DNA of 64,000 nucleotides, taken from positions 1-64,000 of the forward strand of contig JAAYCJ010000289.1 in assembly GCA_012729815.1 (NCBI GenBank). The letters run 5' to 3'. This DNA is from Phycisphaerae bacterium. GTDB taxonomy: Bacteria > Planctomycetota > Phycisphaerae > JAAYCJ01. Below are positions 1 through 64,000 of this stretch, piece by piece; the first letter of the stretch is position 1; each line of letters begins with the position of its first letter. Both the position numbers and the translations under genes were made by a program. Under the pieces are notes generated by a model. It saw nothing but the letters and a program-made list of their open reading frames with translations, did not search any database and was not told the origin of the DNA.

Positions 1-314
1 ACCAGCGGGAGCGGACCGTCCTGGCGCAGCGGTCGAAGAAAATAGAACGGGATCCGGTATCCCGGTTCGGTCTCGATCGTCCACTCCTCTCGGATGTGGT
101 CATCGAGCATCTCCTCGCCCAGTTTGCGGGGGGCCAGATCGCAGCGTCCAGCCTGCTCGATCCGGTCCAGCCCCAGGGCCGCCCGAAGGCGGGGACGAAA
201 CGCCCGCTGCCAGGACTCCACGTCCTGCGGCGTCCGGCCGCGAAAGGCAAACTCGCGGGCGACGCGCTCGGCCAATACGTGAACGTAGTTGTCGGAGTTG
301 AATTCGCTGCTCAT
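1..314 (-). CDS. alpha/beta hydrolase (acetyl-xylan-esterase-like), N-terminal part, cut by the window edge
   Basis: An open frame runs from an ATG at 314 to the left edge without a stop (104 codons). The start is preceded by GAGAGGAGACC on the minus strand, a good ribosome binding site. The visible protein is a helical N-terminal segment followed by an extended strand reading YRIPFYFLRP near residue 85-95. This resembles the segment just before the first beta strands of alpha/beta hydrolases related to acetyl xylan esterase and dienelactone hydrolase. The catalytic Ser-Asp-His lie beyond the edge, so activity cannot be judged. A longer opposite-frame reading at 100-399 is a shadow. The family call rests on a short motif and is tentative; that this is a real gene is well supported by the start region and clean frame. 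Confidence 0.55.
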   Translation of the reverse strand, partial: MSSEFNSDNYVHVLAERVAREFAFRGRTPQDVESWQRAFRPRLRAALGLDRIEQAGRCDLAPRKLGEEMLDDHIREEWTIETEPGYRIPFYFLRPLRQDGPLPL

Positions 315-386
315 GAAGGTCTCCTCTCGGTTTCGAGTGCCGCGTGAGTCTCACTCTAGCGGGCCCGGCGTCCGAATCAACCCTGT

Positions 387-428
387 AAAAATGGAACACG
401 TCCGCTCCGGAGGAGGCAGCGGACGTGT
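387..428 (-). terminator. intrinsic terminator of the B12-controlled gene
   Basis: On the minus strand an 11-bp stem (396-406 with 418-428) is followed by a short U-rich run at 387-391. It lies 42 bases past the stop of the PEP-CTERM gene and before the hydrolase start, so the two are probably separate transcripts. Confidence 0.7.
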
Positions 429-469
429 GCCAAACCGAGTAGAATCGAATGGTCAGCCTGCTATCCGGT

Positions 470-1036
470 TCAAGCGAACCGTCGCCGGACCAGGGCGAGA
501 GCGGCCAGCAGGATCAGGCCGCTGGCCGGTTCCGGAACAGGGTTGGGCGGATAGGAGTCCCAGCCGAAAGCCGGGCTCCAGCCGTCCCAGTCACCGTCGT
601 GAACGATCCGGTCGGCGCATCCGATCACGGGCGCCGTCCAGCCGGTGGCGTCCGTGCGGGTCCAGTAGCTCCACCAGTCCTCGTTGACTTCATCCCAAAT
701 GTAGGTGCCGTCGTGGCCGTCATAGCCGATCTGCCTGACAAAACCGCCGGACTCGGTCAGGACCACCGAGGTGTCCGCCATGAGTGCGTACAGCAGGTCC
801 AGGCCCGTCACCGGGCTCTCTTCATCATCGATGAAATAGACGCCAAAGGCGTATTCGTTGCCCATGCTGTTCGTGTCGTAATCGACAATCACGGCCGCCA
901 GGGAATCCGACGCGGTAGCCGTTCCGATGTACGCGTATCCCGAGATGTCCAGGTCCTCCATGGTGTAGCCCGAGGCGCCAACGCCGAGAGCCGCCACCGC
1001 CAGTATGCACACAAGGCTTTGCACTTTGTCTACCAT
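470..1036 (-). CDS. PEP-CTERM surface protein with DUF4430/transcobalamin-C-like domain, under B12 riboswitch control
   Basis: The start chosen (MVDKVQ) has GGAGG eight bases upstream; a start 12 codons further up would place the ribosome site inside the gene. The 188-residue protein has a signal peptide (about residues 1-22). A single domain follows, with a GLDLLYAL helix, a GGFVRQIGYDG strand, a WWSYW strand and a GWTAP...DGDWDGW end. The tail is VPEPASG, a hydrophobic segment and RRRFA, a textbook PEP-CTERM sorting signal. The order GLxLLxAL, Gly-rich strand, aromatic WWxYW strand and DGDxDGW matches my knowledge of DUF4430, a relative of the C-terminal domain of transcobalamin and intrinsic factor. 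A cobalamin riboswitch and terminator precede the gene. I infer a surface-anchored protein that captures or holds corrinoids when the cell lacks B12. No ligand residues can be proved from sequence alone. Confidence 0.8.
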   Translation of the reverse strand: MVDKVQSLVCILAVAALGVGASGYTMEDLDISGYAYIGTATASDSLAAVIVDYDTNSMGNEYAFGVYFIDDEESPVTGLDLLYALMADTSVVLTESGGFVRQIGYDGHDGTYIWDEVNEDWWSYWTRTDATGWTAPVIGCADRIVHDGDWDGWSPAFGWDSYPPNPVPEPASGLILLAALALVRRRFA

Positions 1037-1162
1037 CTTCATTTCCTCCACGAGAGTTGGGTGTGTGTTCAATCCGCGATTTACTCTCTCTCATCCTTCC
1101 TGATTCCTGTTGCCGAATGCCTGATGTTTCAGATCGCCGGTTCACCTCCTGGTTCTGACCAC

Positions 1163-1194
1163 AAAAAAAGCCCGACCTCGCGGAAGGTCGGGCT
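1163..1194 (-). terminator. intrinsic terminator between the cobalamin riboswitch and its gene
   Basis: A perfect 10-bp stem (1169-1178 with 1185-1194, six-base loop) is followed on the minus strand by seven U residues (1163-1169). It lies about 70 bases downstream of the riboswitch and about 125 bases before the start codon. This is the expected place for an attenuator that stops transcription when cobalamin is bound. Confidence 0.85.
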
Positions 1195-1261
1195 CTGTGC
1201 GCGTTGCGCAAAAGAAATCCCGCAAACTCAGACCGCGAAGTTTGCCACGGATATCGCATCG

Positions 1262-1412
1262 ACTGCCCGGGAGGTCTTCTGGCTTGCGTTTCATCCTACC
1301 GGCCGCACCTTCCCATCCCGAGGTTTCGGGACAGTGGTATCTTTGCGGCTTTCGTCCACGCTCACAGCGGCGGGTCCGCGAGGGATTTGCACCCTGCTTC
1401 CCTGTCCGAGCT
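1262..1412 (-). promoter_or_regulatory. cobalamin (adenosylcobalamin) riboswitch
   Basis: Read on the minus strand, the leader holds the conserved series of the class: AGGGAAGCAGGGTGCAAATC near its 5' end, then GGACCCGC and a CTGTGAGCG segment. These are followed by GCCGCAAAGATACCACTGTC, GGGATGGGAAGGTGCGGC, GTAGGATGAA and finally the B12 box AAGCCAGAAGACCT. Order and spacing match cobalamin riboswitches. With the downstream terminator this predicts repression by B12. Confidence 0.95.
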
Positions 1413-1441
1413 TCGCATTCGTCAAATTGTCAATGGTCATC

Positions 1442-1469
1442 AAGATAGCGGTTTGGCTGGGGGAGTCAA
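1442..1469 (-). promoter_or_regulatory. sigma70-type promoter of the riboswitch transcript
   Basis: The -35 is TTGACT (1469-1464), the spacer is 16 bases and the -10 is TATCTT (1447-1442). The predicted start is about 20 bases before the riboswitch begins. A second TTGACA lies closer but has no matching -10. Confidence 0.6.
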
Positions 1470-1581
1470 GGGGAATCTTCAAAAACCACGCAGCGGCAAA
1501 TTCCGGTGATTTGCCCTCCGCTTGATCGCGCGGCATCATCGAGCTAGAATTGGCCGACAGACGCATCCTGGAGGATTGGCC

Positions 1582-2454
1582 ATGGACACCGTTTTCCGGG
1601 CGTCGTTTTCGCTTCTGATCGTTTTGCTCGTGCCGATAGTCGGCTACGGCCAGAGCACGCAACCGGACCTCGTCAGCGCTCAACTGCTGGGCGATGTGGA
1701 TGCCGTGGCGGCCGGTGCGGAGTTTCGTCTGGCGGTCTTGCTGAAGATCAAGCCCGGCTGGCACATCTACTGGAAGGACTCCGGCGACGCAGGTGTCCCC
1801 ACCAGCGTGCGCGTGACGTTGCCGGAGGGTTTCCGCGCCGAGACTCCGCGCTGGCCGGTGCCCAAGACGTTCACCGAGGCCGGCGGCATCGTTTCATACG
1901 GCTACGAAAATGAGGCGCCGTTGGTCCTGACGGTTCACGCGCCACAGCGGCTGGTGGATGGCGCGACGCGACGTTTCTCGGCCGAGGTGACATGGCTGGC
2001 CTGCGCGGACCGCTGCGTGCCCGGGTCGGCGAAGGTGCACTTGGATCTGCCCGTTTCCGGCGAACCTCAGCCGGCGAACGCCGAACGCGTTGCGGCGTGG
2101 GAAAAGCATCTGCCGGTCCTTGCCGACGCCCCCAACTCACCGGCCAGGGCAATGGTGACCAGCACCCACAGGCAACCGGCGAATCAGAACGTGCAGATGT
2201 CGCTGAACTGGAACCGGCCGCTGCGGAAGGTGGAGTTCTACCCGCCGGTGCACCCAGCCCTCAAGATCGATCGCGACAGTGTCACCATCGAGACGAACAA
2301 GCGGGCAACGCGAATCCGGTTCGAAGCCGGTCTGATCGGCGACGCCAAGACCCTTAAGGAGACACTGGACGCACTGGTGGTCTGGACCGACCGGAAAGGC
2401 CTGCGGCACGGTCTGGAGATACCGGTGGACTTCGATCTGAAACGTTCACCGTAG
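1582..2454 (+). CDS. secreted DsbD N-terminal (alpha) domain protein
   Basis: This 290-residue protein has a signal peptide (residues 1-23, ending GYGQ) and one immunoglobulin-like domain of the DsbD-alpha/DsbC-corrector type. Typical landmarks are KPGWHIYWKDSGDAG at about 57-71, the GYENEAPLVL strand and a cysteine pair C141-x3-C145 in WLACADRCVPG. In DsbD this domain passes electrons to periplasmic thiol proteins. Here the membrane and C-terminal thioredoxin domains of DsbD are absent. The gene stops 11 bases before a redoxin lipoprotein, so the two probably work as a redox pair in the periplasm. The start ATG at 1582 follows CTGGAGGATTGGCC; an in-frame start 20 codons earlier lacks such a site. 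Confidence 0.85.
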   Translation: MDTVFRASFSLLIVLLVPIVGYGQSTQPDLVSAQLLGDVDAVAAGAEFRLAVLLKIKPGWHIYWKDSGDAGVPTSVRVTLPEGFRAETPRWPVPKTFTEAGGIVSYGYENEAPLVLTVHAPQRLVDGATRRFSAEVTWLACADRCVPGSAKVHLDLPVSGEPQPANAERVAAWEKHLPVLADAPNSPARAMVTSTHRQPANQNVQMSLNWNRPLRKVEFYPPVHPALKIDRDSVTIETNKRATRIRFEAGLIGDAKTLKETLDALVVWTDRKGLRHGLEIPVDFDLKRSP

Positions 2455-2465
2455 GAGACAAAACC

Positions 2466-3131
2466 ATGCTCAGACGCACACTGGCGATGGGAGTGATGCT
2501 CGCCGCCGTTCTGGCGATCGGCTGCGAACAGGAGAGGCAGCCGCCCGCCCCGGCGGACGAGCCGCCGCGGGAGGCAGCCGCTCCCGCCGTCGAGCATGCG
2601 ACTGCGACGGCGGCCATCGGTGAACCGGCCCCGGACTTTGTGCTCGAGGACTGGAGCGGTCGGCGGATCGGCCTGACGGGCCATGCCGGCGACATCGTCG
2701 TCCTCGAATGGATCAACCCGGACTGCCCGTTCGTCCAGCGGCACTACAAGGAAGGGACGATGGCCCGACTGGCCGCCAAGTACGCGGATCGCGGCGTGGC
2801 GTGGCTGGCGATCAACAGCACCCACTACATGGGCCGCGGTGGCAACCAGCGTTGGGCCGAGCAGTACGAACTGCCCTACCCGATTCTGGAGGACCGCCGC
2901 GGAATGGTCGGCCGCCTCTACCAGGCGAAGACCACGCCGCATGTGTTCATCATCGATCGCGAGGGCGTCCTGGTCTACGCCGGAGCGATCGACAACGATC
3001 CGGCCGGAGTCAAGCCGCCCGACGAGCGGGTCAACTTCGTCGATCGCGCGTTGACCGAAATGGCCGCAGGCCAGCCGGTGACGATCCCCGAGAGCAAGCC
3101 CTACGGCTGTTCGGTCAAGTACACCGAATGA
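2466..3131 (+). CDS. AhpC/TSA-type redoxin lipoprotein
   Basis: The 221-residue protein opens with a lipoprotein signal ending LAIGC (C20) and a proline-rich linker to about residue 48. A thioredoxin-fold redoxin domain follows: IGEPAPDFVLEDWSG, then INPDCPFVQRHY with the candidate peroxidatic C87, and a TTPHVFIIDREG strand. A second cysteine sits near the end (KPYGCSVKY, C215). Features such as NPDCPFV and the C-terminal YGCSVKY are typical of the PRX-like1 branch of peroxiredoxin-like proteins rather than TlpA. Its place 11 bases after the DsbD-alpha gene, with a shared direction, suggests that the upstream protein reduces it or delivers electrons through it. Confidence 0.85.
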   Translation: MLRRTLAMGVMLAAVLAIGCEQERQPPAPADEPPREAAAPAVEHATATAAIGEPAPDFVLEDWSGRRIGLTGHAGDIVVLEWINPDCPFVQRHYKEGTMARLAAKYADRGVAWLAINSTHYMGRGGNQRWAEQYELPYPILEDRRGMVGRLYQAKTTPHVFIIDREGVLVYAGAIDNDPAGVKPPDERVNFVDRALTEMAAGQPVTIPESKPYGCSVKYTE

Positions 3132-3155
3132 ACCGGCTGTCTGCCTTCCGCATCG

Positions 3156-3542
3156 TCATGGATCGATCAGGCCCTGCTGGTCCAGAACATCGTATGCCCC
3201 AGTGGGCATGGCGGTCGACGCCGAGGAAGCGCGTCTGATCCTTTCCAGCAGTTCTGTCGACAGTGGCGCGTCTCGCACAATATGACCGCACCGCTCCATC
3301 TCTTCAAGCCAAGCAAGGGGCCTGACGCGGGCATGAGCGAAACTGACATACGAATCATGCCTCAGCCACGGGTGCTCGTGCCCGCGAACGGGGCACGACG
3401 CGTCGCCGCTGATGGCGTTGGTGGTGAAGTTGACCAACACTACGTTTTCCGGGTCAACGGCCGGGTCAGAAATGATCATGTGAAGGTGCGTGTCGATGTG
3501 ATGGCTAGGATCACAGAAGGTATCCCCGGCCGAGAAACTCAC
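3156..3542 (-). CDS. small toxin-like partner of a Panacea-domain protein
   Basis: The 128-residue protein starts in an ATGA overlap with the stop of the upstream DUF4065 gene, a sign of translational coupling. Its core reads HIDTHLHMIISDP, then NVVLVNFTTN, then a DASCPVRGHEHPWLRHDSYVSF segment. I recognise the pattern HLxxIISDP / VLVNxTT / C...HPxxxHxSxV as a family of short uncharacterised proteins often seen beside DUF4065 or HTH partners, with a likely PemK/MazF-like small beta-barrel look. No function has been shown to my knowledge. The toxin role is inferred from size, coupling and partner. It could instead be a non-toxic accessory. Confidence 0.6.
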   Translation of the reverse strand: MSFSAGDTFCDPSHHIDTHLHMIISDPAVDPENVVLVNFTTNAISGDASCPVRGHEHPWLRHDSYVSFAHARVRPLAWLEEMERCGHIVRDAPLSTELLERIRRASSASTAMPTGAYDVLDQQGLIDP

Positions 3543-4123
3543 GAAGTCTTCTCCGCCTCGGATTTCACCGGGAGTTCGAACAATCGCGCGATAGACCGCT
3601 CCTCCTCCGCTGCTTCCAGGATCTCCTTGAGCCGATCATTCTGTCCAATGGCTTCCAGGATGTCCGGCAGAGGAATGCGTCTTGAGGAATCACCCGGGTC
3701 GTTCTTTCGCCACTCCGGCAACTCGTGGGTCTTCTCGACGAGTTCCCACTCATCCATCGAGGCGAAATCCCTGCTCACACCGTGCAAGATGTCGATTTCC
3801 GCCCGCGACAGCGCAGCGTTGCCTGGATCGTGCACCAACTGGATTTCGTAGTTGACTTTCTGAATGTGCCTAAACAAATCCGCTGATCTGGCGTGTTTGT
3901 CGTTGATCATGTCAAGTGTTCGGCTCAGCACAGGGCCCCGCTTCATGGCCACCACGCGGTCGCCGGTGATCGGACGGCCCATCTGCGCCAACGACTTCCG
4001 GTCAGCGAGGTAAAGGAGCTTCAGAAGACGCATGTAGTTGTCGGTGCGGTTCTCCGACTGCCGCAACAGCACCGCAATTGCCTGCAGCGTTTTTTCAAAG
4101 TTGAACCGAAATGGATCGCTCAT
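3539..4123 (-). CDS. Panacea (DUF4065) domain protein, probable antitoxin
   Basis: The 194-residue protein carries the DUF4065/SocA-like core in its first 110 residues: RTDNYMRLLKLLYLADRKSL, then GRPITGDRVVAMKRGPVLSR and a charged helix. DUF4065, renamed Panacea, is the shared antitoxin domain of many toxin-antitoxin pairs; each PanA neutralises its own unrelated toxin. The C-terminal half (KTHELPEWRKNDPG...) is specific and may hold the toxin. The gene is the first of a two-gene unit, has its own consensus promoter with an inverted repeat, and overlaps the next gene by four bases. GGGAGG lies just before the ATG. Confidence 0.8.
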   Translation of the reverse strand: MSDPFRFNFEKTLQAIAVLLRQSENRTDNYMRLLKLLYLADRKSLAQMGRPITGDRVVAMKRGPVLSRTLDMINDKHARSADLFRHIQKVNYEIQLVHDPGNAALSRAEIDILHGVSRDFASMDEWELVEKTHELPEWRKNDPGDSSRRIPLPDILEAIGQNDRLKEILEAAEEERSIARLFELPVKSEAEKTS

Positions 4124-4146
4124 GGCGGCCTCCCAGCTTTTCTTTA

Positions 4147-4175
4147 ATGTTACTCATCATTCGTCATGATGTCAA
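4147..4175 (-). promoter_or_regulatory. promoter with internal inverted repeat, of the Panacea pair
   Basis: TTGACA (4175-4170), a 17-base spacer and TAACAT (4152-4147). An inverted repeat CATCAT-5-ATGATG (4155-4171) covers the spacer and the end of the -35, a natural place for autorepression by the antitoxin. Confidence 0.65.
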
Positions 4176-4195
4176 GTGCGTAGGCGGTCCCCTTC

Positions 4196-5467
4196 TCAGA
4201 CCGCCTTGACGCTGGGAAGAGAGTCCCAGTTGGTGGTGAAGCGAGCGGACCGTCGGCCCGAGCGCAGCCGCCAGCGCTGACAGAGGCCGGCGGCGCCGTA
4301 GCGGACCGCGCCGGCTCCGAAACGTTCGTTGAGCCCGTCGAGGGTGCGCATCAGGTCGTTTGATCGCTGGTCGCCGCCACCCACGAACAGGTGCCGCTGG
4401 ACCTGATCGGCCGGTGCCAGTTCGGTGAGCATGACTCCGGCCTTCTTGTACGACAGACCGTCACGGAACAAATCGACTACGCCGCGCAGAGTGTGGCGGA
4501 GCAGTTCACGCGTGTCGTCGGTGGCCACCTCAAGCCGCATCGTCGTCGAGCGGACGTAGTGCTTGTCGCGGAAGCGATCGGTCATGAGGAAGACGGTCAG
4601 GACGGAGGCGGCAAGCTTCTCGCGGCGGAGTTTCTCAGCCGCTCGCGAGGTGAACGCGGCGATCGCCTCCTGCATCTCATGCAGCGTCTGGACCGCCTGC
4701 CCGAACGAGCGAGAGACGGTAATCCCCTTCTTGGCGGGCGGCGCCAGTTCGAGCGGCAGGCACGGGATGGCCCGCAGTTCCCAGACCGTCCGCAAACCCA
4801 CGATGCCCATCCGGCGGCGGATCCAACCGTCGTCGGCGTCGCGAAGCTGACGGGCGTTCCGGATGCCGGCCTCGTTGAGCATCCGGGCGTAGGCGGACCC
4901 GACGCCCCAGACGTCCTCGACCGCGACCCGCGAAAGGGCCTGGTCGCGATACGGCGAGGCGGCCAGGTTCAGCACGCCGTCGGCTTTGTCCGAGCGTTTC
5001 GCGATGCGGTTGGCGATCTTGGCCAGCGTCTTGGTCTCGGCGATGCCGACCGAGACGGGAATGCCGGTCCAGCGATGGACGGTCTGACGGATCCGCCGGC
5101 CATAGTCGTCAAGCTCAGTATGCCGCTCAATACCGGAGAGATCCAGGAACGCCTCGTCGATCGAATAGACTTCGATGTTCGGCGTGAAGCTCGCCAGCGT
5201 CTCCATCACCCGGGCCGACATATCACCGTAGAGGGCGTAGTTGGACGAGTGGACGGCCACGCCGTGGGCGGCAAGGAACTCACGCACCTTGAACATCGGC
5301 GCCCCCATCTCGACGCCCAGCGCCTTGGCCTCGTTGGAGCGGGCGATGATGCAGCCGTCGTTATTGGAAAGCACCACCACCGGACAACCGTCAAGCTTCG
5401 GATCGAAGACCCGTTCGCACGAAACGTAGAAGTTGTTGCAGTCAACCAGCGCGACGAGTGATGCCAT
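4196..5467 (-). CDS. umuC: Y-family DNA polymerase V catalytic subunit UmuC
   Basis: The 423-residue protein has the full UmuC arrangement. The palm starts with [17 protein letters not shown] and carries [14 protein letters not shown]. The second catalytic block is [12 protein letters not shown] at about 102-113. A thumb/HhH region follows, then the little-finger domain and the UmuC-specific C-terminal part with [13 protein letters not shown]. Catalytic acidic residues (D9 and the DE pair of SIDEAF) are present. Length matches E. coli UmuC (422). The gene lies 12 bases after umuD, so it is the second gene of a normal umuDC operon for error-prone translesion synthesis. Confidence 0.95.
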
Positions 5468-5479
5468 GACTCGCTCCCC

Positions 5480-5944
5480 TCAGACCTTGTGAATAACCGC
5501 GGTAACCACTCCCCAAATCTCGAAATCCGCCTCCTCGGCCACCTCGATGGCCGGGTAGACCGGATTGGCCGGCTGAAGGACCACCCGCCCCGCCGTCAGA
5601 CGCAGGCGCTTGACGGTAAACTCGCCGTCCAGCACGGCCACCACCACGTGGCCCGAGCGGCTTCGAACCGCCCGATCGACCACCAGGATGTCCCCGTCGT
5701 GGATGCCCGCTTCGATCATGGAGTCCCCTGCCACCCGGACGAAGAACGTGGCCGACGGATGCCGGACCAGGTACGCGTTCAGGTCGAGCTTGCCCTCGAT
5801 GTAGTCGTCGGCGGGCGATGGGAAACCCGCCTGCGTACACCCGCCGAATAGGGTGATCTGGTAACTCGTCTTTCCGCAGGTCCGATAAATGCATCGAACG
5901 GACCTCCGGTTCTCGCCTCCAACCTCGTCTTGCAGCCCATTCAC
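5480..5944 (-). CDS. umuD: UmuD-type SOS mutagenesis protein (S24 autoprotease)
   Basis: The reading frame holds the cleavage region TQAGFPSPADDY, the catalytic serine in VAGDSMIEAG and the catalytic lysine in GEFTVKRL, so self-cleavage should work. Cleavage would fall between Ala and Gly, as in many UmuD homologues. The start is uncertain. I chose the GTG at 5944 (154 residues) because AGGGGA stands eight bases upstream. A TTG at 5998 is possible but starts close to the promoter. The best ribosome site of the region (GGAGG, eight bases before ATG at 5894) leads into a different frame that loses the UmuD sequence, which is odd. The gene is followed at 12 bases by umuC. Confidence 0.85.
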   Translation of the reverse strand: MNGLQDEVGGENRRSVRCIYRTCGKTSYQITLFGGCTQAGFPSPADDYIEGKLDLNAYLVRHPSATFFVRVAGDSMIEAGIHDGDILVVDRAVRSRSGHVVVAVLDGEFTVKRLRLTAGRVVLQPANPVYPAIEVAEEADFEIWGVVTAVIHKV

Positions 5945-6004
5945 GTGTTCGATCCCCTGTTCTGTCAACGACTTAGGCCGACCGCCGACAACCGGCAACC
6001 ATAC

Positions 6005-6045
6005 CTAACGTGCGTTAGTATACTGATGACCAATCGAGGTGTCAA
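6005..6045 (-). promoter_or_regulatory. umuDC promoter overlapped by a palindromic operator candidate
   Basis: The promoter is near consensus: TTGACA (6045-6040), 17 bases, TATACT (6022-6017). A palindrome CTAACG-2-CGTTAG (6005-6018) overlaps the -10 and the likely transcription start, and TTAGTA/TACTGA (6015-6026) is a second near-palindrome. I infer a LexA-type SOS operator. Confidence 0.7.
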
Positions 6046-6072
6046 GCATTACAGTAACATTCATAAATTACA

Positions 6073-6101
6073 TTGCGTTGCCCATATGGACGTGGTAACA
6101 T
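6073..6101 (+). promoter_or_regulatory. probable promoter of the TPR lipoprotein gene
   Basis: TTGCGT (6073-6078), a 17-base spacer and TAACAT (6096-6101), 30 bases before the start codon, in an AT-rich gap between divergent genes. Confidence 0.45.
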
Positions 6102-6130
6102 CCGATGGACGCTTTGGAAGGATCGACGCT

Positions 6131-6820
6131 ATGAAGGATTTCCGGATTCGCCAGGGAGTGGTGGCCTGCATCCTGTTGGGGCTGCTGGCGGGCTGTGAAG
6201 GGACGACTGACCCGATCAGTATCTACAACACCGGCCTGGAGCAGTATGAGGTCGGCGAGTACGACCGGGCCATCGGAATGTTCAAATGGTCCCTCGAAGA
6301 GGGCGGACGCGAGTTCAAGCCGGCGCTGCTGGCCTTGGCCAAGACGCACCTGGCCCTGGCTCGGCGGTCGTTCCAGCAGCGGGAGTTTCTCGCGGCCTAC
6401 AAAGACCTCGAGACGGCTCTGAACTGGGCGAATCAGGCCATCAACGCCGATCCGGGCAATCCGGAGACGTTCCGGGTGAAGGTGGCGATCCTCAAGATGC
6501 GCGGCGAGGTGGAAGGCGTCCTCGTGACCGCCCGGCGCGCCGCCGAACTGGTCGGCCCTTCGCCGAGCACGGTGATCATGCTCGCCCGGACCTACCGCGA
6601 ACAGGGCGACTACGACAACGCGGTCATCACCCTCAAGCAGGGCCTGAGCGTCAGCCCGGACAATGTGGAACTGAACGTCGAACTGGCGCGGCTTTACGAT
6701 ACGATCGGCCGCGGCAGTCTGGCCCTGGAGCACTATGAGCGGGCCTACCGGCTGGCCCCGGACTATCCGGGCTTGGAGCAGCGGATCAACCGGCTGCGCA
6801 CCGGCACAGACGGACGCTGA
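6131..6820 (+). CDS. TPR-repeat lipoprotein
   Basis: Start at 6131 follows GGAAGGA; the frame is open further up but runs into the umuD promoter. The 229-residue protein has a lipoprotein signal ending LLAGC (C22), then about five tetratricopeptide-like helical pairs. These include YNTGLEQYEVGEYDRAIGMFKW near residue 35, AYKDLETALNWANQAINADP near 90-110, and two classic TPRs with YREQGDYDNAVITLKQGLSV and LARLYDTIGRGSLALEHYERAY near the end. Such proteins act as scaffolds in outer-membrane or periplasmic assemblies. No partner is visible in the neighbourhood, so the role is unknown. Confidence 0.8.
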   Translation: MKDFRIRQGVVACILLGLLAGCEGTTDPISIYNTGLEQYEVGEYDRAIGMFKWSLEEGGREFKPALLALAKTHLALARRSFQQREFLAAYKDLETALNWANQAINADPGNPETFRVKVAILKMRGEVEGVLVTARRAAELVGPSPSTVIMLARTYREQGDYDNAVITLKQGLSVSPDNVELNVELARLYDTIGRGSLALEHYERAYRLAPDYPGLEQRINRLRTGTDGR

Positions 6821-7280
6821 TCCCGTAGGTGAAGATTCGGAATCATTCTCTGCTTTTTTCCAGCCGGGGCCGAATTTTGCACTGGACGGAATTGGCGGCG
6901 TTTGTTATATTCCAAACTGGAGAGAGAAAGAATGGAGTGAGTGGAGGGAGAGAATCTCACTGATGGTTCACCAATCCACGCACAGTTCTTGGTGCTCTTC
7001 TTTTCGGGTTGTCTGATTTGGTTATTCAGGCAGTTTAGAAAAACCGGGCAACTCCCGGTCAGGTGGAAAGTTTGGGCCGGTTTCCTTGACGGGAAGGTAG
7101 AGAGACACAAATTCTTAGAATTCGTGCCCCTCACCCGAACAGGCACGTGGTTAGGACTTTGGGACACAAAGAAACCGGCCCTTCTTTTGCATTGTACGGA
7201 TTGCGTCCATCTAACGCAATACCCCCCGCTCCGTCCGCAAGCCGTCCGCAGTTCCCCCCATCTTCCGAAAGGATGTTCCC
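6821..7280 (+). other. 460-base gap without a gene
   Basis: No open frame here has coding character. A weak promoter for the next gene can be proposed: TTGCAT (7187-7192), 17 bases, TCTAAC (7210-7215). A 13-base inverted repeat AATTC-3-GAATT lies at 7110-7122. A CCGGG-5-CCCGG hairpin lies near 7043-7058 without a T-run. Confidence 0.4.
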
Positions 7281-8369
7281 ATGAGAGCGAAAGTTACGTT
7301 TGCATCGGCCCGGCCGCGGGAGCTTCGCGGCGAGGCGACTCTGCCCGCCCTGTTGGACCGGATGCTGGGCCGGTGGGATTTCGATAAACGCTTCAAGGGC
7401 AAGCGGGTCGCGATCAAGATGCACCTGGGCGGCGGGTACGGCTATTCGACGATCCACCCGCTGCTGGTCGGCCGGGTGGTCCGGGCGGTGCGCGAGGCCG
7501 GCGGTTCGCCGTTTGTCACCGACGTGGCCGGGGCGGTCGCCGGGGCCAAATGCCGCGGGTATACCGAGGAGGTGCTCGGAGCGCCGATCGAATCGGTGGC
7601 CGGAACGGCGGACAAGTACATCCGGCCGGCAAAGGTTGACTACCGCAGCCTCGATACGGTGAACCTGGCGGGCAACGTGGTGGACGCCGACGCGCTGATC
7701 GTTCTGTCGCACGGCAAGGGGCACGGGCAGAGCGGGTTCGGCGGCGCGATCAAGAACATCGCGATGGGCTGTGTGGATAGCCCGACGCGAAGCAGGATCC
7801 ATCGCCTGATGAGCGCAGCGTTCGAATGGGACGAATCCAAATGCAAGGGCTGTCTGCTCTGCAAGGACAACTGCCCCAACGACGCGATCAGCTACGAGGA
7901 CGGCAAGCTGTCGATCTCCGATCACGCCTGCAAGTACTGCATGCACTGCCAGTTGGCGTGTCCGACCGGCGCGATCGCCATCGACCAGCAGGGCTATCGG
8001 TGGTTTCAGCACGGAATGGCCCTGACCGTCCGCGAGACGCTCAGGCACTTCGAGCCGGCAGCGGTGTTCTACATCACCGCCCTGCTGTCGATCACGCCGT
8101 TTTGCGACTGCTGGGGATTCACCACGCCGTCGATCGTGCCGGACGTCGGGATCGTGGCGGGCGACGATATCGTGGCCGTTGAGACCGCATCATGCGACCT
8201 GATCCGGGCGGAGGACTTCATCGAAGGCTCGCTGCCGTCGCCGCTACGGCGCAGCGGCTCGGGCCATCTGCTCCAGCAGATCCACGGCAAAGACCCCTAC
8301 ATCCAGATCGAAGAGTGCGAAAAGCTCGATCTGGGCAATCGGGAGTATCAGTTGGCGGAAGTCGAGTAG
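7281..8369 (+). CDS. DUF362 protein with a 2[4Fe-4S] ferredoxin domain
   Basis: The 362-residue protein has a DUF362 core at about 30-170: KRVAIKMHLGGGYGYSTIHP, then ADALIVLSHGKGHGQSGFGGAIKNIAMG. It then has two ferredoxin clusters, CKGCLLCKDNCPNDAI (near 193-208) and CKYCMHCQLACPTGAI (near 223-238), each with the Cx2Cx2Cx3CP pattern. The C-terminal part returns to the DUF362 fold. DUF362-ferredoxin fusions are widespread in anaerobes and are thought to be iron-sulfur redox proteins; the substrate is unknown. The ATG follows AAAGGATG. It stands alone between two gaps. Confidence 0.85.
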   Translation: MRAKVTFASARPRELRGEATLPALLDRMLGRWDFDKRFKGKRVAIKMHLGGGYGYSTIHPLLVGRVVRAVREAGGSPFVTDVAGAVAGAKCRGYTEEVLGAPIESVAGTADKYIRPAKVDYRSLDTVNLAGNVVDADALIVLSHGKGHGQSGFGGAIKNIAMGCVDSPTRSRIHRLMSAAFEWDESKCKGCLLCKDNCPNDAISYEDGKLSISDHACKYCMHCQLACPTGAIAIDQQGYRWFQHGMALTVRETLRHFEPAAVFYITALLSITPFCDCWGFTTPSIVPDVGIVAGDDIVAVETASCDLIRAEDFIEGSLPSPLRRSGSGHLLQQIHGKDPYIQIEECEKLDLGNREYQLAEVE

Positions 8370-8503
8370 CCAGCTCCACCAACTCACTACCGCCCTGTGA
8401 ACATCCACCCGATCATGGTCTTCTTTCGTTCGACAAACGCTGACATCGGCTGATCTGCAGTCGCCCTGCAGATTGGCCGAAAGCACAGAAAGGCCGTCAC
8501 CTG

Positions 8504-8866
8504 TCACACTTCCCGCTGGCGTCCGTCTCGTCTGTCGTATACCTCGCCCTTGAGTTCCTCCATGACCTGGAAAACGACCGGGCAGGTGGAGGTGCGTTCG
8601 ATCATCGCGATCATTCGGAAGCTGAAATCTGGTTCGTAAAGGTAGGGATATCCGCGGCAGTCGGCTGGGCGGTCGGAATAGACGCTGCAGCGGGCGCATT
8701 GGGTACAGTCGATCTTCTTCCAGACCCGATCAGTGATTTCAACAACAAGTTGATCGAGTTCCTCCTCGGACATGACGTCCTGCTCTTTGAGATAGGCCCG
8801 GAAACGCCAGTTACTCTTCTCGTGGGCCATCGCTCGTGCCTCCAGATCGTCGTCAGATGGTCTCAT
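8504..8866 (-). CDS. YkgJ-like cysteine-cluster protein, apparently internally shortened
   Basis: The start MRPSDD follows GGAGAGAAGT. The 120-residue protein begins with a helical segment ending RVWKKIDCTQCARC and continues directly with SVYSDRPADCRGYPYL, then ERTSTCPVVFQVMEELK. In proteins of this type that I know, CTQCxxCC is followed by about 50 residues (ending CPFLKDGKC) before SIYExRPxDCRxYP. Here that block is missing and the two ends are joined in frame. The remaining cysteines may still bind a metal or cluster, but the usual set is incomplete. It may be a natural deletion or a short subfamily. It has no obvious operon partner. Confidence 0.65.
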   Translation of the reverse strand: MRPSDDDLEARAMAHEKSNWRFRAYLKEQDVMSEEELDQLVVEITDRVWKKIDCTQCARCSVYSDRPADCRGYPYLYEPDFSFRMIAMIERTSTCPVVFQVMEELKGEVYDRRDGRQREV

Positions 8867-9082
8867 ACTTCTCTCCGTGTCGAAGGTCAAGCCAGCTTCA
8901 CCCCATAGGACGGCAAATTGCCCTTTCAAGCCTGAAAGCAGTACTGTGGCGTATTCCCAATTGCTTGTTCCGTCATTGCATAGCCGCCGTCCTTTCCGCA
9001 ATCGCCGCATGAAACCCCGTTGCAGCGGTAGCATACCGCGGGCGACGCGAGCCGTCATCCACGTACTTTCGCCAAACGCCGA

Positions 9083-9367
9083 TCAGATCGGGACGGCTGG
9101 GACTCGAACCCGCCGCCAGAACAGGACGATCAGCAGGCCGATGATCGTACAGGACAGGAAATCGCCCAGGAACCAGAGCGGAGGCAGCTTCGTGGCCAGA
9201 CCCACCAGCAGGCAGGACACACCCACGAAGATCGCAGCGAAGCCGGAAAATGGCACCAGCACGCCATAGGCCATCGCGTTCAATGCGGTCATGGGCAGAA
9301 ACAGGCCGATCACCGCGAGCAGGCAGCCAATTCCGGCGATCCACAGACATACCTTGAGCGCGCGCAT
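9083..9367 (-). CDS. small three-helix membrane protein, unknown
   Basis: A 94-residue protein starts at 9367 after AAGGAGTCTCC. It has three hydrophobic segments: about 4-24, 31-58 and 64-84 (GDFLSCTIIGLLIVLFW). It ends in a basic tail (RRVRVPAVPI). I recognise no family. The good ribosome site and the continuous membrane profile support a real gene. It lies downstream of rho's convergent neighbours without a clear operon. An opposite-strand reading of the same region has no such character. Confidence 0.5.
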   Translation of the reverse strand: MRALKVCLWIAGIGCLLAVIGLFLPMTALNAMAYGVLVPFSGFAAIFVGVSCLLVGLATKLPPLWFLGDFLSCTIIGLLIVLFWRRVRVPAVPI

Positions 9368-9614
9368 CGGAGACTCCTTCGTGAACGGGTCCTTCCGATT
9401 TCCCCACGCGATCCATTGGACCACGGAACGGCTTGAAACGCAAGCCGCAAGACACGCCCGCCCGGCGGCCGCTGCGCAGACCAAAGGCGGGCCGCCAAGG
9501 ACCCGCCTTTGATCGTGACTATATCGATCGGGCCTCGGGCCGCACGATCGGATCGTGCGGATTTCCCCGGCCCGCGGTGAAGCGGTCGGACCCGCCGCTG
9601 ACGGCTCAGCCCGC

Positions 9615-11021
9615 CTAGTCGAGCTTCATGGACATGAGGAACTCGGCGTTGGACTTCATCTTGCCCAACCGGCTGACCAGCAGTTCCATCGCCTCGACCG
9701 GGTTCATGTCGGACAGGACGCGGCGCAGGCGGTAGACCAGTTCCAGTTCCTTGGGGTCCAGCAGGAGTTCTTCCTTGCGGGTGCCGCTGGCCGGAATGTT
9801 GATGGCCGGCCAGGTTCGCCGCTCGACCAGCCGCCGGTCCAGGTGCAGCTCCATGTTGCCGGTGCCCTTGAACTCTTCAAAAATCACTTCGTCCATCTTG
9901 GACCCGGTGTCGATCAGGGCCGTCGCGACGATGGTCAGCGACCCGCCCTCCTCGATGTTCCGGGCGGCCCCGAAGAACTTCTTGGGCTTCTGCAGGGCGT
10001 TGGCGTCGACGCCGCCGGTCAGAATCTTGCCGGAGTGCGGGATTTCGGTGTTGTAGGCCCGGGCCAAACGGGTGATCGAGTCGAGCAGGATGACCACGTC
10101 CTTGCCGTATTCGACAAGCCGCCTGGCCTTCTCGATGACCATCTCGGCCACCTGGACGTGCCGGCTGGCCGGCTCGTCGAAGGTCGAACTGATGACCTCG
10201 GCCTTGGTCGCCCGCTCCATCTCCGTGACCTCTTCCGGCCGCTCGTCGATCAGCAGGATGATCAGGTAGACGTCCGGGTGGTTGGTGCTGATCGCGTTGG
10301 CGATCTTCTGGAGCAGCACCGTCTTGCCGGTCCGCGGCGGCGCGACGATCAGGCCGCGCTGCCCGGTGCCCAGCGGAGTGACCAGGTCCATCACCCGCAT
10401 GCTGACCTCTTCGCCCTTGGTCTCGAGAATGTAGCGGCGATCCGGGTGCAGCGGTGTAAGATCCTCGAAGTTGACCTTCTCGGTCAGAACTTCGGGATCC
10501 TCGTAGTTGACCGCTTCGACCCGCAGCAGGGCGAAATAGCGCTCCGATTCCTTGGGCGGACGGATCTGCCCGGCCACGGTGCAGCCGGTGCGAAGGCCGA
10601 AACGGCGGATCTGGCTGGGCGAGACGTAGATGTCGTCGGGACCGGCCAGGTAGTTGTAGTCCGGGCTGCGGAGAAAACCGAAGCCGTCCGGCAGGATCTC
10701 CAGGACGCCCTCGCCGTACATCAGGCCGTTCTTCTGGATGCGCTCCTTGAGGATCTTGAAGATCAGCTCCTGCTTCTTGAGCCCCGTGTAATCCTCCAAC
10801 CCCTCATCGCGGGCCAGCTTGTGCAGCTCGGCCACGGTCATCTTCTGGAGGTCCGAGAGGTGCAGTTCGTCCTTCTTGGCCTGCTCGTAGCGCTCTTCCG
10901 TTTCCTCGTCCATCACCACGATATCTTCTTGGTTTTCGGCGACCGCCACGGGAGCGTCCTGCTCCTGGGCCCCATCGGCCTTGCCGTTCTTTCTTCTTCG
11001 ATTGTTCGCATTCTTTGCCAT
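9615..11021 (-). CDS. rho: transcription termination factor Rho
   Basis: The 468-residue protein has a charged N-terminal extension of about 50 residues not found in E. coli Rho. The Rho N-terminal helical domain follows ([20 protein letters not shown]). The cold-shock RNA-binding domain comes next ([23 protein letters not shown], about 103-125). The ATPase domain carries Walker A PPRTGKT (228-234), a [13 protein letters not shown] Walker B and [11 protein letters not shown]. All RNA-binding and ATPase landmarks are intact. The extension is common in high-GC and planctomycete Rho. Upstream at 106 bases lies coaE; the two may be cotranscribed, as in several planctomycetes. Confidence 0.97.
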
Positions 11022-11127
11022 AACTCAGAGAACCTCCAGTACTCGCTTATCGCTCCTAGAAATGTGAGTGAAATGTCTGGTGAACGGTCTCCTCGCCCCC
11101 TTCTATTCGGGTTGAGCCTCACGAATA

Positions 11128-11763
11128 TCAGGCGAGCCGGCAATCTTCAGAGGAGACTATACGGGAAAAGGCTTTTCCCACCTGTTGCCGACATACGTCG
11201 GCTGAGGAATTATTATATACTATATCATCGGCAAGGGCCCGTTTCAAGTGTACAGGAAAAAAGAATTTTTCCCGCCGTCTCAGTTCTTCCGGGTCCCATC
11301 GCCGGGCTGCCCCTACCCGTTTCAAGCGCACATCCAGATCAGCCTCCACAAGTATAACGTAATCGCAGAGACTTTTCAAGCCCTTCTCGAGCAGAAGCGG
11401 CGTTTCCAGGATAATGGCCCGCACGGCCGGATCGGCTTGGTATTGGGCCGTCAGAGCCTCCCGGCGGCGGTGCAGGATAGGGTAAATGTAGCCTTCCAGA
11501 CGGTCCTTCTGCCGCGGATCGTTGAACACCAGGTCGGCCACCGCCCGGCGGTCGACCGTGCCGTCCGGCCGGATGTACTGAGGGCCGAACGCCTCGCGGA
11601 CAAACCGAACCCCCTCCCCCTCCGAAAGCACCGCCCGCGCCAGATCGTCGGCGTTGATGACCGCGCAGCCGAGCTCACGGAACATCGCAGCGACCGTCGT
11701 CTTCCCGGCGCCGATCTGGCCGGTCAAGCCAATCACGGGTTTTGAGCCTTCAGGACGGGTCAT
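11128..11763 (-). CDS. coaE: dephospho-CoA kinase
   Basis: The 211-residue protein starts with MTRPEGSKPVIGLTGQIGAGKTT, a P-loop at about 16-23. It continues with INADDLAR and FVREAFGP, and then VDRRAVADLVFNDPRQKDRLEGYIYPIL, the typical CoaE lid/CoA region. It ends with the DYVILVEAD strand and a RRWDPEELRRREKF helix. It phosphorylates the 3'-OH of dephospho-CoA, the last step of coenzyme A synthesis. Length fits the family (about 200). The gene lies 22 bases downstream of a VOC-family gene and 106 bases upstream of rho. Confidence 0.93.
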   Translation of the reverse strand: MTRPEGSKPVIGLTGQIGAGKTTVAAMFRELGCAVINADDLARAVLSEGEGVRFVREAFGPQYIRPDGTVDRRAVADLVFNDPRQKDRLEGYIYPILHRRREALTAQYQADPAVRAIILETPLLLEKGLKSLCDYVILVEADLDVRLKRVGAARRWDPEELRRREKFFFPVHLKRALADDIVYNNSSADVCRQQVGKAFSRIVSSEDCRLA

Positions 11764-11785
11764 ATCGGGGTTTTCGGAAAAACCG

Positions 11786-12160
11786 TCAGAACATGGGCCA
11801 GAGCCGCAGCAACTCGAGGCGATAGCCGGTCGGGTCCGAGACGAATATCCGCTGGGTCGCCAGTGAGCAGCCGGAATGCCACCGCGGCCGATAGCCGCCT
11901 TCGTCGAGGGTCCGGAAGAGCCGCTGAAGGTCGTCCACCTCAAAGGCGGCCCGCCACCGGTTGCGGTTGACCGCAACACAAGGAGCAAATTCTAGCCGCA
12001 GTTCACGGCGGTGCAAGCGAAAAAGTAGTAAATCGGCCCGGCACTCGTCATAGACCAGAGGCAGGCCCAACAGGTCACGGTAGAACCGGACGTTCCGCCG
12101 CCGAAGCGACGGATGGGTCGTCAGCCGGATGGCATCGAGGGCATGGATATGCAGGACCAT
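11786..12160 (-). CDS. VOC (glyoxalase/dioxygenase) superfamily protein
   Basis: The 124-residue protein starts at 12160 after GGAAGG and shows the paired beta-alpha-beta-beta-beta modules of the vicinal oxygen chelate fold. These include HALDAIRLTTHPSLRRRNVRFYRDLLGLPLVYD in the first half, and AAFEVDDLQRLFRTLDEGGY with IFVSDPTGYRLELL in the second. A glutamate (RLELL) typical of the metal site is present near the end. The substrate is unknown. It belongs to the transcription unit VOC-coaE-(rho). A much longer minus-strand frame through 14545 is only a shadow of the plus-strand gene. Confidence 0.75.
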   Translation of the reverse strand: MVLHIHALDAIRLTTHPSLRRRNVRFYRDLLGLPLVYDECRADLLLFRLHRRELRLEFAPCVAVNRNRWRAAFEVDDLQRLFRTLDEGGYRPRWHSGCSLATQRIFVSDPTGYRLELLRLWPMF

Positions 12161-12209
12161 GGCTTTGCGTACCTTCCGGAATCTGCCCGAGCGACTGGAC
12201 TTATGAATA

Positions 12210-12238
12210 ATCGTAGCCGGCCGCGACGGTATCTTCAA
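12210..12238 (-). promoter_or_regulatory. probable promoter for the VOC-coaE-rho unit
   Basis: TTGAAG (12238-12233), 17-base spacer, TACGAT (12215-12210), 50 bases before the VOC start. Confidence 0.45.
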
Positions 12239-12253
12239 GGTCAAAAGGGCCGG

Positions 12254-12282
12254 TTGACGCCCTGCCGGGCCGCGGGTAAAAT
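12254..12282 (+). promoter_or_regulatory. promoter of the large secreted protein at 12350
   Basis: TTGACG (12254-12259), 17 bases, TAAAAT (12277-12282). The two divergent promoters lie back to back. Confidence 0.6.
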
Positions 12283-12349
12283 CGCGGCCGGTGCGGGAGA
12301 AGGACCGGGCCTCGGAGCAGCATAGTTTCACCTTTATAGGGAGCATGGC

Positions 12350-14986
12350 ATGGCAGGTTTCACCCCAAGTCCGCGGATTGCGTTGGTTGTGCTTATTCTG
12401 AGTGCAACTGTCACGGCCCAGACGGCCCAACCACCGTCCGATACGGGCCTGGCCGAACTGGCAAGCCGGCTGCCCGAGGGGGTTCTGGGGTTCGTAGCCA
12501 CCAGCGGCGGCGACCGGCTCAAGCCGGCCTTCGAGCAGAGCCACGTCGGCCAGCTTTGGAGCGAGCCGTCGGTCCAGACGTTCTACCGGCAGATCAAGGA
12601 TGCGGTATGGGCGAAGATCCAGACAGACCCGCAAGTCCCGCAGGAGGATAGGCAGAAGATCGAGGAGTTTCTGGAGTTGGCGAAGACGGTGCTGATGCGG
12701 CCGGCCGTTATCGGGGTCGCCGTACATCCCGGACCGATTGTGGACCCGAAGAAGGCAATCTACCCGTTCCTTGTCATCGATGCCGGGCCACGTCGGGCGG
12801 ACCTGGAGGTCCCGATCGGCAAGTTGACCGACAAAATGGCCCGCGATCAACTGACGAGACAACGCCAGATCGGACAGATCACGCTCAACGAGGTCGGAAC
12901 GACGGACCAAGCCGTCGTCAACTGGGGCTGGGTGGGCGACCGGTTCGTCCTGACCATCAACGATCCGCAAGGCGCGGTGGTCCAGAAGCTGGCGGAGGAA
13001 GTGTCTGCCGACTCGCCGTTCGCCGACGCGATTCGCCAGGAACCGGGCGACGAGAAGGTGTTCGCGATCTTCGCGGACTTTCAGCGGATCGGAGCCACGG
13101 TCGCTCAGGCCGTCGCAGCCGAGGACCCCAACGCCGCTGTCGAGTTTGTCCCAAAGGCCCGGCAAATGCTCGGAACTCTCGGGCTGGTTCGGACGGGTAC
13201 CATGAACATCCTCAGCGGATTCGACGGCCAGCGGCTGGTCACGAGCCTGTTGCTCGAGACGCCGGAGCCGCGGACCGGTCTGCTCGCGGCCTTCAGGCAG
13301 ATCGATCCGGCCAGGCTCGACGTGGTTCCGCCGGACGCCACCAGCGCGTCGATCGATGACCTGGACCTGGGCAAGCTCTACGATACGATCATGAAAACCG
13401 TCATGGCGGCTGATGAGCAGGCCCTCCATCAGCTCATGGCCCAGATCGCAGGGGCGCAGGAGCAGTTGGGATTCCGCATCCGCCAAGGACTCGTCGAGTC
13501 GATTTCGGGCCCCTTCGTCTACTTCGACGTTCCGCCCATGCAGATGGTTGAGGCGCCGGCCGGCGGCGCCGTGGTCATCGCGGGCCTCAAGGATACCGAG
13601 GTCTTCCAGCAGGCCATCCAAAAGCTGACCGGCCTGATCATGCAGCAGGCCCAGGGCTACGCCCAGGCCACGACCCAGCCGGCGGGTGAGCGGGTCATGA
13701 ACGTGATCGTCATCCCGCAACTCGCCCTGCTGCAGCTCTCGCCCACCTGGACGATCGTGGACAACCAGCTTGTGGTGGCGACCAATCCGTCGCTGTGCAC
13801 GCTGGCCATTCGCAGGCTGACGGCGGAGAACCCCGAGTCGGTCCGGACCACCGAGGCGTACAAGCAGGTGATGGTCGACCTGCCCGAAGGGTTGATTGCG
13901 CTGCGGTTCATCAACACGCAGAGGCAGTGGAGCCAGGCGCTGACCATGCTCCAGCAGTTCTGGCCGATGATGGCCATGGGAGCCCAGCAGCAGGCCCAGA
14001 TCACGCTGCCAATGATGCTGCCGCCGGCCCAGGACATCCTCAAGCACATGGCGCCCAGCCTGGACTACTCGTGGCTCGACGCCCAAGGGCTGCGTTCGCG
14101 GACGATCGGGGCATTCGGCGGCGGATCGAGCCCGCTGAGCCTGGTTGCCGTCGCCGGCGTAGGCACCGCGGTGGCACTGCCCGCCCTTTCGCGAGCCCGG
14201 GAAACGGCCAGACGGTCGGTCTCGATGAGCAATCTCAGGCAGATAGGTATCGCCATGATGATGTACGCCAACGACTTCGAAGATCAGCTTCCGCCTGATC
14301 TGGAGGCACTGGTCGCTAATCGCTACGTCACAAAGGAGGTATTCAGCTCGCCTTTGAAGCCCGAGGCCTTCGATGGTCCCAGCTACGTCTACACCGGGCC
14401 GAGGAAGCTGTCGGAGGTGCCCGACGTGACCCACGAAATCCTGGCCCACGAGAATCCGGCGTACCTGTCCGAAGGCACCAACGTGCTGTTTGCGGATAGT
14501 CACGTGGAATGGATGAAGCCCGACGAGTTTCGTCAACGGCTGCAAGCCACGTACGAACGGCTCGGCAAGCCTATGCCGGAGATCCAGTTCGGCCAGACCG
14601 GCCGCAAGAGCGGGTTTGACCTCGGCGAATTCCTTGAAGACCTCAACCTGCCGTTTGGTTCAAAGTCCCGCAGCCGGTCGAGTGCCGTGGATAGAATGAT
14701 CCCTTTCAAGTGCACGGCCTGCGGAGCGGTCGTGATGAAGAACCTGGACGAGTTGCAGCAGATGCACGAGACCGAAAAGATGGCTCCGATGATGAGCTCG
14801 ATGAAGCTCGTCTGTCCCAAATGCGATAACAAGGAACTGACGCAGGCTGTCCTGTGCCTCAAGTGCGACGAGGTGTTCATCTTTGAGATGGACCCGATGG
14901 CCGGGGCGGATTTCGACGACCGCTGTCCCAAGTGCGGCGTGAGCTACGCCGAAGCCTGGCAGGAGAAGTACGGCAAGGGGAAATGA
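12350..14986 (+). CDS. large secreted fusion: DUF3352-like body, prepilin/DUF1559-like segment and C-terminal zinc ribbons
   Basis: The 878-residue protein has a signal peptide (1-23). Residues 30-560 form an alpha/beta body with LPEGVLGFVATSGGD at the start, of the kind seen in DUF3352-like planctomycete proteins. Near 600-640 comes a segment like the region after a type IV pilin helix: LPALSRARETARRSVSMSNLRQIG, then MMMYANDFEDQLP. Later NVLFADSHVEWM matches the H-X9-DG type signature end of DUF1559-like proteins. Residues 783 onward hold three Cys-pair knuckles (CTACG, CPKC, CLKC, CPKCG), a zinc-ribbon array. No catalytic motif is visible. Zinc ribbons after a signal peptide are unusual, so either the tail stays in the cytosol or the protein is not exported in full. 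Confidence 0.65.
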   Translation: MAGFTPSPRIALVVLILSATVTAQTAQPPSDTGLAELASRLPEGVLGFVATSGGDRLKPAFEQSHVGQLWSEPSVQTFYRQIKDAVWAKIQTDPQVPQEDRQKIEEFLELAKTVLMRPAVIGVAVHPGPIVDPKKAIYPFLVIDAGPRRADLEVPIGKLTDKMARDQLTRQRQIGQITLNEVGTTDQAVVNWGWVGDRFVLTINDPQGAVVQKLAEEVSADSPFADAIRQEPGDEKVFAIFADFQRIGATVAQAVAAEDPNAAVEFVPKARQMLGTLGLVRTGTMNILSGFDGQRLVTSLLLETPEPRTGLLAAFRQIDPARLDVVPPDATSASIDDLDLGKLYDTIMKTVMAADEQALHQLMAQIAGAQEQLGFRIRQGLVESISGPFVYFDVPPMQMVEAPAGGAVVIAGLKDTEVFQQAIQKLTGLIMQQAQGYAQATTQPAGERVMNVIVIPQLALLQLSPTWTIVDNQLVVATNPSLCTLAIRRLTAENPESVRTTEAYKQVMVDLPEGLIALRFINTQRQWSQALTMLQQFWPMMAMGAQQQAQITLPMMLPPAQDILKHMAPSLDYSWLDAQGLRSRTIGAFGGGSSPLSLVAVAGVGTAVALPALSRARETARRSVSMSNLRQIGIAMMMYANDFEDQLPPDLEALVANRYVTKEVFSSPLKPEAFDGPSYVYTGPRKLSEVPDVTHEILAHENPAYLSEGTNVLFADSHVEWMKPDEFRQRLQATYERLGKPMPEIQFGQTGRKSGFDLGEFLEDLNLPFGSKSRSRSSAVDRMIPFKCTACGAVVMKNLDELQQMHETEKMAPMMSSMKLVCPKCDNKELTQAVLCLKCDEVFIFEMDPMAGADFDDRCPKCGVSYAEAWQEKYGKGK

Positions 14987-15002
14987 GGTTCGCATACAGA
15001 CA

Positions 15003-15041
15003 CGCTGCGTGTCATCCCGCCTCTTCGGATGACACGCAGCG
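15003..15041. terminator. perfect 15-bp inverted repeat between convergent genes
   Basis: The arms at 15003-15017 and 15027-15041 pair completely around a nine-base loop. There is no T-run on either side, so it may act as a two-way Rho-independent or RNA-stabilising hairpin for the convergent transcripts on both sides. Confidence 0.6.
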
Positions 15042-15073
15042 GCTCAAAACGCGGTCATGTCTTCGCCGTCGGA

Positions 15074-15718
15074 CTATCGGGCGGCCCAGAGGCTGCCGCG
15101 CTTCTGGATCTCGGTGACCTCGGGAATCTCGAAATCCTTGAGCACGTGGCCGACCGAGAAGTAGAACACCCGGCCCTTCCCCCACATCCGCTTCCAGATC
15201 ACCGGCATGACGCAGCCGTTCACCCACGGGGCCGCAGTGGTCTGGAAGGTCGTGGTGGCCAGGACCTCGTTGGACGGGTCCACGTGCATGTAGTACTGCT
15301 CCGAGGTGACCTTGAAATCCTTGATGCCCTTGGTGATCGGGTCGTCGTGGTCGGTGATGTTGACGGTGTATTCCTTGATGCCGTCCGGATGATCGACGAA
15401 CTGGCCGCCGACCATAAACTCATACCCGCAGTTGCCGCGGAACGCATCGCCCATGCCGCCGTGCCAGCCGGCGATGCCGACGCCCGCCTTGACCGCATCG
15501 AGCAGACCGCTGGTCTGTTCCGGCGTCATCTGGCCGCAGGTCCAGACCGGGCTGACCAGGCTCAACGAGTTCATCTTCTTCACGTCGGCGAACGAGTCGA
15601 GGGTGTCCGAAACTTCGACTTCAAAGCCCTCCTTGCGCAGGACGCCGGCCATGTGCTCAGCCGTCTGCTGCGGCTCGTGCCCGTCCCATCCGCCGTAAAC
15701 AATCAACGCCTTCTTCAT
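15074..15718 (-). CDS. ThuA-like domain protein
   Basis: The 214-residue protein has a class-I-glutamine-amidotransferase-like ThuA fold: KKALIVYGGWDGHEPQQT at the start, AGWHGGMGDAF near 83-93, and a QYYMHVDPSNEVLATT strand. PVIWKRMWGKGRVFYFSVGH lies near the end, which is the family's hallmark. ThuA proteins are linked to trehalose and other sugar metabolism in Rhizobium and are very common in planctomycetes. The reaction is not established. The gene is 61 bases downstream of a Gfo/Idh/MocA oxidoreductase on the same strand, a frequent pairing in sugar catabolism. GAGGTGAAATC precedes the ATG. Confidence 0.88.
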   Translation of the reverse strand: MKKALIVYGGWDGHEPQQTAEHMAGVLRKEGFEVEVSDTLDSFADVKKMNSLSLVSPVWTCGQMTPEQTSGLLDAVKAGVGIAGWHGGMGDAFRGNCGYEFMVGGQFVDHPDGIKEYTVNITDHDDPITKGIKDFKVTSEQYYMHVDPSNEVLATTTFQTTAAPWVNGCVMPVIWKRMWGKGRVFYFSVGHVLKDFEIPEVTEIQKRGSLWAAR

Positions 15719-15779
15719 GATTTCACCTCATGCTCTTGAGTTTCTGTTTCGCGATAGAAAGACAGTAGAGCCCGCCGGC

Positions 15780-16880
15780 CTACTTGTCAAGCTTGCCGGG
15801 CTCCAGTCCGGCCGGCAGGGCTGCGGGCTTTTCGCATCTGGCCGTCACCTCCACGTACTGCGAGCGGCGCGACGACTCGTCGAACGCGTGCATCACGTCG
15901 AGCACGTGGTGGCCCAGTTCGCCGCAGGCCCGGTGCTTGCGGCCGTAAAGGATCGCATAGGCCATGTCGGCCACGCCGGTCCCCCGGCCGATCTGGTCCG
16001 AGTGCGTGAGCGGAACTTCCTCCCACTTGCCGTCCGGGCCGTTCCGCAGGACCGGTCCGCCGAAGCAGTTCGGATCGGGCACCCGCAGCGTGCCCTCCGA
16101 GCCGTAGACCTCGATGTTCGGCAGGTTGTGGGCGCAGACGTCGAAGCTCATCACGACGGTGCCGATCGGGCCTTCGACGAAGTCAGCCACACCGGTGATG
16201 TGGGTGGGCGTTTCAACCTTGATCTTCGTCCCGGCCAGCGGCTTGCTGGTGATCAGACGTTCGGCGAATGAAATCCGCGTGGCCCCGGCGACGCGGCGGA
16301 TTGGGCCCAGCAGGTTGACCAGGGCGGTCAGGTAGTACGGCCCCATGTCGAACATCGGGCCGCCGCCGGCCTTGTAGTAGAACTCGGGACTCGGATGCCA
16401 CGACTCGTGGCCGCGACACATCATAAAGGCGGTCGCCGCCACCGGCTGGCCGATCGCCCCTTCGTCGATCAGCTTACGGCAGGTCTGGATGCCGCCGCCC
16501 AGAAACGTGTCCGGGGCGCAGCCGACCAGCAGCCCCTTGGCCTTGGCCGCGTCGAGCACCTCGCGCCCCTGTTCCCGCGTCACCGCGAAGGGCTTTTCGC
16601 AGTAGGTGTGCTTGCCGGCCTTGATCGCCGCCAGATTCACCGGGGCGTGGGCGGCTGGGACGGTCAGGTTCAGCACGATGTCCACGTTCGGGTCGGCCAG
16701 CAGTTCTTCGACGCTGCACGCCCTCGGAATCTCGAACTCCTTCGCCCGCGCCTTGGCCCGCTCGACGTCCAGATCGGCACAGGCGACCAGTTCGATCACG
16801 TCGTACTGCCGGCAGTGGCGGACGTAGTTGGGACAGATGTTCCCGCACCCGACCATGCCGACGCCCAGTTTGGATTTCAT
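15780..16880 (-). CDS. Gfo/Idh/MocA family NAD(P)-dependent sugar oxidoreductase
   Basis: The 366-residue protein has a Rossmann fold with GVGMVGCGNICPNYVRH at the N terminus. The dinucleotide partner strand is ELVACADLDVERAKA. The family motif CEKPFAVTREQGREV is at about 114-128, where the lysine of EKP is the usual catalytic or structural residue. The C-terminal alpha/beta domain contains GGGPMFDMGPYYLTALVNLLGPI, as in the family. The substrate is probably a sugar or inositol. It forms a small unit with the ThuA gene downstream. Confidence 0.92.
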   Translation of the reverse strand: MKSKLGVGMVGCGNICPNYVRHCRQYDVIELVACADLDVERAKARAKEFEIPRACSVEELLADPNVDIVLNLTVPAAHAPVNLAAIKAGKHTYCEKPFAVTREQGREVLDAAKAKGLLVGCAPDTFLGGGIQTCRKLIDEGAIGQPVAATAFMMCRGHESWHPSPEFYYKAGGGPMFDMGPYYLTALVNLLGPIRRVAGATRISFAERLITSKPLAGTKIKVETPTHITGVADFVEGPIGTVVMSFDVCAHNLPNIEVYGSEGTLRVPDPNCFGGPVLRNGPDGKWEEVPLTHSDQIGRGTGVADMAYAILYGRKHRACGELGHHVLDVMHAFDESSRRSQYVEVTARCEKPAALPAGLEPGKLDK

Positions 16881-16980
16881 TGCCGCACCTCGCGATTTGG
16901 TTTCATTTCGACCGATTGGGCCAATCTTCTACCCGAACCGGCTGGCGGTGTCAACGGGTTCCGCGCAAAAGCGATCGGGC

Positions 16981-18126
16981 CTAATCCAGCCGCTTGCTGA
17001 AGCGGGTCAGGCTGATGCCCAGGATCACCGCGCAGCAGACGGTCAGGCCGATGATGTGCGGCACCAGGTCGATCAGGTCCGCCTCGCGAAGGACGATCCC
17101 TCGCAGGATTTCAATGTAGTACGTCACGGGCAGAATAAAGCTGATCAGGTAGATCGGCAGTGGCATCTCGGCCCGCGGGAACACGAACCCCGAAAGCAGC
17201 ACCGACGGCAGCATGACGACAAACGCCATCTGCATCGACTGGAGCTGCGTCTTGGCGATGGTCGAGACCAGCAGTCCAAGCCCCAGCGACGTCACGATGA
17301 ACAAAATCGAAAGACCCAGCAGCAGCGTCAGACTGCCGTGAATCGGCACGCCGAACAGCGCGACCATCAGAAACAGCACGATCATCAACTCCCCCACCGC
17401 CAGAAACGCGTACGGGATCAGCTTGCCGAACAGCAGTCCGGCCCGGCCCACCGGCGTGACGAACAGTTGCTCCAGCGTCCCGTGCTCGCGTTCGCGAACG
17501 ATCGAAAAACTCGTCAGGAACAGCAGCACCACCTGCAGGATGATCGCGATCAACCCGGGCACAAAAAAGTGCGAGCTTTCCAGGTTTGGATTAAACAGCA
17601 GCCGCGGCCGGACGTCGATGGGCAAGGCCACCTGCCCGGTTTCGGTCCGGGCCGGACCCAGTTCCACCGACTCGGCCAACCCCTTGGCCCGCGCGATCGA
17701 TAGCTGCGTGCCCAGCAGGCCCACCGCGTTCAAAGCCGTCGTGGCCACCTGCGAGTCGCTGCCGTCGATCAGCACCTGGACCTGGGCCTGCTCGCGGCGG
17801 AGCAGCTTGTCCGAGTAGTCCGGCGGGATCAGCACCCCCACCCTGGCCCAACCGGCGCTCAGGGCCCGGCGAAACGAGTCCATGTCCTCCACCCGCTCGA
17901 TCACCTCGAAGGTGCCGGTGGCCACAAGGGCGTCGAGAAACTCGCGGCTGTCCTGGCGCTGGTCCAGATTCAGCACCACCACCGGAATGTTCTCGATCGT
18001 CACGTCGATCGCGTAGCCGAAGATCGTGAGCTGAAACGCGGGCACCAGGAACGCGAAGACCAGCGTCCCGCGGTCCCGACGAATGTGCGAGAACTCCTTG
18101 ATCAGAATCGCCCAAAAGCCCTTCAC
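16981..18126 (-). CDS. ABC-2 type permease (YbhS/YbhR-like)
   Basis: The 381-residue protein opens with KEFSHIRRDRGTLVFAFLVPAFQLTIFGYAID, the typical first segment of YbhR/YbhS permeases. A large extracytoplasmic domain (about 45-180) and five C-terminal membrane helices follow, with REREHGTLEQLFVTP and LPSVLLSGFVFPRAEMP motifs between them. The start codon overlaps the stop of the ATPase gene by ATGA. Family members with an HlyD partner export drugs or other small hydrophobic compounds. Only one permease gene is visible, so it may work as a homodimer. It is the third gene of the unit HlyD-ATPase-permease. Confidence 0.9.
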   Translation of the reverse strand: MKGFWAILIKEFSHIRRDRGTLVFAFLVPAFQLTIFGYAIDVTIENIPVVVLNLDQRQDSREFLDALVATGTFEVIERVEDMDSFRRALSAGWARVGVLIPPDYSDKLLRREQAQVQVLIDGSDSQVATTALNAVGLLGTQLSIARAKGLAESVELGPARTETGQVALPIDVRPRLLFNPNLESSHFFVPGLIAIILQVVLLFLTSFSIVREREHGTLEQLFVTPVGRAGLLFGKLIPYAFLAVGELMIVLFLMVALFGVPIHGSLTLLLGLSILFIVTSLGLGLLVSTIAKTQLQSMQMAFVVMLPSVLLSGFVFPRAEMPLPIYLISFILPVTYYIEILRGIVLREADLIDLVPHIIGLTVCCAVILGISLTRFSKRLD

Positions 18127-19073
18127 GCGGTCTTCTCCAACTGCTGAAAGCGGCTGAGCAGGACGAACACGTCTTCCAGATTCGCAGCGATCGGGCGGAT
18201 CGACGCCTGCGGCTCGTTTGGCGCCACCCGCCCCATGAACGCCTCAGGGTCCACGGACTCGTCCAGCAGGACGTGAACGGCATGGCCGAAGAACGTCGCG
18301 TCGCGAACGCCATCCTCGCCGCGGGCGCGAGCCAGCACGGCGGTCGGCTGGTCGGTCTCGATCTCGTAGCGCCGGGTGCCGGGCGGATTGACCTGCGGGA
18401 GCGACTTGAGGTCGTCCGGCCGGCCGAACGCGATCAGACGCGACAGGTAGAGATACCCGACGTGCGTGCAGCGCTCGGCTTCGTCCATGTAGTGCGTGCT
18501 GACCAGCATGGTCACGCCGCGGTTCGACAGGTCGAACAGCAGGTCCCACAGGTCGCGCCGGGCCACCGGATCGATGCCGGCGGTCGGTTCGTCGAGAAAG
18601 AGGGCCTTCGGTTCGTGAATCAGGGCGCAGGCCAGGGCCAGCCGCTGCTTCCACCCGCCCGACAGCGTGCCGGCCAGGCGGTCAACGTACTCGCCGATCC
18701 CCACCAGTTCGATCACCGCTTCCCGCCGCTCGCGGAGGCGCGCGGGGCCAAGGCCGTAGATCCGGCCGTAGAAGTCGAGATTCTCCATCACGCTCAGGTC
18801 CGCGTACAGGCTGAATCGCTGCGACATGTAACCGATCCGCTGTTTGATCTGCTCGGGATTCCGACGAATATCAAAGCCGAGGACCGAACCGGTCCCCTCG
18901 GTCGGCCGCAACACGCCGCAGAGCATCCGGATCAGCGTCGATTTGCCCGACCCGTTCGGACCCAGCAGGCCGAAAATGCTCCCCTGCGGAATCGCAAAGC
19001 TGACCTCCCGCACCGCCACCACCGGACCGAACCGGCGGCTCAGATTCTCGGCACAGATGACGCACTCACTCAT
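18123..19073 (-). CDS. ABC transporter ATP-binding protein (YbhF-like, single NBD)
   Basis: The 316-residue protein has Walker A GPNGSGKST near 40-48, the LSGGWKQRLALA signature, Walker B KALFLDEPTAGIDP and the switch histidine in STHYMDEAERC. It carries one ATPase domain; E. coli YbhF has two. The C-terminal 100 residues (after GRPDDLK) resemble the DUF4162-type tail of ABC-2 exporters. It starts inside the end of the HlyD gene (eight-base overlap) after GAGGG, and its stop overlaps the permease start, so the three are translationally linked. Confidence 0.92.
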   Translation of the reverse strand: MSECVICAENLSRRFGPVVAVREVSFAIPQGSIFGLLGPNGSGKSTLIRMLCGVLRPTEGTGSVLGFDIRRNPEQIKQRIGYMSQRFSLYADLSVMENLDFYGRIYGLGPARLRERREAVIELVGIGEYVDRLAGTLSGGWKQRLALACALIHEPKALFLDEPTAGIDPVARRDLWDLLFDLSNRGVTMLVSTHYMDEAERCTHVGYLYLSRLIAFGRPDDLKSLPQVNPPGTRRYEIETDQPTAVLARARGEDGVRDATFFGHAVHVLLDESVDPEAFMGRVAPNEPQASIRPIAANLEDVFVLLSRFQQLEKTA

Positions 19074-20202
19074 CGGGCGGGCCCTCGAACCACACGTCCG
19101 CCGCCATGCCCACCCGCAGCCGGTCATAACCGTCGTCGAGCGTCACCTTCACCCGGAACACCTGCTTGCTTCGCTCCTCGGGCGTCTGAATGTTGCGCGG
19201 CGTGAACTCGCCCTCGCGCGCCACAAACGTCACCCGTCCAGCAAACGTCTCTTCCGGAAAGCTGTCCACCCTCACGCCGACCGCCTGCCCGAGGCCGACC
19301 TGCCCCAGCCGAACCTCCGGCACGTACGTCCGAACCCACATCCGCGAAGTGTCCAGCAGCGAGACCGACGGGGCGTTGGGCGAGACCAGGTCGCCCGGAC
19401 GAAGGTCGATCGCTTCGATCACGCAGTCACACGGGGCGACCACCGTCAATTCCCCAAGCCGCTCGCGAATGGCGGCAACCTCGGCCTGCGCCGCTTCGGC
19501 CTGGGCGGCGCCCTGGGCGATCTCCTCCCGCCGATAGCCTTCGGTCAGCAGCTTGAGGGCCTGTTCGGCTTCGGCGAGTTGGGCTCGGGCCTCCGCGATC
19601 TCCTCCTCGCGAAACCCCTCCTCCAGGAGAGCCAATTCCTGCTCGGCCGCCGCCACCTGGGCCCGCGCGGCGTCCCGCTGACGCACCGCCTGGTCGAATT
19701 CGCTCTTGGCCACCGCGTCCTGTTCCCGCAAACCCGCCAACCGCTGGTACTCGCTCTCGGCGTACTCCAGGTCCGCTCTGGCCGCGTTGAGCCGCTCGCG
19801 GGCGATCTGGATCTCCCGGGGCCGGGGCCCGGCCTCCAGCTTCTTGAGCACCGCCGCCGCCCGGTCCCGACGAGCCCGGGCCTGCTCGATCTCCTCCGGT
19901 CGGAACCCGTCGCTGAGTTTCTGATGCTCCGCCCGACGCGCCGCCAGGTTCGCCTCCGCCGCCTTGAGCTGTTCGAGCAGATCAAACGGATCAAGCCGGA
20001 ACAGCGGCGACCTCGCCGCCATGCGGTCACCCTCCTCCACAAGCACCTCGGCCACCCGTCCACCGACCCGCGACCCGACGCGAATCTGGTCGGCCTCGAC
20101 AAAACCTGAGACCACGAACGGCGACGGCAGGCTCGCCTGCCAGTACAGCCACACGCCTATCGCCAGAAAGATGAGCACCACCACAATCAGAATCCGACGC
20201 AT
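19066..20202 (-). CDS. HlyD-family membrane fusion protein (YbhG-like)
   Basis: The 378-residue protein has an N-terminal membrane anchor (ILIVVVLIFLAIGVWLYW). A short lipoyl half-domain follows (RVGGRVAEVLVEEGDRMAA), then a coiled-coil hairpin of about 150 residues rich in Ala, Arg and Glu. The second lipoyl half and a beta barrel come next (VVAPCDCVIEAIDLRPGDLV). The long hairpin predicts contact with an outer-membrane duct. The start at 20202 has AGGGG seven bases upstream; an ATG six bases further up is too close to it. This is the first gene of the export operon. Confidence 0.9.
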   Translation of the reverse strand: MRRILIVVVLIFLAIGVWLYWQASLPSPFVVSGFVEADQIRVGSRVGGRVAEVLVEEGDRMAARSPLFRLDPFDLLEQLKAAEANLAARRAEHQKLSDGFRPEEIEQARARRDRAAAVLKKLEAGPRPREIQIARERLNAARADLEYAESEYQRLAGLREQDAVAKSEFDQAVRQRDAARAQVAAAEQELALLEEGFREEEIAEARAQLAEAEQALKLLTEGYRREEIAQGAAQAEAAQAEVAAIRERLGELTVVAPCDCVIEAIDLRPGDLVSPNAPSVSLLDTSRMWVRTYVPEVRLGQVGLGQAVGVRVDSFPEETFAGRVTFVAREGEFTPRNIQTPEERSKQVFRVKVTLDDGYDRLRVGMAADVWFEGPPDE

Positions 20203-20329
20203 CGCCATACCCCTACTCGATACCCAGCCTTCACCGCATCATTCTACGGCGGCGCGCGGCACGGCCAAAGGCTTTTCGCTCAAACGGATGTCGGACAGAC
20301 GTTTTGTGTGAGGCAATTCCATCCCACCG

Positions 20330-20359
20330 TTGGCGCGGACGGGCATTGGTGGCTATAAT
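20330..20359 (+). promoter_or_regulatory. hemB promoter
   Basis: TTGGCG (20330-20335), 18-base spacer and a perfect TATAAT (20354-20359), 50 bases before hemB. Confidence 0.65.
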
Positions 20360-20408
20360 GGCGTCGAGCAACCGGATGAGTTGACGACCGCACAAGGGAG
20401 GTCAAACG

Positions 20409-21452
20409 ATGGGATTTCCAACGCATCGCCTTCGCCGGCTCCGACGCACCGAGGCCCTCCGCTGGATGGTCCAGGAAACCTGCGTCCGCCTGGAGAACCT
20501 GGTGATGCCGCTGTTCGTCCGGCCGGGCGAGAACCTCTCACGCCCCATCGCGCCCATGCCGGGCCAGATGCAGTTCTCGATCGACCTGCTCGTCGAGCAG
20601 TGCCAGGAACTCGAGGCGCTGGGCATTCCGGGCATCCTGCTCTTCGGAATTCCCGAGGAAAAGGACTCGACCGGCGCCTCAGCCTCGGACAAAAACGGCA
20701 TCGTCCAGCGGGCGGTGCGGGCGATCAAGGACAAGTGCCAGCGGCTGCTGGTCATCACCGACGTGTGCCTCTGCGAGTACACCGATCACGGCCATTGCGG
20801 ACTGCTCCGCGAGGTCCGCGGCCAGATGGAAGTGGACAACGACCGGACCCTCAAGCGGCTGGCCGAAATCGCGGTCTCGCACGCCGACGCCGGCGCCGAC
20901 CTGGTCGCTCCGTCCGACATGATGGACGGACGGGTCGCCGCGATCCGTAACGCCCTGGACAAACACGACTTCGAATACGTGCCGATCATGAGCTACGCCG
21001 CCAAGTTCGCCTCGTCGTTCTACGGGCCCTTTCGCGAGGCAGCGGAGTCGCCGCCCGCCTTCGGTGACCGCAAGAGCTACCAGCAGAGCTGCCGCAACGC
21101 CGACGAGGCCATGCGCGAAATCGCCCTCGACGTCGAGGAAGGGGCCGACATCGTCATGATCAAACCGGCCCTCGCCTACCTCGACATCGTCTACCGGGCC
21201 AGCCAGCGATTCGACCTGCCCATCGCCTGCTATAGCGTCTCGGGCGAATACGCCATGCTCAAAGCCGCCGCCCAGAACGGCTGGCTCAACGAGCCGGGCA
21301 CGGTCATGGAGGCCCTCATCGGCATGAAACGGGCGGGCGCGCGGATCATCATCACCTACTTCGCCAAGGACGTGGCCGAGTGGATCCGGGCCGAGCGAAT
21401 CGGCGTCGCCCCGGACGGCCTGCCGCCCGGCAAAGCCCCGGAAACGGAGTAA
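20409..21452 (+). CDS. hemB: porphobilinogen synthase (delta-aminolevulinate dehydratase)
   Basis: The 347-residue protein carries every key residue of HemB. The Schiff-base lysines are K199 (SYAAKFASSFYGPF) and K252 (MIKPALAYLD). The zinc site is C120, C122 and C130 in DVCLCEYTDHGHCG, so this is the zinc-dependent type. It condenses two molecules of 5-aminolevulinate to porphobilinogen in tetrapyrrole synthesis. Length is slightly above the usual 325-335 because of the C-terminal tail. The start is preceded by GGGAGGTCAAACG. The next genes downstream are an aminotransferase and a URO-D-family protein; the latter is not the canonical HemE. Confidence 0.97.
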   Translation: MGFPTHRLRRLRRTEALRWMVQETCVRLENLVMPLFVRPGENLSRPIAPMPGQMQFSIDLLVEQCQELEALGIPGILLFGIPEEKDSTGASASDKNGIVQRAVRAIKDKCQRLLVITDVCLCEYTDHGHCGLLREVRGQMEVDNDRTLKRLAEIAVSHADAGADLVAPSDMMDGRVAAIRNALDKHDFEYVPIMSYAAKFASSFYGPFREAAESPPAFGDRKSYQQSCRNADEAMREIALDVEEGADIVMIKPALAYLDIVYRASQRFDLPIACYSVSGEYAMLKAAAQNGWLNEPGTVMEALIGMKRAGARIIITYFAKDVAEWIRAERIGVAPDGLPPGKAPETE

Positions 21453-21599
21453 ACCCGTCCACCCGACCCGCCTGCGGGAAGGGCTTGTATTCGCCCCGGA
21501 TTTCGGTATCCTGTCATGGGCCATCCGCCGCCCTCAGGCCGGATGGTGCGTCCGAAGCACGGTCTTGTGCAAAAGCGACAAACAGAAAGGGCCTCGCGT

Positions 21600-22793
21600 A
21601 TGTTCGAAAAGCTCGAAATGGCGCCGCCGGATCCGATCCTCGGTCTGACCGAAGCCTTCAACAAGGATCCGAACCCCGACAAGATCAACCTGGGAGTCGG
21701 CGTCTATCAGGACGCGACGGGCAAAACGCCGGTATTCTCAGCCGTGGCCAGAGCCGAGAAGGTCATGGCGGACAAGGGCGAATCGAAAAAATACCTGCCG
21801 ATCACCGGACATCCGGGCTATAACGCCGCCGTCGCCGAAATGGTCTTCGGGGCCGGCAGTGAGATCCTCCGGGCCAAACGGGTCGCGGTCTGCCAGAGCC
21901 TCGGCGGGACCGGCGGCCTGCGAATCGGCGCCGACTTCGCCAAAAAGGTCGCGCCCGACGCCAAGGTCTGGGTCTCGGACCCCACCTGGACCAACCACCT
22001 GGGCATCTTCGGGGCGGCCGGTTTCGAAATCGGCGCCTACCCTTACTACGACCCCAAGACCAAGGCCGTCGACTTCGAGAAGATGATCGAAGCCCTCAAG
22101 GCGATCCCGCGAGGCCATATCGTCCTGCTGCACGCCTGCTGCCATAACCCCAGCGGTGCCGACCCAACCCCCCAGCAGTGGAAAACAATCGCGAAGGTGA
22201 CCGCCGAACGCGGCCTGCTGCCCTTCCTGGACTTCGCCTATCAGGGCTTCGGTGACGGCTTGGAGAAGGACGCGGTCGGCGTCCGCGCCATGGCCGAAAC
22301 CGGACAGGAAATGCTGATCGTCGCCTCATTCTCCAAGAACTTCGGCCTCTACAACGAGCGGGTTGGCGCGCTGCTGGTAGTCTGCAAGTCGGCGGCCGAC
22401 GCCGAGAAAGCGATTAGCCACGTCAAGATCGTCGTTCGTCAGAACTGGTCGAACCCGCCCAGCCACGGGGCCTCAATCGTGGCCGCCATCCTCTCCGACG
22501 CCGGCCTCCGGGCCGAGTGGGAGCAGGAGCTCAAGGCCACCTGCGGCCGTATCCACGAGATGCGCCGGCTCTTCGTCGAAACGCTCAAGAGCAAGGGCGT
22601 GCAACGCGACTTCTCGTTCATCATCGACCAGAAGGGCATGTTCTCGTTCTCGGGCCTCAGCAAGGAGCAGGTCCAGACCCTGCGCGACAAGTACGCGATC
22701 TACATCGTCGGCTCGGGCCGGATCAACGTGGCCGGCATCACGCCGGGCAACGTCGATCGCCTCTGCGACGCCGTCGCCGACGTGCTGAAATGA
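21600..22793 (+). CDS. aromatic amino acid / aspartate aminotransferase (class I, TyrB/AspC type)
   Basis: The 397-residue PLP enzyme starts FEKLEMAPPDPILGLTEAF with INLGVGVYQDATGKTPV, the classic opening of the AspC/TyrB group. The PLP lysine is K246 in VASFSKNFGLYNERVG. The arginine of the distal carboxylate site is in the SGRINVAGI segment near the end. HNPSGADPTPQQW is the PLP-contact asparagine region. It transfers amino groups between aspartate or aromatic amino acids and 2-oxoglutarate. The ATG at 21600 follows AAAGGG; an upstream in-frame start is less likely. Confidence 0.95.
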   Translation: MFEKLEMAPPDPILGLTEAFNKDPNPDKINLGVGVYQDATGKTPVFSAVARAEKVMADKGESKKYLPITGHPGYNAAVAEMVFGAGSEILRAKRVAVCQSLGGTGGLRIGADFAKKVAPDAKVWVSDPTWTNHLGIFGAAGFEIGAYPYYDPKTKAVDFEKMIEALKAIPRGHIVLLHACCHNPSGADPTPQQWKTIAKVTAERGLLPFLDFAYQGFGDGLEKDAVGVRAMAETGQEMLIVASFSKNFGLYNERVGALLVVCKSAADAEKAISHVKIVVRQNWSNPPSHGASIVAAILSDAGLRAEWEQELKATCGRIHEMRRLFVETLKSKGVQRDFSFIIDQKGMFSFSGLSKEQVQTLRDKYAIYIVGSGRINVAGITPGNVDRLCDAVADVLK

Positions 22794-22850
22794 CGGCGTG
22801 AGGCAAAACGCCGCGGCAAGAGTCGGGAAGCCCATCGCAGGAGACGCCAG

Positions 22851-23954
22851 ATGACCGGCCGCCAACGCCTGCTGGCCGCGATCGAGAACCGCAAGCCCGA
22901 TCGCCTGCCCGTCCAGGTCCATAGCTGGATGCCCTATTATCTGAACCGCTACCTCGGCGGCGTCGATCAGTTCGCCGCCTACCAGCGATTCGGCATGGAC
23001 ATGGTGATCTACATGGGCCCAGCCTACACCTTCGCCGAGAAGGACCTGGCCAATTGGCGCGAGGAGGTCCACGACCTCGGACCCGACGCCGACGGCAACC
23101 GCCAGTGGGCCCACACCATCACCACGCCCCAGGGCGTCCTGGCCTGGCGCCGGGCCGGCAACGACATCACCACCTGGACCACCGAACACCCCTTCAAGTC
23201 CAAAGCCGACGCGGAGCTGTTCATCCGCTACCAGCCCGTGCCCATCGCCGCCGACTGGTCCGGCGTCATCGAATGCCGCCGGCGGATCGGCGACCGCGGA
23301 ATCATCCGCTGCGGACCCTTCTGCTTCGGCCAGCCCAGCCCGTGGCAGAGCCTCTGCACGTGGATGAACACCGAAGAGGCAATCCTCGAAGCCGTCGACG
23401 ATCCACAATGGGTGCACCGCGTCCTGCGGGCGATGCTCGAAAAACAGCTCGCGACCTTCCTACTGCCCGGCTGGGAAAACGTCGACCTGGTGGAGACCGG
23501 CGGCGGCGCCGGATCCAACACCGTCATCAGCCCAAAACTGCACCGCGAGTTCTGCCTGCCCTACGACCAGGCCCTGCACGAGGCAATCCACCAGGCCGGC
23601 ACCAGGGTCGTCTATCACCTCTGCGGCGGCCTGATGAAAATGCTCGATCTGGTCGTCGAGAACGGAGCCGACGGCCTCGAAACGATGACCCCGCCCTCGA
23701 TGGGCGGCGACTGCGACCTGGCCGAGGCCTCGCGCCGCGTCGGCGACCGGTTGTTCTTCGTCGGCGGCTTCGATCAGAACGCAGGCTTTGAACGCGGCAC
23801 GCCGGAGGCCGCCCGCCGACTGGTCCGCGAGTGCTTCCAAGCCACCTGCGATAAACCGGGCGGCTACATCTGCAGCCCGTCGGACCATTTCTTCTTCGGC
23901 GACCCGGAAAACGTCCAAGCCTTCGCCGACGAAGCGGCCCGCTGCCGTTACTGA
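22851..23954 (+). CDS. uroporphyrinogen decarboxylase-family protein, methyltransferase-like branch
   Basis: The 367-residue TIM-barrel protein starts TGRQRLLAAIENRKPDRLPV, the hallmark of the URO-D superfamily. It lacks the strictly conserved RQAGRY segment expected of true HemE. It has VYHLCGG (H256, C258) and a later cysteine (GGDC, C288), resembling the zinc-binding His-x-Cys...Cys of corrinoid-dependent methyltransferases such as MtbA/MtaA. So it may be a methyltransferase rather than a heme enzyme. Its place after hemB is suggestive but not proof. A B12 partner is not seen nearby, although B12 is in use in this genome. Confidence 0.75.
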   Translation: MTGRQRLLAAIENRKPDRLPVQVHSWMPYYLNRYLGGVDQFAAYQRFGMDMVIYMGPAYTFAEKDLANWREEVHDLGPDADGNRQWAHTITTPQGVLAWRRAGNDITTWTTEHPFKSKADAELFIRYQPVPIAADWSGVIECRRRIGDRGIIRCGPFCFGQPSPWQSLCTWMNTEEAILEAVDDPQWVHRVLRAMLEKQLATFLLPGWENVDLVETGGGAGSNTVISPKLHREFCLPYDQALHEAIHQAGTRVVYHLCGGLMKMLDLVVENGADGLETMTPPSMGGDCDLAEASRRVGDRLFFVGGFDQNAGFERGTPEAARRLVRECFQATCDKPGGYICSPSDHFFFGDPENVQAFADEAARCRY

Positions 23955-23981
23955 GCCAAACTGACAGCATTAGGGTTACCG

Positions 23982-24767
23982 ATGGACTACCTGGTTGTCT
24001 GCACGGTCGCGCTGGTTGTCTCGGGCCTGACCCTGTTCTCGGGCTTTGGACTGGGAACCCTGCTGATGCCGGCGTTCGCCTTGTTCTTTCCCGTGCCGGT
24101 GGCGGTGGCCGCCACAGCCGTGGTGCACCTGGCCAACAATGTCTTTAAGGTCGTCCTCGTGGGTCGCCATGCGGACTGGGACGCCGTCCTGCGATTCGCC
24201 CTGCCTGCCGCGGCGGCGGCGTTCGCCGGGGCCTGGCTCTTGAACCTCTTTGCCGACATTCCCGCCCTCGCGACCTACGAACTGGCCGGCCGTGAGCACC
24301 GGATCACCGTCCTCAAGATCATCGTGGCCGCCCTGATCATCATCTTCGCCATGTTCGACCTGCTGCCCGCGCTGCGCAAACTCACCTTCGGCCGCAGATA
24401 CCTCATTCCCGGCGGGCTGCTCTCAGGGTTCTTCGGCGGCCTCTCGGGCCACCAGGGAGCCCTGCGGTCGGCCTTCCTGATCAACGCGGGCCTCGGCAAG
24501 GAGGCCTACATCGGCACCACCGTGATCGCCTCGGTCATCGTCGACGTCGCCCGCCTCTTCGTCTACGGGCTGGCGTTCTTCTCGCTCGGGTCGCAGCACC
24601 TTACCGCTGCGACCGGCTATCTCGTGGCGGCGGCATGCGCGGCGGCCTTCGTCGGAGCCTTCGCCGGATCGCGTCTGATCGGCAAGCTCACGCTCTCCTT
24701 CGTCCAGTACCTGGTCGCAGCGATGCTGATCGCCTCCGGGATCGCGATGGCGACCGGTCTGATCTGA
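23982..24767 (+). CDS. TSUP/TauE-SafE family membrane permease
   Basis: The 261-residue protein has about eight hydrophobic helices. The GLTLFSGFGLGTLLMPAFALFFPV block and the repeat GLLSGFFGGLSGHQGALRSAFLI are the family's signature paired repeats. TSUP proteins move sulfite, sulfonates, sulfoacetate and other organic anions. The substrate here is unknown. It starts 27 bases after the URO-D gene in the same direction and may be cotranscribed with it. Confidence 0.88.
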   Translation: MDYLVVCTVALVVSGLTLFSGFGLGTLLMPAFALFFPVPVAVAATAVVHLANNVFKVVLVGRHADWDAVLRFALPAAAAAFAGAWLLNLFADIPALATYELAGREHRITVLKIIVAALIIIFAMFDLLPALRKLTFGRRYLIPGGLLSGFFGGLSGHQGALRSAFLINAGLGKEAYIGTTVIASVIVDVARLFVYGLAFFSLGSQHLTAATGYLVAAACAAAFVGAFAGSRLIGKLTLSFVQYLVAAMLIASGIAMATGLI

Positions 24768-24778
24768 CCGTTTCGGCC

Positions 24779-25195
24779 TCAGCGGTTCATCGCATCCATG
24801 GATTTGATCTTCTGCATCTCTGCCATCTGGTAGCCTCGCTTGGCCATCGGATAGGTAAACCCGATCACAGCCGTGCAGATCACTCCGATCAGCAGCAGTG
24901 GGTAATAGACCGCGTAGGGCTGCGACGCGAAGATGGCCGCCACACCAAGCGCCAGACTCACGATTCCCGCCATCAGCATCAGCTTCATCACGGTCAACAC
25001 AAACGTCTTGGCCTTGTGGAAACCGGACAGGACGCCGATCAGCCCGCCAAGCAGTCCAATCAGCCCGCCCAGCCCCGCGCCGATCCATCCCCCCGTCCGT
25101 TCACTCCACCAGACGTCCGCACCAGCCTCCGCCGCGGCCGCCGTTCCCGCACAGATCATCACTATCGCCGCTGACATTGCGATTCTACTTCTCAT
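24779..25195 (-). CDS. small membrane protein of a DUF2089 regulator unit
   Basis: The 138-residue protein has a signal-like N terminus (MRSRIAMSAAIVMICAGTAAA). A glycine-rich hydrophobic helix follows (GGWIGAGLGGLIGLLGGLIG), then three more membrane segments ending with YYPLLLIGVICTAVIGFTYPM. It starts 11 bases before the stop of the upstream regulator gene, so the two are coupled. No known family was recognised. Glycine zipper-like spacing in the first helix suggests tight helix packing. It is the last gene of a three-gene unit on the minus strand. Confidence 0.6.
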   Translation of the reverse strand: MRSRIAMSAAIVMICAGTAAAAEAGADVWWSERTGGWIGAGLGGLIGLLGGLIGVLSGFHKAKTFVLTVMKLMLMAGIVSLALGVAAIFASQPYAVYYPLLLIGVICTAVIGFTYPMAKRGYQMAEMQKIKSMDAMNR

Positions 25196-25496
25196 CGCCG
25201 TCCTCCGCTTGCTCTCGATATGCCTGCAGTAATGTCCTGAACGTATCCTGATCGAGCCGCCCTTCGGCGAAAACGCTTCGCAACAACCGCTCAAAGCCGC
25301 TCGCCTGCTCGTAGGCGTCGATCACCTTGATCTTCTCGATCAACCGGTCGAGACGAAGCCGGATCGTCGGGTATGTAATCCCGTAGACGCCCGCCATCTC
25401 CTTCAGCGATCCCGAAGCCAGCACAAACCGCTTGATGAACGCCAGATCCTCATCGCTCACGAGGTCGATCCACCGTTTCCGCTGCGTGTCCGCCAT
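25185..25496 (-). CDS. DUF2089-family helix-turn-helix regulator
   Basis: The start chosen (MADTQR, 103 residues) has GGAGG eight bases upstream, better than the ATG-ATG 12-18 bases earlier. The protein begins WIDLVSDEDLAFIKRFVLASGSLKEMAGVYGITYPTIRLRLDRLIEKI. This is a DUF2089 region with a helix-turn-helix whose recognition helix is TYPTIRLRLDRLI. Such proteins often control small membrane-protein operons. The gene overlaps both neighbours' ends, and the promoter is upstream of the first gene of the unit. It probably regulates its own operon. Confidence 0.7.
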   Translation of the reverse strand: MADTQRKRWIDLVSDEDLAFIKRFVLASGSLKEMAGVYGITYPTIRLRLDRLIEKIKVIDAYEQASGFERLLRSVFAEGRLDQDTFRTLLQAYREQAEDGDEK

Positions 25497-25510
25497 CGAC
25501 TCTTCCTCCA

Positions 25511-25999
25511 TCAATATCGGCTGAATATCTCGCCCAGCCGGATCAACCAGTGCTGAAAAAACTCAGCCGCCTCTACCGATCGCTCAGCCGGACTGATCAC
25601 GTGGCTGCCCATCGCCACTCCGCCCATCGCATAGTGTCCCACCGCCATCCCCCCTACCGCCGCCCCACCCGCGGCAATGCCGCCCAAGGCCACGCCGCCG
25701 AAAGCCACTCCCCCCGCCGCGACCAGACCCGCCGCCAGACCGCCCACGGCGAAGCCTCCCACCGCCAAACCCGCCATCGCGAAGACCCCGACACTGACGG
25801 GACCAATGGCGATCAGCCCCGTCGCAAAGAACCTCCCGACCGCCACCACCCCCGTAGCCCGGTCGCCGATCGCCACCACCGCCCTGGCGTGGCCGTGAGA
25901 CTGCCCGTTCTCCGGATCTGGACCCGAGGCAATCTCCCATACCGGGAGACCCAGGATCGTCTTGCTCGAACGTCTTCGGATGGTTCGTATTGTCGCCAT
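25511..25999 (-). CDS. glycine-rich pentapeptide-repeat-like protein
   Basis: The start chosen (MATIRT, 162 residues) has AGGAG six bases upstream; the ATG two codons before it is too close. After an N-terminal basic stretch and AVVAIGDRATG, residues 46-128 or so follow a five-residue period of the form hydrophobic-Ala-x-Gly-Gly. Examples are LAVGG, FAVGG, VAFGG, VALGG, IAAGG, AAVGG and YAMGG. This is a pentapeptide-like or beta-solenoid pattern with glycine at two corners, not the A(D/N)LxX form. It ends in an amphipathic tail (RSVEAAEFFQHWLIRLGEIF). It is the first gene of a unit with a DUF2089 regulator and a membrane protein. Confidence 0.7.
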   Translation of the reverse strand: MATIRTIRRRSSKTILGLPVWEIASGPDPENGQSHGHARAVVAIGDRATGVVAVGRFFATGLIAIGPVSVGVFAMAGLAVGGFAVGGLAAGLVAAGGVAFGGVALGGIAAGGAAVGGMAVGHYAMGGVAMGSHVISPAERSVEAAEFFQHWLIRLGEIFSRY

Positions 26000-26026
26000 T
26001 GCCATCTCCTATCATTAGCTAAACAC

Positions 26027-26055
26027 AGCATAAGGTTCATTCCAAATAAAGTCAA
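26027..26055 (-). promoter_or_regulatory. promoter of the glycine-rich/DUF2089 unit
   Basis: TTGACT (26055-26050), 17 bases, TATGCT (26032-26027), 28 bases before the start codon, in an AT-rich island. Confidence 0.7.
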
Positions 26056-26131
26056 GCTCTATTTTCATTTTGTTAAGACCAAACTCATAGCATTTACGAT
26101 TAATAATCTACACACATTTACACGGGCCATC

Positions 26132-27115
26132 CTACCGCCAGTTGACCCAGCAGGCCACCAGGTGCTCCGGATTGTCCGAGAGCGGAACCAGCGGCGGGTT
26201 TTCCTGGCGGCACTTGTCCACCGTCAGCGGACAGCGGGGATGGAACGGACAACCGGGCGGCGGTTTGACCGGACTGGGCGGCTCCCCCTTGACCGGGACC
26301 TGCTCCTTGCGGGCGTTGGGGTCCGGTTCGGGAATGGCCGCGATCAGAATCTGCGTATAGGGGTGCAGCGGCCGGCGGTAGAGCTCCTCGGACCAAGCCT
26401 GCTCGACGATCCGGCCAAGGTACATCACGGCCACGCGGTCGCAGAAATTCTCGACCACCGCCAGGTTGTGGGCCACAAACAGGTAGCTCAGGCCATATTG
26501 GCTCTGCAGGTCCGCCAGCAGATTAAGGATCTGCGACTGGATCGAAACGTCCAGGGCGCTGACCGGCTCGTCAGCCACCACGAACGACGGCCCGACCGAC
26601 AGGGCCCGGGCGATGCTGATCCGCTGGCGCTGACCGCCGGAGAATTCGTGCGGATAGCGGCCCATGTAAGAGCGTGAAAGGCCCACCTGCTCCAGAAGCG
26701 TTCCGACCCTCTCGCGGAGCTCGCTGCGGTCGCGGACCATCTTGTGCAGGATCAAGCCCTCGCCGACGATCCGCTCGACGGTCAACCGGCTGTTCATCGA
26801 ACTGGCCGGGTCCTGGAAGATGATCTGCATCCGCTTGCGGTACCCGCGAAGCTCAGCCGGCGACAGCGAGGCCAGGTTCACCCCCTCGAATTCGACCACG
26901 CCGGCGGTCGGCTCGATCAGCCGCAGGAGAGTCCGCCCCACCGTCGTCTTGCCGCTGCCGCTCTCCCCGACCAGCCCGAACGTCTCACGCGGCGCGATCG
27001 AGAAGCTGACGTCCTCCACCGCGTGGACGTAGCCGCGCGTGCGGCCCAGGACGCCGCCCTTGAGCGGAAAGTACTTCTTGAGGTTCTGAACCTTCAGGAG
27101 CGTTTCTGCCGGCAC
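26132..27115 (-). CDS. oligopeptide/dipeptide ABC transporter ATP-binding protein (OppF/DppF-like), orphan
   Basis: The 327-residue protein has Walker A GESGSGKTT, the FSGGQRQRISIARAL signature, Walker B VVADEPVSALDVS and the H of VAHNLAVV. It also carries the C-terminal CPFHPRCPLTVDKC motif, whose cysteines sit in the peptide-transporter-specific tail. OppF normally pairs with OppD and the OppBC permeases, none of which is in this window. Its unit contains no other ABC gene; the next gene upstream starts nearly 1 kb away. It may serve permeases elsewhere in the genome. GVLGRTRGYVHAVEDVSF is the typical start. Confidence 0.9.
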   Translation of the reverse strand: MPAETLLKVQNLKKYFPLKGGVLGRTRGYVHAVEDVSFSIAPRETFGLVGESGSGKTTVGRTLLRLIEPTAGVVEFEGVNLASLSPAELRGYRKRMQIIFQDPASSMNSRLTVERIVGEGLILHKMVRDRSELRERVGTLLEQVGLSRSYMGRYPHEFSGGQRQRISIARALSVGPSFVVADEPVSALDVSIQSQILNLLADLQSQYGLSYLFVAHNLAVVENFCDRVAVMYLGRIVEQAWSEELYRRPLHPYTQILIAAIPEPDPNARKEQVPVKGEPPSPVKPPPGCPFHPRCPLTVDKCRQENPPLVPLSDNPEHLVACWVNWR

Positions 27116-27235
27116 GTCGCATCCAATCTGCAGGAACTTGCGCCGTCCAAAGCGGCGGACCTCGCCCGCCCACCAGCGGCGTACCTAAAGTATACGCACG
27201 ACTCATCGGGCGGCAAGAGCGCAGGGCAATTTCGC

Positions 27236-28090
27236 CTATGCTCCATTCAAACGACGCTGCAATTCGGACGCGGCCTCACCGACGCCACGGTAGAGCGGCG
27301 TCTCCCGGCCCTCATTGTCGAGCAGGCCTTCGAGCTGTTCCGGATGGTTCGGCAGCGACTGGTAGAGGAAGAAGAACAAGCCCTCCGCTCCAGCGGTCAG
27401 CGACCGGTCGGCCATGGCCAGCAGTTCCTCGAACGTCGGGTAGCGCCAGAAGTCCTTCTTGGCGAAGGATTGAAGCACAACCCACATCGGATTGCATCGA
27501 GCGGCGTCTCTGAACGCGGCGAGGGTGGAGTCGAACTCGGTCAGGTCGTTCTCCAAAGTATCCGGTCTCAGGGGATAGATATCGAAAACGGCTTGGGGAA
27601 GATCCGTTCGGGCGGTCACCAAGCCCAGCGACTCCGCGCGGCAGAAGCATGAGAACGGCGGCCGGACCGGATCGAGCTCAGCGAAGATATCGCGGACCGC
27701 CAGCCAGTTGCGAACCATGCGATTCTCCGGCTCATCATATATCTGGTAAGCCAGGAGCGAATCATGGACACCCAGTGTCTGGACCGTCTTTCGTGCTTCG
27801 GCTCGAACCGCCGCCTCGTCGATCGGCCCGTCGCCTCGGATGGCGGGGTGGAACTCCGGCAGGTCGAGAACGATCCTCAGGCCCTGCCGATCGGCGGCGG
27901 CCAGAATGGTCGTCCGCAGCGGCACGGGCGTATTGGTGACCACCGCGGCGTTGACCCCGTGCGCGGCAAGGTCGGCGAAGCACCGGTCGTAGTAAACCGC
28001 AGCGGCGGCGGGCTCGGCGGGACTGCCCGCCCAGTCCGGCCGTCCCTCAAACCAGACGCCGATCGGATGGAAGACTCTCGAATCGCTCAT
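27236..28090 (-). CDS. TIM-barrel-like protein, possible glycosidase relative
   Basis: The 284-residue protein starts at ATG 28090 after GACAGGAGC; a TTG one codon earlier is less likely. It begins HPIGVWFEGRPDW and has repeated beta-alpha units (VNAAVVTNTPVP, RIVLDLPEF). LLAYQIYDEPEN carries an acidic pair where a clan-A glycosidase would place its acid/base residue. The C-terminal part has GLFFFLYQSLPNHPEQLEGLLD. Similar open frames annotated as GH42-like or hypothetical exist in planctomycetes. No second catalytic glutamate is clearly visible, so enzyme activity is unsure. No signal peptide is seen. Confidence 0.6.
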   Translation of the reverse strand: MSDSRVFHPIGVWFEGRPDWAGSPAEPAAAAVYYDRCFADLAAHGVNAAVVTNTPVPLRTTILAAADRQGLRIVLDLPEFHPAIRGDGPIDEAAVRAEARKTVQTLGVHDSLLAYQIYDEPENRMVRNWLAVRDIFAELDPVRPPFSCFCRAESLGLVTARTDLPQAVFDIYPLRPDTLENDLTEFDSTLAAFRDAARCNPMWVVLQSFAKKDFWRYPTFEELLAMADRSLTAGAEGLFFFLYQSLPNHPEQLEGLLDNEGRETPLYRGVGEAASELQRRLNGA

Positions 28091-28219
28091 CAAATGCTCC
28101 TGTCATGATGGACGGTGTGCATTTGTAGCGTGCGGACGCGCTAACGGCAAGTCCGTCGTGGAAAGACGATCGGAGAGGAGGCCGAATGCCCGGACTCCAG
28201 AACCCAAACTCAGCGACGG

Positions 28220-29083
28220 TCAGTTCATCACGGATTCGACCGCGGCATACTTCTCATCGAACGCGCCGAGCAACTCCTCGAGCCGCTCATCGGGCAGCTC
28301 AACCAACTCAAGGGCCTCTTCCTGGACATCGGTTCCTTCGAGGCAGAAGCCGATTTCCTTGTGGCACGCCATCACCTCGGCGACATGAACCATCGCGGCG
28401 ACGATCTGGCCCGGAGCGGACGCTTTCATCGGTTCGTGGTGATAGCCCGTGGCAAGCTGGAACATGGACGGGAACTTCCACTTGACCGACAACCCCGCTC
28501 CGAACGCTTGGTGGTCGGCTTGGAGGGCGGCGATCTCGGCTTCACACAGGGCGGTGCCCTTCTCGCTCGCCGAGTCGATCAGTTCGCAAAGCTGATTCGA
28601 AAAAACCTGCATTTCGACAACGATCCCGATATCGTGCATAAGCCCAGCCACGAAAATCTCATCGGGATTCTCAAAGCCGCGGGCCTCAGCGATCAATTTG
28701 CAGAACACGCCCGTGGCCAGGCTGTGCGCCCAGAGGTCCTTGGGACTGTACTTGGTCGCTAACCGCTGGCCGCGGAACAACTTGGTGATCGAGGTCGCGA
28801 TGGCAATGTTTTTAACGGTGCTGAGCCCCAGCAGCACGATGGCCCGGTCCACCGAGCCGACTTGGCGGGGCAGACCGTAGAAGGCGGAGTTGACGACCTT
28901 GAGAATCTTGGCTGAGAGGGCAACGTCGTGCTTGATGATCTCGTGGAGATCCTTGACCGACGATTTGGGATCCTCAACCACCTGGATGATCTTGGCGGTG
29001 ATCTCCGGAAGGGTCGCGATCTGGGTCACCTTCTGAATGGCCTGCGCAACGCACGCCTGACTATCCGTTGCCAGGGTTGTCAT
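28220..29083 (-). CDS. HDOD-domain signalling protein
   Basis: The 287-residue protein has the HDOD layout: IATLPEITAKIIQVVEDPKSSVKDLHEIIKHDVALSAKILKVVNSAFYGLP at 15-65 and AIVLLGLSTVKNIAI. The degraded HD site follows (LMHDIGIVVEMQ). Most of the HD metal ligands appear partly lost, as usual for HDOD, which acts as a non-catalytic adaptor in sensing and motility pathways. No sensor domain is attached, so it may respond through a partner. The start MTTLAT is supported by the frame; upstream in-frame codons are unlikely to be used. Confidence 0.88.
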   Translation of the reverse strand: MTTLATDSQACVAQAIQKVTQIATLPEITAKIIQVVEDPKSSVKDLHEIIKHDVALSAKILKVVNSAFYGLPRQVGSVDRAIVLLGLSTVKNIAIATSITKLFRGQRLATKYSPKDLWAHSLATGVFCKLIAEARGFENPDEIFVAGLMHDIGIVVEMQVFSNQLCELIDSASEKGTALCEAEIAALQADHQAFGAGLSVKWKFPSMFQLATGYHHEPMKASAPGQIVAAMVHVAEVMACHKEIGFCLEGTDVQEEALELVELPDERLEELLGAFDEKYAAVESVMN

Positions 29084-29232
29084 ATCTGTTTCCTTGTTTC
29101 CCGTGTCCTGAGTACCTCGGAATGCGTCACTACCGCCATAACAGTTGTCGGCAGACCATCCGCCCACTTTAGGTAGAAGTGGGACTTATCAGTGACATTG
29201 AGTAAGTGGAAGTGTTTGTCCGGCAATGGAAA

Positions 29233-30411
29233 TCAGCGGAACTGCTTGACCCGCATCCGGCGGTCGAAGGAAACCTTGGCGAGCGTCTCGGCGATCCGGC
29301 GGCCGGTATCGCCCGTGCCAAACGCCCGGCTGGGGCGGACGCGGCGGGCCCGCGAGGTGGCGATGGCCTCCCCTACGGCCTTCGCGATCCGTCCGGCGTC
29401 GTAATCGACGTCGATGATGGTGTTGCCGTTTCGCTCGCGACCCTCCTGGCGGGGACCGATGTTGACCACCGCGGTACCGAGGGCGTTGGCCTCCAGGATG
29501 CCGCTGGAGGAGTTGCCGACCAGGGCGTCAGCGGCCCAGATCGCCTGTAAATACCTTGTCCTTTCGAGGCTTGCGAAAAACTTCCAGTCGCGGCGGCCGG
29601 AGGGGCCCTTGAGGAACTCCCGAATGGCCCGCGTGATGCCGCTATGGCCGGGATCGGTGTTGGGTCCGATAATAATGCCCTGCTCACCCTTGAGGGCTGA
29701 GAGCACGGTCTGCATGTTTCGATACTCGCCATCGGTGCCGAACCCGCAGGGATGGCCAACGATGGCAAGCATGGGCCGGTCGGGATCGAGACCGAAAAAG
29801 GCCTTGACCTCGGCGGGATTGGTTTGACGGAACTCCTTTTTCAAGCGGTAGATATGATCGAGGCCGATCGCTCCGACGCGAAACACGGCGTCGCGACTCT
29901 CACCCAGGCGAAGCAGACGCCTCTGGGCGGCGGCGGTGGCCACAAAGTGCAGGTTGGCCATGCTCGAGACGGCAAAGCGAATGCGGTCGTCCAACTCGCC
30001 CGGAGCCAGTTCGCCGCCGTGGAGGTGGGCTACCGGAACCCCAGCGGCCAGGGCGGCGCACGCCCCGCCCAAGACCTCAAGCCGGTCGCCGAGAACCACC
30101 AGAACGTCCGTCTCGCGCCGAACCAGCCAGCGGCTGAGGGTCTCGATCAACCGTGCCAGTGCCGGGCCGAGATCCTCGCGGGCGTCCTTGCCGCTGTAGA
30201 TCGGGATCGACAACGCGATTTCCCAGCCGTCGGCGGCAATGTCGTCGCGGGTATGTCCGAACTCCTCGAGCAGGTGCATTCCCGTCACCGCCAGATCGAG
30301 CGCCAGCCACGGATGGTCGTCGACGGCCTTCAGCAGCGAGGTGAGCAGGCCGTACTCGGCCCGGGTGCCGGTCAGAACGCAGATCCGCCTTTTGCGACGC
30401 TTTTCCGCCAT
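29233..30411 (-). CDS. neuC: UDP-N-acetylglucosamine 2-epimerase (hydrolysing, NeuC type)
   Basis: The 392-residue protein begins RRICVLTGTRAEYGLLTSLLKAVD and has VLVVLGDRLEVLGGACAALA and HLHGGELAPGELDD. Near the end it has VGNSSSGILEA. The whole pattern matches hydrolysing UDP-GlcNAc 2-epimerases of the NeuC group. These make N-acetylmannosamine for sialic-acid-like or related acid sugars. The gene starts five bases after the hslU stop and may be expressed with it. No partner sugar-synthesis genes (neuB, neuA) are in the window; the nearest sugar genes are formyltransferases 2.5 kb away. I read the call from the family pattern; the exact substrate branch is inferred. Confidence 0.85.
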   Translation of the reverse strand: MAEKRRKRRICVLTGTRAEYGLLTSLLKAVDDHPWLALDLAVTGMHLLEEFGHTRDDIAADGWEIALSIPIYSGKDAREDLGPALARLIETLSRWLVRRETDVLVVLGDRLEVLGGACAALAAGVPVAHLHGGELAPGELDDRIRFAVSSMANLHFVATAAAQRRLLRLGESRDAVFRVGAIGLDHIYRLKKEFRQTNPAEVKAFFGLDPDRPMLAIVGHPCGFGTDGEYRNMQTVLSALKGEQGIIIGPNTDPGHSGITRAIREFLKGPSGRRDWKFFASLERTRYLQAIWAADALVGNSSSGILEANALGTAVVNIGPRQEGRERNGNTIIDVDYDAGRIAKAVGEAIATSRARRVRPSRAFGTGDTGRRIAETLAKVSFDRRMRVKQFR

Positions 30412-30416
30412 GGTTT

Positions 30417-31790
30417 CTACAGGATGAACTTGGAAAGATCCTCATCGCGGGCGATATCGGCCAGGCGCTCGCGGACATAGGCCTCGTCGATCTCGACCTT
30501 CTCGCCGGCGCGCTCAGGAGCGCTGAAGCTCAAGTCCTCCATGACCTTCTCGACGATGGTGTAGAGCCGCCGGGCGCCGATGTTCTGGACGGTCTGGTTG
30601 ACCTTGAAGGCGATCTCAGCCATCGCGGTGATGGCGTCCGGCCGGAACGTGACCTCGACGTTCTCCGCCGCCAACAGGGCCGCCTGCTGGCGGATCAGGG
30701 CGTTCTGCGGTTCGGTGAGGATGCGGACGAAATCGTCGCGGCTCAGATCGCCCAGCTCGACGCGGATGGGAAAGCGCCCCTGAAGCTCGGGCATCAGGTC
30801 CGAAGGCTTGGAACGGGTGAACGCCCCGGCCCCGATGAACAGGATGTGGTCGGTCCGCACCATGCCGTGCCGCGTGGTGACGGTGGTGCCTTCGACGATC
30901 GGCAGCAGATCCCGCTGCACGCCCTGGCGCGAAACGTCCGGGCCGTGCTTGGACTCGGGGCCGCAGACCTTGTCGATCTCATCGATAAAGACGATGCCGG
31001 TGTTTTCCGTCCGCTGGATGGCCAGCGTGGTGATCTTCTCGCGGTCGAGCATGGCCTCAAGCTGCTGGGCGCGGATGATCTTGCGGGCGTCGCGGACAGG
31101 CAGCTTCTGGGCCCGCGTGCGGGTCGGCAGGAGTTTGTCGAACATGCCCTGAAACTCGGCGTCGAGTTGATCGAGGCCCATCGGGGTGAACATGCCCAGC
31201 GGAACGGCCTTCTCCTCGACGGACACGTCGATGAGGCTGTCCTCCAGGGCCCCGGCACGGAGCTGATCGCGGAGCTTGCCGCGGGTCCGCTCGGCCCGCT
31301 CGCGCGACGCCTCCTCCGACTCGCCGGTTCGGGGACGCGGCAGCAGGCAGTCGAGCAGCCGCTCCTCGGTCTGGCGGTCGACCGGCTCGGCGATCTGGTC
31401 GGCGAACTCGTCCCGGACCATGCGAATCGCCATCTCGAGCAGGTCGCGGATCATCACATCCACGTCGCGGCCGTGGTATCCGACCTCGGTGTACTTGGTG
31501 GCTTCGACCTTGATAAACGGGGCTTTGACCAGTCCGGCCAGCCGCCGGGCGATCTCAGTCTTGCCGACCCCGGTCGGCCCGATCATCAGGATGTTCTTGG
31601 GCCCCACGTCCCGGGCGACCTCGTCGGGCAGCTTCAGACGCCGCCAGCGGTTGCGCAGGGCGACGGCGACCGCCCGCTTGGCCTCGGCCTGGCCGATGAT
31701 GTGCCTGTCGAGTTCGGCCACCGTCCGGCTTGGCGTCAGGCTCTGGTCGGCTACGTAGCTGCTGAGGATCTGGTCTATCTTCTCGGCCAT
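30417..31790 (-). CDS. hslU: ATP-dependent protease ATPase subunit HslU (ClpY)
   Basis: The 457-residue AAA+ protein has Walker A ILMIGPTGVGKTEIARRL near 66-83, the ERLLDCLLP and GRDVDVMIRDLLEMA segments, and Walker B with VFIDEIDKVCG. The I-domain is between these blocks. The C terminus ends RDEDLSKFIL, which reaches the HslV pore in the active complex. HslU unfolds substrates and feeds them to HslV. The order hslV-hslU is the usual one; the gap of 84 bases suggests one operon with neuC as an extra gene. Confidence 0.97.
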   Translation of the reverse strand: MAEKIDQILSSYVADQSLTPSRTVAELDRHIIGQAEAKRAVAVALRNRWRRLKLPDEVARDVGPKNILMIGPTGVGKTEIARRLAGLVKAPFIKVEATKYTEVGYHGRDVDVMIRDLLEMAIRMVRDEFADQIAEPVDRQTEERLLDCLLPRPRTGESEEASRERAERTRGKLRDQLRAGALEDSLIDVSVEEKAVPLGMFTPMGLDQLDAEFQGMFDKLLPTRTRAQKLPVRDARKIIRAQQLEAMLDREKITTLAIQRTENTGIVFIDEIDKVCGPESKHGPDVSRQGVQRDLLPIVEGTTVTTRHGMVRTDHILFIGAGAFTRSKPSDLMPELQGRFPIRVELGDLSRDDFVRILTEPQNALIRQQAALLAAENVEVTFRPDAITAMAEIAFKVNQTVQNIGARRLYTIVEKVMEDLSFSAPERAGEKVEIDEAYVRERLADIARDEDLSKFIL

Positions 31791-31874
31791 CGGTTGCCCT
31801 TCCGCATGCAGTGGTGTCCCTGCGAATTATACTCGCGAGCGTGACGGCTTGTCAGCCGCCTTCGCCGTCGCCGG

Positions 31875-32408
31875 CTACGCCAGCGTCTCGATCGTGATGG
31901 TGCGGTTGGAGTAGATGCACAGGTCGCCGGCGATCTCGAGGGCCGACTGGACGATGCTCCGGGCGTCGAGCTCGGTGTGCCGCAGCAGAGCGCGGGCCGC
32001 GGCGGACGCGTACGCGCCGCCGGAACCGATGCCGATGATCCCGTCGGTCGGCTCGATCACGTCGCCTCCACCCGAAACGATCAGCGAGACCTCGGCGTCG
32101 GCGACCGCCAGCATGGCCTCAAGACGCCGCAGCACGCGGTCCGTCCGCCACTCCTTGGCCAGTTCGATCGCGGCCCGGCGAACGTTGAGCTTCGACTCCT
32201 TGAGCCGGTCCTCGAAGCGTTCCAGTAAAGCCATCGAATCGGCGGCTGAGCCCGCAAACCCGCACAGCACCCGGCCCTCGCCGACGCGGCGGACCTTGAC
32301 CGAATCATGCTTGACCGCCATCTCGCCAAGAGTGACCTGGCCGTCGCCGCCCATGGCGACCTGGCCGGCGCGGCGGACGGTGAGGATCGTGGTGGAACGG
32401 GTCTTCAT
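31875..32408 (-). CDS. hslV: ATP-dependent protease proteolytic subunit HslV (ClpQ)
   Basis: The 177-residue proteasome-like subunit starts [15 protein letters not shown]. The expected mature N-terminal threonine is in TTIL after removal of [15 protein letters not shown] and [14 protein letters not shown] are the family's conserved turns. ATG at 32408 is preceded by GGAGG. The short propeptide is longer than the single Met of E. coli HslV, as in several other phyla. It is the first gene of the operon, with its own promoter upstream. Confidence 0.96.
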
Positions 32409-32439
32409 TGCAGCCTCCAATCGCACTCGCTTCGATCGT

Positions 32440-32467
32440 ATTCTAGCCGTCGACGCCTTGACGGCAA
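32440..32467 (-). promoter_or_regulatory. hslVU(-neuC) promoter
   Basis: TTGCCG (32467-32462), 16 bases, TAGAAT (32445-32440), about 30 bases before hslV. Confidence 0.55.
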
Positions 32468-32533
32468 GGACAAACGCGGATAGATACAGGAGACCGGAAG
32501 CGCAGGGCGACCGATACGATTCAGGAGGACGCG

Positions 32534-32920
32534 ATGGAAACGCTGCAGATCAAAACGACCAAACGCTGCGAATTGCAGGACGTGACCGACCGGGTGGCCC
32601 AGGTGGCGCGCAAGGCCAAGGACGCCAAAGGCGTGCTGGTGTTCGTGCCGCACACCACAGCCGGCGTGACGATCAACGAAAACGCCGATCCCTCGGTGCC
32701 CGCGGACATCCTGAACCACCTGGAGAAACTGGTGCCGCAATCTGCCAACTTCCGCCACGGCGAGGGCAACAGCGACGCCCATATCAAATCGAGCATGATG
32801 GGCCAGTCGCTGCTCGTGCCAGTCGAAGGCGGCGAGCTGGTGTTGGGCACCTGGCAGGGAATCTTCTTCGCCGAGTTCGACGGCCCGCGCTCGCGGAAAC
32901 TGCACGTGAAGGCGATCTGA
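32534..32920 (+). CDS. YjbQ/UPF0047 family protein
   Basis: The 128-residue protein has the single-domain YjbQ fold: [60 protein letters not shown] and [22 protein letters not shown]. The conserved His and Glu of HTTAG and HGEGNSDAH are present. Members show weak thiamine-phosphate-synthase-like activity, but the true role is unknown. The gene is alone, divergent from hslV, with GGAGG five bases before the ATG. Converging formyltransferase genes follow. Confidence 0.92.
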
Positions 32921-32935
32921 GCCGCGCAAGACCGC

Positions 32936-33700
32936 TCAGAGTTCGTCTTCGTCGAGCAGTTGAAGGCGAAGGTACACCTTGCGGCCGCCCTCCTCGATGT
33001 ACGCTCCGGAATGGGGCGGGAAGGTCCGGGCGCGAAGGATGTCGATCAACTCCCGGGCGGTGTAGGTCCTGTCCAGGTCGATCGGGTCGATCTTCTCGAC
33101 GTCGCGTTTCTTCCATGTGGGCGTCGGCGTCAGGTGCTTTTGCTCGATGGGAGCGAACTCGCCGGCACGGAACTTCGGCCAGGCGCGGCGGAACAGGGCC
33201 TCAGCGGCGATTTCGATCCTGCGATACAGCGTCTCGCCGGTGTCCTTGAGATCGACGGGCTCTTGGATCCGGTCGATGATCGGACCGGTATCGATGCCCT
33301 CGTCCATCAAGTGCAGCGTCGCTCCGGCAGGCGTGCGGGTGATGATCGACCAGACATTGGCGAAATTGCCGCGGTTGTACGGCAGGTACGAATTGTGCAG
33401 GTTCACCACCCCGCGCGGCGCCAGAGCCAGCGTATCGGCTTTCAGGATATAGTCGAACAGGACCGAGAGCAGGACGTCCGGCTGCCACTGGCGAATCCGA
33501 TCGTGCGTCGCCGGGTCGTTGATCGTAGGGGCCGAGATGACGCGCTCAGCGGGAAGGTCGAACGTGCTGACGATCTCGTCGCGGAACATGGCCCGATCCG
33601 GCGGATGGGCGACCAAGCCGACAACCTCGTCGCCCTGCTCCTTGAGGACCTGTCCGATCCGCCAGCCGAGGTAGTTGTTGGCCAGGTAGAGAACCTTCAT
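32936..33700 (-). CDS. formyltransferase-family protein
   Basis: The 254-residue protein begins MKVLYLANNYLGWRIGQVL. Its catalytic block is VVNLHNSYLPYNRG, with the Asn-x-His of the triad, followed by DEGIDTGPIIDR with the catalytic Asp. It belongs to the methionyl-tRNA/sugar N-formyltransferase fold, in the sugar-related size range, and the C-terminal part (RTYTARELIDILRARTFPPHSGAYIEEGGRKVYLRL) resembles the OB-like tail of the Fmt family. It starts in an ATGA overlap with the next formyltransferase and is its coupled partner. The likely job is formylation of an amino sugar in a surface glycan, inferred from the pair and nearby neuC. Confidence 0.8.
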   Translation of the reverse strand: MKVLYLANNYLGWRIGQVLKEQGDEVVGLVAHPPDRAMFRDEIVSTFDLPAERVISAPTINDPATHDRIRQWQPDVLLSVLFDYILKADTLALAPRGVVNLHNSYLPYNRGNFANVWSIITRTPAGATLHLMDEGIDTGPIIDRIQEPVDLKDTGETLYRRIEIAAEALFRRAWPKFRAGEFAPIEQKHLTPTPTWKKRDVEKIDPIDLDRTYTARELIDILRARTFPPHSGAYIEEGGRKVYLRLQLLDEDEL

Positions 33701-34635
33701 GCGACCGCTCCGGTGAAGGTCGATCCAATCCGCCACCGGCCGTCGGCCAGCAGCTCGCGACTCGACCGGCGTTCCTCGCCTTCGGCCTGGGCAACCAGCA
33801 CCTCAATGGCTCCATCGCTTGTGGCGACGACGGCATTCCCGGAGTCGGCCTCGCCGACGATCGCGCCGGGTTTGCCGGACTCCGATCGCGCCGCCGCCTG
33901 CCAGATAAAAAACTTGCGGCCGTCAACGAAGCTGAACGCGCCGGGATACGGATCGGTCAGGGCGCGAACCCAGCGGAGTTGATCGGCGGTCGATTTGCTC
34001 CAGTCGATCACGCCGTCCTGCGGCCGGCGCTTGGGCCAGTAAGTCGCCCGGCTGTGGTCCTGCGGCGTTCGCGGAAGCGGTCCGCGGCGCAGCAGCGTAC
34101 AGAACGTACGAACGGCCTGGACGTGCAGTGCTTCGAGCCGGCCGTAGAGGCTGGCGGCGTCTTCGTCCTCGCCGATGGAAAACGGCTCCTGGTGAACCAG
34201 ATCGCCGTCGTCCACGCCGGGCGTCAGGAAGAAGATGCTGATGGCGCTTTCCCGCAGGCCGTGGATGATCGACCAGGGTATAGGCGCGCGGCCGCGGCCC
34301 AGGGGAAGGCGGGTCGGATGCATGCCCAGGCACCCCTGGCTCGGCAGCGAAAGGATCGGCTCCTTGACCAGTTGCGACCAGTTCCAGACGCACAGCAGGT
34401 CGATCCGCCACGTGCGGATTTCGTCAGCCACCAGGTCGGTGTTGATGTCGCGGATGCGGTGAAGCGCGATGCCGTACCGTTCGCAGAGATCGCCCAGATC
34501 GCGGTAGCCGCTGCGGTGGCTCAGCGACGGATCGTAGCCGAAGGCGACCTCGGGTACGATGCCCTCTTCGCAGAGCGCCTTGAGGCAGTACCAGCTCAAT
34601 CGCAGTCCGCCGGCGAAGGCGAGTTTCGGGATCAC
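33697..34635 (-). CDS. formyltransferase-family protein, GMHPTRLP variant
   Basis: This 312-residue protein uses a GTG start after AGGAG six bases upstream. It shares the Fmt fold: MIPKLAFAGGLRLSWYCLKAL, then GCLGMHPTRLPLGRGRAPIPWSI and TPGVDDGDLVHQEPF. The His and the DDG aspartate are kept, but the expected Asn two places before the His is Gly. Family members with GMHPTRLPxGRGRAPIPW exist in many bacteria, and their chemistry is not known to me. It lies directly upstream of the other formyltransferase and overlaps it by four bases, so both are made together. Confidence 0.75.
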   Translation of the reverse strand: MIPKLAFAGGLRLSWYCLKALCEEGIVPEVAFGYDPSLSHRSGYRDLGDLCERYGIALHRIRDINTDLVADEIRTWRIDLLCVWNWSQLVKEPILSLPSQGCLGMHPTRLPLGRGRAPIPWSIIHGLRESAISIFFLTPGVDDGDLVHQEPFSIGEDEDAASLYGRLEALHVQAVRTFCTLLRRGPLPRTPQDHSRATYWPKRRPQDGVIDWSKSTADQLRWVRALTDPYPGAFSFVDGRKFFIWQAAARSESGKPGAIVGEADSGNAVVATSDGAIEVLVAQAEGEERRSSRELLADGRWRIGSTFTGAVA

Positions 34636-34814
34636 GGGGCTCTCCTGGGTTCGGATACCGCTTACCCGTCTTATCGGCGGTTGACGGCGTCGGCGATTAG
34701 CCGCATCGCCGATCCGACGAGCCGCCAGACAGGCCTACCGTCCGCTAAAAAGAGATCGGGGCACGGTTGGTCGGCCGCGCCCCGATCGCGTTCGCAAGTC
34801 GCTTGAAGTCGTTG

Positions 34815-37115
34815 TTATTTGACGAAGTCCTTGAGCTCTTCGTCGAGCTTGTCCACGTCGGCGGTCTCGATGGTGAAGACCCAGCGATTCTCGCCGGTGG
34901 CGGCCTGGGCGTAGCGGCCGGTCTTGGCCTGACGGGCGACGTCCAGCCCGTGTGTTTCGCCGTCGGCCTCTTCAACCGTCAGCGTGATGTGCGGCGTCTC
35001 CAGACCATACTTGTCGGCGTCCTGCGGATCGAACGAGACGTAGCGCTTGGCCTTCAGTTCGGCCATGGCGGCGATGACCTTTTCCACCTTGGTTCCGTCG
35101 ATCTGGACCACCGGATCGGCTGGGTATCGCCACTGATCGCCGTCCTTGACGAATTCGAGGGTGCTCTCAGCCCGCTGGATGGTGAGCTTGCCGGCATCGG
35201 ACTTTGAGAGCCCGGTAAAGATCGACCGCCGCACCAGCTCAGCCGACAAATCATCGTAGAGCTGCTGGCCGACCTGGGCGACCAGGGCCGGCGTCTGATC
35301 GGCGACGGTGGCGTAAACCTTCCCGTCGCGACGCGAGACCAGCAGCGTGTACTGCCGCCCGGCCGGCTGGGTCTGCGTGGTCGGTGCGGTGGCCGGCGCC
35401 GTGGTGGGCGCCTGGTCCTCAAGCTCGGTGGTGACGACAACGGTGATATCCGGCTCGTCGAGGCCGTATCGGTTCAGATGATCGGTATCGACGTAGCTGT
35501 CGGCTTGGAGAGTGGCCAGGGCCATGATCAGGTCCTTGACCGCCTTCTGCTCGGCCTCGGCGTCCACCGGCTGAGCCACCCGCCAGCCGCCCGCCTCCCG
35601 CCACTCCAAACGGTACGTGCGATCCTCGCGGCGGACTTCGAAGGCGACGGCGCTGTCCACGTCAAAGTTGAGCACCTTGCGATCGCGATAGGCGATCGCC
35701 GGCTTGAAAACGGCTTGGAGCGTCTCTTCCGGGACGGCAAAGAGGTAGTCGAGACCGACCCGCTGGGCGTAGCGGTAGAGGCCGCTGGGCGTGGTTTCGC
35801 CCACCGCGATCTCGACCGGTTCGAGTTTGCCCTCAGCCACGATCCTGATCCGGCGCTGCGGGTTGTCCAGAGCCTGTTCGCCCGTCGGCTGATCGACGAA
35901 ACTGGCGGCCTTGAGTTCGGTCAGCTTGTTCAGCAGGCCGTCCACCGCCGAACTATCGACCGCAAGCGTCTGATCGCCCTGAACCAGCGTCCAGGTTCCC
36001 TGCTTCTTGTCGAGCACCACATCGCCTTCCGGCTGGGCGATCTCGACGTGGTTGATCTCGGCGACGGCGGCGTCGATGAGCTTCTTGTCGCGCCAGGCTT
36101 GCAGGTCGGGAATGATCTTTCCGAGGTCCTCCTGCTTGACCGTCACGACCCACGGGCGATCGGCGAGCTTGGCGTAGGTCTGCTTGGAGTCCAGACCCGC
36201 GGGATTGCCAACGAGCACGACGTAATCGGTGCGCTTGGTCGTCGGCTGCGTGTCGGCCGGCTGGGTTTCGCCTTCCTTCGGTTCGGGCTTGACCTCCTCG
36301 ACCGTGGTCACGACGACCCGCCACTTCGGCTCGGCCAGGCCGTACATCTGAAGCTGCTCCGGCTGGTCCTCGGCAAACTCCTCAGCCTTGAGCCAGGTCA
36401 CCGTGTCGATGGCCTTGGTGATCGTGTCCTTTTCGACCGGGGCCCGCATGGGCGAGGTCATCACCCACTTGCCATCCGTCTTGACGAACTTGTACTCCGT
36501 ACCGGCCTGATCGGTGTAGACCAGTTCGGCGACCTTGTCCTTGTTGGGCTCCCAGAGCCGCTTGTCGCGGTATTCCTTCAGGTCCTTCTTGATCTTCTCG
36601 CGCAAATCGACGTCGACCACGGCAATCGGCTCCGAGTCGCCCGTCCTGACGTAGGTGTTCTCGGACGCCACGACGTTCTTGCCGATCTGGAGGGTCAGCG
36701 TCCGGTCGCCTTCGAGGGTCACCACCATCGACGGCTCGGCCAGCCCGGTCTGTTCGAGGCTCAACTCCCCTTCAGCCCCCGGAGTAAAACTCCGCAGCTT
36801 CTTGGCGTCCTGGAACGCCGTCACCAGGTCGCTGACGTCCCACGACACCGCGGCGACCTCGACCGGCTCGACGATCGTCCACTTCTGGTCCTGCTTCTGG
36901 AACACGACCTTGCCGCGGCCCTTGACCTCCAGGGTCATCCGGCTCACGTCCTCGAGCTTAGGCGCGATCAGCATCTGCTCGCGGGCGTCGACCGTCGGGG
37001 CCTCGGAGACCGGTGTCTTGTCATCCTGCGGCGGGGCGAACACGCCCAGATACCAGCTCGCTCCGACCAGAACGATCAGGACCACCAGCAACGTCAGTGT
37101 AGTCTTGAAACTCAT
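34815..37115 (-). CDS. DUF4340 domain protein, Gld-like gene set
   Basis: The 766-residue protein starts MSFKTTLTLLVVLIVLVGASWYLG, an N-terminal anchor. It continues with a series of about seven similar modules, each with a strand-rich TYRLEWREAG or EYKFVKTDGKWVMTSPM core and a helix. The modules match DUF4340, which sits next to Gld-like ABC exporters. Helical linkers with TTAPATAPTTQTQPA appear in the middle. The gene follows a GldG-like gene by about 55 bases and is the last of the operon. It is probably an extracytoplasmic accessory of the exporter. The function is not established. Confidence 0.75.
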   Translation of the reverse strand: MSFKTTLTLLVVLIVLVGASWYLGVFAPPQDDKTPVSEAPTVDAREQMLIAPKLEDVSRMTLEVKGRGKVVFQKQDQKWTIVEPVEVAAVSWDVSDLVTAFQDAKKLRSFTPGAEGELSLEQTGLAEPSMVVTLEGDRTLTLQIGKNVVASENTYVRTGDSEPIAVVDVDLREKIKKDLKEYRDKRLWEPNKDKVAELVYTDQAGTEYKFVKTDGKWVMTSPMRAPVEKDTITKAIDTVTWLKAEEFAEDQPEQLQMYGLAEPKWRVVVTTVEEVKPEPKEGETQPADTQPTTKRTDYVVLVGNPAGLDSKQTYAKLADRPWVVTVKQEDLGKIIPDLQAWRDKKLIDAAVAEINHVEIAQPEGDVVLDKKQGTWTLVQGDQTLAVDSSAVDGLLNKLTELKAASFVDQPTGEQALDNPQRRIRIVAEGKLEPVEIAVGETTPSGLYRYAQRVGLDYLFAVPEETLQAVFKPAIAYRDRKVLNFDVDSAVAFEVRREDRTYRLEWREAGGWRVAQPVDAEAEQKAVKDLIMALATLQADSYVDTDHLNRYGLDEPDITVVVTTELEDQAPTTAPATAPTTQTQPAGRQYTLLVSRRDGKVYATVADQTPALVAQVGQQLYDDLSAELVRRSIFTGLSKSDAGKLTIQRAESTLEFVKDGDQWRYPADPVVQIDGTKVEKVIAAMAELKAKRYVSFDPQDADKYGLETPHITLTVEEADGETHGLDVARQAKTGRYAQAATGENRWVFTIETADVDKLDEELKDFVK

Positions 37116-37170
37116 AGTGCCGTGCACTCCTCCCAAACAACCGCCGCCGGCCGCCCGCCGGCCGGCGAAC

Positions 37171-39279
37171 CTACTTGCGCCGGACCAGCCACACCGCCCC
37201 GCCCGCCACCAGAGCGGCCAACGGCCACGCAACCCAGAAGAAGACCTTCCAGGCGATCATGCCGGACTCCGAGATCGGTCCGATCCGCTGCACGTCAGAC
37301 CGCCGCGGCCCGACCGCGATCAGGTTCTCATTGTCGTTGAGCCAGAACGCGCTGTTGGCCACCAACTCCAGGTTGGCCGGATTGGTCAGAACCTGGACGA
37401 AACGGTTGCCCATCCACACGATCTGCGTCTGGTTGGCCACGTCGTTGATGGCGAACTCGGCGCTGCCGAAGACGACCACCTTGGCCCCGGTCTCGCTGTT
37501 CTCAGCCTCGACGGCCAGGTCGAACGGCGGCTTGGTGTCCTGCTCGTCCTTCTCGGTGAAGCCCTGCTGCATGAGCATGAAAATATTCTCTTCAGCCCAG
37601 ACGTTGTCCGTGCCGGCGTCCACCCGGATAAGCGGATCGACGGTCACGTGCTCCGGCAGCTTCTCAGCCACCGTGATCGGGACGGCCATCTGGAACTGGC
37701 TCGGCAGCGACTCGACCGGCTCGGTGATCTGGTGCGACTCGTAACGGTTCAGTTCGATCTCCTGACGCGGAATCACCTGGTCGCGGATGTTCCAGACCCG
37801 GATGACCAGCTTGTCGGGGTCCACCTTGACCCCGAACTTGTCCTGCAGCATCGAGGCGAAGGGGTACGGCTGGCCGGTCATCATGGCCGGCGAGAACCGG
37901 ACCAGGAAGATCGCCCGACCGCCCTCATCGAGAATCTGTGAGAGCCGCTCGACGTGCTGCGGTTCGTAGCCGCCCTGCGGCGGCATGCCCGGCGCCTGGC
38001 GCTGCTGGGGCTGCGGCGGCAGGACGACGTAGACCCGCCGGGTCGCGTCGGGTATCTCCGGCGGCGCCTCCGAGGCCAGCATGTCCCACTCCTCGACCAC
38101 AAAGTTGGCCTCTTCAAGCTTGTCCTTGACCGCGCCGAACGGCGGCTCGATCATCCGCATGCCGCCGAACCCGGGCTTGATCGGGCTGGGTGGTCCGGCG
38201 TGGACGAAGACGACGGCCGAGCGCTCCTTGGCGGTCAGGGCGAGGATGGCCGAACTGACCGCGGCCTCGCCGTTAAAGTCATAGTTGACCGGAGCGGTCG
38301 GGTCCTGGCCCTGAGGGGCGCGGGAGATCTGCCAGACGTCGTTGAACGGCAGCACCCTGGCCTTGCTCGGCCCTTCGACCACGATGGTCTTGGCGTTGCG
38401 GGCGCTGACCTGGTCGTAGAGTTCCTCGAGTTCCAGCTTCGGCAGGTCGGTGAATTCATCGAGTTGCTCGGTCAGAGACCCAACCAGCGGCTGGTAGCGT
38501 TCGGACGCGCCGCGGAAGAACTCAGCCGTCTTCTCATCGAGCCCCTCGATCGCGGCTCCGTCCTCGGCGAGGTACTTGCCCGCGGCGTCCAGCGTGCCCT
38601 TGGACCCGTCGTAAAGGTCCTGGATGAGCTTCGTGGCGTCCGAGTAACGCGGAATGTCCCCGCCCGAGATCAGTTCATGGATCTGCTCGACGAGCGTCCG
38701 CGAATCGTTGAGCAGGCGGGTGAACCGCACGTAGATCCCCACGATGTTGGGGTTGTTGTTGATCTTCGGGTTGGCCTGGGCCGCCTCGTTGATCGTCTTG
38801 ACCTCCTGGTCCAGCAGGGTGACGATCTGCGGACCGACCTCCTTGAACCGCTCCACGATCCCCTTGTGCCCGCCGGCCTCGTCGCCGTACTTCTCGATCA
38901 GACGCTGCAGCAGCCGCGTCTTGGCCGCGGTGTCCTTCAGCGGATCGATCACCTCGTAGCTGACCCGCCCCGAGACGCCCGCGTAGCGGCGAAGCAGGTC
39001 GACCACCTGACGCTTCTGCTCCTCGCCCTGCTCGTCCATCTCCTCGACGCGGTACAAAGCGGTCAGGACCACCGGCTCCTCCAGGTTCTCGATGAGCTTG
39101 GTCGTCCGCGAAGACAGGCTGAACTTGCCGCTCTTGGTCACGTCCACCGCCGGCGGGGCCGCGCGGTCGGCCACGAAGTTGACCAGCACCACCAGGACCC
39201 AGACGATCAACACCGCCAGGACCACGTTGCCGCCGAAAACCAGGCGCCGTTTGGTTTGCGTTTGGCTGTTTACCGCCAT
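37171..39279 (-). CDS. GldG-like ABC-associated protein (DUF7088/ABC_transp_aux type)
   Basis: The 702-residue protein has one N-terminal membrane helix (NVVLAVLIVWVLVVLVNF). A large extracytoplasmic body with the TALYRVEEMDEQGEEQKRQVV segment follows. The C-terminal anchor is KVFFWVAWPLAALVAGGAVWLV followed by RRK. Family members pair with GldA and GldF in Bacteroidetes gliding and with other ABC exporters elsewhere. The start overlaps the permease stop by ten bases. Lys-rich and Glu-rich coils near 200-320 may be scaffold. No gliding machinery is visible here, so transport of another kind is more likely. Confidence 0.78.
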   Translation of the reverse strand: MAVNSQTQTKRRLVFGGNVVLAVLIVWVLVVLVNFVADRAAPPAVDVTKSGKFSLSSRTTKLIENLEEPVVLTALYRVEEMDEQGEEQKRQVVDLLRRYAGVSGRVSYEVIDPLKDTAAKTRLLQRLIEKYGDEAGGHKGIVERFKEVGPQIVTLLDQEVKTINEAAQANPKINNNPNIVGIYVRFTRLLNDSRTLVEQIHELISGGDIPRYSDATKLIQDLYDGSKGTLDAAGKYLAEDGAAIEGLDEKTAEFFRGASERYQPLVGSLTEQLDEFTDLPKLELEELYDQVSARNAKTIVVEGPSKARVLPFNDVWQISRAPQGQDPTAPVNYDFNGEAAVSSAILALTAKERSAVVFVHAGPPSPIKPGFGGMRMIEPPFGAVKDKLEEANFVVEEWDMLASEAPPEIPDATRRVYVVLPPQPQQRQAPGMPPQGGYEPQHVERLSQILDEGGRAIFLVRFSPAMMTGQPYPFASMLQDKFGVKVDPDKLVIRVWNIRDQVIPRQEIELNRYESHQITEPVESLPSQFQMAVPITVAEKLPEHVTVDPLIRVDAGTDNVWAEENIFMLMQQGFTEKDEQDTKPPFDLAVEAENSETGAKVVVFGSAEFAINDVANQTQIVWMGNRFVQVLTNPANLELVANSAFWLNDNENLIAVGPRRSDVQRIGPISESGMIAWKVFFWVAWPLAALVAGGAVWLVRRK

Positions 39280-39989
39280 CGTCGGGACTCCAGAATCTTG
39301 ACCGCTACGAACAGCACGCCCGCGGACGCGCTGAGGAAGAACACCACATGCTTCAGGTCGATCAGCCCGCGCGAAAACTCGCCGAACCGCTCATAAATGT
39401 TGATCGACATCAGCACCCGCTGCCAGGTCCCGGTCACCTTGTAGGTGATGCCCAGCAGCAGGAACGTGAACGCGCTGAGGATCAGAAACGCCAGCACCGC
39501 AGCGACCACCTGGTTGCGGGTCATCGCGCTGGTCAGCACGCCCACCGCGACAAACAACCCGCCCAACAGAACCAGACCCAGATACCCGCTGAGAATCGGG
39601 TAGACGTCCGCCGGACCGTAGAACAGAACGATCAGCACGTAGATCAGCGTGGGCGCGAGCATGGCCAGAAAGAACAGCCACGTCCCGAAAAACTTGCCCA
39701 GGATGACCTCCCAGTCCCGGACCGGAGCCGTCATCAGCGCCTCGATCGACCCGGACTTGAACTCCTCCGCGAGCAGACGCATCGTCAACATCGGCATGAT
39801 GAACACCAGAATGAACGCCTGCCGGTCAAACAGGTCCCGGAGTTGCGCCTCCTTGCCGGGACCGAAAATCTCCCCCGCGAAAAATACGCCCGAAACGGCG
39901 AGGAACACCCCGAGCACCACGTACGCAATGGCCGAAAAGAAGAACGCCGAAAGCTCCCTTTTCGCCAACACCCAGACTTTGCTGTTCAT
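39270..39989 (-). CDS. ABC-2 permease (GldF-like)
   Basis: Start at 39989 (MNSKVW) follows GAGG nine bases upstream; a GTG 15 bases before is less likely. The 239-residue protein has six membrane segments. The typical opening is VLAKRELSAFFFSAIAYVVLGVFL, with FIMPMLTMRLLAEEFKSGSIEALMTAPVRDWEVILGKF and a final MSINIYERFGEFSRGLIDLKHVVFFLSASA. This is the permease type of GldF/CcmB-like exporters. It is between the ATPase gene (53 bases) and the GldG-like gene (overlap). Confidence 0.88.
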   Translation of the reverse strand: MNSKVWVLAKRELSAFFFSAIAYVVLGVFLAVSGVFFAGEIFGPGKEAQLRDLFDRQAFILVFIMPMLTMRLLAEEFKSGSIEALMTAPVRDWEVILGKFFGTWLFFLAMLAPTLIYVLIVLFYGPADVYPILSGYLGLVLLGGLFVAVGVLTSAMTRNQVVAAVLAFLILSAFTFLLLGITYKVTGTWQRVLMSINIYERFGEFSRGLIDLKHVVFFLSASAGVLFVAVKILESRRWR

Positions 39990-40041
39990 AGCCGGAAACC
40001 TCACGAATCAACCGTCATCAAAAGGAAACGCCCGCGCGGGT

Positions 40042-41001
40042 TCAAGCCTCAGCGACCGCCGCGGCACGGGCCCCCTGCTGGGCCACCGCACGCACGAAGA
40101 AGTCCTCGAGCGTGGCCACCTCAAGCCGCATCTCCCGAAGCGACCACTTGTTGCGAGACGCCAGCTCGTAAATCCGTTCCCGCGGGTCGCTGCGCTCCGC
40201 GACCTCGATGGCCAGACGCAGATAGCCGTCGGTCGGCGTGACGTCGATCGACTTGACGCTCTCGATCCCGCGGATCGACGACTCGATGGAGTCCTTGGGA
40301 CCCTTGAGCTCCACGATCAGCCGCGAGTGCTCGCGAATCTGCCGGCGAAGGTCTTCAATGCTCCCCTTGGCGACGATCCGCCCGCCGGAGATGATGATCG
40401 TCTGCTTGCAGACCGCCTCGACCTCGGGCAGAATGTGGCTCGAAAGCAGGATCGTGTGCCGCTCGCCGAGGTCCTTGATCAACTGCCGCGTGGCCCGGAT
40501 CTGAGTCGGGTCCAGGCCCACCGTCGGCTCGTCGAGGATCAGCACGTCCGGATCGTGGAGGAGGGCGTCGGCCAGGCCCAGACGCTGGCGAAAGCCCTTG
40601 GACAACTGACCGATCGGGCGGTTGAACACGTCGCTGAGCCAGCACCGCTCGCTCACGTAACCGATCCGCTGCTTGAGCTTGCCCTTCTCCATGTCGCGAA
40701 GCTGGCCGCGAAACTGCAGATACTCGCGGACCCGCATCTCAGGATAGAACGGCACCGATTCGGGCAGATAGCCGATCCGCTGGCGGACCTCCAGGGACTC
40801 GCTGAACACGTCGTGCCCCGCGATGGTCGCCGAACCGCTGGTCGCGGGCATGAAACAGGTCAGCACGCGGATGGTCGTGGTTTTGCCCGCCCCGTTGGGA
40901 CCGAGGAAGCCGACGATCTGGCCCTGCTCGATCGAAAAACTGATGTTGTCGATCGCCAGCGTCGGACCGTAGTACTTCGTCAAATTCTTGACTTCAATCA
41001 T
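40042..41001 (-). CDS. ABC transporter ATP-binding protein (GldA-like)
   Basis: The 319-residue protein starts MIEVKNLTKYYGPTLAIDN with Walker A GPNGAGKTT, the signature LSKGFRQRLGLADAL, Walker B LILDEPTVGLDPTQI and the switch histidine in LSSHILPEVE. The C-terminal extension (about 225-319, with EVAERSDPRERIYELASRNKW) is typical of the GldA branch. The start at 41001 was chosen because the preceding in-frame ATG at 41115 would give an atypical basic extension. It is the first gene of GldA-GldF-GldG-DUF4340. Confidence 0.92.
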   Translation of the reverse strand: MIEVKNLTKYYGPTLAIDNISFSIEQGQIVGFLGPNGAGKTTTIRVLTCFMPATSGSATIAGHDVFSESLEVRQRIGYLPESVPFYPEMRVREYLQFRGQLRDMEKGKLKQRIGYVSERCWLSDVFNRPIGQLSKGFRQRLGLADALLHDPDVLILDEPTVGLDPTQIRATRQLIKDLGERHTILLSSHILPEVEAVCKQTIIISGGRIVAKGSIEDLRRQIREHSRLIVELKGPKDSIESSIRGIESVKSIDVTPTDGYLRLAIEVAERSDPRERIYELASRNKWSLREMRLEVATLEDFFVRAVAQQGARAAAVAEA

Positions 41002-41350
41002 TCTGCAGCTCTCCACTGAAGACGGCTGGAACTCCGCCAAACCTGAAATCCCGGCGCCGCCAATCCGGCCCCGTGCAATGGTACGCCGCTCCCTGCCGTC
41101 TGCGTCAACCGGCAATCGCTATTCGCTCTTCGTCGTATACGCGTTATACGCCTGCGACGCGGAGAGGTTCCGCGCCGTTACAATTTGATATACGTTCGGT
41201 CCGGGATTGTCAAGCCTTGGCCGCGCCATTCGCACCACGACCGGCGCGCGCCGCAACAGCCGAAACACGCATGGCGTGGCGTCGCCATGGGCGATTCGGG
41301 CGGTCGGACTCGCGACCGCGGACCGGCCCGCGGCCAGGTCGCCGACCTCG
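41002..41350 (-). other. 349-base gap holding the promoter region of the Gld-like operon
   Basis: No gene is visible. An inverted repeat CGTATA-5-TATACG lies at 41134-41150 and includes a TATAAC-like -10 on the minus strand, without a clear -35. It may be an operator of the ABC operon. Confidence 0.4.
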
Positions 41351-42109
41351 CTACTTCCTCGCCCTCCCGATGCCCGACTCGCCCAGGAACCGGACGCTCT
41401 TGGCCACCGCTTCCATCATGTCGGTCGCGCAATTGTCCAACTCGACGATCAGCCACTCCAGCACCTTCGGATCGGCCGCCTCGACCGTCGCACGCACCGG
41501 AACCTTCCCCTCCCCGACCGCCTTGTGCACCGGCGGATTGGTCAGGTCCCCGTCCTTGATGTGCAGCAGCGGAATGCGCGACGCCCACTGCCGGGTCACG
41601 CCGATACTGTCCGCCCCGCCGTGGCAGCACCAGTAAATGTCGAGTTCGCTGAAAAGGTTGGGCGCCTCGGACAGGATGATCTCGTACGGCGTCTGGCCGC
41701 CAAACTGCCGATCAAACTCCCACCAGTGGTTGTGCATGCCAAACTTCAGGCCGACCGACTTGGCCAGATCGGCACCCTCAGCCAGCTTGGCCGCACAGGC
41801 CCGAACCGAGTCCTCCGTCTTCATGTCGTCCGGTCCGAAACCACCGATCAGGTGGGTGTATCCCAACGCACCCGCGTCCGCAGCCATCTGATCGATGGTC
41901 TGTCTCGTCGGCAGACCCACGTGGGCGCTGGAACTCTTGAGACCCAGATCGCCCACGATCTTGGCCACTTCCTTGGCCGACAGACCGTGCAGGCCCGCGT
42001 ATTCGACGCCTACGTAGCCCATCGCGGCCACTCTCTTAAGAACACCGGGGAAATCCTTGGCGGCTTCCTCCCGAACACTGTAAAGCTGAAGCGAAATCGG
42101 CTTGGCCAT
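41351..42109 (-). CDS. sugar phosphate isomerase/epimerase (xylose-isomerase-like TIM barrel)
   Basis: The 252-residue protein starts MAKPISLQLYSVREEAAKDF, then MGYVGVEYAGLHGLSAKE, a typical IolE/IoLI-like opening. It has GMHNHWWEFD with the metal-contacting His, SELDIYWCCHGG with its Asp, and a WLIVELDNCATD glutamate near the end; these are the usual metal ligands of the fold. The start follows GACAGGAGC. The substrate is unknown. It is divergent from the glycosyltransferase genes, with 290 bases between. Confidence 0.85.
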   Translation of the reverse strand: MAKPISLQLYSVREEAAKDFPGVLKRVAAMGYVGVEYAGLHGLSAKEVAKIVGDLGLKSSSAHVGLPTRQTIDQMAADAGALGYTHLIGGFGPDDMKTEDSVRACAAKLAEGADLAKSVGLKFGMHNHWWEFDRQFGGQTPYEIILSEAPNLFSELDIYWCCHGGADSIGVTRQWASRIPLLHIKDGDLTNPPVHKAVGEGKVPVRATVEAADPKVLEWLIVELDNCATDMMEAVAKSVRFLGESGIGRARK

Positions 42110-42312
42110 TGTCTGCTCCTGTCTGGTTCTGCATGATCCCGACCACACACCGCGGAATCGGGTGATGGACGCTACTTTAAGGCCCGATCGCGCGAATTCA
42201 ACAGAAAACCGCAGCGTCCGGGTCTCGACGCCCTTCACCGCCGGCTCTCAGCGGCTCAAACAATACTTATTAAGAACTAGCAAAAGTGTCACTGGCCAAA
42301 CGTTGCACCCTC

Positions 42313-42321
42313 TGGTATAAT
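42313..42321 (+). promoter_or_regulatory. extended -10 promoter of the GT-glycosidase fusion gene
   Basis: TGG directly followed by TATAAT (42316-42321) forms an extended -10; a possible -35 is TGGCCA with a 17-base spacer. The transcript leader (42333-42359) contains a CACCTCC...GGAGGTG hairpin. Confidence 0.55.
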
Positions 42322-42399
42322 TCCTCACACAGCACCTCCGGGGTGAACGAGGAGGTGGCACGCACTACGTAACTTCAGTGGAGGCTGTGAACTACAACG

Positions 42400-44730
42400 A
42401 TGCCGGATTCTTCTGCCGCCAGTCATGCCAGACCGATCAATATCGCCCTGTTGGGCACGTACGTGCCGCGCCGATGCGGAATCGGCACCTTCACCGCCGA
42501 TCTGTGCAATTCCATCAAAACGCAACTCAACGGCCGCGGGAGCGTCTTTGCCGTCGCCATGGATGACGTGCCCGAAGGCTACGACTATCCGCCCGAGGTC
42601 CGCCTCGAAATCCGCGCCGACATGGCCCGCGACTACCGCATGGCCGCGGAATACCTCAACATCTCGCCCGTGGATGTCGTGGTCATCCAGCACGAGTTCG
42701 GAATCTTCGGCGGAGGCGAGGGCGGAACCTACATCAACACCTTTCTGGAACGCCTGCGCAAACCCGTGATGGCCACGCTGCACACCGTCCTGGAAAAACC
42801 CGCTCCCGAATACGAGCGGGCGATGCAGCGGCTCATCCGCTTCTGCGAGCGGCTCATCGTGATGAGCCTCAAGGGCAAACAGATGCTCATGGACATCTAC
42901 GGCGTGCCGGAACAGAAAATCGTCTTCATCCCGCACGGCATTCCGGACGTCCCGTTCGTGGACCCCAATTTCTACAAGGATGAACTCGACCTGGCCGGGC
43001 GGCGGGCCATCCTGACCTTCGGCCTCCTGAGCCCCAACAAGGGCATCGAAAACATGATCCGCGCCATGCCGGCGATCGTCGAAAAATACCCGCGCCTCGC
43101 CTACGTCGTGCTCGGAGCGACACATCCGCACGTCAAGCGGCGATACGGCGAGCAGTACCGCAACTCGCTCAAGTCCCTGGCCGCCGAACTCGGCGTCGAG
43201 AACAACGTGGTCTTCGTCAACAAGTTCGTCGAACTCGACGAACTGTGCCGCTACATCGGCGCCGCCGACGTCTACGTGACCCCCTACATGGCCAGAGAGC
43301 AGATCACCTCGGGCACCCTGGCCTACGCCATCGGAGCGGGCAAGGCGGTCGTCTCGACCCCCTACTGGTACGCCGAGGAACTCCTGGCCGACGGCCGGGG
43401 TAAACTCGTCGAATTCGGCAGCACCGAGGACCTCAGCCGCGAAATCCTCTGGCTGTTCGACAATGAGGTCGAACGCCACGCCATGAGAAAACGCGCCTAC
43501 ATGTACGCCCGCCGGATGATCTGGTCACAGGTGGGTGCCGACTACATCAACCTCGCCAACGAGGTCTGCTCCCAGCGGCCGGAACGCCCGCGACCGGTGG
43601 TCACGCCGCGAGAGTACGACCGGCGGCTCTCCGAACTGCCGGAAATCAACCTCCAGCACCTCCACACCCTCACCGACCACGTCGGCATCATCCAGCACGC
43701 CAAGTACGCCACGCCCGAACGCCAGCACGGCTATTGCACCGACGACGTCGCCCGCGCGATGGTCTTCACCGCCATGCACTGGTCGCTCTATGAGGACAGC
43801 GCCATCATCCCCCTGATGCACGTCTACCTGGGATTCCTCCACCACGCCTTCTGCCCCGAAACCGGCCGCTTCCACAACTTCCTGACCTACGACTTGAAGT
43901 GGGTCGAGCAGGGAGCCGGGTCCGAGGACAGCCATAGCCGAGCCCTCTGGGGACTGGGCAACCTGGTGGCCGACGCTCCCGACCATTCGCTGCTGGCCCT
44001 GGCCAATATGCTGTTCCACGACGCGCTGCCCCAGGTGACCAGCTTCACCCACCCCCGGTCCCTCGGATTCGCCCTGCTGGGCATCCACAGCTACCTCCGC
44101 CGATTCAACGTGGACACCGAAATCCGCTCCGTGCGCGAAAAACTCGCCCGTTCCTTGATGGGCTGGTACAAGCGACACGCCTCCGACGAGTGGTTCTGGT
44201 GCCAGGACGAGGTAACCTACTGCAACGCCGTACTGCCTCACGCCCTGCTCCTGGCCGGCCCCTGGCTGCCCGACAACGAAATGCTGACGACCGGCCTGCG
44301 GTCCCTCCGGTGGCTCCTCGACGTGCAGACCAATGACGAAGGCCAGCTTTCGATCATCGGCAACAACGGCTGGTTCCAGCGCAGCGGCCACCGCGCCCGC
44401 TTCGATCAGCAGCCGGTCGACGCCATGTGCCTGGCCCGGGCCTGCATCGAGGCCTACAACGTCACAGCCGACCTCCAGTGGCTCCGGGAGGCCCGAAAGT
44501 GCTTCGAGTGGTTCATGGGCCGTAACGACCTGAACCTGCCCGTCTACGATTTCCGAACCGGAGGCTGCCGAGACGGTTTGGTGCCCACCGGAGTGAACCA
44601 GAACCAGGGGGCCGAGTCCACGTTGGCATGGCTGATCTCACTCGCCTCAATGCACATGGTCTCAAAGCAGATCAGTGACACCCATGAAGAGAAAGCCGCA
44701 ATGAACGCGATTTCTCAGAATCCGTCCTGA
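42400..44730 (+). CDS. GT4 glycosyltransferase fused to a glycosidase-like alpha-barrel domain
   Basis: The 776-residue protein has two parts. Residues 12-400 are a GT-B fold GT4 enzyme: NIALLGTYVPRRCGIGTFTADL, VIQHEFGIFGGGEGG, then ITFGLLSPNKGIE-type donor-domain text and ITSGTLAYAIGAGKAVVSTPYWYAEELL. Residues 405-760 are an alpha-helical barrel with GYCTDDVARAMVFTAMHW and WGLGNLVADAPDHS, of the six-hairpin glycosidase type. I recall such GT4-alpha-barrel fusions in bacteria with beta-1,2-mannan or related glycan genes, but the product is unknown. The ATG lies 15 bases after GGAGG. It is followed at 222 bases by a second GT4 gene of the same direction. Confidence 0.85.
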   Translation: MPDSSAASHARPINIALLGTYVPRRCGIGTFTADLCNSIKTQLNGRGSVFAVAMDDVPEGYDYPPEVRLEIRADMARDYRMAAEYLNISPVDVVVIQHEFGIFGGGEGGTYINTFLERLRKPVMATLHTVLEKPAPEYERAMQRLIRFCERLIVMSLKGKQMLMDIYGVPEQKIVFIPHGIPDVPFVDPNFYKDELDLAGRRAILTFGLLSPNKGIENMIRAMPAIVEKYPRLAYVVLGATHPHVKRRYGEQYRNSLKSLAAELGVENNVVFVNKFVELDELCRYIGAADVYVTPYMAREQITSGTLAYAIGAGKAVVSTPYWYAEELLADGRGKLVEFGSTEDLSREILWLFDNEVERHAMRKRAYMYARRMIWSQVGADYINLANEVCSQRPERPRPVVTPREYDRRLSELPEINLQHLHTLTDHVGIIQHAKYATPERQHGYCTDDVARAMVFTAMHWSLYEDSAIIPLMHVYLGFLHHAFCPETGRFHNFLTYDLKWVEQGAGSEDSHSRALWGLGNLVADAPDHSLLALANMLFHDALPQVTSFTHPRSLGFALLGIHSYLRRFNVDTEIRSVREKLARSLMGWYKRHASDEWFWCQDEVTYCNAVLPHALLLAGPWLPDNEMLTTGLRSLRWLLDVQTNDEGQLSIIGNNGWFQRSGHRARFDQQPVDAMCLARACIEAYNVTADLQWLREARKCFEWFMGRNDLNLPVYDFRTGGCRDGLVPTGVNQNQGAESTLAWLISLASMHMVSKQISDTHEEKAAMNAISQNPS

Positions 44731-44952
44731 TGGCCAGTGATTCGCGATTTGACGACAATTCCCCTTTTTTTCGAAGATTAGCCATATAATTAGCTTAGAA
44801 GAAGTTGCGAAGGCCGCAGAGGCGCTGCCACAAAGCGAAACCTCGGTGGGCGATGACCGACGCAGGCGCCGGGAGCGATTATGTTGCAACCGTGTCCGCC
44901 GATCGGCCGAAAATAAACAAGAGAGACAGGATACGGAATCGGAGGGCGAGCA

Positions 44953-46179
44953 ATGGCCGTTGCCCCGATCGTGATGATCTCAAGCTATCCGCCGCGACAA
45001 TGCGGCATCGGGACGTTCTGCGAAGAGGCCCGCGAATTCATCCAGAGGCAGGTCCCGGACCGACCGGTGATCGTCATCAGCCATACCGACGGGCAGGGCG
45101 AGGGCGTCATCCCGCTGATCGACATGAGCCAGCGAACCTGGTGGAAACCGGTCGCCGAGAAGGTCCGCGAACTCCAGCCCTACGTGGTTCACATCGAACA
45201 CGAGTACGGCCTCTACGAATATCACGATGATCGCGGAATCAGCGACAACAACGAAGGCTTCCTCGATCTCCTGGATTCGATCAACGACGTGCCCACCGTG
45301 GTCGAGCCACACACCGTCCACGGCCGCCTCACCGACCGCGAAGCCGAGTTCCTCTACGACATGTGCGAGCGGGCCGACGTCGTCCTGTTCAAGTGCTCCT
45401 ACCAGAAATGGCGCCTCGACTGGAACTTCATGTCGCGAGGATGGCGGGCGCCCAAAAACATCATGATCGTCCCGCACGGCGCGCGGGCCGACCGCTACTG
45501 GCCCGAAGAGGAAATCCCGCGCCTCAAGCGTGAACTGGGCCTCGACAAGACCCACCTCTCCGACCATCTGGTCGGCCTCGTCGGCTGGATCCAGTCGAAC
45601 AAACGCTGGGACATCCTGACCAGCATGTGGGAGCAGATCGTCAAGGAGATCAAGGCCCGGACCGGCGAAAAGTGGGACCTCCTCGCCGCCGGCACCTGGC
45701 GCGACCCCAACCACCTGCCCGATTACCAGAAGTACAAGGAGCACATCCAGCTTCTGGAAAAACGCGGCATGGCCCACTACTTCGAATTCGTCCCACGCGG
45801 CGAGATCTACTACAAGGTCATGGCGGTCTGCGACATCATCGTGCTGCCCTCGACGGATGAGACGCAGTCGGGCACGCTGGCCCGGATCATCGCCCTGAAC
45901 AAGCCCTTCATCACCACCGCTCCGATGGAAGGGCTGACCTCCCAGACCATCGAGAGCCAGGGCGGGCTGCTGTTTACCAACAAGCCGACCCTCCGCCAGA
46001 ACCTGATCCGCCTCGCCTCGGACAAGCAGCTTCGCACCACCCTCTCGCAGAACCTGCGGGTCTACCTCGAAAACGTGGTCAGTTGGCCGGTCGTGGCCAG
46101 GCACTACGCCCAGTCGTACGAACTGGCCCGTCAGGGCAAGACGACGCACCAGAAGATCGAACTGCCGGTCGAGTTCTGA
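44953..46179 (+). CDS. GT4-type glycosyltransferase
   Basis: The 408-residue protein is a GT-B enzyme: PIVMISSYPPRQCGIGTFCEE in the acceptor half, VVHIEHEYGLYEYH, LVGLVGWIQSNKRWDIL and ETQSGTLARIIALNKPFITTAPMEG in the donor half. The opening is closely similar to that of the upstream fusion protein (YPPRQCGIGTF against YVPRRCGIGTF). The pair is therefore probably a duplicated set working on one glycan. The ATG is preceded by GGAGG and seven bases. The C terminus (ENVVSWPVVARHYAQSYEL) is a normal GT4 tail. It converges with the glycoside hydrolase gene six bases later. Confidence 0.88.
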   Translation: MAVAPIVMISSYPPRQCGIGTFCEEAREFIQRQVPDRPVIVISHTDGQGEGVIPLIDMSQRTWWKPVAEKVRELQPYVVHIEHEYGLYEYHDDRGISDNNEGFLDLLDSINDVPTVVEPHTVHGRLTDREAEFLYDMCERADVVLFKCSYQKWRLDWNFMSRGWRAPKNIMIVPHGARADRYWPEEEIPRLKRELGLDKTHLSDHLVGLVGWIQSNKRWDILTSMWEQIVKEIKARTGEKWDLLAAGTWRDPNHLPDYQKYKEHIQLLEKRGMAHYFEFVPRGEIYYKVMAVCDIIVLPSTDETQSGTLARIIALNKPFITTAPMEGLTSQTIESQGGLLFTNKPTLRQNLIRLASDKQLRTTLSQNLRVYLENVVSWPVVARHYAQSYELARQGKTTHQKIELPVEF

Positions 46180-46184
46180 TCGAA

Positions 46185-48098
46185 CTACCGGCCGACCGTC
46201 TTGATCACGAGGAACTGCGGCCGGGCCGTCACCGTCAATTTGGCGTTGCGATCCACGCTTCGCGATCGGCCCATCAGATCGACCGCTGTGATTTCACCCA
46301 CCGGGAGTCCAAGTGTGCCCAAATCCGCCTCGACGCCGCCGGGCCGATCGCTCCAGAGGACGAACACCTCACGATTCTCTCCGCGGAATCGGAACGCCTG
46401 GAGCGGTGCGGTCCCGCCGGACGGACGGCTGACGAAGTCCGTGCCGTCGAGCATCCGGGCCGCTGTGGCGTAGGCGACCAGCCCGGCTTTCGGCCGACGC
46501 GCGTCGCCGGCGACCAAGCCGAAGTCCCACACCGGATGGTCCAACGCGATGAACCAGAAGTACTTGTCGATCCCAAGCGAAAGGCACGTGACGGCGGACC
46601 GGACCAGGTATTCCGCGCCGGCCCGCTGCTGCGGCAGGTTCGTCAGGTTCATCGCGATCCCGTTCTCTGTCACCCAGACCGGTTTGCTCACGCCGTGCCG
46701 GCGATACACCGCCATAAACTGCCCGATGATCTCCTCCGGCTGCCACTGCCACGGGTAAAAGTGCAGATTGTACACGTCGGTGTACCGGTCGCAGCCCAGC
46801 TCAAGAAGCCGGTCCTGGAACTCGGCGCCCATGTACTTCATTCCCCATTCGCCAAGGAACGAGGTCGAGGCGATGCCCGTCTGAACGACCTGGGCCTCCG
46901 GGTTCGCCGCCTTGACCGTTTGGTGAAAGGCTTTATGAAAGGCAAAATACTCCTCGACGGTGTTGCCGTTCGCCTCGTTCCAGACCTCAAGGTACCTGAC
47001 CCGGCCGCGATAGTGCGACGCGTACCAGGCAACCAGTTCCAGGGTCAGCGGACTGCTCCAGCGGGGCTTGGCCGCTTCCGGAAAATTGTAGTCTTCAAAG
47101 AACGTCAGGCTCTGCAGGCCGCGGGCTCGCATACCGTCAATGAACGCCTCCCGCTGCGGCCAGCTCTCGCGCTCCGTATCAAAGTTCGTGTTGGTCCGCA
47201 CCCAGACCGCCCCGATCTTCTCGAAGATGTCCAGCAGGCTCTTGACGAACGAGGGATCGCGGTCGATGTAGCCGTAGTGAACCCCGAAACGACTCTGCTC
47301 CGAGTCCGCCGGCTTGGGCACGGGAACGACGGAGGCGAACACGTCGATGTACGCCCCTTCCGTATCCGTCAGCCAGTAGATGCCCGGATCGACGTTCTCC
47401 ATGACCACCGCAGCGGGCCGGCCCGGCTCCACCGCGATCTCCCGCACAATCCGGTCGTCGTAGTCGCGGACGCAGACCGTCGTCGACCGGGTGCTGGTCA
47501 GACTGAACCTGACCGGATTGCCGGCGGTCAGAACGTGGTCGTAGTTGTGGAACGCCACCGACACCCGGCCGAAGTCCTCGGTGTCGAGAACCACATCGTC
47601 CAGGCCCCCTGCTCCGTTGACATGGTCGAGCTTGAATGAGACCCGGACGTGATGTGTTCCCTCGGGCAGCGCAATCTCCGCCCGAACCTTCCGCCAGACG
47701 TCCGGCGTCTCCTTGGTCTTCTCGATCACGCTCTCGCCCAGCGGCCTGTCGTCGGCGTCGAAGAACAGCAGCGAAAGCACCAGGCCGCCTTCACCGCCAA
47801 CCCGCTTGGCGTTGGTCACAAAACCGGAAGCGTAGAGCGTCCTGACGCCCTCTGGAACCGCCACGGCGTCGGAAACGTACGCCAGAACGCCGCCCGAATC
47901 GTCCTGCGAAATCATCAGCCCCCGCTCGCTCTGCCGACCGGCCCCCAGCGCATCAACGGAAACCGAGGACCAGCCGACGATACGGCCATCGACCGGCGCA
48001 GCCTCAAAACCGCCGTTTGGCATCAGGTCCGCGCCAAAGGCCGTCGTAACGCTGATCAGTAGCGCCGTCAGGATCACCCGGAGACCTTCACGCTTCAT
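46185..48098 (-). CDS. secreted clan-A glycoside hydrolase (GH39-like) with N-terminal beta-sandwich
   Basis: The 637-residue protein has a signal peptide (1-22). A carbohydrate-binding-like beta-sandwich follows (about 25-175, LMPNGGFEAAP and a VSFKLDHVNGAGGLDDVVLD end), then a linker and a TIM barrel from about 265. The barrel carries E375 in EVWNEANGN (acid/base) and E478 in VTENGI (nucleophile), an E-E pair of clan GH-A. A final beta domain follows (VLWSDRPGG). It therefore cleaves a beta-linked glycan outside the cell. Its place in one unit with a LacI regulator and a prepilin-like gene suggests sugar-controlled expression. Confidence 0.85.
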   Translation of the reverse strand: MKREGLRVILTALLISVTTAFGADLMPNGGFEAAPVDGRIVGWSSVSVDALGAGRQSERGLMISQDDSGGVLAYVSDAVAVPEGVRTLYASGFVTNAKRVGGEGGLVLSLLFFDADDRPLGESVIEKTKETPDVWRKVRAEIALPEGTHHVRVSFKLDHVNGAGGLDDVVLDTEDFGRVSVAFHNYDHVLTAGNPVRFSLTSTRSTTVCVRDYDDRIVREIAVEPGRPAAVVMENVDPGIYWLTDTEGAYIDVFASVVPVPKPADSEQSRFGVHYGYIDRDPSFVKSLLDIFEKIGAVWVRTNTNFDTERESWPQREAFIDGMRARGLQSLTFFEDYNFPEAAKPRWSSPLTLELVAWYASHYRGRVRYLEVWNEANGNTVEEYFAFHKAFHQTVKAANPEAQVVQTGIASTSFLGEWGMKYMGAEFQDRLLELGCDRYTDVYNLHFYPWQWQPEEIIGQFMAVYRRHGVSKPVWVTENGIAMNLTNLPQQRAGAEYLVRSAVTCLSLGIDKYFWFIALDHPVWDFGLVAGDARRPKAGLVAYATAARMLDGTDFVSRPSGGTAPLQAFRFRGENREVFVLWSDRPGGVEADLGTLGLPVGEITAVDLMGRSRSVDRNAKLTVTARPQFLVIKTVGR

Positions 48099-48157
48099 GT
48101 CAGAGATTCCTCATAGGAAAGTGCCGGCCCTGCACAAGAACAGCCTGCGCCGTGCCT

Positions 48158-48844
48158 TCAATACAGGTCCATCCGATACCACTCGGGCCACAGCCATTGC
48201 TCGTACGGGTTGGGATGGGACGTGTGATACTCCGCGACCCGCCCCGACGGGGCCAGATGGATCGATGTCCGCCCCGGATGGCGGATCGTGCCTTCGTTCA
48301 TGCAGCGAATGTATGTGCACTCCTGGCCCGCGGTGTCCGCCCCCGACGCCAGGTCCGGAACAGGGCTTCCGCTGTACTCGAGCATGAACATTGGAGCCAG
48401 GTACGGCCTGTCCGACCACTTCAGCCAGTGATTCAAGTTGTTCCAGTACGAACACGGAACCACCGGAGACCACCGCTGCTCAAGGTAGTTGTACTTCGGG
48501 TTGCTGAAGGTCGGACCCTCATACATCTCCTTTCCACCCCACGGATCAGCCGGACAAATCACGATCCGCCGATCCACGATGTACCGATCCGCCCACCTCT
48601 CCGAATCGACGTGATCGAACGTTGCATCCAACGACCCGAAGTGGTACGGAACGTACTTGAAATCCCCCTGGTACACCACCATGGCCAACCCCAACTGCCG
48701 CAGGTTGTTCTTGCACTGCGTGACCCGTACCGCCTCACGCGCCTGCGCCAGCGCCGGAAGCAGGATCGCCACCAGCACCGCGATGATCGCCACCACCACC
48801 AGCAACTCGATCAACGTAAATGATCTTGATGTCCGGAAACGCAT
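48158..48844 (-). CDS. prepilin-like (DUF1559/H-X9-DG type) protein
   Basis: The start (MRFRTSR, 228 residues) has GGAG upstream. The N terminus [46 protein letters not shown] is a textbook type IV prepilin segment. Cleavage before Phe and the E5-like glutamate are present. Planctomycetes carry hundreds of such genes. The rest, with ICPADPWGG and [13 protein letters not shown], is strand-rich and ends VRRxx-free. The H-X9-DG signature is only partly seen. It lies between lacI and the glycoside hydrolase in one unit, so it may be a surface glycan-binding or secretion component tied to that enzyme. Confidence 0.85.
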
Positions 48845-48883
48845 CGTCCGGTGCTCCACAAATCAGCAATCAACAATCGACAA

Positions 48884-49939
48884 TCAGCAATTCCTCGCCC
48901 TTCCCGTGCTCTCGCGAACCACCAGTTCGCATCGAAGCTCGGTCTCGGCGCTCGGCGGCACCAGAATCTCAAGTCCGCGAACCAGCCGGTGAACCTGCCG
49001 CGCCGCTTCGTAGCCGAACTGAAGGTACGGAACCCGCACCGTGGTCAGAGGCGGACACAGATACGCGGTCTCCGGGAAATCGTCGAACCCGACCACGCTG
49101 ACCTCCTCCGGCACCGCGACCCGATGCCGATAGAGGCCCGCCAGGACGCCGCGCGCGCTGAATTCGCACGTGGTAAAGACGGCTGTGAACTCCACGCCCT
49201 CAGCCAGCAGAGCCTCGACCGCTTCAAACCCGAACTGCAACCCGCCGTGATGGTGCTTCAAGTCAGCCGCGATCACAAGCCGCTCGTCCTGCTCCAGCCC
49301 GTGTTCGCCAAACGCCCGACCATAACCCGCCAGCCTCCGGTGAATCGCCGCACGATCCGTCGCCCCGAGCAGGATGGCGATCCGCCGATGACCCAACTCA
49401 ATCAGATGGTTGATCGCCTCATACGCCAGCTTCTCGTCGTCGATGCTCAACAGCCGGTCGGACATTCGGCCATCGTTGGCGAACAAACAAAAATACGGAA
49501 ACCGCTGCTCATCGAGCTGATTCAGATACCCGCTGCGATCCGAGGCCCGAAGCACGACCGCCCCATCCGCGCTGCGGCGCCGAAGCTCACGCACCACGTC
49601 GGCTTCATTCAGGTCGCGCAGATGGGCCGAGTACACACTCATCTCCAAATCCTCATGCCGGCAATACTCAGCGATCCCTTCCAACGTCTGAGCCAGAAAC
49701 GCCCCAAAGTCCAATGAGTGCCCATCGTACTGCTGTACCAGCACACAAAGATTAGCCACCCTACTACTAACTATCCTGGGCTTATAATTGTGCCGCTCCG
49801 CCACCTCCTGCACCTGAGCCCGCACCTCAGGGCTGACCGCCGGGTGGTTGTTCAGCACCCGCGAAACCGTAGCCGGCGAGACCCCCAGCTCCCGGCTGAT
49901 CGTGTAGATCGAAACCTTCCTGACCTTTGCCTTCGCCAT
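48884..49939 (-). CDS. LacI-family transcription regulator
   Basis: The start chosen (MAKAKVRKVSIYTI, 351 residues) fits because the predicted transcription start lies downstream of the longer in-frame ATGs. The N-terminal helix-turn-helix SIYTISRELGVSPATVSRVLNNHPAVSPEVRAQVQEVAERHNYKP is complete, and the periplasmic-binding-like effector domain runs from about 60 to the end (VSVVGFDDFPETAYL). The recognition helix reads PATVSRVL. The regulator heads the unit with the prepilin-like and glycoside hydrolase genes and probably controls it. An 11-base palindrome sits in its leader. Confidence 0.92.
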   Translation of the reverse strand: MAKAKVRKVSIYTISRELGVSPATVSRVLNNHPAVSPEVRAQVQEVAERHNYKPRIVSSRVANLCVLVQQYDGHSLDFGAFLAQTLEGIAEYCRHEDLEMSVYSAHLRDLNEADVVRELRRRSADGAVVLRASDRSGYLNQLDEQRFPYFCLFANDGRMSDRLLSIDDEKLAYEAINHLIELGHRRIAILLGATDRAAIHRRLAGYGRAFGEHGLEQDERLVIAADLKHHHGGLQFGFEAVEALLAEGVEFTAVFTTCEFSARGVLAGLYRHRVAVPEEVSVVGFDDFPETAYLCPPLTTVRVPYLQFGYEAARQVHRLVRGLEILVPPSAETELRCELVVRESTGRARNC

Positions 49940-49958
49940 CAGAGCCCTTATCGTTTCA

Positions 49959-50008
49959 GGAACTGTTCCATTTTGTTTCATTCTACTTTGAGCCGACAGT
50001 GCTGTCAA
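49959..50008 (-). promoter_or_regulatory. lacI promoter and candidate autoregulatory operator
   Basis: TTGACA (50008-50003), 17 bases, TAGAAT (49985-49980). The predicted start is near 49973. A perfect palindrome GGAACTGTTCC (49959-49969) lies just downstream of it, before the ATG at 49939. Confidence 0.7.
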
Positions 50009-50069
50009 TAGGCTTTCGATGCTTTTTCAAACGCCACTGGCAGGCCGAAAAATAGCCCGCTTTTGCCGC

Positions 50070-52115
50070 TCAACCCGGTCTGTCGGTCGGCTGCGTGCTG
50101 GCCGGTTGCGTAGCCGTGTCGGTGAGGGCGGCAACCTTCTTGCGGAGTTCCTCAATCTCACTCTCCTTGAGAGGGCCGCACTGCCTGAAATGCTCGACCT
50201 TGGCCAGGGCATCCCGCAAATCATTGAGCCGCTGGGGCTGATGCTTCACCAGAAAATTCAGGTAACGGCGCCAACAACGTCCGCAGTCATGTCCCTCAAG
50301 GGCCTTGTGGTACTGCCGATCCGCAGCGGCGTATCGCCCGTTGCGCGCGAGTAGGTCGGCGTAACGGAGGCGGTGATCTCTGTCAGGACCGAGACATGCC
50401 GCCCTTTCGGACGCCGCCAGGGCCTCCTCAAGGCGATCCAGCTTTTCCAGGGCGCCGGCCAATTCGTACAGGAGTGCGGGATGGTCGGGGAATCGCTCGA
50501 GTCGGTCGCGGGCGAGTTGTTCAGCCTCAGCCGCGCGGTCCTCAACGAGAAGGTCCATCTGATGGATCGCGGCCGGAAGGTGGGTCGGATCAAGACGGCA
50601 GGCCGTGCAGAAGTGCTCGAGCGCCTCCTGCTTGCGTTCCGTCCGCAGATAGGATTGGCCCAGGGAGTAGTGCACCTCCGGGTCGCCCGGCGAAAGCTCG
50701 AGGGCCTCCCTGAGAGCACTCTCAACCAGCTGCGTCGTCAGTTCATCCATCTCGTCGGTGGAAATCGCGTTGGTCACGAAGAGGCGAACGGGAACAGACT
50801 CGGGACGACACTTCATCAATTCGCGACCTTGGGCGAGTTCCGATTCGTCACGGTTTGAAAGCGACGCGAAGACTTTCAGAATGTACGAGAAACACTCCGC
50901 CGCATCCGTCGGAGGCGCGGGGACAGTCGCCGGCCGCGCATCCGAACTGCTTGCCAATCTCTTGAGAAGATCATGGACCGTACCAACCGGAGCGCCTTTG
51001 AGCTGGTGGAGCAGTACGACGCCGTCACGCTCATAGTAGTGATGTTTCCCAAAGACCCCGACTACGATGTCGCTTTGAGGCAACAGGATAGGCGAGCCGC
51101 TCCATCCGGGTCCCGCGTAGCGTCCTCCCTGCAGGGTGATCGCCGACGCCTTGCCGGTTACATTCACCCGCCAAACGGGTATCTGTTCGAGATAGACCTC
51201 ACGCGCAATTTGTAGAGAGCCGTCCACCACCTGAGACGGCGGGTAACCAGCAATCACCATCTGCGAAGCGGCCTGCATCTGCTCCTGCGAACCGAGGGCC
51301 AGCGAGGGGTGGCCCGACCAGGCTGGCTCCAGCACGGCCACGTCGTTTTCGCGGTCCACCGCAACAACCTTCGCCTCGAAGAGATCGCCGTGGAATGGGC
51401 TGACAACCCGCAGCCGGACCCGCAGAACCTGAGCATCCTTCGGCTCGCGATCTTCGACGCAGTGGGCGGCGGTCACGATGTAGCGGCCCCCGGCGACGAC
51501 AAACCCGATCCGCAGACCGCTGAATCTGACGAATCGCGGCATCTCAGTCCAGTAGCCGAAGTAGACGATGGCTCGCGGATCGAAACTGGCACTACTCCGG
51601 GCGGGCACCGGCGGGCGCCGACGGCGGCCCGCCATGGTGTCTGCCGCCTGTTCGGGGGTCTGACCGTATCGGTCCTTCAGCGAGGCATTCGCGCCTCGGG
51701 CCAGCAGTGTCCGGACCACTTCGGTTTCTCCCGCCGCCGAGGCCACGTGCAGCGGTGTCATATCGGCGGTGTATTCCCGCCTATTGATCAAAGCTCCACG
51801 GTCAAGCAGTTCCTCCACCATCGTGTCATAGCCGTGCAGGGCGGCCAGGTGGAGCGAAGTCATGCCGTGGCGTCCGCGGACGTCCACTTCTGTTCCCCCA
51901 TTGAGCAGTTCAGTCACTGCCACGGGCTCTTTCCTGCGAACCGCTTCGTGCAGGAGCGTGTCGGGTGCGTTGTCCCAGGACTGGCGGGCGGACTCGGACA
52001 TTCTGGGCTTGGACGAGCCACGCTTGCCGATCTGGATCGGACACCCGCCGACACCAACCAGAGCGACCGCTACCAGGATTGCCACTATTCGGATTCCGCT
52101 GACGTGTCGCACCAT
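50070..52115 (-). CDS. lipoprotein fusion: ankyrin repeats, trypsin-like protease, TPR
   Basis: The 681-residue protein has a lipoprotein signal (VGVGGC, C25). Three ankyrin repeats follow (DTLLHEAVRRKEP, MTSLHLAALHGYDTM, TPLHVASAAGETEV; about 52-155). A trypsin/HtrA-type domain comes next with H218 (IVTAAHC), D258 (ENDVAVLE) and S339 (GPGWSGSP). The catalytic triad is complete. Then come four TPR-like units (about 440-640, PEVHYSLGQSYLRTERKQEALEHF and others). The order ankyrin-protease-TPR is unusual. It may act as a surface or periplasmic protease that binds partners through both repeat types. The ATG follows GGAGAGGTGAC. Confidence 0.85.
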   Translation of the reverse strand: MVRHVSGIRIVAILVAVALVGVGGCPIQIGKRGSSKPRMSESARQSWDNAPDTLLHEAVRRKEPVAVTELLNGGTEVDVRGRHGMTSLHLAALHGYDTMVEELLDRGALINRREYTADMTPLHVASAAGETEVVRTLLARGANASLKDRYGQTPEQAADTMAGRRRRPPVPARSSASFDPRAIVYFGYWTEMPRFVRFSGLRIGFVVAGGRYIVTAAHCVEDREPKDAQVLRVRLRVVSPFHGDLFEAKVVAVDRENDVAVLEPAWSGHPSLALGSQEQMQAASQMVIAGYPPSQVVDGSLQIAREVYLEQIPVWRVNVTGKASAITLQGGRYAGPGWSGSPILLPQSDIVVGVFGKHHYYERDGVVLLHQLKGAPVGTVHDLLKRLASSSDARPATVPAPPTDAAECFSYILKVFASLSNRDESELAQGRELMKCRPESVPVRLFVTNAISTDEMDELTTQLVESALREALELSPGDPEVHYSLGQSYLRTERKQEALEHFCTACRLDPTHLPAAIHQMDLLVEDRAAEAEQLARDRLERFPDHPALLYELAGALEKLDRLEEALAASERAACLGPDRDHRLRYADLLARNGRYAAADRQYHKALEGHDCGRCWRRYLNFLVKHQPQRLNDLRDALAKVEHFRQCGPLKESEIEELRKKVAALTDTATQPASTQPTDRPG

Positions 52116-52266
52116 GTCACCTCTCCACAGACGTACCGGCCTCGTCCCATGCTACCACTCAAGACGTTGCCGACGAAGGTTTTATTCAAGGTTAATCACG
52201 CTGCTTAACCGTTGCCATCGCACGACATCCGACGCATAATGAGGCCCAGAAAGGAACCGCAAATCG

Positions 52267-54639
52267 ATGAGCAAATGGCTTGCACAGCTATTGGCGGCGA
52301 CGGTGGGGCTTTCCGTCCAAATGCTTGGTCTGCCGGCACTCGCGGCGGAGCCCGAGGCGGGGGCGGCACTGTACCTCTCGGCGATACAGACGACCCAGCC
52401 GGCCAGCCCGAACCCGGGCGAGCTTCAGCGGCAGATCGTCCTGTTGACCGCCGCCACCAGACTGGCTCCCAACCTGACGCCCGCATGGAAAGAGCGGATA
52501 GATCTGGCCCAGGCGGTCGGCCGACCCGACCTGGCCCAGCGGGCGGTTCAGGCCTTTCTGGCCACCAATCAGCCGAATGCCCTGATGCAAATGCAGTGGA
52601 TCGAACTTCAGCTTGTCGACCTCCAGACCGTCGAGGCCGGACGCGATTTCCTCGAACAGCTCGTGGGCAACGAAAACGCCCTCCTCCCCGAGGTGGTCAG
52701 CGACGTCTACCGGCGGCTGGCGGAACTGGCGTGGCAGGGCTACGAGCCGGACCGGGCCCGCAAGTTCCTCGACCTGGCGATACGGACGGCCCCCCTGAAC
52801 CTCAAGGCCCAGCGGATGCAGGCCGAGATGGACTGGCCGGGCCAACCGAGAGACCTTGGTGGGCGATCGGCCCGACGGCTGGAATTGCTCCTGGCCGAGG
52901 CGCGGGCCAACCCCTTGAACGCGGACATCCAGCAGCAGATCGCCGTCCTGGCGGGCAACGCGGGAATAGAGAAACAACTCCACCTCTGGCTTGACCGCCG
53001 AAGAGAGCTCCTTGACCACTTCGGTCTAAAGCCGGATCTGACGCCTGAGCAACGCCTTGAGATCGCCGAAGCGGCTTTGGCTGCGGAAGCCTACCAGACC
53101 GGCCTGGACGTGCTCTGGACGTGGTTGAACCGTCGTCAAGCGACGACGAACCCGACCACCAGCCCAACCGCTCAGACCGCGCCCGCAACCCAGCCGGACG
53201 ATCCGCGACGCGACGTGCTCGAGGCCAGGATGCGTCTGACCCTGGCCGTCCTGGCCCACAAGGTGGATCAGATCGAGATACTCCACGAGCAGGAGGAATG
53301 GATCGAGTTGCAGTATCGGCGCCTGCTGGCCGGAGAGTCGCTGGAGCCCGAGGCGGCGGCGATGATCGCCATCTACTGCGCGGTCTACGCCGACAAGCTC
53401 GACAACCCCACGCTCGGCGCCCTGAAGTTCGCCAACTATGCGTACCTGGCCACGCAAAGGCCAAGCCGGCCCGCGATCCTGGCCTCAGCCCTGGCCTACG
53501 CCCACGCCGAGGAACTGCCCGGAGCCATCCGCCTCCTCGATGAGCTGGATCGGCTGGATCAGCCGCTCGAGGTCCTCGCCAAGGTCTGGGTTCTGGAAAC
53601 TCAGAAGAAGACCGAGGAGTTGCTCAGCCTCCTGGAGGAAAAACTCCCAAACATGGGCCCCGGCCCGATCCGGCGGATGCTCGAAGAGGCTTGGTCACAG
53701 CGGACGGGCCGTCCAATCCCCCAGCCGGATTTCCAGACGGTACGCCAGATGCTGGACCAATTCGACCCGGCCGCCCTGCAGATCGCCTACAATCCGCGGG
53801 AGCATCTGCATCTGACGCTGGCGACCCACGGAGACCTCGCACAGGGCGATTTCGTCCGGGTCGAGGCGGTACTGGAGAATACCGGCAAGATCCCGCTGAG
53901 CCTGGCCCCCGGATCCTTCGTCGATCCGACCGTGGTGGTCGCGATCACGCCCGAGGACTCGAACGTTCCCCCCTGCTACCTGCGAATCGACCTCGACGCC
54001 CGCCAGGTGCTCGAACCGGGGCGCTCGGTCTCAGCCGCCGCTCTGCTGGACGCCGCGCAGACGGCCGACGGGCTCTTCTGGCCCGAGTACGTGATCCGCT
54101 ACGGCCAGATGCTCAGCCGACCGGTGATTCGGGGGGAAGTCTCGGGAACGGTGGTGGTGGCGGAGGTGCAGCCGGTGGTGCTGATCGAGAGCGAAGCCTC
54201 CGGTCCTGAAATCCCGCCGATGACCGACCAACGTCTGGCGGAACTCAGCGAGACCTTGGCGCATCCCGATGCGACAGGCTGGACCTGGGGCAATCTTGCC
54301 GCCCTTTACCTTCGCGATCCGCGATTCCAGGAGGCAACTCAAGGTCTGGTTGGCGCGATGACGGAGCGACTGACCGACGCCGATGCGGAAACCACCGCCG
54401 TCCTGGCCTTCGGGCTGCGCCACGCCGAGGGAACGCCGGCGGTCTTTAACGCCCTGGCGGCGGTATTGTCCCGGCCGGGCTGGCTGGATCGGCTCACCGC
54501 CCTGGACAGCGTCGGCCAACTCCAGGGACCAGCCGCCAAACCGCTGTACGACTACTACGCCCGCAACGACGCCGACCCCCTGGTCCGCCAGTTGGCCACC
54601 GCCTATCTCCTGATGGAGCAGAACGGAGAGCAGCCATGA
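52267..54639 (+). CDS. large secreted helical-repeat protein, unknown
   Basis: The 790-residue protein has a signal peptide (1-26, ALAAEPEA). The next 500 residues or so are TPR-like helical pairs (QLLAAT... ALYLSAIQTTQPASPNPGELQRQIVLL; WIELQLVDLQTVEAGRDFL; RRMLEEAWSQRTGRP). After about 530 comes a strand-rich domain (LHLTLATHGDLAQGDFVRVEAVLENTGKIPLSLAPGSFVDPTVVV), and a helical tail ends the protein. A TTNPTTSPTAQTAPATQPDD linker lies near 300. No enzyme motif is visible. The gene overlaps surE by four bases. Confidence 0.7.
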   Translation: MSKWLAQLLAATVGLSVQMLGLPALAAEPEAGAALYLSAIQTTQPASPNPGELQRQIVLLTAATRLAPNLTPAWKERIDLAQAVGRPDLAQRAVQAFLATNQPNALMQMQWIELQLVDLQTVEAGRDFLEQLVGNENALLPEVVSDVYRRLAELAWQGYEPDRARKFLDLAIRTAPLNLKAQRMQAEMDWPGQPRDLGGRSARRLELLLAEARANPLNADIQQQIAVLAGNAGIEKQLHLWLDRRRELLDHFGLKPDLTPEQRLEIAEAALAAEAYQTGLDVLWTWLNRRQATTNPTTSPTAQTAPATQPDDPRRDVLEARMRLTLAVLAHKVDQIEILHEQEEWIELQYRRLLAGESLEPEAAAMIAIYCAVYADKLDNPTLGALKFANYAYLATQRPSRPAILASALAYAHAEELPGAIRLLDELDRLDQPLEVLAKVWVLETQKKTEELLSLLEEKLPNMGPGPIRRMLEEAWSQRTGRPIPQPDFQTVRQMLDQFDPAALQIAYNPREHLHLTLATHGDLAQGDFVRVEAVLENTGKIPLSLAPGSFVDPTVVVAITPEDSNVPPCYLRIDLDARQVLEPGRSVSAAALLDAAQTADGLFWPEYVIRYGQMLSRPVIRGEVSGTVVVAEVQPVVLIESEASGPEIPPMTDQRLAELSETLAHPDATGWTWGNLAALYLRDPRFQEATQGLVGAMTERLTDADAETTAVLAFGLRHAEGTPAVFNALAAVLSRPGWLDRLTALDSVGQLQGPAAKPLYDYYARNDADPLVRQLATAYLLMEQNGEQP

Positions 54640-55427
54640 CGACGCAGAACCAACCACGCAAGCCGCTGGACATACTGATTACCAATGATGACGGGATTCT
54701 CGCTCCGGGTCTGGCCGCCCTCATCCGGGCGGCCGAGCACCTGGGAAACCTTCACGTGGTCGCCCCGGAAACCGCCCAGAGCGCAGCCGCCCATTCGATC
54801 ACACTGACCGAACCGCTGATCTCTCAACACGTCGAACTGCCCGGCGGGATCGGCGGGTTCAGCATCTCCGGCCGTCCGGCCGACTGCGTCAAACTGGCCA
54901 TGACCGAACTGCTGCCGACCAGACCGGACCTGGTAATCAGCGGGATCAACGCCGGAGCCAACGTCGGCGTCAACGTCCTCTATTCCGGCACCGTGGCGGC
55001 CGCCCTCGAAGCCGCCTTCTTCAACGTCCCCGGCATCGCCATCTCGCTGGACATCCGCGGCAAGATCGACTTCAAGTACGCCGAACAGGTCGCCCGCGAA
55101 GCGCTGGACCAACTGGTCCACCAGAGCGTCCTGACCCCGGGACGCGTGCTGAACGTCAACATCCCCATCCCGGAGATCGGCCCGCCCAAGGGCATGAGGG
55201 TGGTCCGTCAGTCCACCCGGGCATGGGCGGACCGTTTCCAACGCCGCACCGACCCCCGAGGGCGCGTCTACTTCTGGCTCGACGCCGACGTCAACGAGGA
55301 CGAGGCCCTCCAGGAAGAGACCGACGAGCATGCCATCAACGAAGGCTACATCACCGTCACGCCGCTCAACAGGGATCTGACCGATCTGAGCGATCTGCGG
55401 AATGTCCGAGAACTCCTCGGCGGTTAA
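54636..55427 (+). CDS. surE: 5'/3'-nucleotidase SurE
   Basis: The 263-residue protein has LDILITNDDGILAPGLAAL (metal-binding Asp-Asp), VVAPETAQSAAAHSIT (Ser of the phosphate site and His), and LVISGINAGANVGVNVLYSGTVAAALEA. These are all conserved in SurE. It removes phosphate from nucleoside monophosphates, polyphosphate or related compounds under stress. The start overlaps the upstream gene by ATGA. The remaining part with RTDPRGRVYFWLDAD is the family's C-terminal domain, used in dimer or tetramer formation. Confidence 0.93.
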   Translation: MTTQNQPRKPLDILITNDDGILAPGLAALIRAAEHLGNLHVVAPETAQSAAAHSITLTEPLISQHVELPGGIGGFSISGRPADCVKLAMTELLPTRPDLVISGINAGANVGVNVLYSGTVAAALEAAFFNVPGIAISLDIRGKIDFKYAEQVAREALDQLVHQSVLTPGRVLNVNIPIPEIGPPKGMRVVRQSTRAWADRFQRRTDPRGRVYFWLDADVNEDEALQEETDEHAINEGYITVTPLNRDLTDLSDLRNVRELLGG

Positions 55428-55555
55428 AGTCACTGCTAATCAACAAGTTAGAACAGCGATCGGCAGCGATTTCCAGCACCCTGCGGTGAAGATGTAGTCA
55501 TAATTGTTGACACCTACCGGCTTGAATAGTTTCCAAGGGGGTTGATAATACAGTA

Positions 55556-55681
55556 AGTTAATGAAAGGCATGCTAGACACTGAGAAACGAAGAAGAGGAG
55601 ATTTGAGCGGGTAGGTTTGCCTTTTCCCCTCCCCCGACCCAGGCGGCGTTCGCTAGTCCCCAGCAACGCCGCCGATTTTTT
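55556..55681 (+). ncRNA. candidate small RNA with its own promoter and terminator
   Basis: About 125 bases from the predicted start near 55556 to a GC-rich terminator. The transcript lacks a convincing coding frame; one very short frame at 55561 is the only candidate. I do not recognise a known RNA family. It could also be the remnant of a leader or a small peptide gene. Confidence 0.35.
55642..55681 (+). terminator. strong intrinsic terminator
   Basis: Nine paired bases (55642-55650 with 55665-55673) around a 14-base loop, followed by GATTTTTTG. It is too far from surE (215 bases) to be its only purpose. Confidence 0.8.
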
Positions 55682-55896
55682 GCGCAGCGACCCGTCCTAT
55701 AACTCCCGTCCATAATCTACTTGTTGTAAACCAGCACCATAGCCCAAGTTGCGGCAGCGGAACTACTCCCAAACCCGGTTGCAAACTTATGCCGGGGGTT
55801 GGTCAAGCCGATCTGGTGAAATGTATACTTATGGAGGTCGCCCAGGTTAGCTAAAGCACCCAAACTTCCTTTTTCACACCGGGGACCCCTCGCGGA

Positions 55897-55909
55897 CGCG
55901 AAATTCGCG
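55897..55909. promoter_or_regulatory. palindrome before the GTPase/GAP1 cluster
   Basis: CGCGAA-A-TTCGCG, perfect over 13 bases, lies 24 bases before the first start codon of the cluster, downstream of a weak promoter. It is a plausible operator. Confidence 0.45.
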
Positions 55910-55932
55910 GGCCCAGAGGTCGGAGGGTACTG

Positions 55933-56589
55933 ATGGACGCCACGACAGCGGAAAAGCTGCGAGTGGCCTTGGACGCAGATGACGACTCGATTGAGCGGGC
56001 CTTGGCGGAACTCGACCGCAAGGCCTCGGCATGGTTCGATTCGGTCCGGGCCGCACACCAAGCCCTGTGCGCGTTGGCGGGGCCGCGTGTTTCCAGCGAA
56101 GAGGCCAAAATCCAATCGACGCCGTCGACCCTCTTGGAGGAAGACGCGGCTGCGCTGCCGGCAGAGACGCCGACCCCGGATGCGGTCCGTGAAGAACTGC
56201 AAACCGCCCTCGCGGCACCGGAACTCGACGCCGTCCCAGCCGAGGCGTCAGCCGACGACGCCGCGGCCGGCCGTGAAGATGAGGATCTCCTGGCCAAACA
56301 CAACATCGTGCGGATCAGCGCCAAAAACAAGGATCGAACACACGCCTCGCCCAAGGCCCACACGACGGCCGAACCGCAGGGCGACGACGGAATCGATGCG
56401 CTGCTGGCGACACTGGAGCCCGAAGTGGCTCAGAAGGTTCGCATCATGCACCGGATGTTCCCGGACAAGGATATCGAAGAGTTGATCGAGAGATTTCGGA
56501 CAGAAGCGGCCGGAGAACGCAACAGACCGGCCGAGAAGGAAGCGGACAAGGGGAAGGGTTGGTCCTGGTGGAGGAGAGACAAACGATGA
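55933..56589 (+). CDS. acidic protein of unknown function, first gene of the GTPase cluster
   Basis: The 218-residue protein is acidic and low in structure through the middle (about 60-150). It has a helical N terminus with ALAELDRKASAWFDSVRAAHQALCAL, a conserved-looking helix-turn-helix-like segment EPEVAQKVRIMHRMFPDKDIEELIERF (about 162-188) and a basic end (GKGWSWWRRDKR). The Met-Phe-Pro (175-177) with the following helix recalls a CUE domain, but only half of one is present, so I do not claim it. GGAGG lies six bases before the ATG. The stop overlaps the next gene by ATGA. Confidence 0.55.
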   Translation: MDATTAEKLRVALDADDDSIERALAELDRKASAWFDSVRAAHQALCALAGPRVSSEEAKIQSTPSTLLEEDAAALPAETPTPDAVREELQTALAAPELDAVPAEASADDAAAGREDEDLLAKHNIVRISAKNKDRTHASPKAHTTAEPQGDDGIDALLATLEPEVAQKVRIMHRMFPDKDIEELIERFRTEAAGERNRPAEKEADKGKGWSWWRRDKR

Positions 56590-57650
56590 CGCAGGTGAAA
56601 GCGGGAAACGCAGCCGAACTGGCGCAACAGGCCCTGGACCTGGGGCATATTCAGGAGTTGGGCAACGATGTCGTGGAGGCGGTTCAACTGCTGCGCGAAT
56701 TGCTCGAGGCGAGGGCCGAGGCGCTCGAGGCCTGCCGGTCCACCCTCGAAGAGCAGTACCATCAATTCGAGGAAGAACGCAGCCAGTTGGCCCAGCAGGA
56801 GTCGGAGCTCTGCGAACAGTTGGAACGCCGCGAAAAGGACCTCGTTGAACGCGAGCAGACCTGCGAGGAAACGCACGAGCAGGCGCAAAAGGTCATGCAG
56901 GAGCATGAGCAGCGGTCGCGCGAGCTGGCCCAGAAACAGGAGCAGGTCGAGGCCAGGCTCAAGGAGGTGGAAAAGGCACGACAGGAACTCACCGTCCTCG
57001 AGCAGGCCCTCGCCGAAAACGAGAAGAAACTCTCGCAGAAGTCCCACGAGATTGACCAGTGGTCCGCCGCCCTGGAGGAAGAGGGCAAGAAAATCGAGGC
57101 TCAGAAGCAGCAACTGGCCAAGGCCGCTTCGCAACTCAAGCAGGAACGCTCCGACTGGGAGAACCAGCGTGGCGATATCTCCGAGGCCGAAGGCAAGCTG
57201 GAAAGCCAGCGGGAAGAACTCCGCCGAATGCAGGAGCAGATCCAGTCCGCCCGATCCGAATTCGAACAGGAGCGGACCGCCTTCCAAGCCCGGCAGAAGG
57301 AACTCGCCGCCCTGGCCGAGAGCCTCGAGCAGCAGAAGGAGGAACTCGCCGTGCGGCAGACCCAGGTCGAGGCCCTCCAGACCGAGTGGGACGCCAAAAT
57401 GCAGGAGCTGATGGCCGCCAACGAGAGCCTCTCGGCCCTCCGTGCCCAGCTCGATCGCGAGTTGCAGAACGTGGTCGAACGCAAGGATGACCTGCTTCCC
57501 AAGTTCGGCGTGACCGAAGAGGAAGTCAAGCAAGGCGCCCCCGCAAAGGCCGGGCTGCCTGCGGCGAAAAATCCCCAGGCCCGCGAGGCCATCGAACGGT
57601 TCCAGAAGCTCTGCCGGGATGCCCGACGGCGGGCGATCGGCGAAGGCTGA
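56586..57650 (+). CDS. long coiled-coil protein of the GTPase cluster
   Basis: The 354-residue protein starts at 56586 in an ATGA overlap; an in-frame ATG nine codons earlier is less likely. After about 40 residues it forms an almost unbroken coiled coil to about residue 310, rich in Glu, Gln and Lys (e.g. EQYHQFEEERSQLAQQ, KKLSQKSHEIDQW). The tail is a short globular end with FGVTEEEVKQGAPAKAGLPAAKNPQAREAIERFQKL. It may act as a scaffold or spacer that brings the GTPase and SUMF1-type proteins together. No enzyme motif is seen. Confidence 0.7.
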   Translation: MTQVKAGNAAELAQQALDLGHIQELGNDVVEAVQLLRELLEARAEALEACRSTLEEQYHQFEEERSQLAQQESELCEQLERREKDLVEREQTCEETHEQAQKVMQEHEQRSRELAQKQEQVEARLKEVEKARQELTVLEQALAENEKKLSQKSHEIDQWSAALEEEGKKIEAQKQQLAKAASQLKQERSDWENQRGDISEAEGKLESQREELRRMQEQIQSARSEFEQERTAFQARQKELAALAESLEQQKEELAVRQTQVEALQTEWDAKMQELMAANESLSALRAQLDRELQNVVERKDDLLPKFGVTEEEVKQGAPAKAGLPAAKNPQAREAIERFQKLCRDARRRAIGEG

Positions 57651-57696
57651 TGGCGGCGACGGTTGACGACTATTCCCTGGTGCAAGGAACACAAGC

Positions 57697-58728
57697 ATGG
57701 TGTTGAAGATGTTCACGCGAAAGCAGACCCCCGCCCAACCGAGGCTCGCGGTGCAGCGGCGAATGACCGGCCGACACAAGGACTACGTGCCGGCCGAACC
57801 GCGAACATTGGACCAGGATCCGCTCAAACGGGTTCTCCAACAGGGACGCTGCGGCCTGCTCGTCCGCGGCGACGAACAGTGGCGGAACCATCCGCAGTTC
57901 GCCTCGGGCTCGAAAACCGCCCTGCGCAAAATCGACGAGACGTTCGCCCTGGTTCCGGAGGGTTTCGTCTCGCTCCCCCAGACGGTCACCGACGCCCCGG
58001 GCTCCCCCGAGATGGACTTCGAAACGGACCCGTTCCTGATGGCCCGCTGCGCGACGACCAACGCCGAATTTCAGTTGTTCGTCGACGACAACGCCTACGA
58101 AAACCTCGAACTGTGGCCCAAAGACATCTGGCCCCACCTGATCGACTTCAAGGATCTGACCGGCCTGCCCGGACCTCGCTACTGGGAACATGGACGGCAC
58201 GACCGACGCCTGGCGGACCATCCCGTGGTGGGCATCTGCTACTACGAGGCGGCGGCGTACGCGGCATGGGCCGGCTACCGCCTGCCGACCGAGGCGGAGT
58301 GGCAGATGGCCGCGAGCTGGCGAATCCGCAGTTCGGCCTATGTGCTGCGACGCTATCCCTGGGGCGATGCGATGGACGCCTCCCGATGCAACATCTGGAT
58401 GTCGGGCGTCGGCACGACGGTCCCGGTTCACGAGTATGAAAACGGAGCCGCTCCCAACGGCGTGCTGCACCTCTGCGGCAACGTCTGGGAGTGGACCGAC
58501 AGCGATTACTGCGTCTACGACGAGGAAGGACGCCCGGTGGTGGGCGACATGCTGATGAAGTCGATCCGCGGCGGATCCTTCGACACCTACTTCGCCTGCC
58601 AGGCCACCAGCTTCTTCCGAACGGGACTGGCGTGCCTGATGCGGACGCACAACGTCGGAATCCGCTGCGCGCTCGATTGTTCGGCGGTCGACGATCAAAA
58701 CGGCGGCGAGCAAGGGAGTGAGCAATGA
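57697..58728 (+). CDS. SUMF1/formylglycine-generating-enzyme-like domain protein
   Basis: The 343-residue protein starts after AAGGAACACAAGC. Residues 85-330 show the FGE-sulfatase fold: GFVSLPQTV near the start, the HPVVGICYYEAAAYAAWAGYRLPTEAEWQMAA block, and HLCGNVWEWTDSDYCVYD. GGSFDTYFACQATSFFRTGLACLMRTHNVGIRC ends it. Two cysteines lie in that last part, in a different arrangement from the copper-binding pair of true FGE, so activity is unclear. In conflict and surface systems such domains often act as binding modules or diversifying domains. The gene overlaps the GTPase gene by four bases. Confidence 0.82.
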   Translation: MVLKMFTRKQTPAQPRLAVQRRMTGRHKDYVPAEPRTLDQDPLKRVLQQGRCGLLVRGDEQWRNHPQFASGSKTALRKIDETFALVPEGFVSLPQTVTDAPGSPEMDFETDPFLMARCATTNAEFQLFVDDNAYENLELWPKDIWPHLIDFKDLTGLPGPRYWEHGRHDRRLADHPVVGICYYEAAAYAAWAGYRLPTEAEWQMAASWRIRSSAYVLRRYPWGDAMDASRCNIWMSGVGTTVPVHEYENGAAPNGVLHLCGNVWEWTDSDYCVYDEEGRPVVGDMLMKSIRGGSFDTYFACQATSFFRTGLACLMRTHNVGIRCALDCSAVDDQNGGEQGSEQ

Positions 58729-59795
58729 CAACCATCAACACCAGTTCCTCGGTCAATACGATCTGCATGATCTGCGACACACCGAACTCCAAGTCGGCCA
58801 TGCTGTGCCGCGAGTGTTCCGCCCCCCTGAGCCTGGTCCGCGAGGCGATCTCCCAGGAACGCGAGCCCCAGGTCGTCAGCGTGGTCGGCGAAAGCAACGT
58901 CGGCAAAACCGTGTACCTGGGCTTCCTGCTCGATATGCTCTCGCAGCAGGCCAACGACTTCGAGGCGATCCCAAAGGGAGCGTACTCGATCGACGTGCAG
59001 CAAACGGTCATCAGCCACATGGCCCACCGGATGTTCCCGCCCAAGACGGCCATGGAACCCGACCAGTGGTACTGGGCCTACTACCAGGTCCGCAAGCGGG
59101 CCATCGCGAACAAGTGGATTGACCTGGTGATGCCCGACATGGCCGGCGAATCGCTGGCCGCGGAGATGGCCAGCCCAAAAACCTTCCGCGTGATCAGCAA
59201 CCTCGTCAGCAAGTCCTCCGGCGCCGTCCTCCTGGTGGACGCGGGCCTCGCCGCCAACGGTTCCTCCAGGCCCGACTTCTTCGCCCTCAAGATGATGAGC
59301 TACATCGACTCGATGAACGGACTGCGGCACGACCAGAAAATCAAGACCCCGATCGCCATCGTGCTCGCCAAGTCCGACTACTGCCCCGAATGCTTTGACA
59401 ACCCGCGAGAATTCGTCCGGGCCAATCTCAACCGCCTCTGGAACATGTGCATCAGCCGGTTCGAAAACGTCGAGTATTTCGCGTGCAGCGTGGTCGGTTC
59501 GCTCGGCTACGCGACGCCCGCCGTCTCGCGTCCCAAACCGCAACCCGCCGCCTCCATCCTGAAAAAAGCAACCCAGGAAGACGCAGAACAGGACGAAGGA
59601 GTCTTGTCGGAATGGGAACGCCGATTCGCCGTCAACGGCGCCTCCAAGTCCAGCCGTTCGGAAATGGTCGAGGCGGAGCCCCGGCCGCACCCCGAGTGGG
59701 ACCAGGGCGGCCAGGACCTGGTGGTCCCCGTGCCGCTGCACACCGCCCTCCAGGGCGTCCTCGAGCCGTTCGAGTGGATCCTCGAACAGATCTAG
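58725..59795 (+). CDS. zinc-ribbon double-GTPase (DO-GTPase) like protein
   Basis: The 356-residue protein has an N-terminal treble-clef/zinc-ribbon (C14, C17, C28, C31) and a P-loop GTPase domain. Walker A is GESNVGKT (55-62), Walker B/switch II is PDMAGE (137-142), and the base-specific motif is AKSD (215-218) in place of NKxD. This matches the double-GTPase family named in surveys of bacterial conflict systems (Pfam DO-GTPase2). Its middle (QWYWAYYQVRKRAIANKWIDL) carries the family's spacer helices. It starts in an ATGA overlap after GGGAG. The next gene codes for a GAP1-type protein, the known partner of these GTPases. Confidence 0.85.
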   Translation: MTTINTSSSVNTICMICDTPNSKSAMLCRECSAPLSLVREAISQEREPQVVSVVGESNVGKTVYLGFLLDMLSQQANDFEAIPKGAYSIDVQQTVISHMAHRMFPPKTAMEPDQWYWAYYQVRKRAIANKWIDLVMPDMAGESLAAEMASPKTFRVISNLVSKSSGAVLLVDAGLAANGSSRPDFFALKMMSYIDSMNGLRHDQKIKTPIAIVLAKSDYCPECFDNPREFVRANLNRLWNMCISRFENVEYFACSVVGSLGYATPAVSRPKPQPAASILKKATQEDAEQDEGVLSEWERRFAVNGASKSSRSEMVEAEPRPHPEWDQGGQDLVVPVPLHTALQGVLEPFEWILEQI

Positions 59796-59831
59796 CCCCG
59801 GACCGGGTCGGAAACGGAAGGGAATGACCGT

Positions 59832-60830
59832 ATGGCCGTAAAGTGCGAGCAGGCAATCTTCACCTCCATTCGGACCCTCACCGGCGAAGGCTACCGGATC
59901 ATCGCGGCCAGCCCGGGCCTGAATCCGGATGAGCGCACGGAGATCACCCGTCGCAGCCCCTCGCACAACAGCCTCTGCTCACCGTCCTCCCATGCGGTCG
60001 GAATCCTCAACTGCCGGTTGGACAGCGGGCGATACTGCATCGGCTATTCCCGCTGCGCGGGTGCCGAGCAAACCGCGCGAGGAGGAGCAAGGGTCTATAC
60101 CAACCTCGCGGTCCTCTGCGAAGACGGCTTTCGACGCTTTGAGGGCAATCCCGTGCGAGCCGCAGCCGTCCTGGCCAGAGAGGCCGGCAAGTCGATCATG
60201 CTCAAACCCCAACCGCGGCTCGACCCGCTGGAACTCGACCCCGACGCCATCCCGCACATGGACCTGGAACACGACCCGACCCCCTGTTTCGGCACCTCCG
60301 ACGATGCCTACTGGCTCACCAAGGTTCTTCGGCCCCTCCTGTACGGACGCTCCGTCCTCATTGTCGGCGCCTCTGCCCCCTTTGAGATGCTCGAATGGAC
60401 GCTCAAAGCACTCCCCCTGCCCATCCGCATCGGCATCTCCGTCAGCGTGGGGCTTCGCTGGGCGTCAACCCGTGATATCCGCCTCTGCTTCGTCGATCAT
60501 GCGGGAATTGAGACGAGGCGGGCCATTTCCGGCCAGGGCGTCGAATGGCTTGAGGTCAAGTCAAGGCCGGATGACCGGCAACCAGAGCCCCAGACGGACT
60601 ATTGCGCCATGATCGGCCGCTGGTGGCGGGATCGCCGCTTCCGCGATATTGTTACGCTGACCGGACTGATCGAAGAACCCGCAAGCCCCAACGATCTGGA
60701 CCACCTTGCCCCGCTTTGCGATCGGCAAAAACAACTCGTCGCCGCCGGTCACGTCGACCGCGACCAGCTTGATGCCGATACGTTGGCATGGCTCAATCGA
60801 ACTGTCGCCGCCTTCTCCAGGCGAACGTAA
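59832..60830 (+). CDS. GTPase-associated protein 1 (GAP1-N2) like protein
   Basis: The 332-residue protein starts KCEQAIFTSIRTLTGEGYRIIAASPGLNPDERTEI, with SHNSLCS and GGARVYTNLAVLCEDGFRRFEGNPVRAA following. These match the N-terminal domain of GTPase-associated protein 1 (Pfam GAP1-N2), to my knowledge found almost only beside double-GTPases. A middle part with YGRSVLIVGASAPFEMLEW and a helical C terminus (DHLAPLCDRQKQLVAAGHVDRDQLDA) follow. The GTPase gene ends 36 bases before. I infer that the two form a complex. The family is common in bacteria with complex life styles; its biochemical role is not known to me. Confidence 0.82.
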   Translation: MAVKCEQAIFTSIRTLTGEGYRIIAASPGLNPDERTEITRRSPSHNSLCSPSSHAVGILNCRLDSGRYCIGYSRCAGAEQTARGGARVYTNLAVLCEDGFRRFEGNPVRAAAVLAREAGKSIMLKPQPRLDPLELDPDAIPHMDLEHDPTPCFGTSDDAYWLTKVLRPLLYGRSVLIVGASAPFEMLEWTLKALPLPIRIGISVSVGLRWASTRDIRLCFVDHAGIETRRAISGQGVEWLEVKSRPDDRQPEPQTDYCAMIGRWWRDRRFRDIVTLTGLIEEPASPNDLDHLAPLCDRQKQLVAAGHVDRDQLDADTLAWLNRTVAAFSRRT

Positions 60831-60936
60831 TCCACCCAAGACCAGCCCGCCCCCTATCCCTTGATACAAAACACCCTGGGAGGCATGAACTTAATAACTA
60901 CTGCTTCTCCCAAATCATCCCCACCACTATTCACCC

Positions 60937-60965
60937 TTGACTAGGTCCGATAATCTTTGTATAGT
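60937..60965 (+). promoter_or_regulatory. promoter of the dockerin-like PEP-CTERM gene
   Basis: TTGACT (60937-60942), 17 bases, TATAGT (60960-60965). The first in-frame ATG (60980) is only 15 bases beyond the -10, so the leader would be about eight bases. Confidence 0.75.
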
Positions 60966-60979
60966 CAGCGCAGGAGCGT

Positions 60980-61450
60980 ATGGTTGACATCGCCAACTTG
61001 GGAATTTCTAAGCGGGGGTGCATAGTGCATACATTGACACAAATTATTGCTTATGTTGCATTGGCATTAGTTATGACAAGTACAAGCAGCGGAGACCTGT
61101 TTCCCTCGGCTGCACCCAACTCGGAGCTGAGTCTCGATGCTCCCAGTCGGATGGCGGATCAGCCGATGCAGGGCGACGCCGATCTGGACGGCGACGTTGA
61201 TTTGGGCGACTTTGATATCTTTGAGGCCAACTTCGCCACACCGTCCGGAGCGACGTGGGAACAGGGAGACTTCGACCAGGACGACGACGTGGACCTTGAC
61301 GATTTCGCCTTGTTACAGAACAGCTTCGGCTACACGCAGCCGACCAACGGCGAGAACACGCCCCCGGTCCAGGTGCCCGCTCCGGCTGCGATCCTGCTGG
61401 GCGCGATCGGCCTGGCTCTGGCCGGATGGGTCCGACAACGTCTGGCCTGA
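60980..61450 (+). CDS. secreted PEP-CTERM-type protein with dockerin-like EF-hand pair
   Basis: The 156-residue protein (if started at 60980) has a signal peptide (LTQIIAYVALALVMTSTSSG) and a charged linker. Two EF-hand-like loops of a dockerin follow: GDADLDGDVDLGDFDIFEANF and GDFDQDDDVDLDDFALLQNSFG (about 65-120). The C-terminal tail is VPAPAAILLGAIGLALAGWVRQRLA, a PEP-CTERM variant with Ala-Pro-Ala. A GTG at 61025 (15 codons later) could be the true start because the promoter is very close to the ATG. The dockerin would bind a cohesin on another protein, or simply calcium. The sorting tail anchors it to the surface. Confidence 0.8.
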   Translation: MVDIANLGISKRGCIVHTLTQIIAYVALALVMTSTSSGDLFPSAAPNSELSLDAPSRMADQPMQGDADLDGDVDLGDFDIFEANFATPSGATWEQGDFDQDDDVDLDDFALLQNSFGYTQPTNGENTPPVQVPAPAAILLGAIGLALAGWVRQRLA

Positions 61451-61634
61451 CGGCCCTCGCGCTATCCGCCTGGATGCCGGAACCGTCGTCAACGTCGTTC
61501 GCGAACGCCGCAAACAGACGATGCGGTCTCTCCCTGCGCCGCGACGCAGTACCACACCAACAGCCGTGACGCTCCGCCCGAAGCTCCACCACGTCGTTTC
61601 CCCGTTGCTTCCAAACCCGCGAAACGGTTTTTTG

Positions 61635-61662
61635 TTGAACTTCGTGAGATTCTCTGAATAAT
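61635..61662 (+). promoter_or_regulatory. promoter of the polysaccharide export gene
   Basis: TTGAAC (61635-61640), 16 bases, AATAAT (61657-61662), 81 bases before the start. Confidence 0.55.
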
Positions 61663-61742
61663 GCTCCAATAGGCGGGTCATCAGAGGCCCGGGCCGTTGG
61701 GGACGGCGTGGTCCAACCGCGGTGATAACGGAGGCACGAGCT

Positions 61743-62939
61743 ATGTCGTGGGTGACCAAGGGCAGAGTCATGGGTTTCGGGCGTTTCTCAATACTGGCGG
61801 GAGTCGCGGTTTTCGCCTTCACTTGCATCGGCTGCGCCGGCGACGGCCGAATCAGCGTCTATGAGTACCTCCAGATACGGCAGACCGAACCAGCCGCACC
61901 AACCACCCAGCCCGTGGACACCTCCGCGCTGACTAAGATGGTCAACCATGAACTTGGCCCCTACCGCGCCGGGACCGGCGACGTGCTCCAGATCATGCTC
62001 TCCGGTCCGGATCAGACGGTGATCTATCAGCCGGTGCCGGTGCGGGTCGACCAGGAGGGTACCGTCGAGTTGCCCATCGTCGGCAAAATCAAGGTGGCCG
62101 GCCTGAGCCTTGAGGCGGTCGAGGACGCGATCCAGCAGGCCTACGTCCCGGACGTCTACCGCCAGGCCGTCGTGCACGTGAGCCTCTTTGAGCCCTATGC
62201 GACCAACGTCCTGGTCACCGGCGCGGTCGTAACTCCCGGACTGATCCCGCTGCGCCGAACGGAACGAAATCTGATGTACGCCCTCGCCGCGGCCGGCGGA
62301 CTCTCGCAGCTCTCTTCCGGCAAGGCCACGCTCAAGCGCCTTCGCCACCCCGAGCAGAGCGTCACCCTCGACCTGACCGACCCGGAGCAGCTCGCCGGCG
62401 CCCTGACCATCGATCCGCTGGAGCCGGGCGACCTGATCTACGTGCACTCAGCCGTCCCGAATACCGTATTCGTCGGCGGCTTGGTCAACGCGCCCCGGGC
62501 CCAGACCTATCCGCCGGGAACGGACGTGACCGTGCTCCAGGCCATCGCCGCCTCCGCCGGCCTGCGAGAAGACCTGGTGCCCAGCGAGGCCACCCTGATC
62601 CATCGCACGCCCGACGGCCGCGACATCCGCGTCAAGCTCAACCTCAACAAGATATCGAAGGGCGAGGAACCCAACGTCGTGCTCGCCGCCGGCGATATTC
62701 TCTGGGTGCCGCACACCCTCGGCACGCGGGTCGTCGAATTCATCAACCGCAACTTCTTCTTCCGCGCCGGCTTCAGCGCCACCTATAACATCATCGGCGG
62801 CGAGGACTACCTCGAAGACGATTTCAACGTCGGTCGGCGCGACCTCTCATCGCTCTACGACCCGTTCGGCGAGCTGTTGCGCAACGCCGCCCTCCAGGGC
62901 CTCACTCCGGCGCCGCCTGTCGTGCCCGTCGCCAAGTAG
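61743..62939 (+). CDS. polysaccharide export outer-membrane lipoprotein (Wza/GfcE-like)
   Basis: The start at 61743 has GGAGG eight bases upstream; longer in-frame ATG is less likely. The 398-residue protein has a lipoprotein signal (FTCIGC, C31) and a Poly_export domain (YRAGTGDVLQIMLSGPDQ... VDQEGTVELPIVGKIKVAGLSLEAVEDAI). SLBB-type segments follow, with VLVTGAVVTPGLIPL, YVHSAVPNTVFVGGLVNAPRAQTYPPGTDVTVLQAIAASAGL and the final DILWVPHTLGTRVV. This is the outer-membrane pore type of Wza. It lies downstream of a PEP-CTERM gene, as often seen in planctomycetes. Confidence 0.9.
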   Translation: MSWVTKGRVMGFGRFSILAGVAVFAFTCIGCAGDGRISVYEYLQIRQTEPAAPTTQPVDTSALTKMVNHELGPYRAGTGDVLQIMLSGPDQTVIYQPVPVRVDQEGTVELPIVGKIKVAGLSLEAVEDAIQQAYVPDVYRQAVVHVSLFEPYATNVLVTGAVVTPGLIPLRRTERNLMYALAAAGGLSQLSSGKATLKRLRHPEQSVTLDLTDPEQLAGALTIDPLEPGDLIYVHSAVPNTVFVGGLVNAPRAQTYPPGTDVTVLQAIAASAGLREDLVPSEATLIHRTPDGRDIRVKLNLNKISKGEEPNVVLAAGDILWVPHTLGTRVVEFINRNFFFRAGFSATYNIIGGEDYLEDDFNVGRRDLSSLYDPFGELLRNAALQGLTPAPPVVPVAK

Positions 62940-63115
62940 CCCCGAACGTAAGGGCATCAAAGCGGAGTGGCTCGGGCTCGGCGATCGGAATCTGTGTCGG
63001 TCGATCGCAGGCCACTCTCCACCCCCGGCGCCGCCACCATTCAGATCACCGCACAGGACGGCGACACGGCGCCCAAAGCGATTCTCGCCGCGAAAATGCG
63101 AACGCGTATTCATTG

Positions 63116-63145
63116 TTTCTGCCGCACGGCGGCATGGACTATAAT
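63116..63145 (+). promoter_or_regulatory. possible promoter of the ResB gene
   Basis: A perfect TATAAT (63140-63145) with a weak -35 (63117-63122) 17 bases upstream, 57 bases before the start codon. Confidence 0.4.
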
Positions 63146-63201
63146 AATCCTTGAACGTATGCCCTTGCGACGGGGGGCGGACACCAGGACAAGATCGGAC
63201 A

Positions 63202-64000
63202 ATGGCGGAACTGGAACAACAGAAGGCGCCTCAGAACTGGCCGGATCGGCTCTTGCGGTCGATCGGGTCGCTGCGCCTGGCCGGGCTGCTGATGGTCCTG
63301 TGGATGGTGGCGATGGCGGCGGCGACCGTCCATGAGGTCCAGCGCGGAACCGAACCGACGCTCAAAGCCTTCTACGGCTCGTCGTGGTTCGCCGCGCTGC
63401 TGGGCATGATCGGAGTCAACGTGCTGGCCGCGATGGTCCTGCGCTTCCCGTTCAAGCGGAGCCACGCGGGTTTCGTAGCCGTCCACGCCGGCATCCTGAT
63501 CGTCCTGGTCGGAGCCTTGATGACCAAACGCTGGGCGATCGACGGGCAACTGGCCCTCGCGGAGGGCCAGACCGCGGCCGTCTTTGCCGTCGATCAGCCG
63601 GTCCTGGCCCTGACGAATCTCGCCGACGGCCGAACCGCCACCGTCGATCTGCCGCCGTCCGTTTTCGACGGCCTGAAAACCGTTGAGACGCCCGCCGCTC
63701 CGCAACCGGCCCTCGGCGACGTGACGGCAAGCGCCCTGCGATACCTCCCCGACAGCGCCGAGCGGGAGGAGGTGCTCGACGACAACCCGCGCGAACACGA
63801 CGCCGTCGAAGTGCGATTCTCGACGGATGAGGGAAGCCAATCCCTATGGCTCTTCGCCGATCACGCAGACGAGACGGCCATGATCGGCTATCAGGTCCAT
63901 CAGGACGAAGCCGACTTCGCTCGGACGATCACAACGCAGCCGACCACCCAACCCGCCGACAAAGGGCGGGTGATGGTCGAGTATCATGGGCAGCGGTACG
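63202..64000 (+). CDS. resB: cytochrome c biogenesis protein ResB, N-terminal part cut by the window edge
   Basis: The frame is open from ATG 63202 to the right edge (266 codons seen). It starts MAELEQQKAPQNWPDRLLRSIGSLRLAGLLMVLW and continues with a membrane helix pair (SLRLAGLLMVLWMVAMAAATVHE; WFAALLGMIGVNVLAAMVLR; GFVAVHAGILIVLVGALMT). A large soluble loop (about 110 onward, with TVDLPPSVFDGL and EVRFSTDEGSQSLWLF) follows. This layout matches ResB of the Ccs (System II) pathway of heme delivery to cytochrome c. A CcsA partner would be expected just beyond the edge. A Thr-Gln-Pro run (TTQPTTQPADK) near residue 253 lies in the loop. Confidence 0.88.
   Translation, partial: MAELEQQKAPQNWPDRLLRSIGSLRLAGLLMVLWMVAMAAATVHEVQRGTEPTLKAFYGSSWFAALLGMIGVNVLAAMVLRFPFKRSHAGFVAVHAGILIVLVGALMTKRWAIDGQLALAEGQTAAVFAVDQPVLALTNLADGRTATVDLPPSVFDGLKTVETPAAPQPALGDVTASALRYLPDSAEREEVLDDNPREHDAVEVRFSTDEGSQSLWLFADHADETAMIGYQVHQDEADFARTITTQPTTQPADKGRVMVEYHGQRY

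Follow-up and report, generated by a model that had tools for sequence, protein, structure and literature searches.

The window (the whole stretch of DNA analysed here, 64,000 nucleotides long) starts at base 1 of a contig of 64,270 bases, part of a draft genome from a Phycisphaerae bacterium. The draft comprises 5.47 Mb in 367 contigs and is 97% complete, so absences from it are provisional. Near the start of the window, the minus strand carries, in order, a promoter, a riboswitch aptamer, a terminator, a single gene, and a second terminator. An earlier note on this DNA had read these as one closed unit, and each part can indeed be placed:

1442..1469, minus: sigma-70-like promoter, TTGACT-16-TATCTT, directly upstream of the aptamer (consensus scan, 9/12)
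1252..1430, minus: cobalamin riboswitch aptamer RF00174, complete, model positions 1-189 (cmscan)
1167..1196, minus: intrinsic terminator, a 13-pair stem followed by a T-run, between aptamer and gene, as the expression platform (pattern scan)
1043..1049, minus: Shine-Dalgarno sequence GGAGGAA (read from the sequence)
470..1036, minus: coding sequence for an exported DUF4430-like protein with a PEP-CTERM-like tail, 188 amino acids (translation)
569..901, minus: DUF4430-like core domain, residues 48-158 of the protein, P0001 (HHalign and conservation)
473..541, minus: PEP-CTERM-like sorting tail, PVPEPAS, a hydrophobic stretch, and RRR (motif visible; tail found family-wide)
385..427, minus: the second intrinsic terminator, which ends the unit, CACGTCCGCT...AGCGGACGTG followed by ATTTTT (sequence; the pattern scan caught part)

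The cobalamin riboswitch that the earlier note had proposed is borne out by the Rfam cobalamin model run with Infernal. RF00174 is matched over its full length with a score of 88.0 bits (E 2.3e-20), against a gathering threshold of 31.5 bits. This is the single match in the 64 kb window and, further, the sole RF00174 match in the 5.47 Mb genome. The leader between aptamer and gene (1155-1251) has a folding energy of -40.4 kcal/mol (z -2.8), and it holds the terminator at 1196-1167 that would serve as the expression platform. Two sites of the promoter type are observed in the region, where shuffles give an expectation of 0.3. Downstream of the gene, the second terminator consists of a 10-bp inverted repeat (427-397) and then ATTTTT. 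Divergent from the unit, on the plus strand at 1522-3131, lie ordinary thiol-redox genes, encoding a protein with a DsbD N-terminal domain and a thioredoxin-like (AhpC/TSA) protein.

The open reading frame as called runs from 470 to 1042, and the ATG at 1042 would give a protein of 190 amino acids. The ATG at 1036 is the better start, because the GGAGG at 1049-1045 lies 8 nt from it and only 2 nt from 1042. The protein so begun opens with a signal peptide, MVDKVQSLVCILAVAALGVGASG, judged by eye. Its C-terminal tail, PVPEPASGLILLAALALVRRRFA, falls below the curated cut-offs of both PEP-CTERM models, scoring 15.4 against 20.7 for Pfam PF07589 and 13.7 against 16 bits for TIGR02595. The motif is nevertheless visible, 62 of the 82 aligned family members match PF07589 (E up to 1), and the genome encodes three exosortases (PF09721, 196-215 bits). 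Thus the export and the sorting tail that the earlier note had reported both stand, and the protein resembles exosortase-sorted surface proteins in its signal peptide, its VPEPAS, hydrophobic and basic tail, and the exosortases that accompany it in the genome.

Between signal peptide and tail, the family core conserves W124, Y126, W127, W135, R145, and the motif DG(x)2DGW. No curated model in the libraries searched, Pfam included, covers the whole protein, whether the query is the protein itself or the 82-row family alignment; matches to Iron_traffic (E 0.32) and SCO2322 (E 0.025) were taken as chance. A sequence search of the PDB with the family profile found no matching solved structure, and in particular no solved B12 binder. 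What it did return was the PEP tail in a lactoperoxidase entry and one chance match. A plasmid search gave no match to the protein.

Distant kinship with a transcobalamin domain

The earlier note had likened the protein to DUF4430 and to the C-terminal domain of transcobalamin. Here, the outcome depends on the method used to look. The Pfam model of DUF4430 (PF14478) matches neither the protein nor any of the other 81 rows of the alignment at E up to 1, and it finds nothing in the source genome; by Pfam gathering score, then, the family lies outside DUF4430. Comparison of profile with profile gives a different answer. DUF4430 proteins from the phylum were reduced to the domain itself, and HHalign then set their profile against that of the family core, aligning the two end to end over 93 columns with a probability of 80.9% (P 1.3e-5). 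Both share the outline V.vDf.dg...w..g.T.ldaL.ai...l....g.fi..I.y....W.Yw....g.....r.L.dGD..gW.

Controls behaved as they should for true homology across the domain. None of 300 column shuffles came near the real score of 32.8, the best reaching 17.9. The probability fell to 0.3% for the reversed alignment and was 50-87% when 50 family members were drawn at random. Unrelated profiles gave 0.9% (DUF4465) and 0.1% (a second PEP-CTERM family, discussed below). Judged by its sequence profile, the exported protein is distantly related to DUF4430, and the likeness survives as remote homology, although not as a relationship that the Pfam model detects.

DUF4430 is the C-terminal domain of the transcobalamins (PMC4350170). 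The family shares with this domain, as it occurs in transcobalamin, haptocorrin and intrinsic factor, an equal order of segments across about 93 columns. It differs in being too remote for the Pfam model, in carrying a PEP-CTERM tail, and in lacking the N-terminal alpha6/alpha6 barrel, for which a domain-model search of the 188-residue protein found no match. The protein is one domain and a tail and, because that barrel is missing, it is not a transcobalamin or an intrinsic factor. A corrinoid bound to a transcobalamin, of course, touches this barrel as well. A further difference lies in regulation: the family stands under B12 riboswitches, whereas the 14 DUF4430 loci scanned, 3 kb each, have none. 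DUF4430 occurs in short bacterial proteins too; in two loci from other planctomycetes (L175 and L179), it directly follows a TonB-dependent receptor, with no riboswitch match within the stretch scanned.

When the DUF4430 profile was itself run against the PDB, it matched one entry weakly, 3u7z (E 0.019, most of the domain), which is named as a putative metal-binding protein. The remaining matches were designed proteins and chance, and the transcobalamins were not reached.

Aptamers and operon partners across the class

One locus on its own could, of course, be a coincidence, the riboswitch being real and its pairing with the gene incidental. A first search, among 60 relatives, gave 12 matches to the family, 10 of which adjoin an independently found riboswitch. 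A 15-row profile was then run on 397 genomes of the class, where the family amounts to about 100 strong matches, and an Rfam scan followed for the 90 best loci. In 76 of these 90, RF00174 lies above its gathering score, upstream, on the same strand, and within about 1.3 kb. By rank of locus, the count is 28 of the best 30, then 20 of 20, 17 of 20, and 11 of the last 20.

Twelve of the 14 loci without RF00174 belong to one GTDB family (f21), and they carry in the equivalent position an aptamer of the AdoCbl type, resembling RF01482 (L149, L151, L154, L158, L160, L165-L167, L171-L174). Eight of the nine scanned score 34-49 bits for RF01482, below its gathering score of 50, so routine annotation would miss them. 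The aptamer cores in the aligned f21 loci have in common GGTGCGAATCC, CGCGTCACCGT and AGTCGGGTCG. A pattern built on this core, run over 1.46 Mb of loci, matches in every one of the 12 f21 loci and nowhere outside them, although, having been derived from eight of the 12, it is independent evidence for the other four only. As for the last two of the 90, one contig (G213) begins 300 bases upstream of the gene, and the other locus (G052) shows an 18-bit trace of RF00174 at the right place.

The two classes combined, a B12-type aptamer precedes the family gene at 88 of these 90 loci, in genomes that mostly hold just one or two such riboswitches. Linkage of this kind, given so few riboswitches per genome, is not chance; it contradicts an incidental pairing, which we regard as very improbable. 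Further, the class of aptamer has changed while control by B12 has been kept. This is hard to explain unless the job of the protein concerns B12. A 5-row profile search of contigs places relatives also in Kiritimatiellae and in one Myxococcota bin, besides Planctomycetota; several family loci belong to Phycisphaerae and to other Planctomycetota.

The family gene seldom stands alone. In 61 of 86 family loci it is followed by a gene for a second exported family (alignment A5; examples on the minus strand at L047:3008-3865 and L131:3470-4456), for which no Pfam or PDB match was found except a dockerin repeat. The two are also found fused, in both orders, with the DUF4430-like part first in L148, L153, L157, L161 and L170 and last in L128, L152, L155 and L156. 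Proteins of the second family mostly carry PEP-CTERM tails, and in the class they stand behind B12 riboswitches whether or not a DUF4430-like gene is present. A search of the source genome for this family gave only short dockerin-like matches. With the second family missing there, the window holds a reduced form of the operon; a genome of the same GTDB family (G002) has a longer one (L057).

The third member is the least expected part of the operon. This is a prepilin-type protein, or pseudopilin, whose sequence shows both an N-methylation and an H-X9-DG motif (for example, L053:4145-4918, L071:9548-10387 and L069:3460-4326, with about 80 other loci). Of the 75 family loci that extend far enough, 60 have it downstream and on the same strand; just three further matches fall elsewhere in these loci. 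The 15 loci without it are those of the 12 f21 genomes and of three Kiritimatiellae. Of 26 riboswitches that have no DUF4430-like gene, 22 are likewise followed by the pseudopilin, and in a 23rd case (L075) it comes after a second riboswitch, a divergent one; in G007 (L071), no other gene stands between it and the riboswitch. B12-riboswitch operons in Phycisphaerae thus almost always include the H-X9-DG pseudopilin.

Some of these operons hold, in the slot that is otherwise DUF4430-like, a member of a family with a demonstrated function. DUF4465 (PF14717, IPR027828) includes BtuJ1/2 of Bacteroides thetaiotaomicron, which bind B12 tightly (PMC12751083). Six further DUF4465 members retain B12 through purification, one of them from Mucisphaera calidilacus (PMC13398666), a planctomycete of the class Phycisphaerae. 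In L070, a DUF4465 protein of PEP-CTERM form (177 bits) occupies the slot. Among 39 tabulated riboswitch loci, 13 have a DUF4430-like gene, seven have DUF4465, and none has both; since the table was partly selected for the DUF4430-like gene, the informative part of this count is the lack of overlap. In these loci a proven B12 binder sits in the same slot and never beside the family, and so the DUF4430-like protein takes the place of a proven binder. The likeness is one of being exported, of riboswitch control and, in Phycisphaerae, of the PEP-CTERM form. It does not extend to homology, as the two sequences are unrelated by HHalign, and DUF4465 is described in the literature as a beta-jellyroll.

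These facts bear on the possibility that the ligand of the protein is cobalt or some other metal, and not a finished corrinoid, so that the riboswitch would govern the scavenging of cobalt for B12 synthesis. In many bacteria, B12 riboswitches do control cobalt transport, and the weak match of the DUF4430 profile to 3u7z fits such a role. The conserved residues of the family are, however, Trp, Tyr, Gly, Asp and Arg, with no conserved pattern of His or Cys, and the slot that the family occupies is otherwise filled by a family that binds B12 itself. On balance, we consider metal binding unlikely.

Other products behind these riboswitches deserve mention in their own right. Two loci (L064:7005-8231, minus, and L066) encode PEP-CTERM proteins of repeat-like or propeller-like appearance, reminiscent of BtuG. 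Classical members of the B12 regulon are present in the class too, with a BtuB-like receptor at L083:7960-10029, minus (TIGR01779, matched end to end with 337 bits, short of the curated cut-off), and an apparent ribonucleotide reductase behind a riboswitch in L084.

A putative role in corrinoid capture

The source genome probably uses corrinoids, since it encodes a corrinoid protein of the methyltransferase type (L220) and several others that carry B12-binding domains. A search of the 97% complete draft found no BtuC-like permease. Its only match to FecCD, a weak one, belongs to a ZnuABC-like cluster, and the two TonB-plug proteins of the genome align over their full length with the TOL_0244 receptor family, not with BtuB.

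The survey and the kinship with DUF4430 lead us to read the product of the window's gene as a putative B12-repressed, exosortase-sorted protein that captures corrinoids at the cell exterior, a reading to which we give a probability of about 0.7. Against it weigh the failure of the Pfam DUF4430 model and of all solved B12 binders to match, the absent barrel, the weak match of the DUF4430 profile to 3u7z, the low PEP-CTERM score of this protein, and the negative search for an uptake partner in the genome. When B12 is scarce, the terminator at 1196-1167 would not form and the gene would be transcribed. When B12 is bound, the aptamer at 1252-1430 would let that terminator form, and transcription would stop. 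This direction of switching is taken from the general behaviour of the riboswitch class. The protein would be exported, an exosortase would recognise its C-terminal tail, and its destination would presumably be the envelope or a surface matrix. There, the DUF4430-like domain, with its conserved Trp and Tyr, may hold the corrinoid outside the cell, to be handed inward later.

Regulation by B12 does not, of course, compel binding of B12. BtuL of B. thetaiotaomicron is controlled by a riboswitch, shows no detected binding of cobalamin, and promotes the release of vesicles (PMC12751083). The protein in the window might likewise be a surface or matrix component under B12 control, for example a scaffold or a BtuL-like vesicle-release factor, with the binding left to another protein. 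The operons of most relatives do offer candidates, in the second PEP-CTERM family and the pseudopilin. The source genome, however, has this gene as its only riboswitch-controlled gene and lacks the second family, which leaves no obvious other binder, and DUF4430 ancestry points toward ligand binding. This alternative, too, seems to us improbable.

Corrinoid capture by the exported protein itself, the preferred reading, has well-studied counterparts. The proteins BtuG, BtuH, BtuJ and BtuK of gut Bacteroides are a known case of riboswitch-controlled capture of B12 at the surface (PMC6143338, PMC8941943, PMC12751083). BtuG, BtuH and BtuK catch B12 before its import, which is the role proposed for the family. 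They differ in being lipoproteins that lie beside BtuB and BtuCDF, whereas the unit in the window relies on exosortase sorting and contains neither btuB nor btuCDF; nor does any solved structure match the family in sequence.

What appears to be new is the PEP-CTERM, DUF4430-like form under the control of a B12 aptamer. No PEP-CTERM family tied to a cobalamin riboswitch is described in the open-licence literature searched, where one reactor-ecology paper is the only text found to mention the two together. The same literature holds no paper that joins DUF1559 with cobalamin, and none that joins Planctomycetes with a cobalamin riboswitch. The earlier note had supposed that no surface-anchored protein of this B12-binding kind had yet been described from planctomycetes. 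As a general statement this fails, since the DUF4465 protein of M. calidilacus retains B12 (PMC13398666); for the PEP-CTERM DUF4430-like form, it holds within the open-licence literature searched.

A wider proposal can be made, more tentatively and at less than even odds. Phycisphaerae may have a B12 uptake route of their own, comprising a riboswitch-controlled and exosortase-sorted binder (DUF4430-like or DUF4465), the second PEP-CTERM family, and the H-X9-DG pseudopilin, and either replacing or feeding BtuB/BtuCDF. The window would then hold a reduced form with the binder only.

For a PEP-CTERM family that the libraries searched leave without annotation, the capture reading provides a function that can be tested. 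For the planctomycete H-X9-DG pseudopilins, the operons indicate a role linked to B12 in at least one subfamily. Together, the observations suggest that a phylum different from that of Bacteroides has seemingly built surface capture of B12 by joining exosortase sorting to a domain of the transcobalamin type. If this is true, the domain with which animals bind B12 would have a bacterial branch in this family.

Follow-up and report, generated by a model that had tools for sequence, protein, structure and literature searches.

The window (the 64,000-nucleotide stretch of DNA analysed here) comes from a 5.47 Mb planctomycete assembly (G000) whose kin are Phycisphaerae MAGs. Near one end it carries five genes on the forward strand, in the order U1, CC2, FGE/SUMF1-fold, zinc-ribbon DO-GTPase and GAP1-N2. 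U1 (55933..56589) encodes an acidic, helical protein of 218 amino acids. It is followed by CC2 (56586..57650), a coiled coil of about 354 amino acids (first in-frame start, TTG at 56559). The third gene (57697..58728) encodes an FGE/SUMF1-type protein (C-type-lectin fold) that is predicted to be catalytically inactive. The last two encode the DO-GTPase (58725..59795), which combines a zinc ribbon with a TRAFAC GTPase, and GAP1 (59832..60830), in which a GAP1-N2 domain is joined to a DENN-like second half. The layout given in a preliminary description of this DNA (five genes, one strand, ATGA overlaps at 56586 and 58725) is confirmed, the overlaps being read directly from the sequence. The palindrome it placed before the first gene is present (CGCGAA-A-TTCGCG, 6-bp arms) but uninformative. 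Ten repeats of this kind, itself included, lie within 440 bp, and it is not distinctive enough for an operator. Terminator-like sites showed no excess over shuffled sequence.

The five genes form one unit. The GTPase was found in 48 of the 298 genomes of the class (16%), once in each. The matching FGE subfamily is present in 47 of those 48 genomes and in no others; in the remaining genome (G054) the contig ends within the locus. Across the 41 loci compared (40 retrieved neighbourhoods plus the window), CC2, FGE, GTPase and GAP1 follow one another in this order wherever the contig allows, and a scan of named genomes yielded about 72 Phycisphaerae loci or contigs with an identical layout. The same succession of four genes recurs in Pirellulales, as a four-gene form. 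A conserved neighbourhood, which the preliminary description had called for, thus exists at two levels: a fixed five-gene set, with a core of invariant order, in Phycisphaerae and a four-gene core in Pirellulales. Conservation across classes also disposes of chance open reading frames. The operon boundaries are sharp, since the flanking genes differ between genera and are common only to close relatives. In the window, SurE lies upstream, and a dockerin/PEP-CTERM-like protein and a Wza-type polysaccharide export protein lie downstream (60980-62939); these neighbours are absent from the other loci, save for a possible match to the SurE region in one (L033).

Neither of the first two proteins matched a Pfam family above cut-off. 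U1, present once in the window’s genome, has homologues immediately upstream of the four-gene core in 20 of the 41 loci, with giant divergent versions in 15 more. Across 20 aligned homologues, two parts are kept. These are an N-terminal helix (residues 12-50, 55966..56082, forward strand), with the pattern DDxxIxxALxELDxKLxAW, and a C-terminal domain (residues 151-195, 56383..56517, forward strand), with the pattern LLAxLDPExAxxIRVxRRLxxxKSxxELL and then an SWWRR tail. The middle between these ends is acidic and variable in length. An aromatic/basic tail (W-W/basic in the window’s U1) closes 32 of 35 U1 copies. In most of one family (f14), the upstream gene is a divergently oriented coiled-coil giant of 860-1,630 aa, the end of which matches the U1 C-terminal domain in profile searches (E 2e-8 to 0.03, the weakest matches being marginal). 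We read it as a giant U1; an unrelated neighbour or an SMC protein was dismissed, as the giant ends in the U1 domain and has no Pfam domain. A CUE-like domain in U1, suggested by an MFP motif, was likewise rejected because relatives do not keep the motif.

CC2, already described as a long coiled coil, is a true one by the periodicity of its hydrophobicity. The spectrum peaks at 3.5 residues (17.7, compared with 0.02 at 3.6), and the near-perfect heptad pattern extends over proteins of 237-510 aa at different loci. Both ends, an N-terminal helix and a C-terminal tail, are conserved. Used as a profile, the tail signature ERFQKLCRDARRRAIGEG (57594..57647, forward strand) finds 66 of the 72 Phycisphaerae loci; of the six that it misses, five are contig ends. 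In 12 Pirellulales loci, a protein of about 300 aa with the tail SVMAQFxxLQRDxxRRR precedes FGE, GTPase and GAP1. Set side by side, SVMAQFAKLQRDxxRRR from Pirellulales and SMERFQKLCRDAKRR from CC2 are clearly related, and the four-gene core therefore spans two classes. Matches of CC2 to SMC, JetC or ZorA models (PADLOC/NCBIfam) were dismissed as generic coiled-coil similarity far under the cut-offs. Frames of 510 and 1,322 aa in two loci (L037, L112) indicate that CC2 may expand in length too, or that a start codon is misassigned. The preliminary description suggested that U1 and CC2 may be the parts specific to an individual system. By their alignments they are instead conserved, at least within Phycisphaerae, with ends that stay constant and a middle that can lengthen.

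The third protein bears out its earlier SUMF1-type assignment with a strong match to the FGE-sulfatase family (PF03781, E 8e-34), and its closest relative in the PDB is EgtB. These matches, together with a mean identity of 53% that places it among the operon’s most conserved parts, would fit a working enzyme. That is, the protein could be a formylglycine-generating or EgtB-like oxidase, with the GTPase and GAP1 regulating its delivery or cofactor loading. Its residues speak against this. We examined the segment in which we take the active-site Cys pair of true FGEs to lie, and the pair is absent in nearly all relatives, with two Cys in only 4 of 71 segments. In addition, domain searches found no N-terminal DinB-type domain, the bearer of EgtB’s iron ligands. 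With neither the Cys pair nor an iron domain of the EgtB type, a binding role is likely, and we regard the enzymatic explanation as very improbable. In Pirellulales, the protein starts with hydrophobic helices at its N-terminus.

The GTPase and the last gene belong to the two families named in the preliminary description. For the GTPase, both DO-GTPase1 (3.9e-11) and DO-GTPase2 (2.4e-9) exceed their curated Pfam cut-offs. The sequence motifs reported for it earlier are genuine and conserved, as is its G1 motif (all on the forward strand). Its single zinc ribbon (C14-x2-C17 ... C28-x2-C31, 58764..58817) has four Cys that are invariant among 40 aligned homologues. The alignment also gives the G1/P-loop GESNVGKT (58887..58910) and the G4 motif AKSD (59367..59378), in which K216 and D218 are invariant. 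Switch II, PDMAGE (59133..59150), places Glu142 at the position of Ras Gln61, and P[DE]xAGE occurs in 80 of 80 homologues. A PDB sequence search returned no significant match; in structural comparison, the model groups with TRAFAC GTPases (Der, EF-Tu, Ras-like, MglA). The window’s protein carries, after the G domain and ahead of the last helix, a 64-residue low-complexity, disordered insertion (59520..59711, forward strand) that is absent from matched relatives. The latter match residues 2-265 and 330-356 contiguously, and the pLDDT is below 50 inside the insertion.

GAP1 matches GAP1-N2 above the cut-off (7.1e-8), and 58 of 58 relatives match this family too. By Pfam, GAP1-M is found in 8 of those 58 but not in the window’s protein, and GAP1-C is found in none. 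At 332 aa, the window’s copy is shorter at its C-terminus than most relatives (about 355-540 aa). A PDB sequence search gave no significant match for this protein either. An AF2 model (pLDDT 90.6, pTM 0.89) compared by Foldseek with 350,542 PDB chains found DENND1A, FLCN/FNIP2, the FLCN GAP complex, DENND1B and DENND10 at the top, followed by TagF. In the model, the elements run b-b-a-b-b-b-a-a, followed by an alpha/beta part and by helices, in agreement with the order longin, DENN, d-DENN in the literature (PMC3521125). In these respects the GAP1 model resembles longin-DENN regulators (DENND1, FLCN-FNIP, C9orf72-SMCR8, Avl9), which share its longin, alpha/beta, helical order and its Arg in the longin beta4-beta5 loop. 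In GAP1, that loop, located from the model, is E79-x3-R83-G-G (60066..60086, forward strand). R83 (codon 60078-60080) lies between beta4 (68-78) and beta5 (86-95) and is the predicted arginine finger. E79 and R83 are invariant in 58 of 58 GAP1 sequences, and 20 of 20 other planctomycete GAP1-N2 domains tested have an Arg at the R83 position (78/78 in total). In Avl9 and related DENN GAPs the catalytic Arg lies in the longin beta4-beta5 loop (PMC12803157), and Arg147 in the SMCR8 longin is a proven finger, visualised in the ARF1 complex (PMC8213707). By its place in the model, R83 is predicted to occupy the DENN-type GAP finger position and, from that position, to be catalytic. Given the fold matches, the order of elements and this invariant Arg, we propose that GAP1 acts on the DO-GTPase as a DENN-like GAP, an activity that we infer.

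There are also clear differences. GAP1 is bacterial, would act on a TRAFAC DO-GTPase and has no detectable sequence similarity to longin-DENN regulators. TM-scores to DENN structures are low (0.2-0.4), and none of the 58 GAP1 members matched Pfam DENN or longin profiles at E up to 10. Because of these low scores and missing profile matches, the likeness may be only partial, or may result from convergence. TagF, a bacterial T6SS regulator, scores higher than the DENN proteins (0.43/0.44 for PDB 9t0n). Its match to the GAP1 model (PDB 9t0n, 6iz8) suggests that TagF may share a longin-DENN-like fold. It resembles GAP1 in having the highest TM-score to the model, and differs in its setting, as there are no T6SS genes here. 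To our knowledge, TagF is not known as a GTPase regulator, and we know of no GTPase partner described for it.

Longin domains are reported to be related to the roadblock GAPs of the MglB type (PMC3521125), which raises the possibility of a polarity or motility switch like MglA-MglB. Here the GTPase and its longin-type GAP would direct some structure to one pole, and the coiled coils would act as spatial markers. Both systems pair a bacterial GTPase with a regulator that has a longin/roadblock-related domain, MglA is among the fold matches of the GTPase, and a fliM-like gene (named by its N-terminal motif only) adjoins the operon in several Pirellulales. However, this proximity is one lineage’s chromosomal context, flanks are not conserved in Phycisphaerae and the operon contains no chemotaxis or pilus genes. 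Moreover, MglB is a single roadblock domain, whereas the operon has a longin-type and DENN-like protein, a zinc-ribbon GTPase, an FGE-fold protein and two coiled-coil partners. We consider this explanation improbable.

A better-known context is that of NTP-dependent conflict systems, as which the combination of DO-GTPase, GAP1-N2 and FGS in planctomycetes has been published (Kaur et al., eLife 2020; PMC7159879), and which the preliminary description proposed here. GAP1 would sense an invader, the GTPase would set the threshold, and the FGE protein (with the coiled coils) would be the effector or decoy, acting on the invader or killing the cell. The operon shares with the published GAP1-N2 systems a DO-GTPase that bears a zinc ribbon and the Walker-B Glu, a downstream GAP1-N2 gene and an FGS/FGE gene, which that paper records for some planctomycete systems. 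The differences lie in the remaining parts. Published systems (PMC7159879) usually have two zinc ribbons in place of the operon’s one. The operon has a fixed CC2 and U1, and it lacks any FNIII protein, tubulin, HSP70, kinase or further variable module. Its GAP1 is short (332 aa in the window), with no extra TM or effector domains, whereas most other sampled planctomycete GAP1 proteins have roughly 730-1,140 aa. The other sampled systems adjoin different large genes, and the operon keeps a constant composition over two classes. One genome (G567) carries both kinds, this operon and a long-GAP1 system. Another (G468, L175) has, in one cluster, a near-identical pair of classical GAP1-N2 genes (854 and 871 aa) with a gene of about 450 aa between them. 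Without the FNIII component and variable effectors typical of the published systems, the operon is, by its gene content, best called a variant on the published GTPase-GAP1 core. The preliminary view that the complete arrangement is new thus holds in part. The core combination was already published, but the U1 and CC2 partners and the fixed five-gene set are not found in that paper (PMC7159879).

A conflict function draws further on the patchy occurrence of the operon (16% of the class sample), its transfer as a unit and the fast evolution of GAP1, CC2 and U1. No clear housekeeping role emerged, an outcome that the preliminary description would have taken as refuting its reading. Several observations weigh against it. 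The operon contains no toxin-like, nuclease, peptidase or pore-forming effector genes, Pfam gave no FNIII hit for the five proteins, and the gene set is identical, with no variable effector modules, in all loci with enough contig. PADLOC returned no system match for the five proteins, and there was no enrichment of defence genes among 89 flanking proteins. A defence island was dismissed on the same searches: across the 89 flanking ORFs and the operon’s own proteins only isolated matches turned up, among them a dGTPase, a SNF2 helicase and a cyclase. There is one copy per genome, and the FGE protein is highly conserved, unlike DGR-diversified FGS. With its composition fixed across two classes, the operon fares poorly as a conflict system, and we think this function unlikely, if less so than polarity control.

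The GTPase (mean identity 61%) and the FGE protein are conserved nearly like RecA (68%), while GAP1 (29%) evolves much faster. Distances correlate with those of RecA (r about 0.35; 0 of 2,000 permutations as high), so the operon is mostly inherited. The GTPase/FGE tree conflicts with RecA for three genomes (G022, G211, G094), which excludes a purely vertical core gene. In particular, G022 belongs to f14 by RecA but has an operon of the f1/f12 type with a short same-strand U1, and the operon is thus sometimes transferred whole. The operon also occurs in records titled Alphaproteobacteria, Candidatus Binatota and Deltaproteobacteria (L081, L083, L105); the title of L081, at least, is wrong, since it is the G022 contig, which the genome set puts in the window’s own class. 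A plasmid search with the GAP1-N domain gave no match.

Taken together, the operon seems closer to a stable switch that organises the cell than to a weapon against viruses. We give an even chance to the proposal that the products of the five genes make up a single GTP-driven switch complex, a fixed piece of physiological machinery in some planctomycetes. It builds on the gene set, its order and co-occurrence, the motifs, the residue loss in the FGE protein and the coiled coil, and on the predicted fold and finger position of GAP1. The DO-GTPase would be an active TRAFAC GTPase, and the longin-type domain of GAP1 would put R83 into its active site and speed up GTP hydrolysis. The FGE-fold protein would be a catalytically dead binding module with a C-type-lectin fold near the membrane, in line with the hydrophobic helices at its N-terminus in Pirellulales. 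CC2 and U1 would serve as coiled-coil scaffolds or tethers. Their conserved ends would bind the complex (U1 also via its Trp/basic tail), with middles of varying length between them. Scaffold assembly at the membrane would then be controlled by the GTP state. Such an operon would occasionally be passed on as a unit and would not be a diversifying anti-phage system. We infer the formation of a complex, its membrane tethering and its biological role from these features. On the other hand, the ends of CC2 and U1 could bind something else, the difference in identity between GAP1 and GTPase also fits an arms race, and TagF, not DENN, scores best by TM.

A more specific proposal, which we hold as tentative and somewhat short of even, is that GAP1 is a true bacterial DENN-type GAP with a longin arginine finger. 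The operon would then be an analogue, possibly a distant relative, of the eukaryotic Rab/Arf-DENN-coiled-coil tether modules, with a membrane-associated GTPase, a DENN GAP and tethers of adjustable length. DENN proteins regulate membrane-traffic GTPases, and a 2012 account describes them as eukaryotic, DENN and d-DENN being known only together in that module (PMC3521125). The paper that defined GAP1 in 2020 nowhere mentions longin or DENN (PMC7159879), and searches of the open literature, which leaves most subscription journals outside its scope, found no subsequent study of GAP1/DO-GTPase or of a DENN protein from bacteria. The structural likeness of the GAP1 model to DENN proteins is the main new result here. 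If the proposal is true, the GAP1 family, so far without a biochemical function, would gain a concrete mechanism. DENN regulation would have an equivalent in bacteria, in a phylum whose internal membranes are unusual, and some of the GAP1-N2 ‘conflict systems’ might be no more than common GTPase switches.
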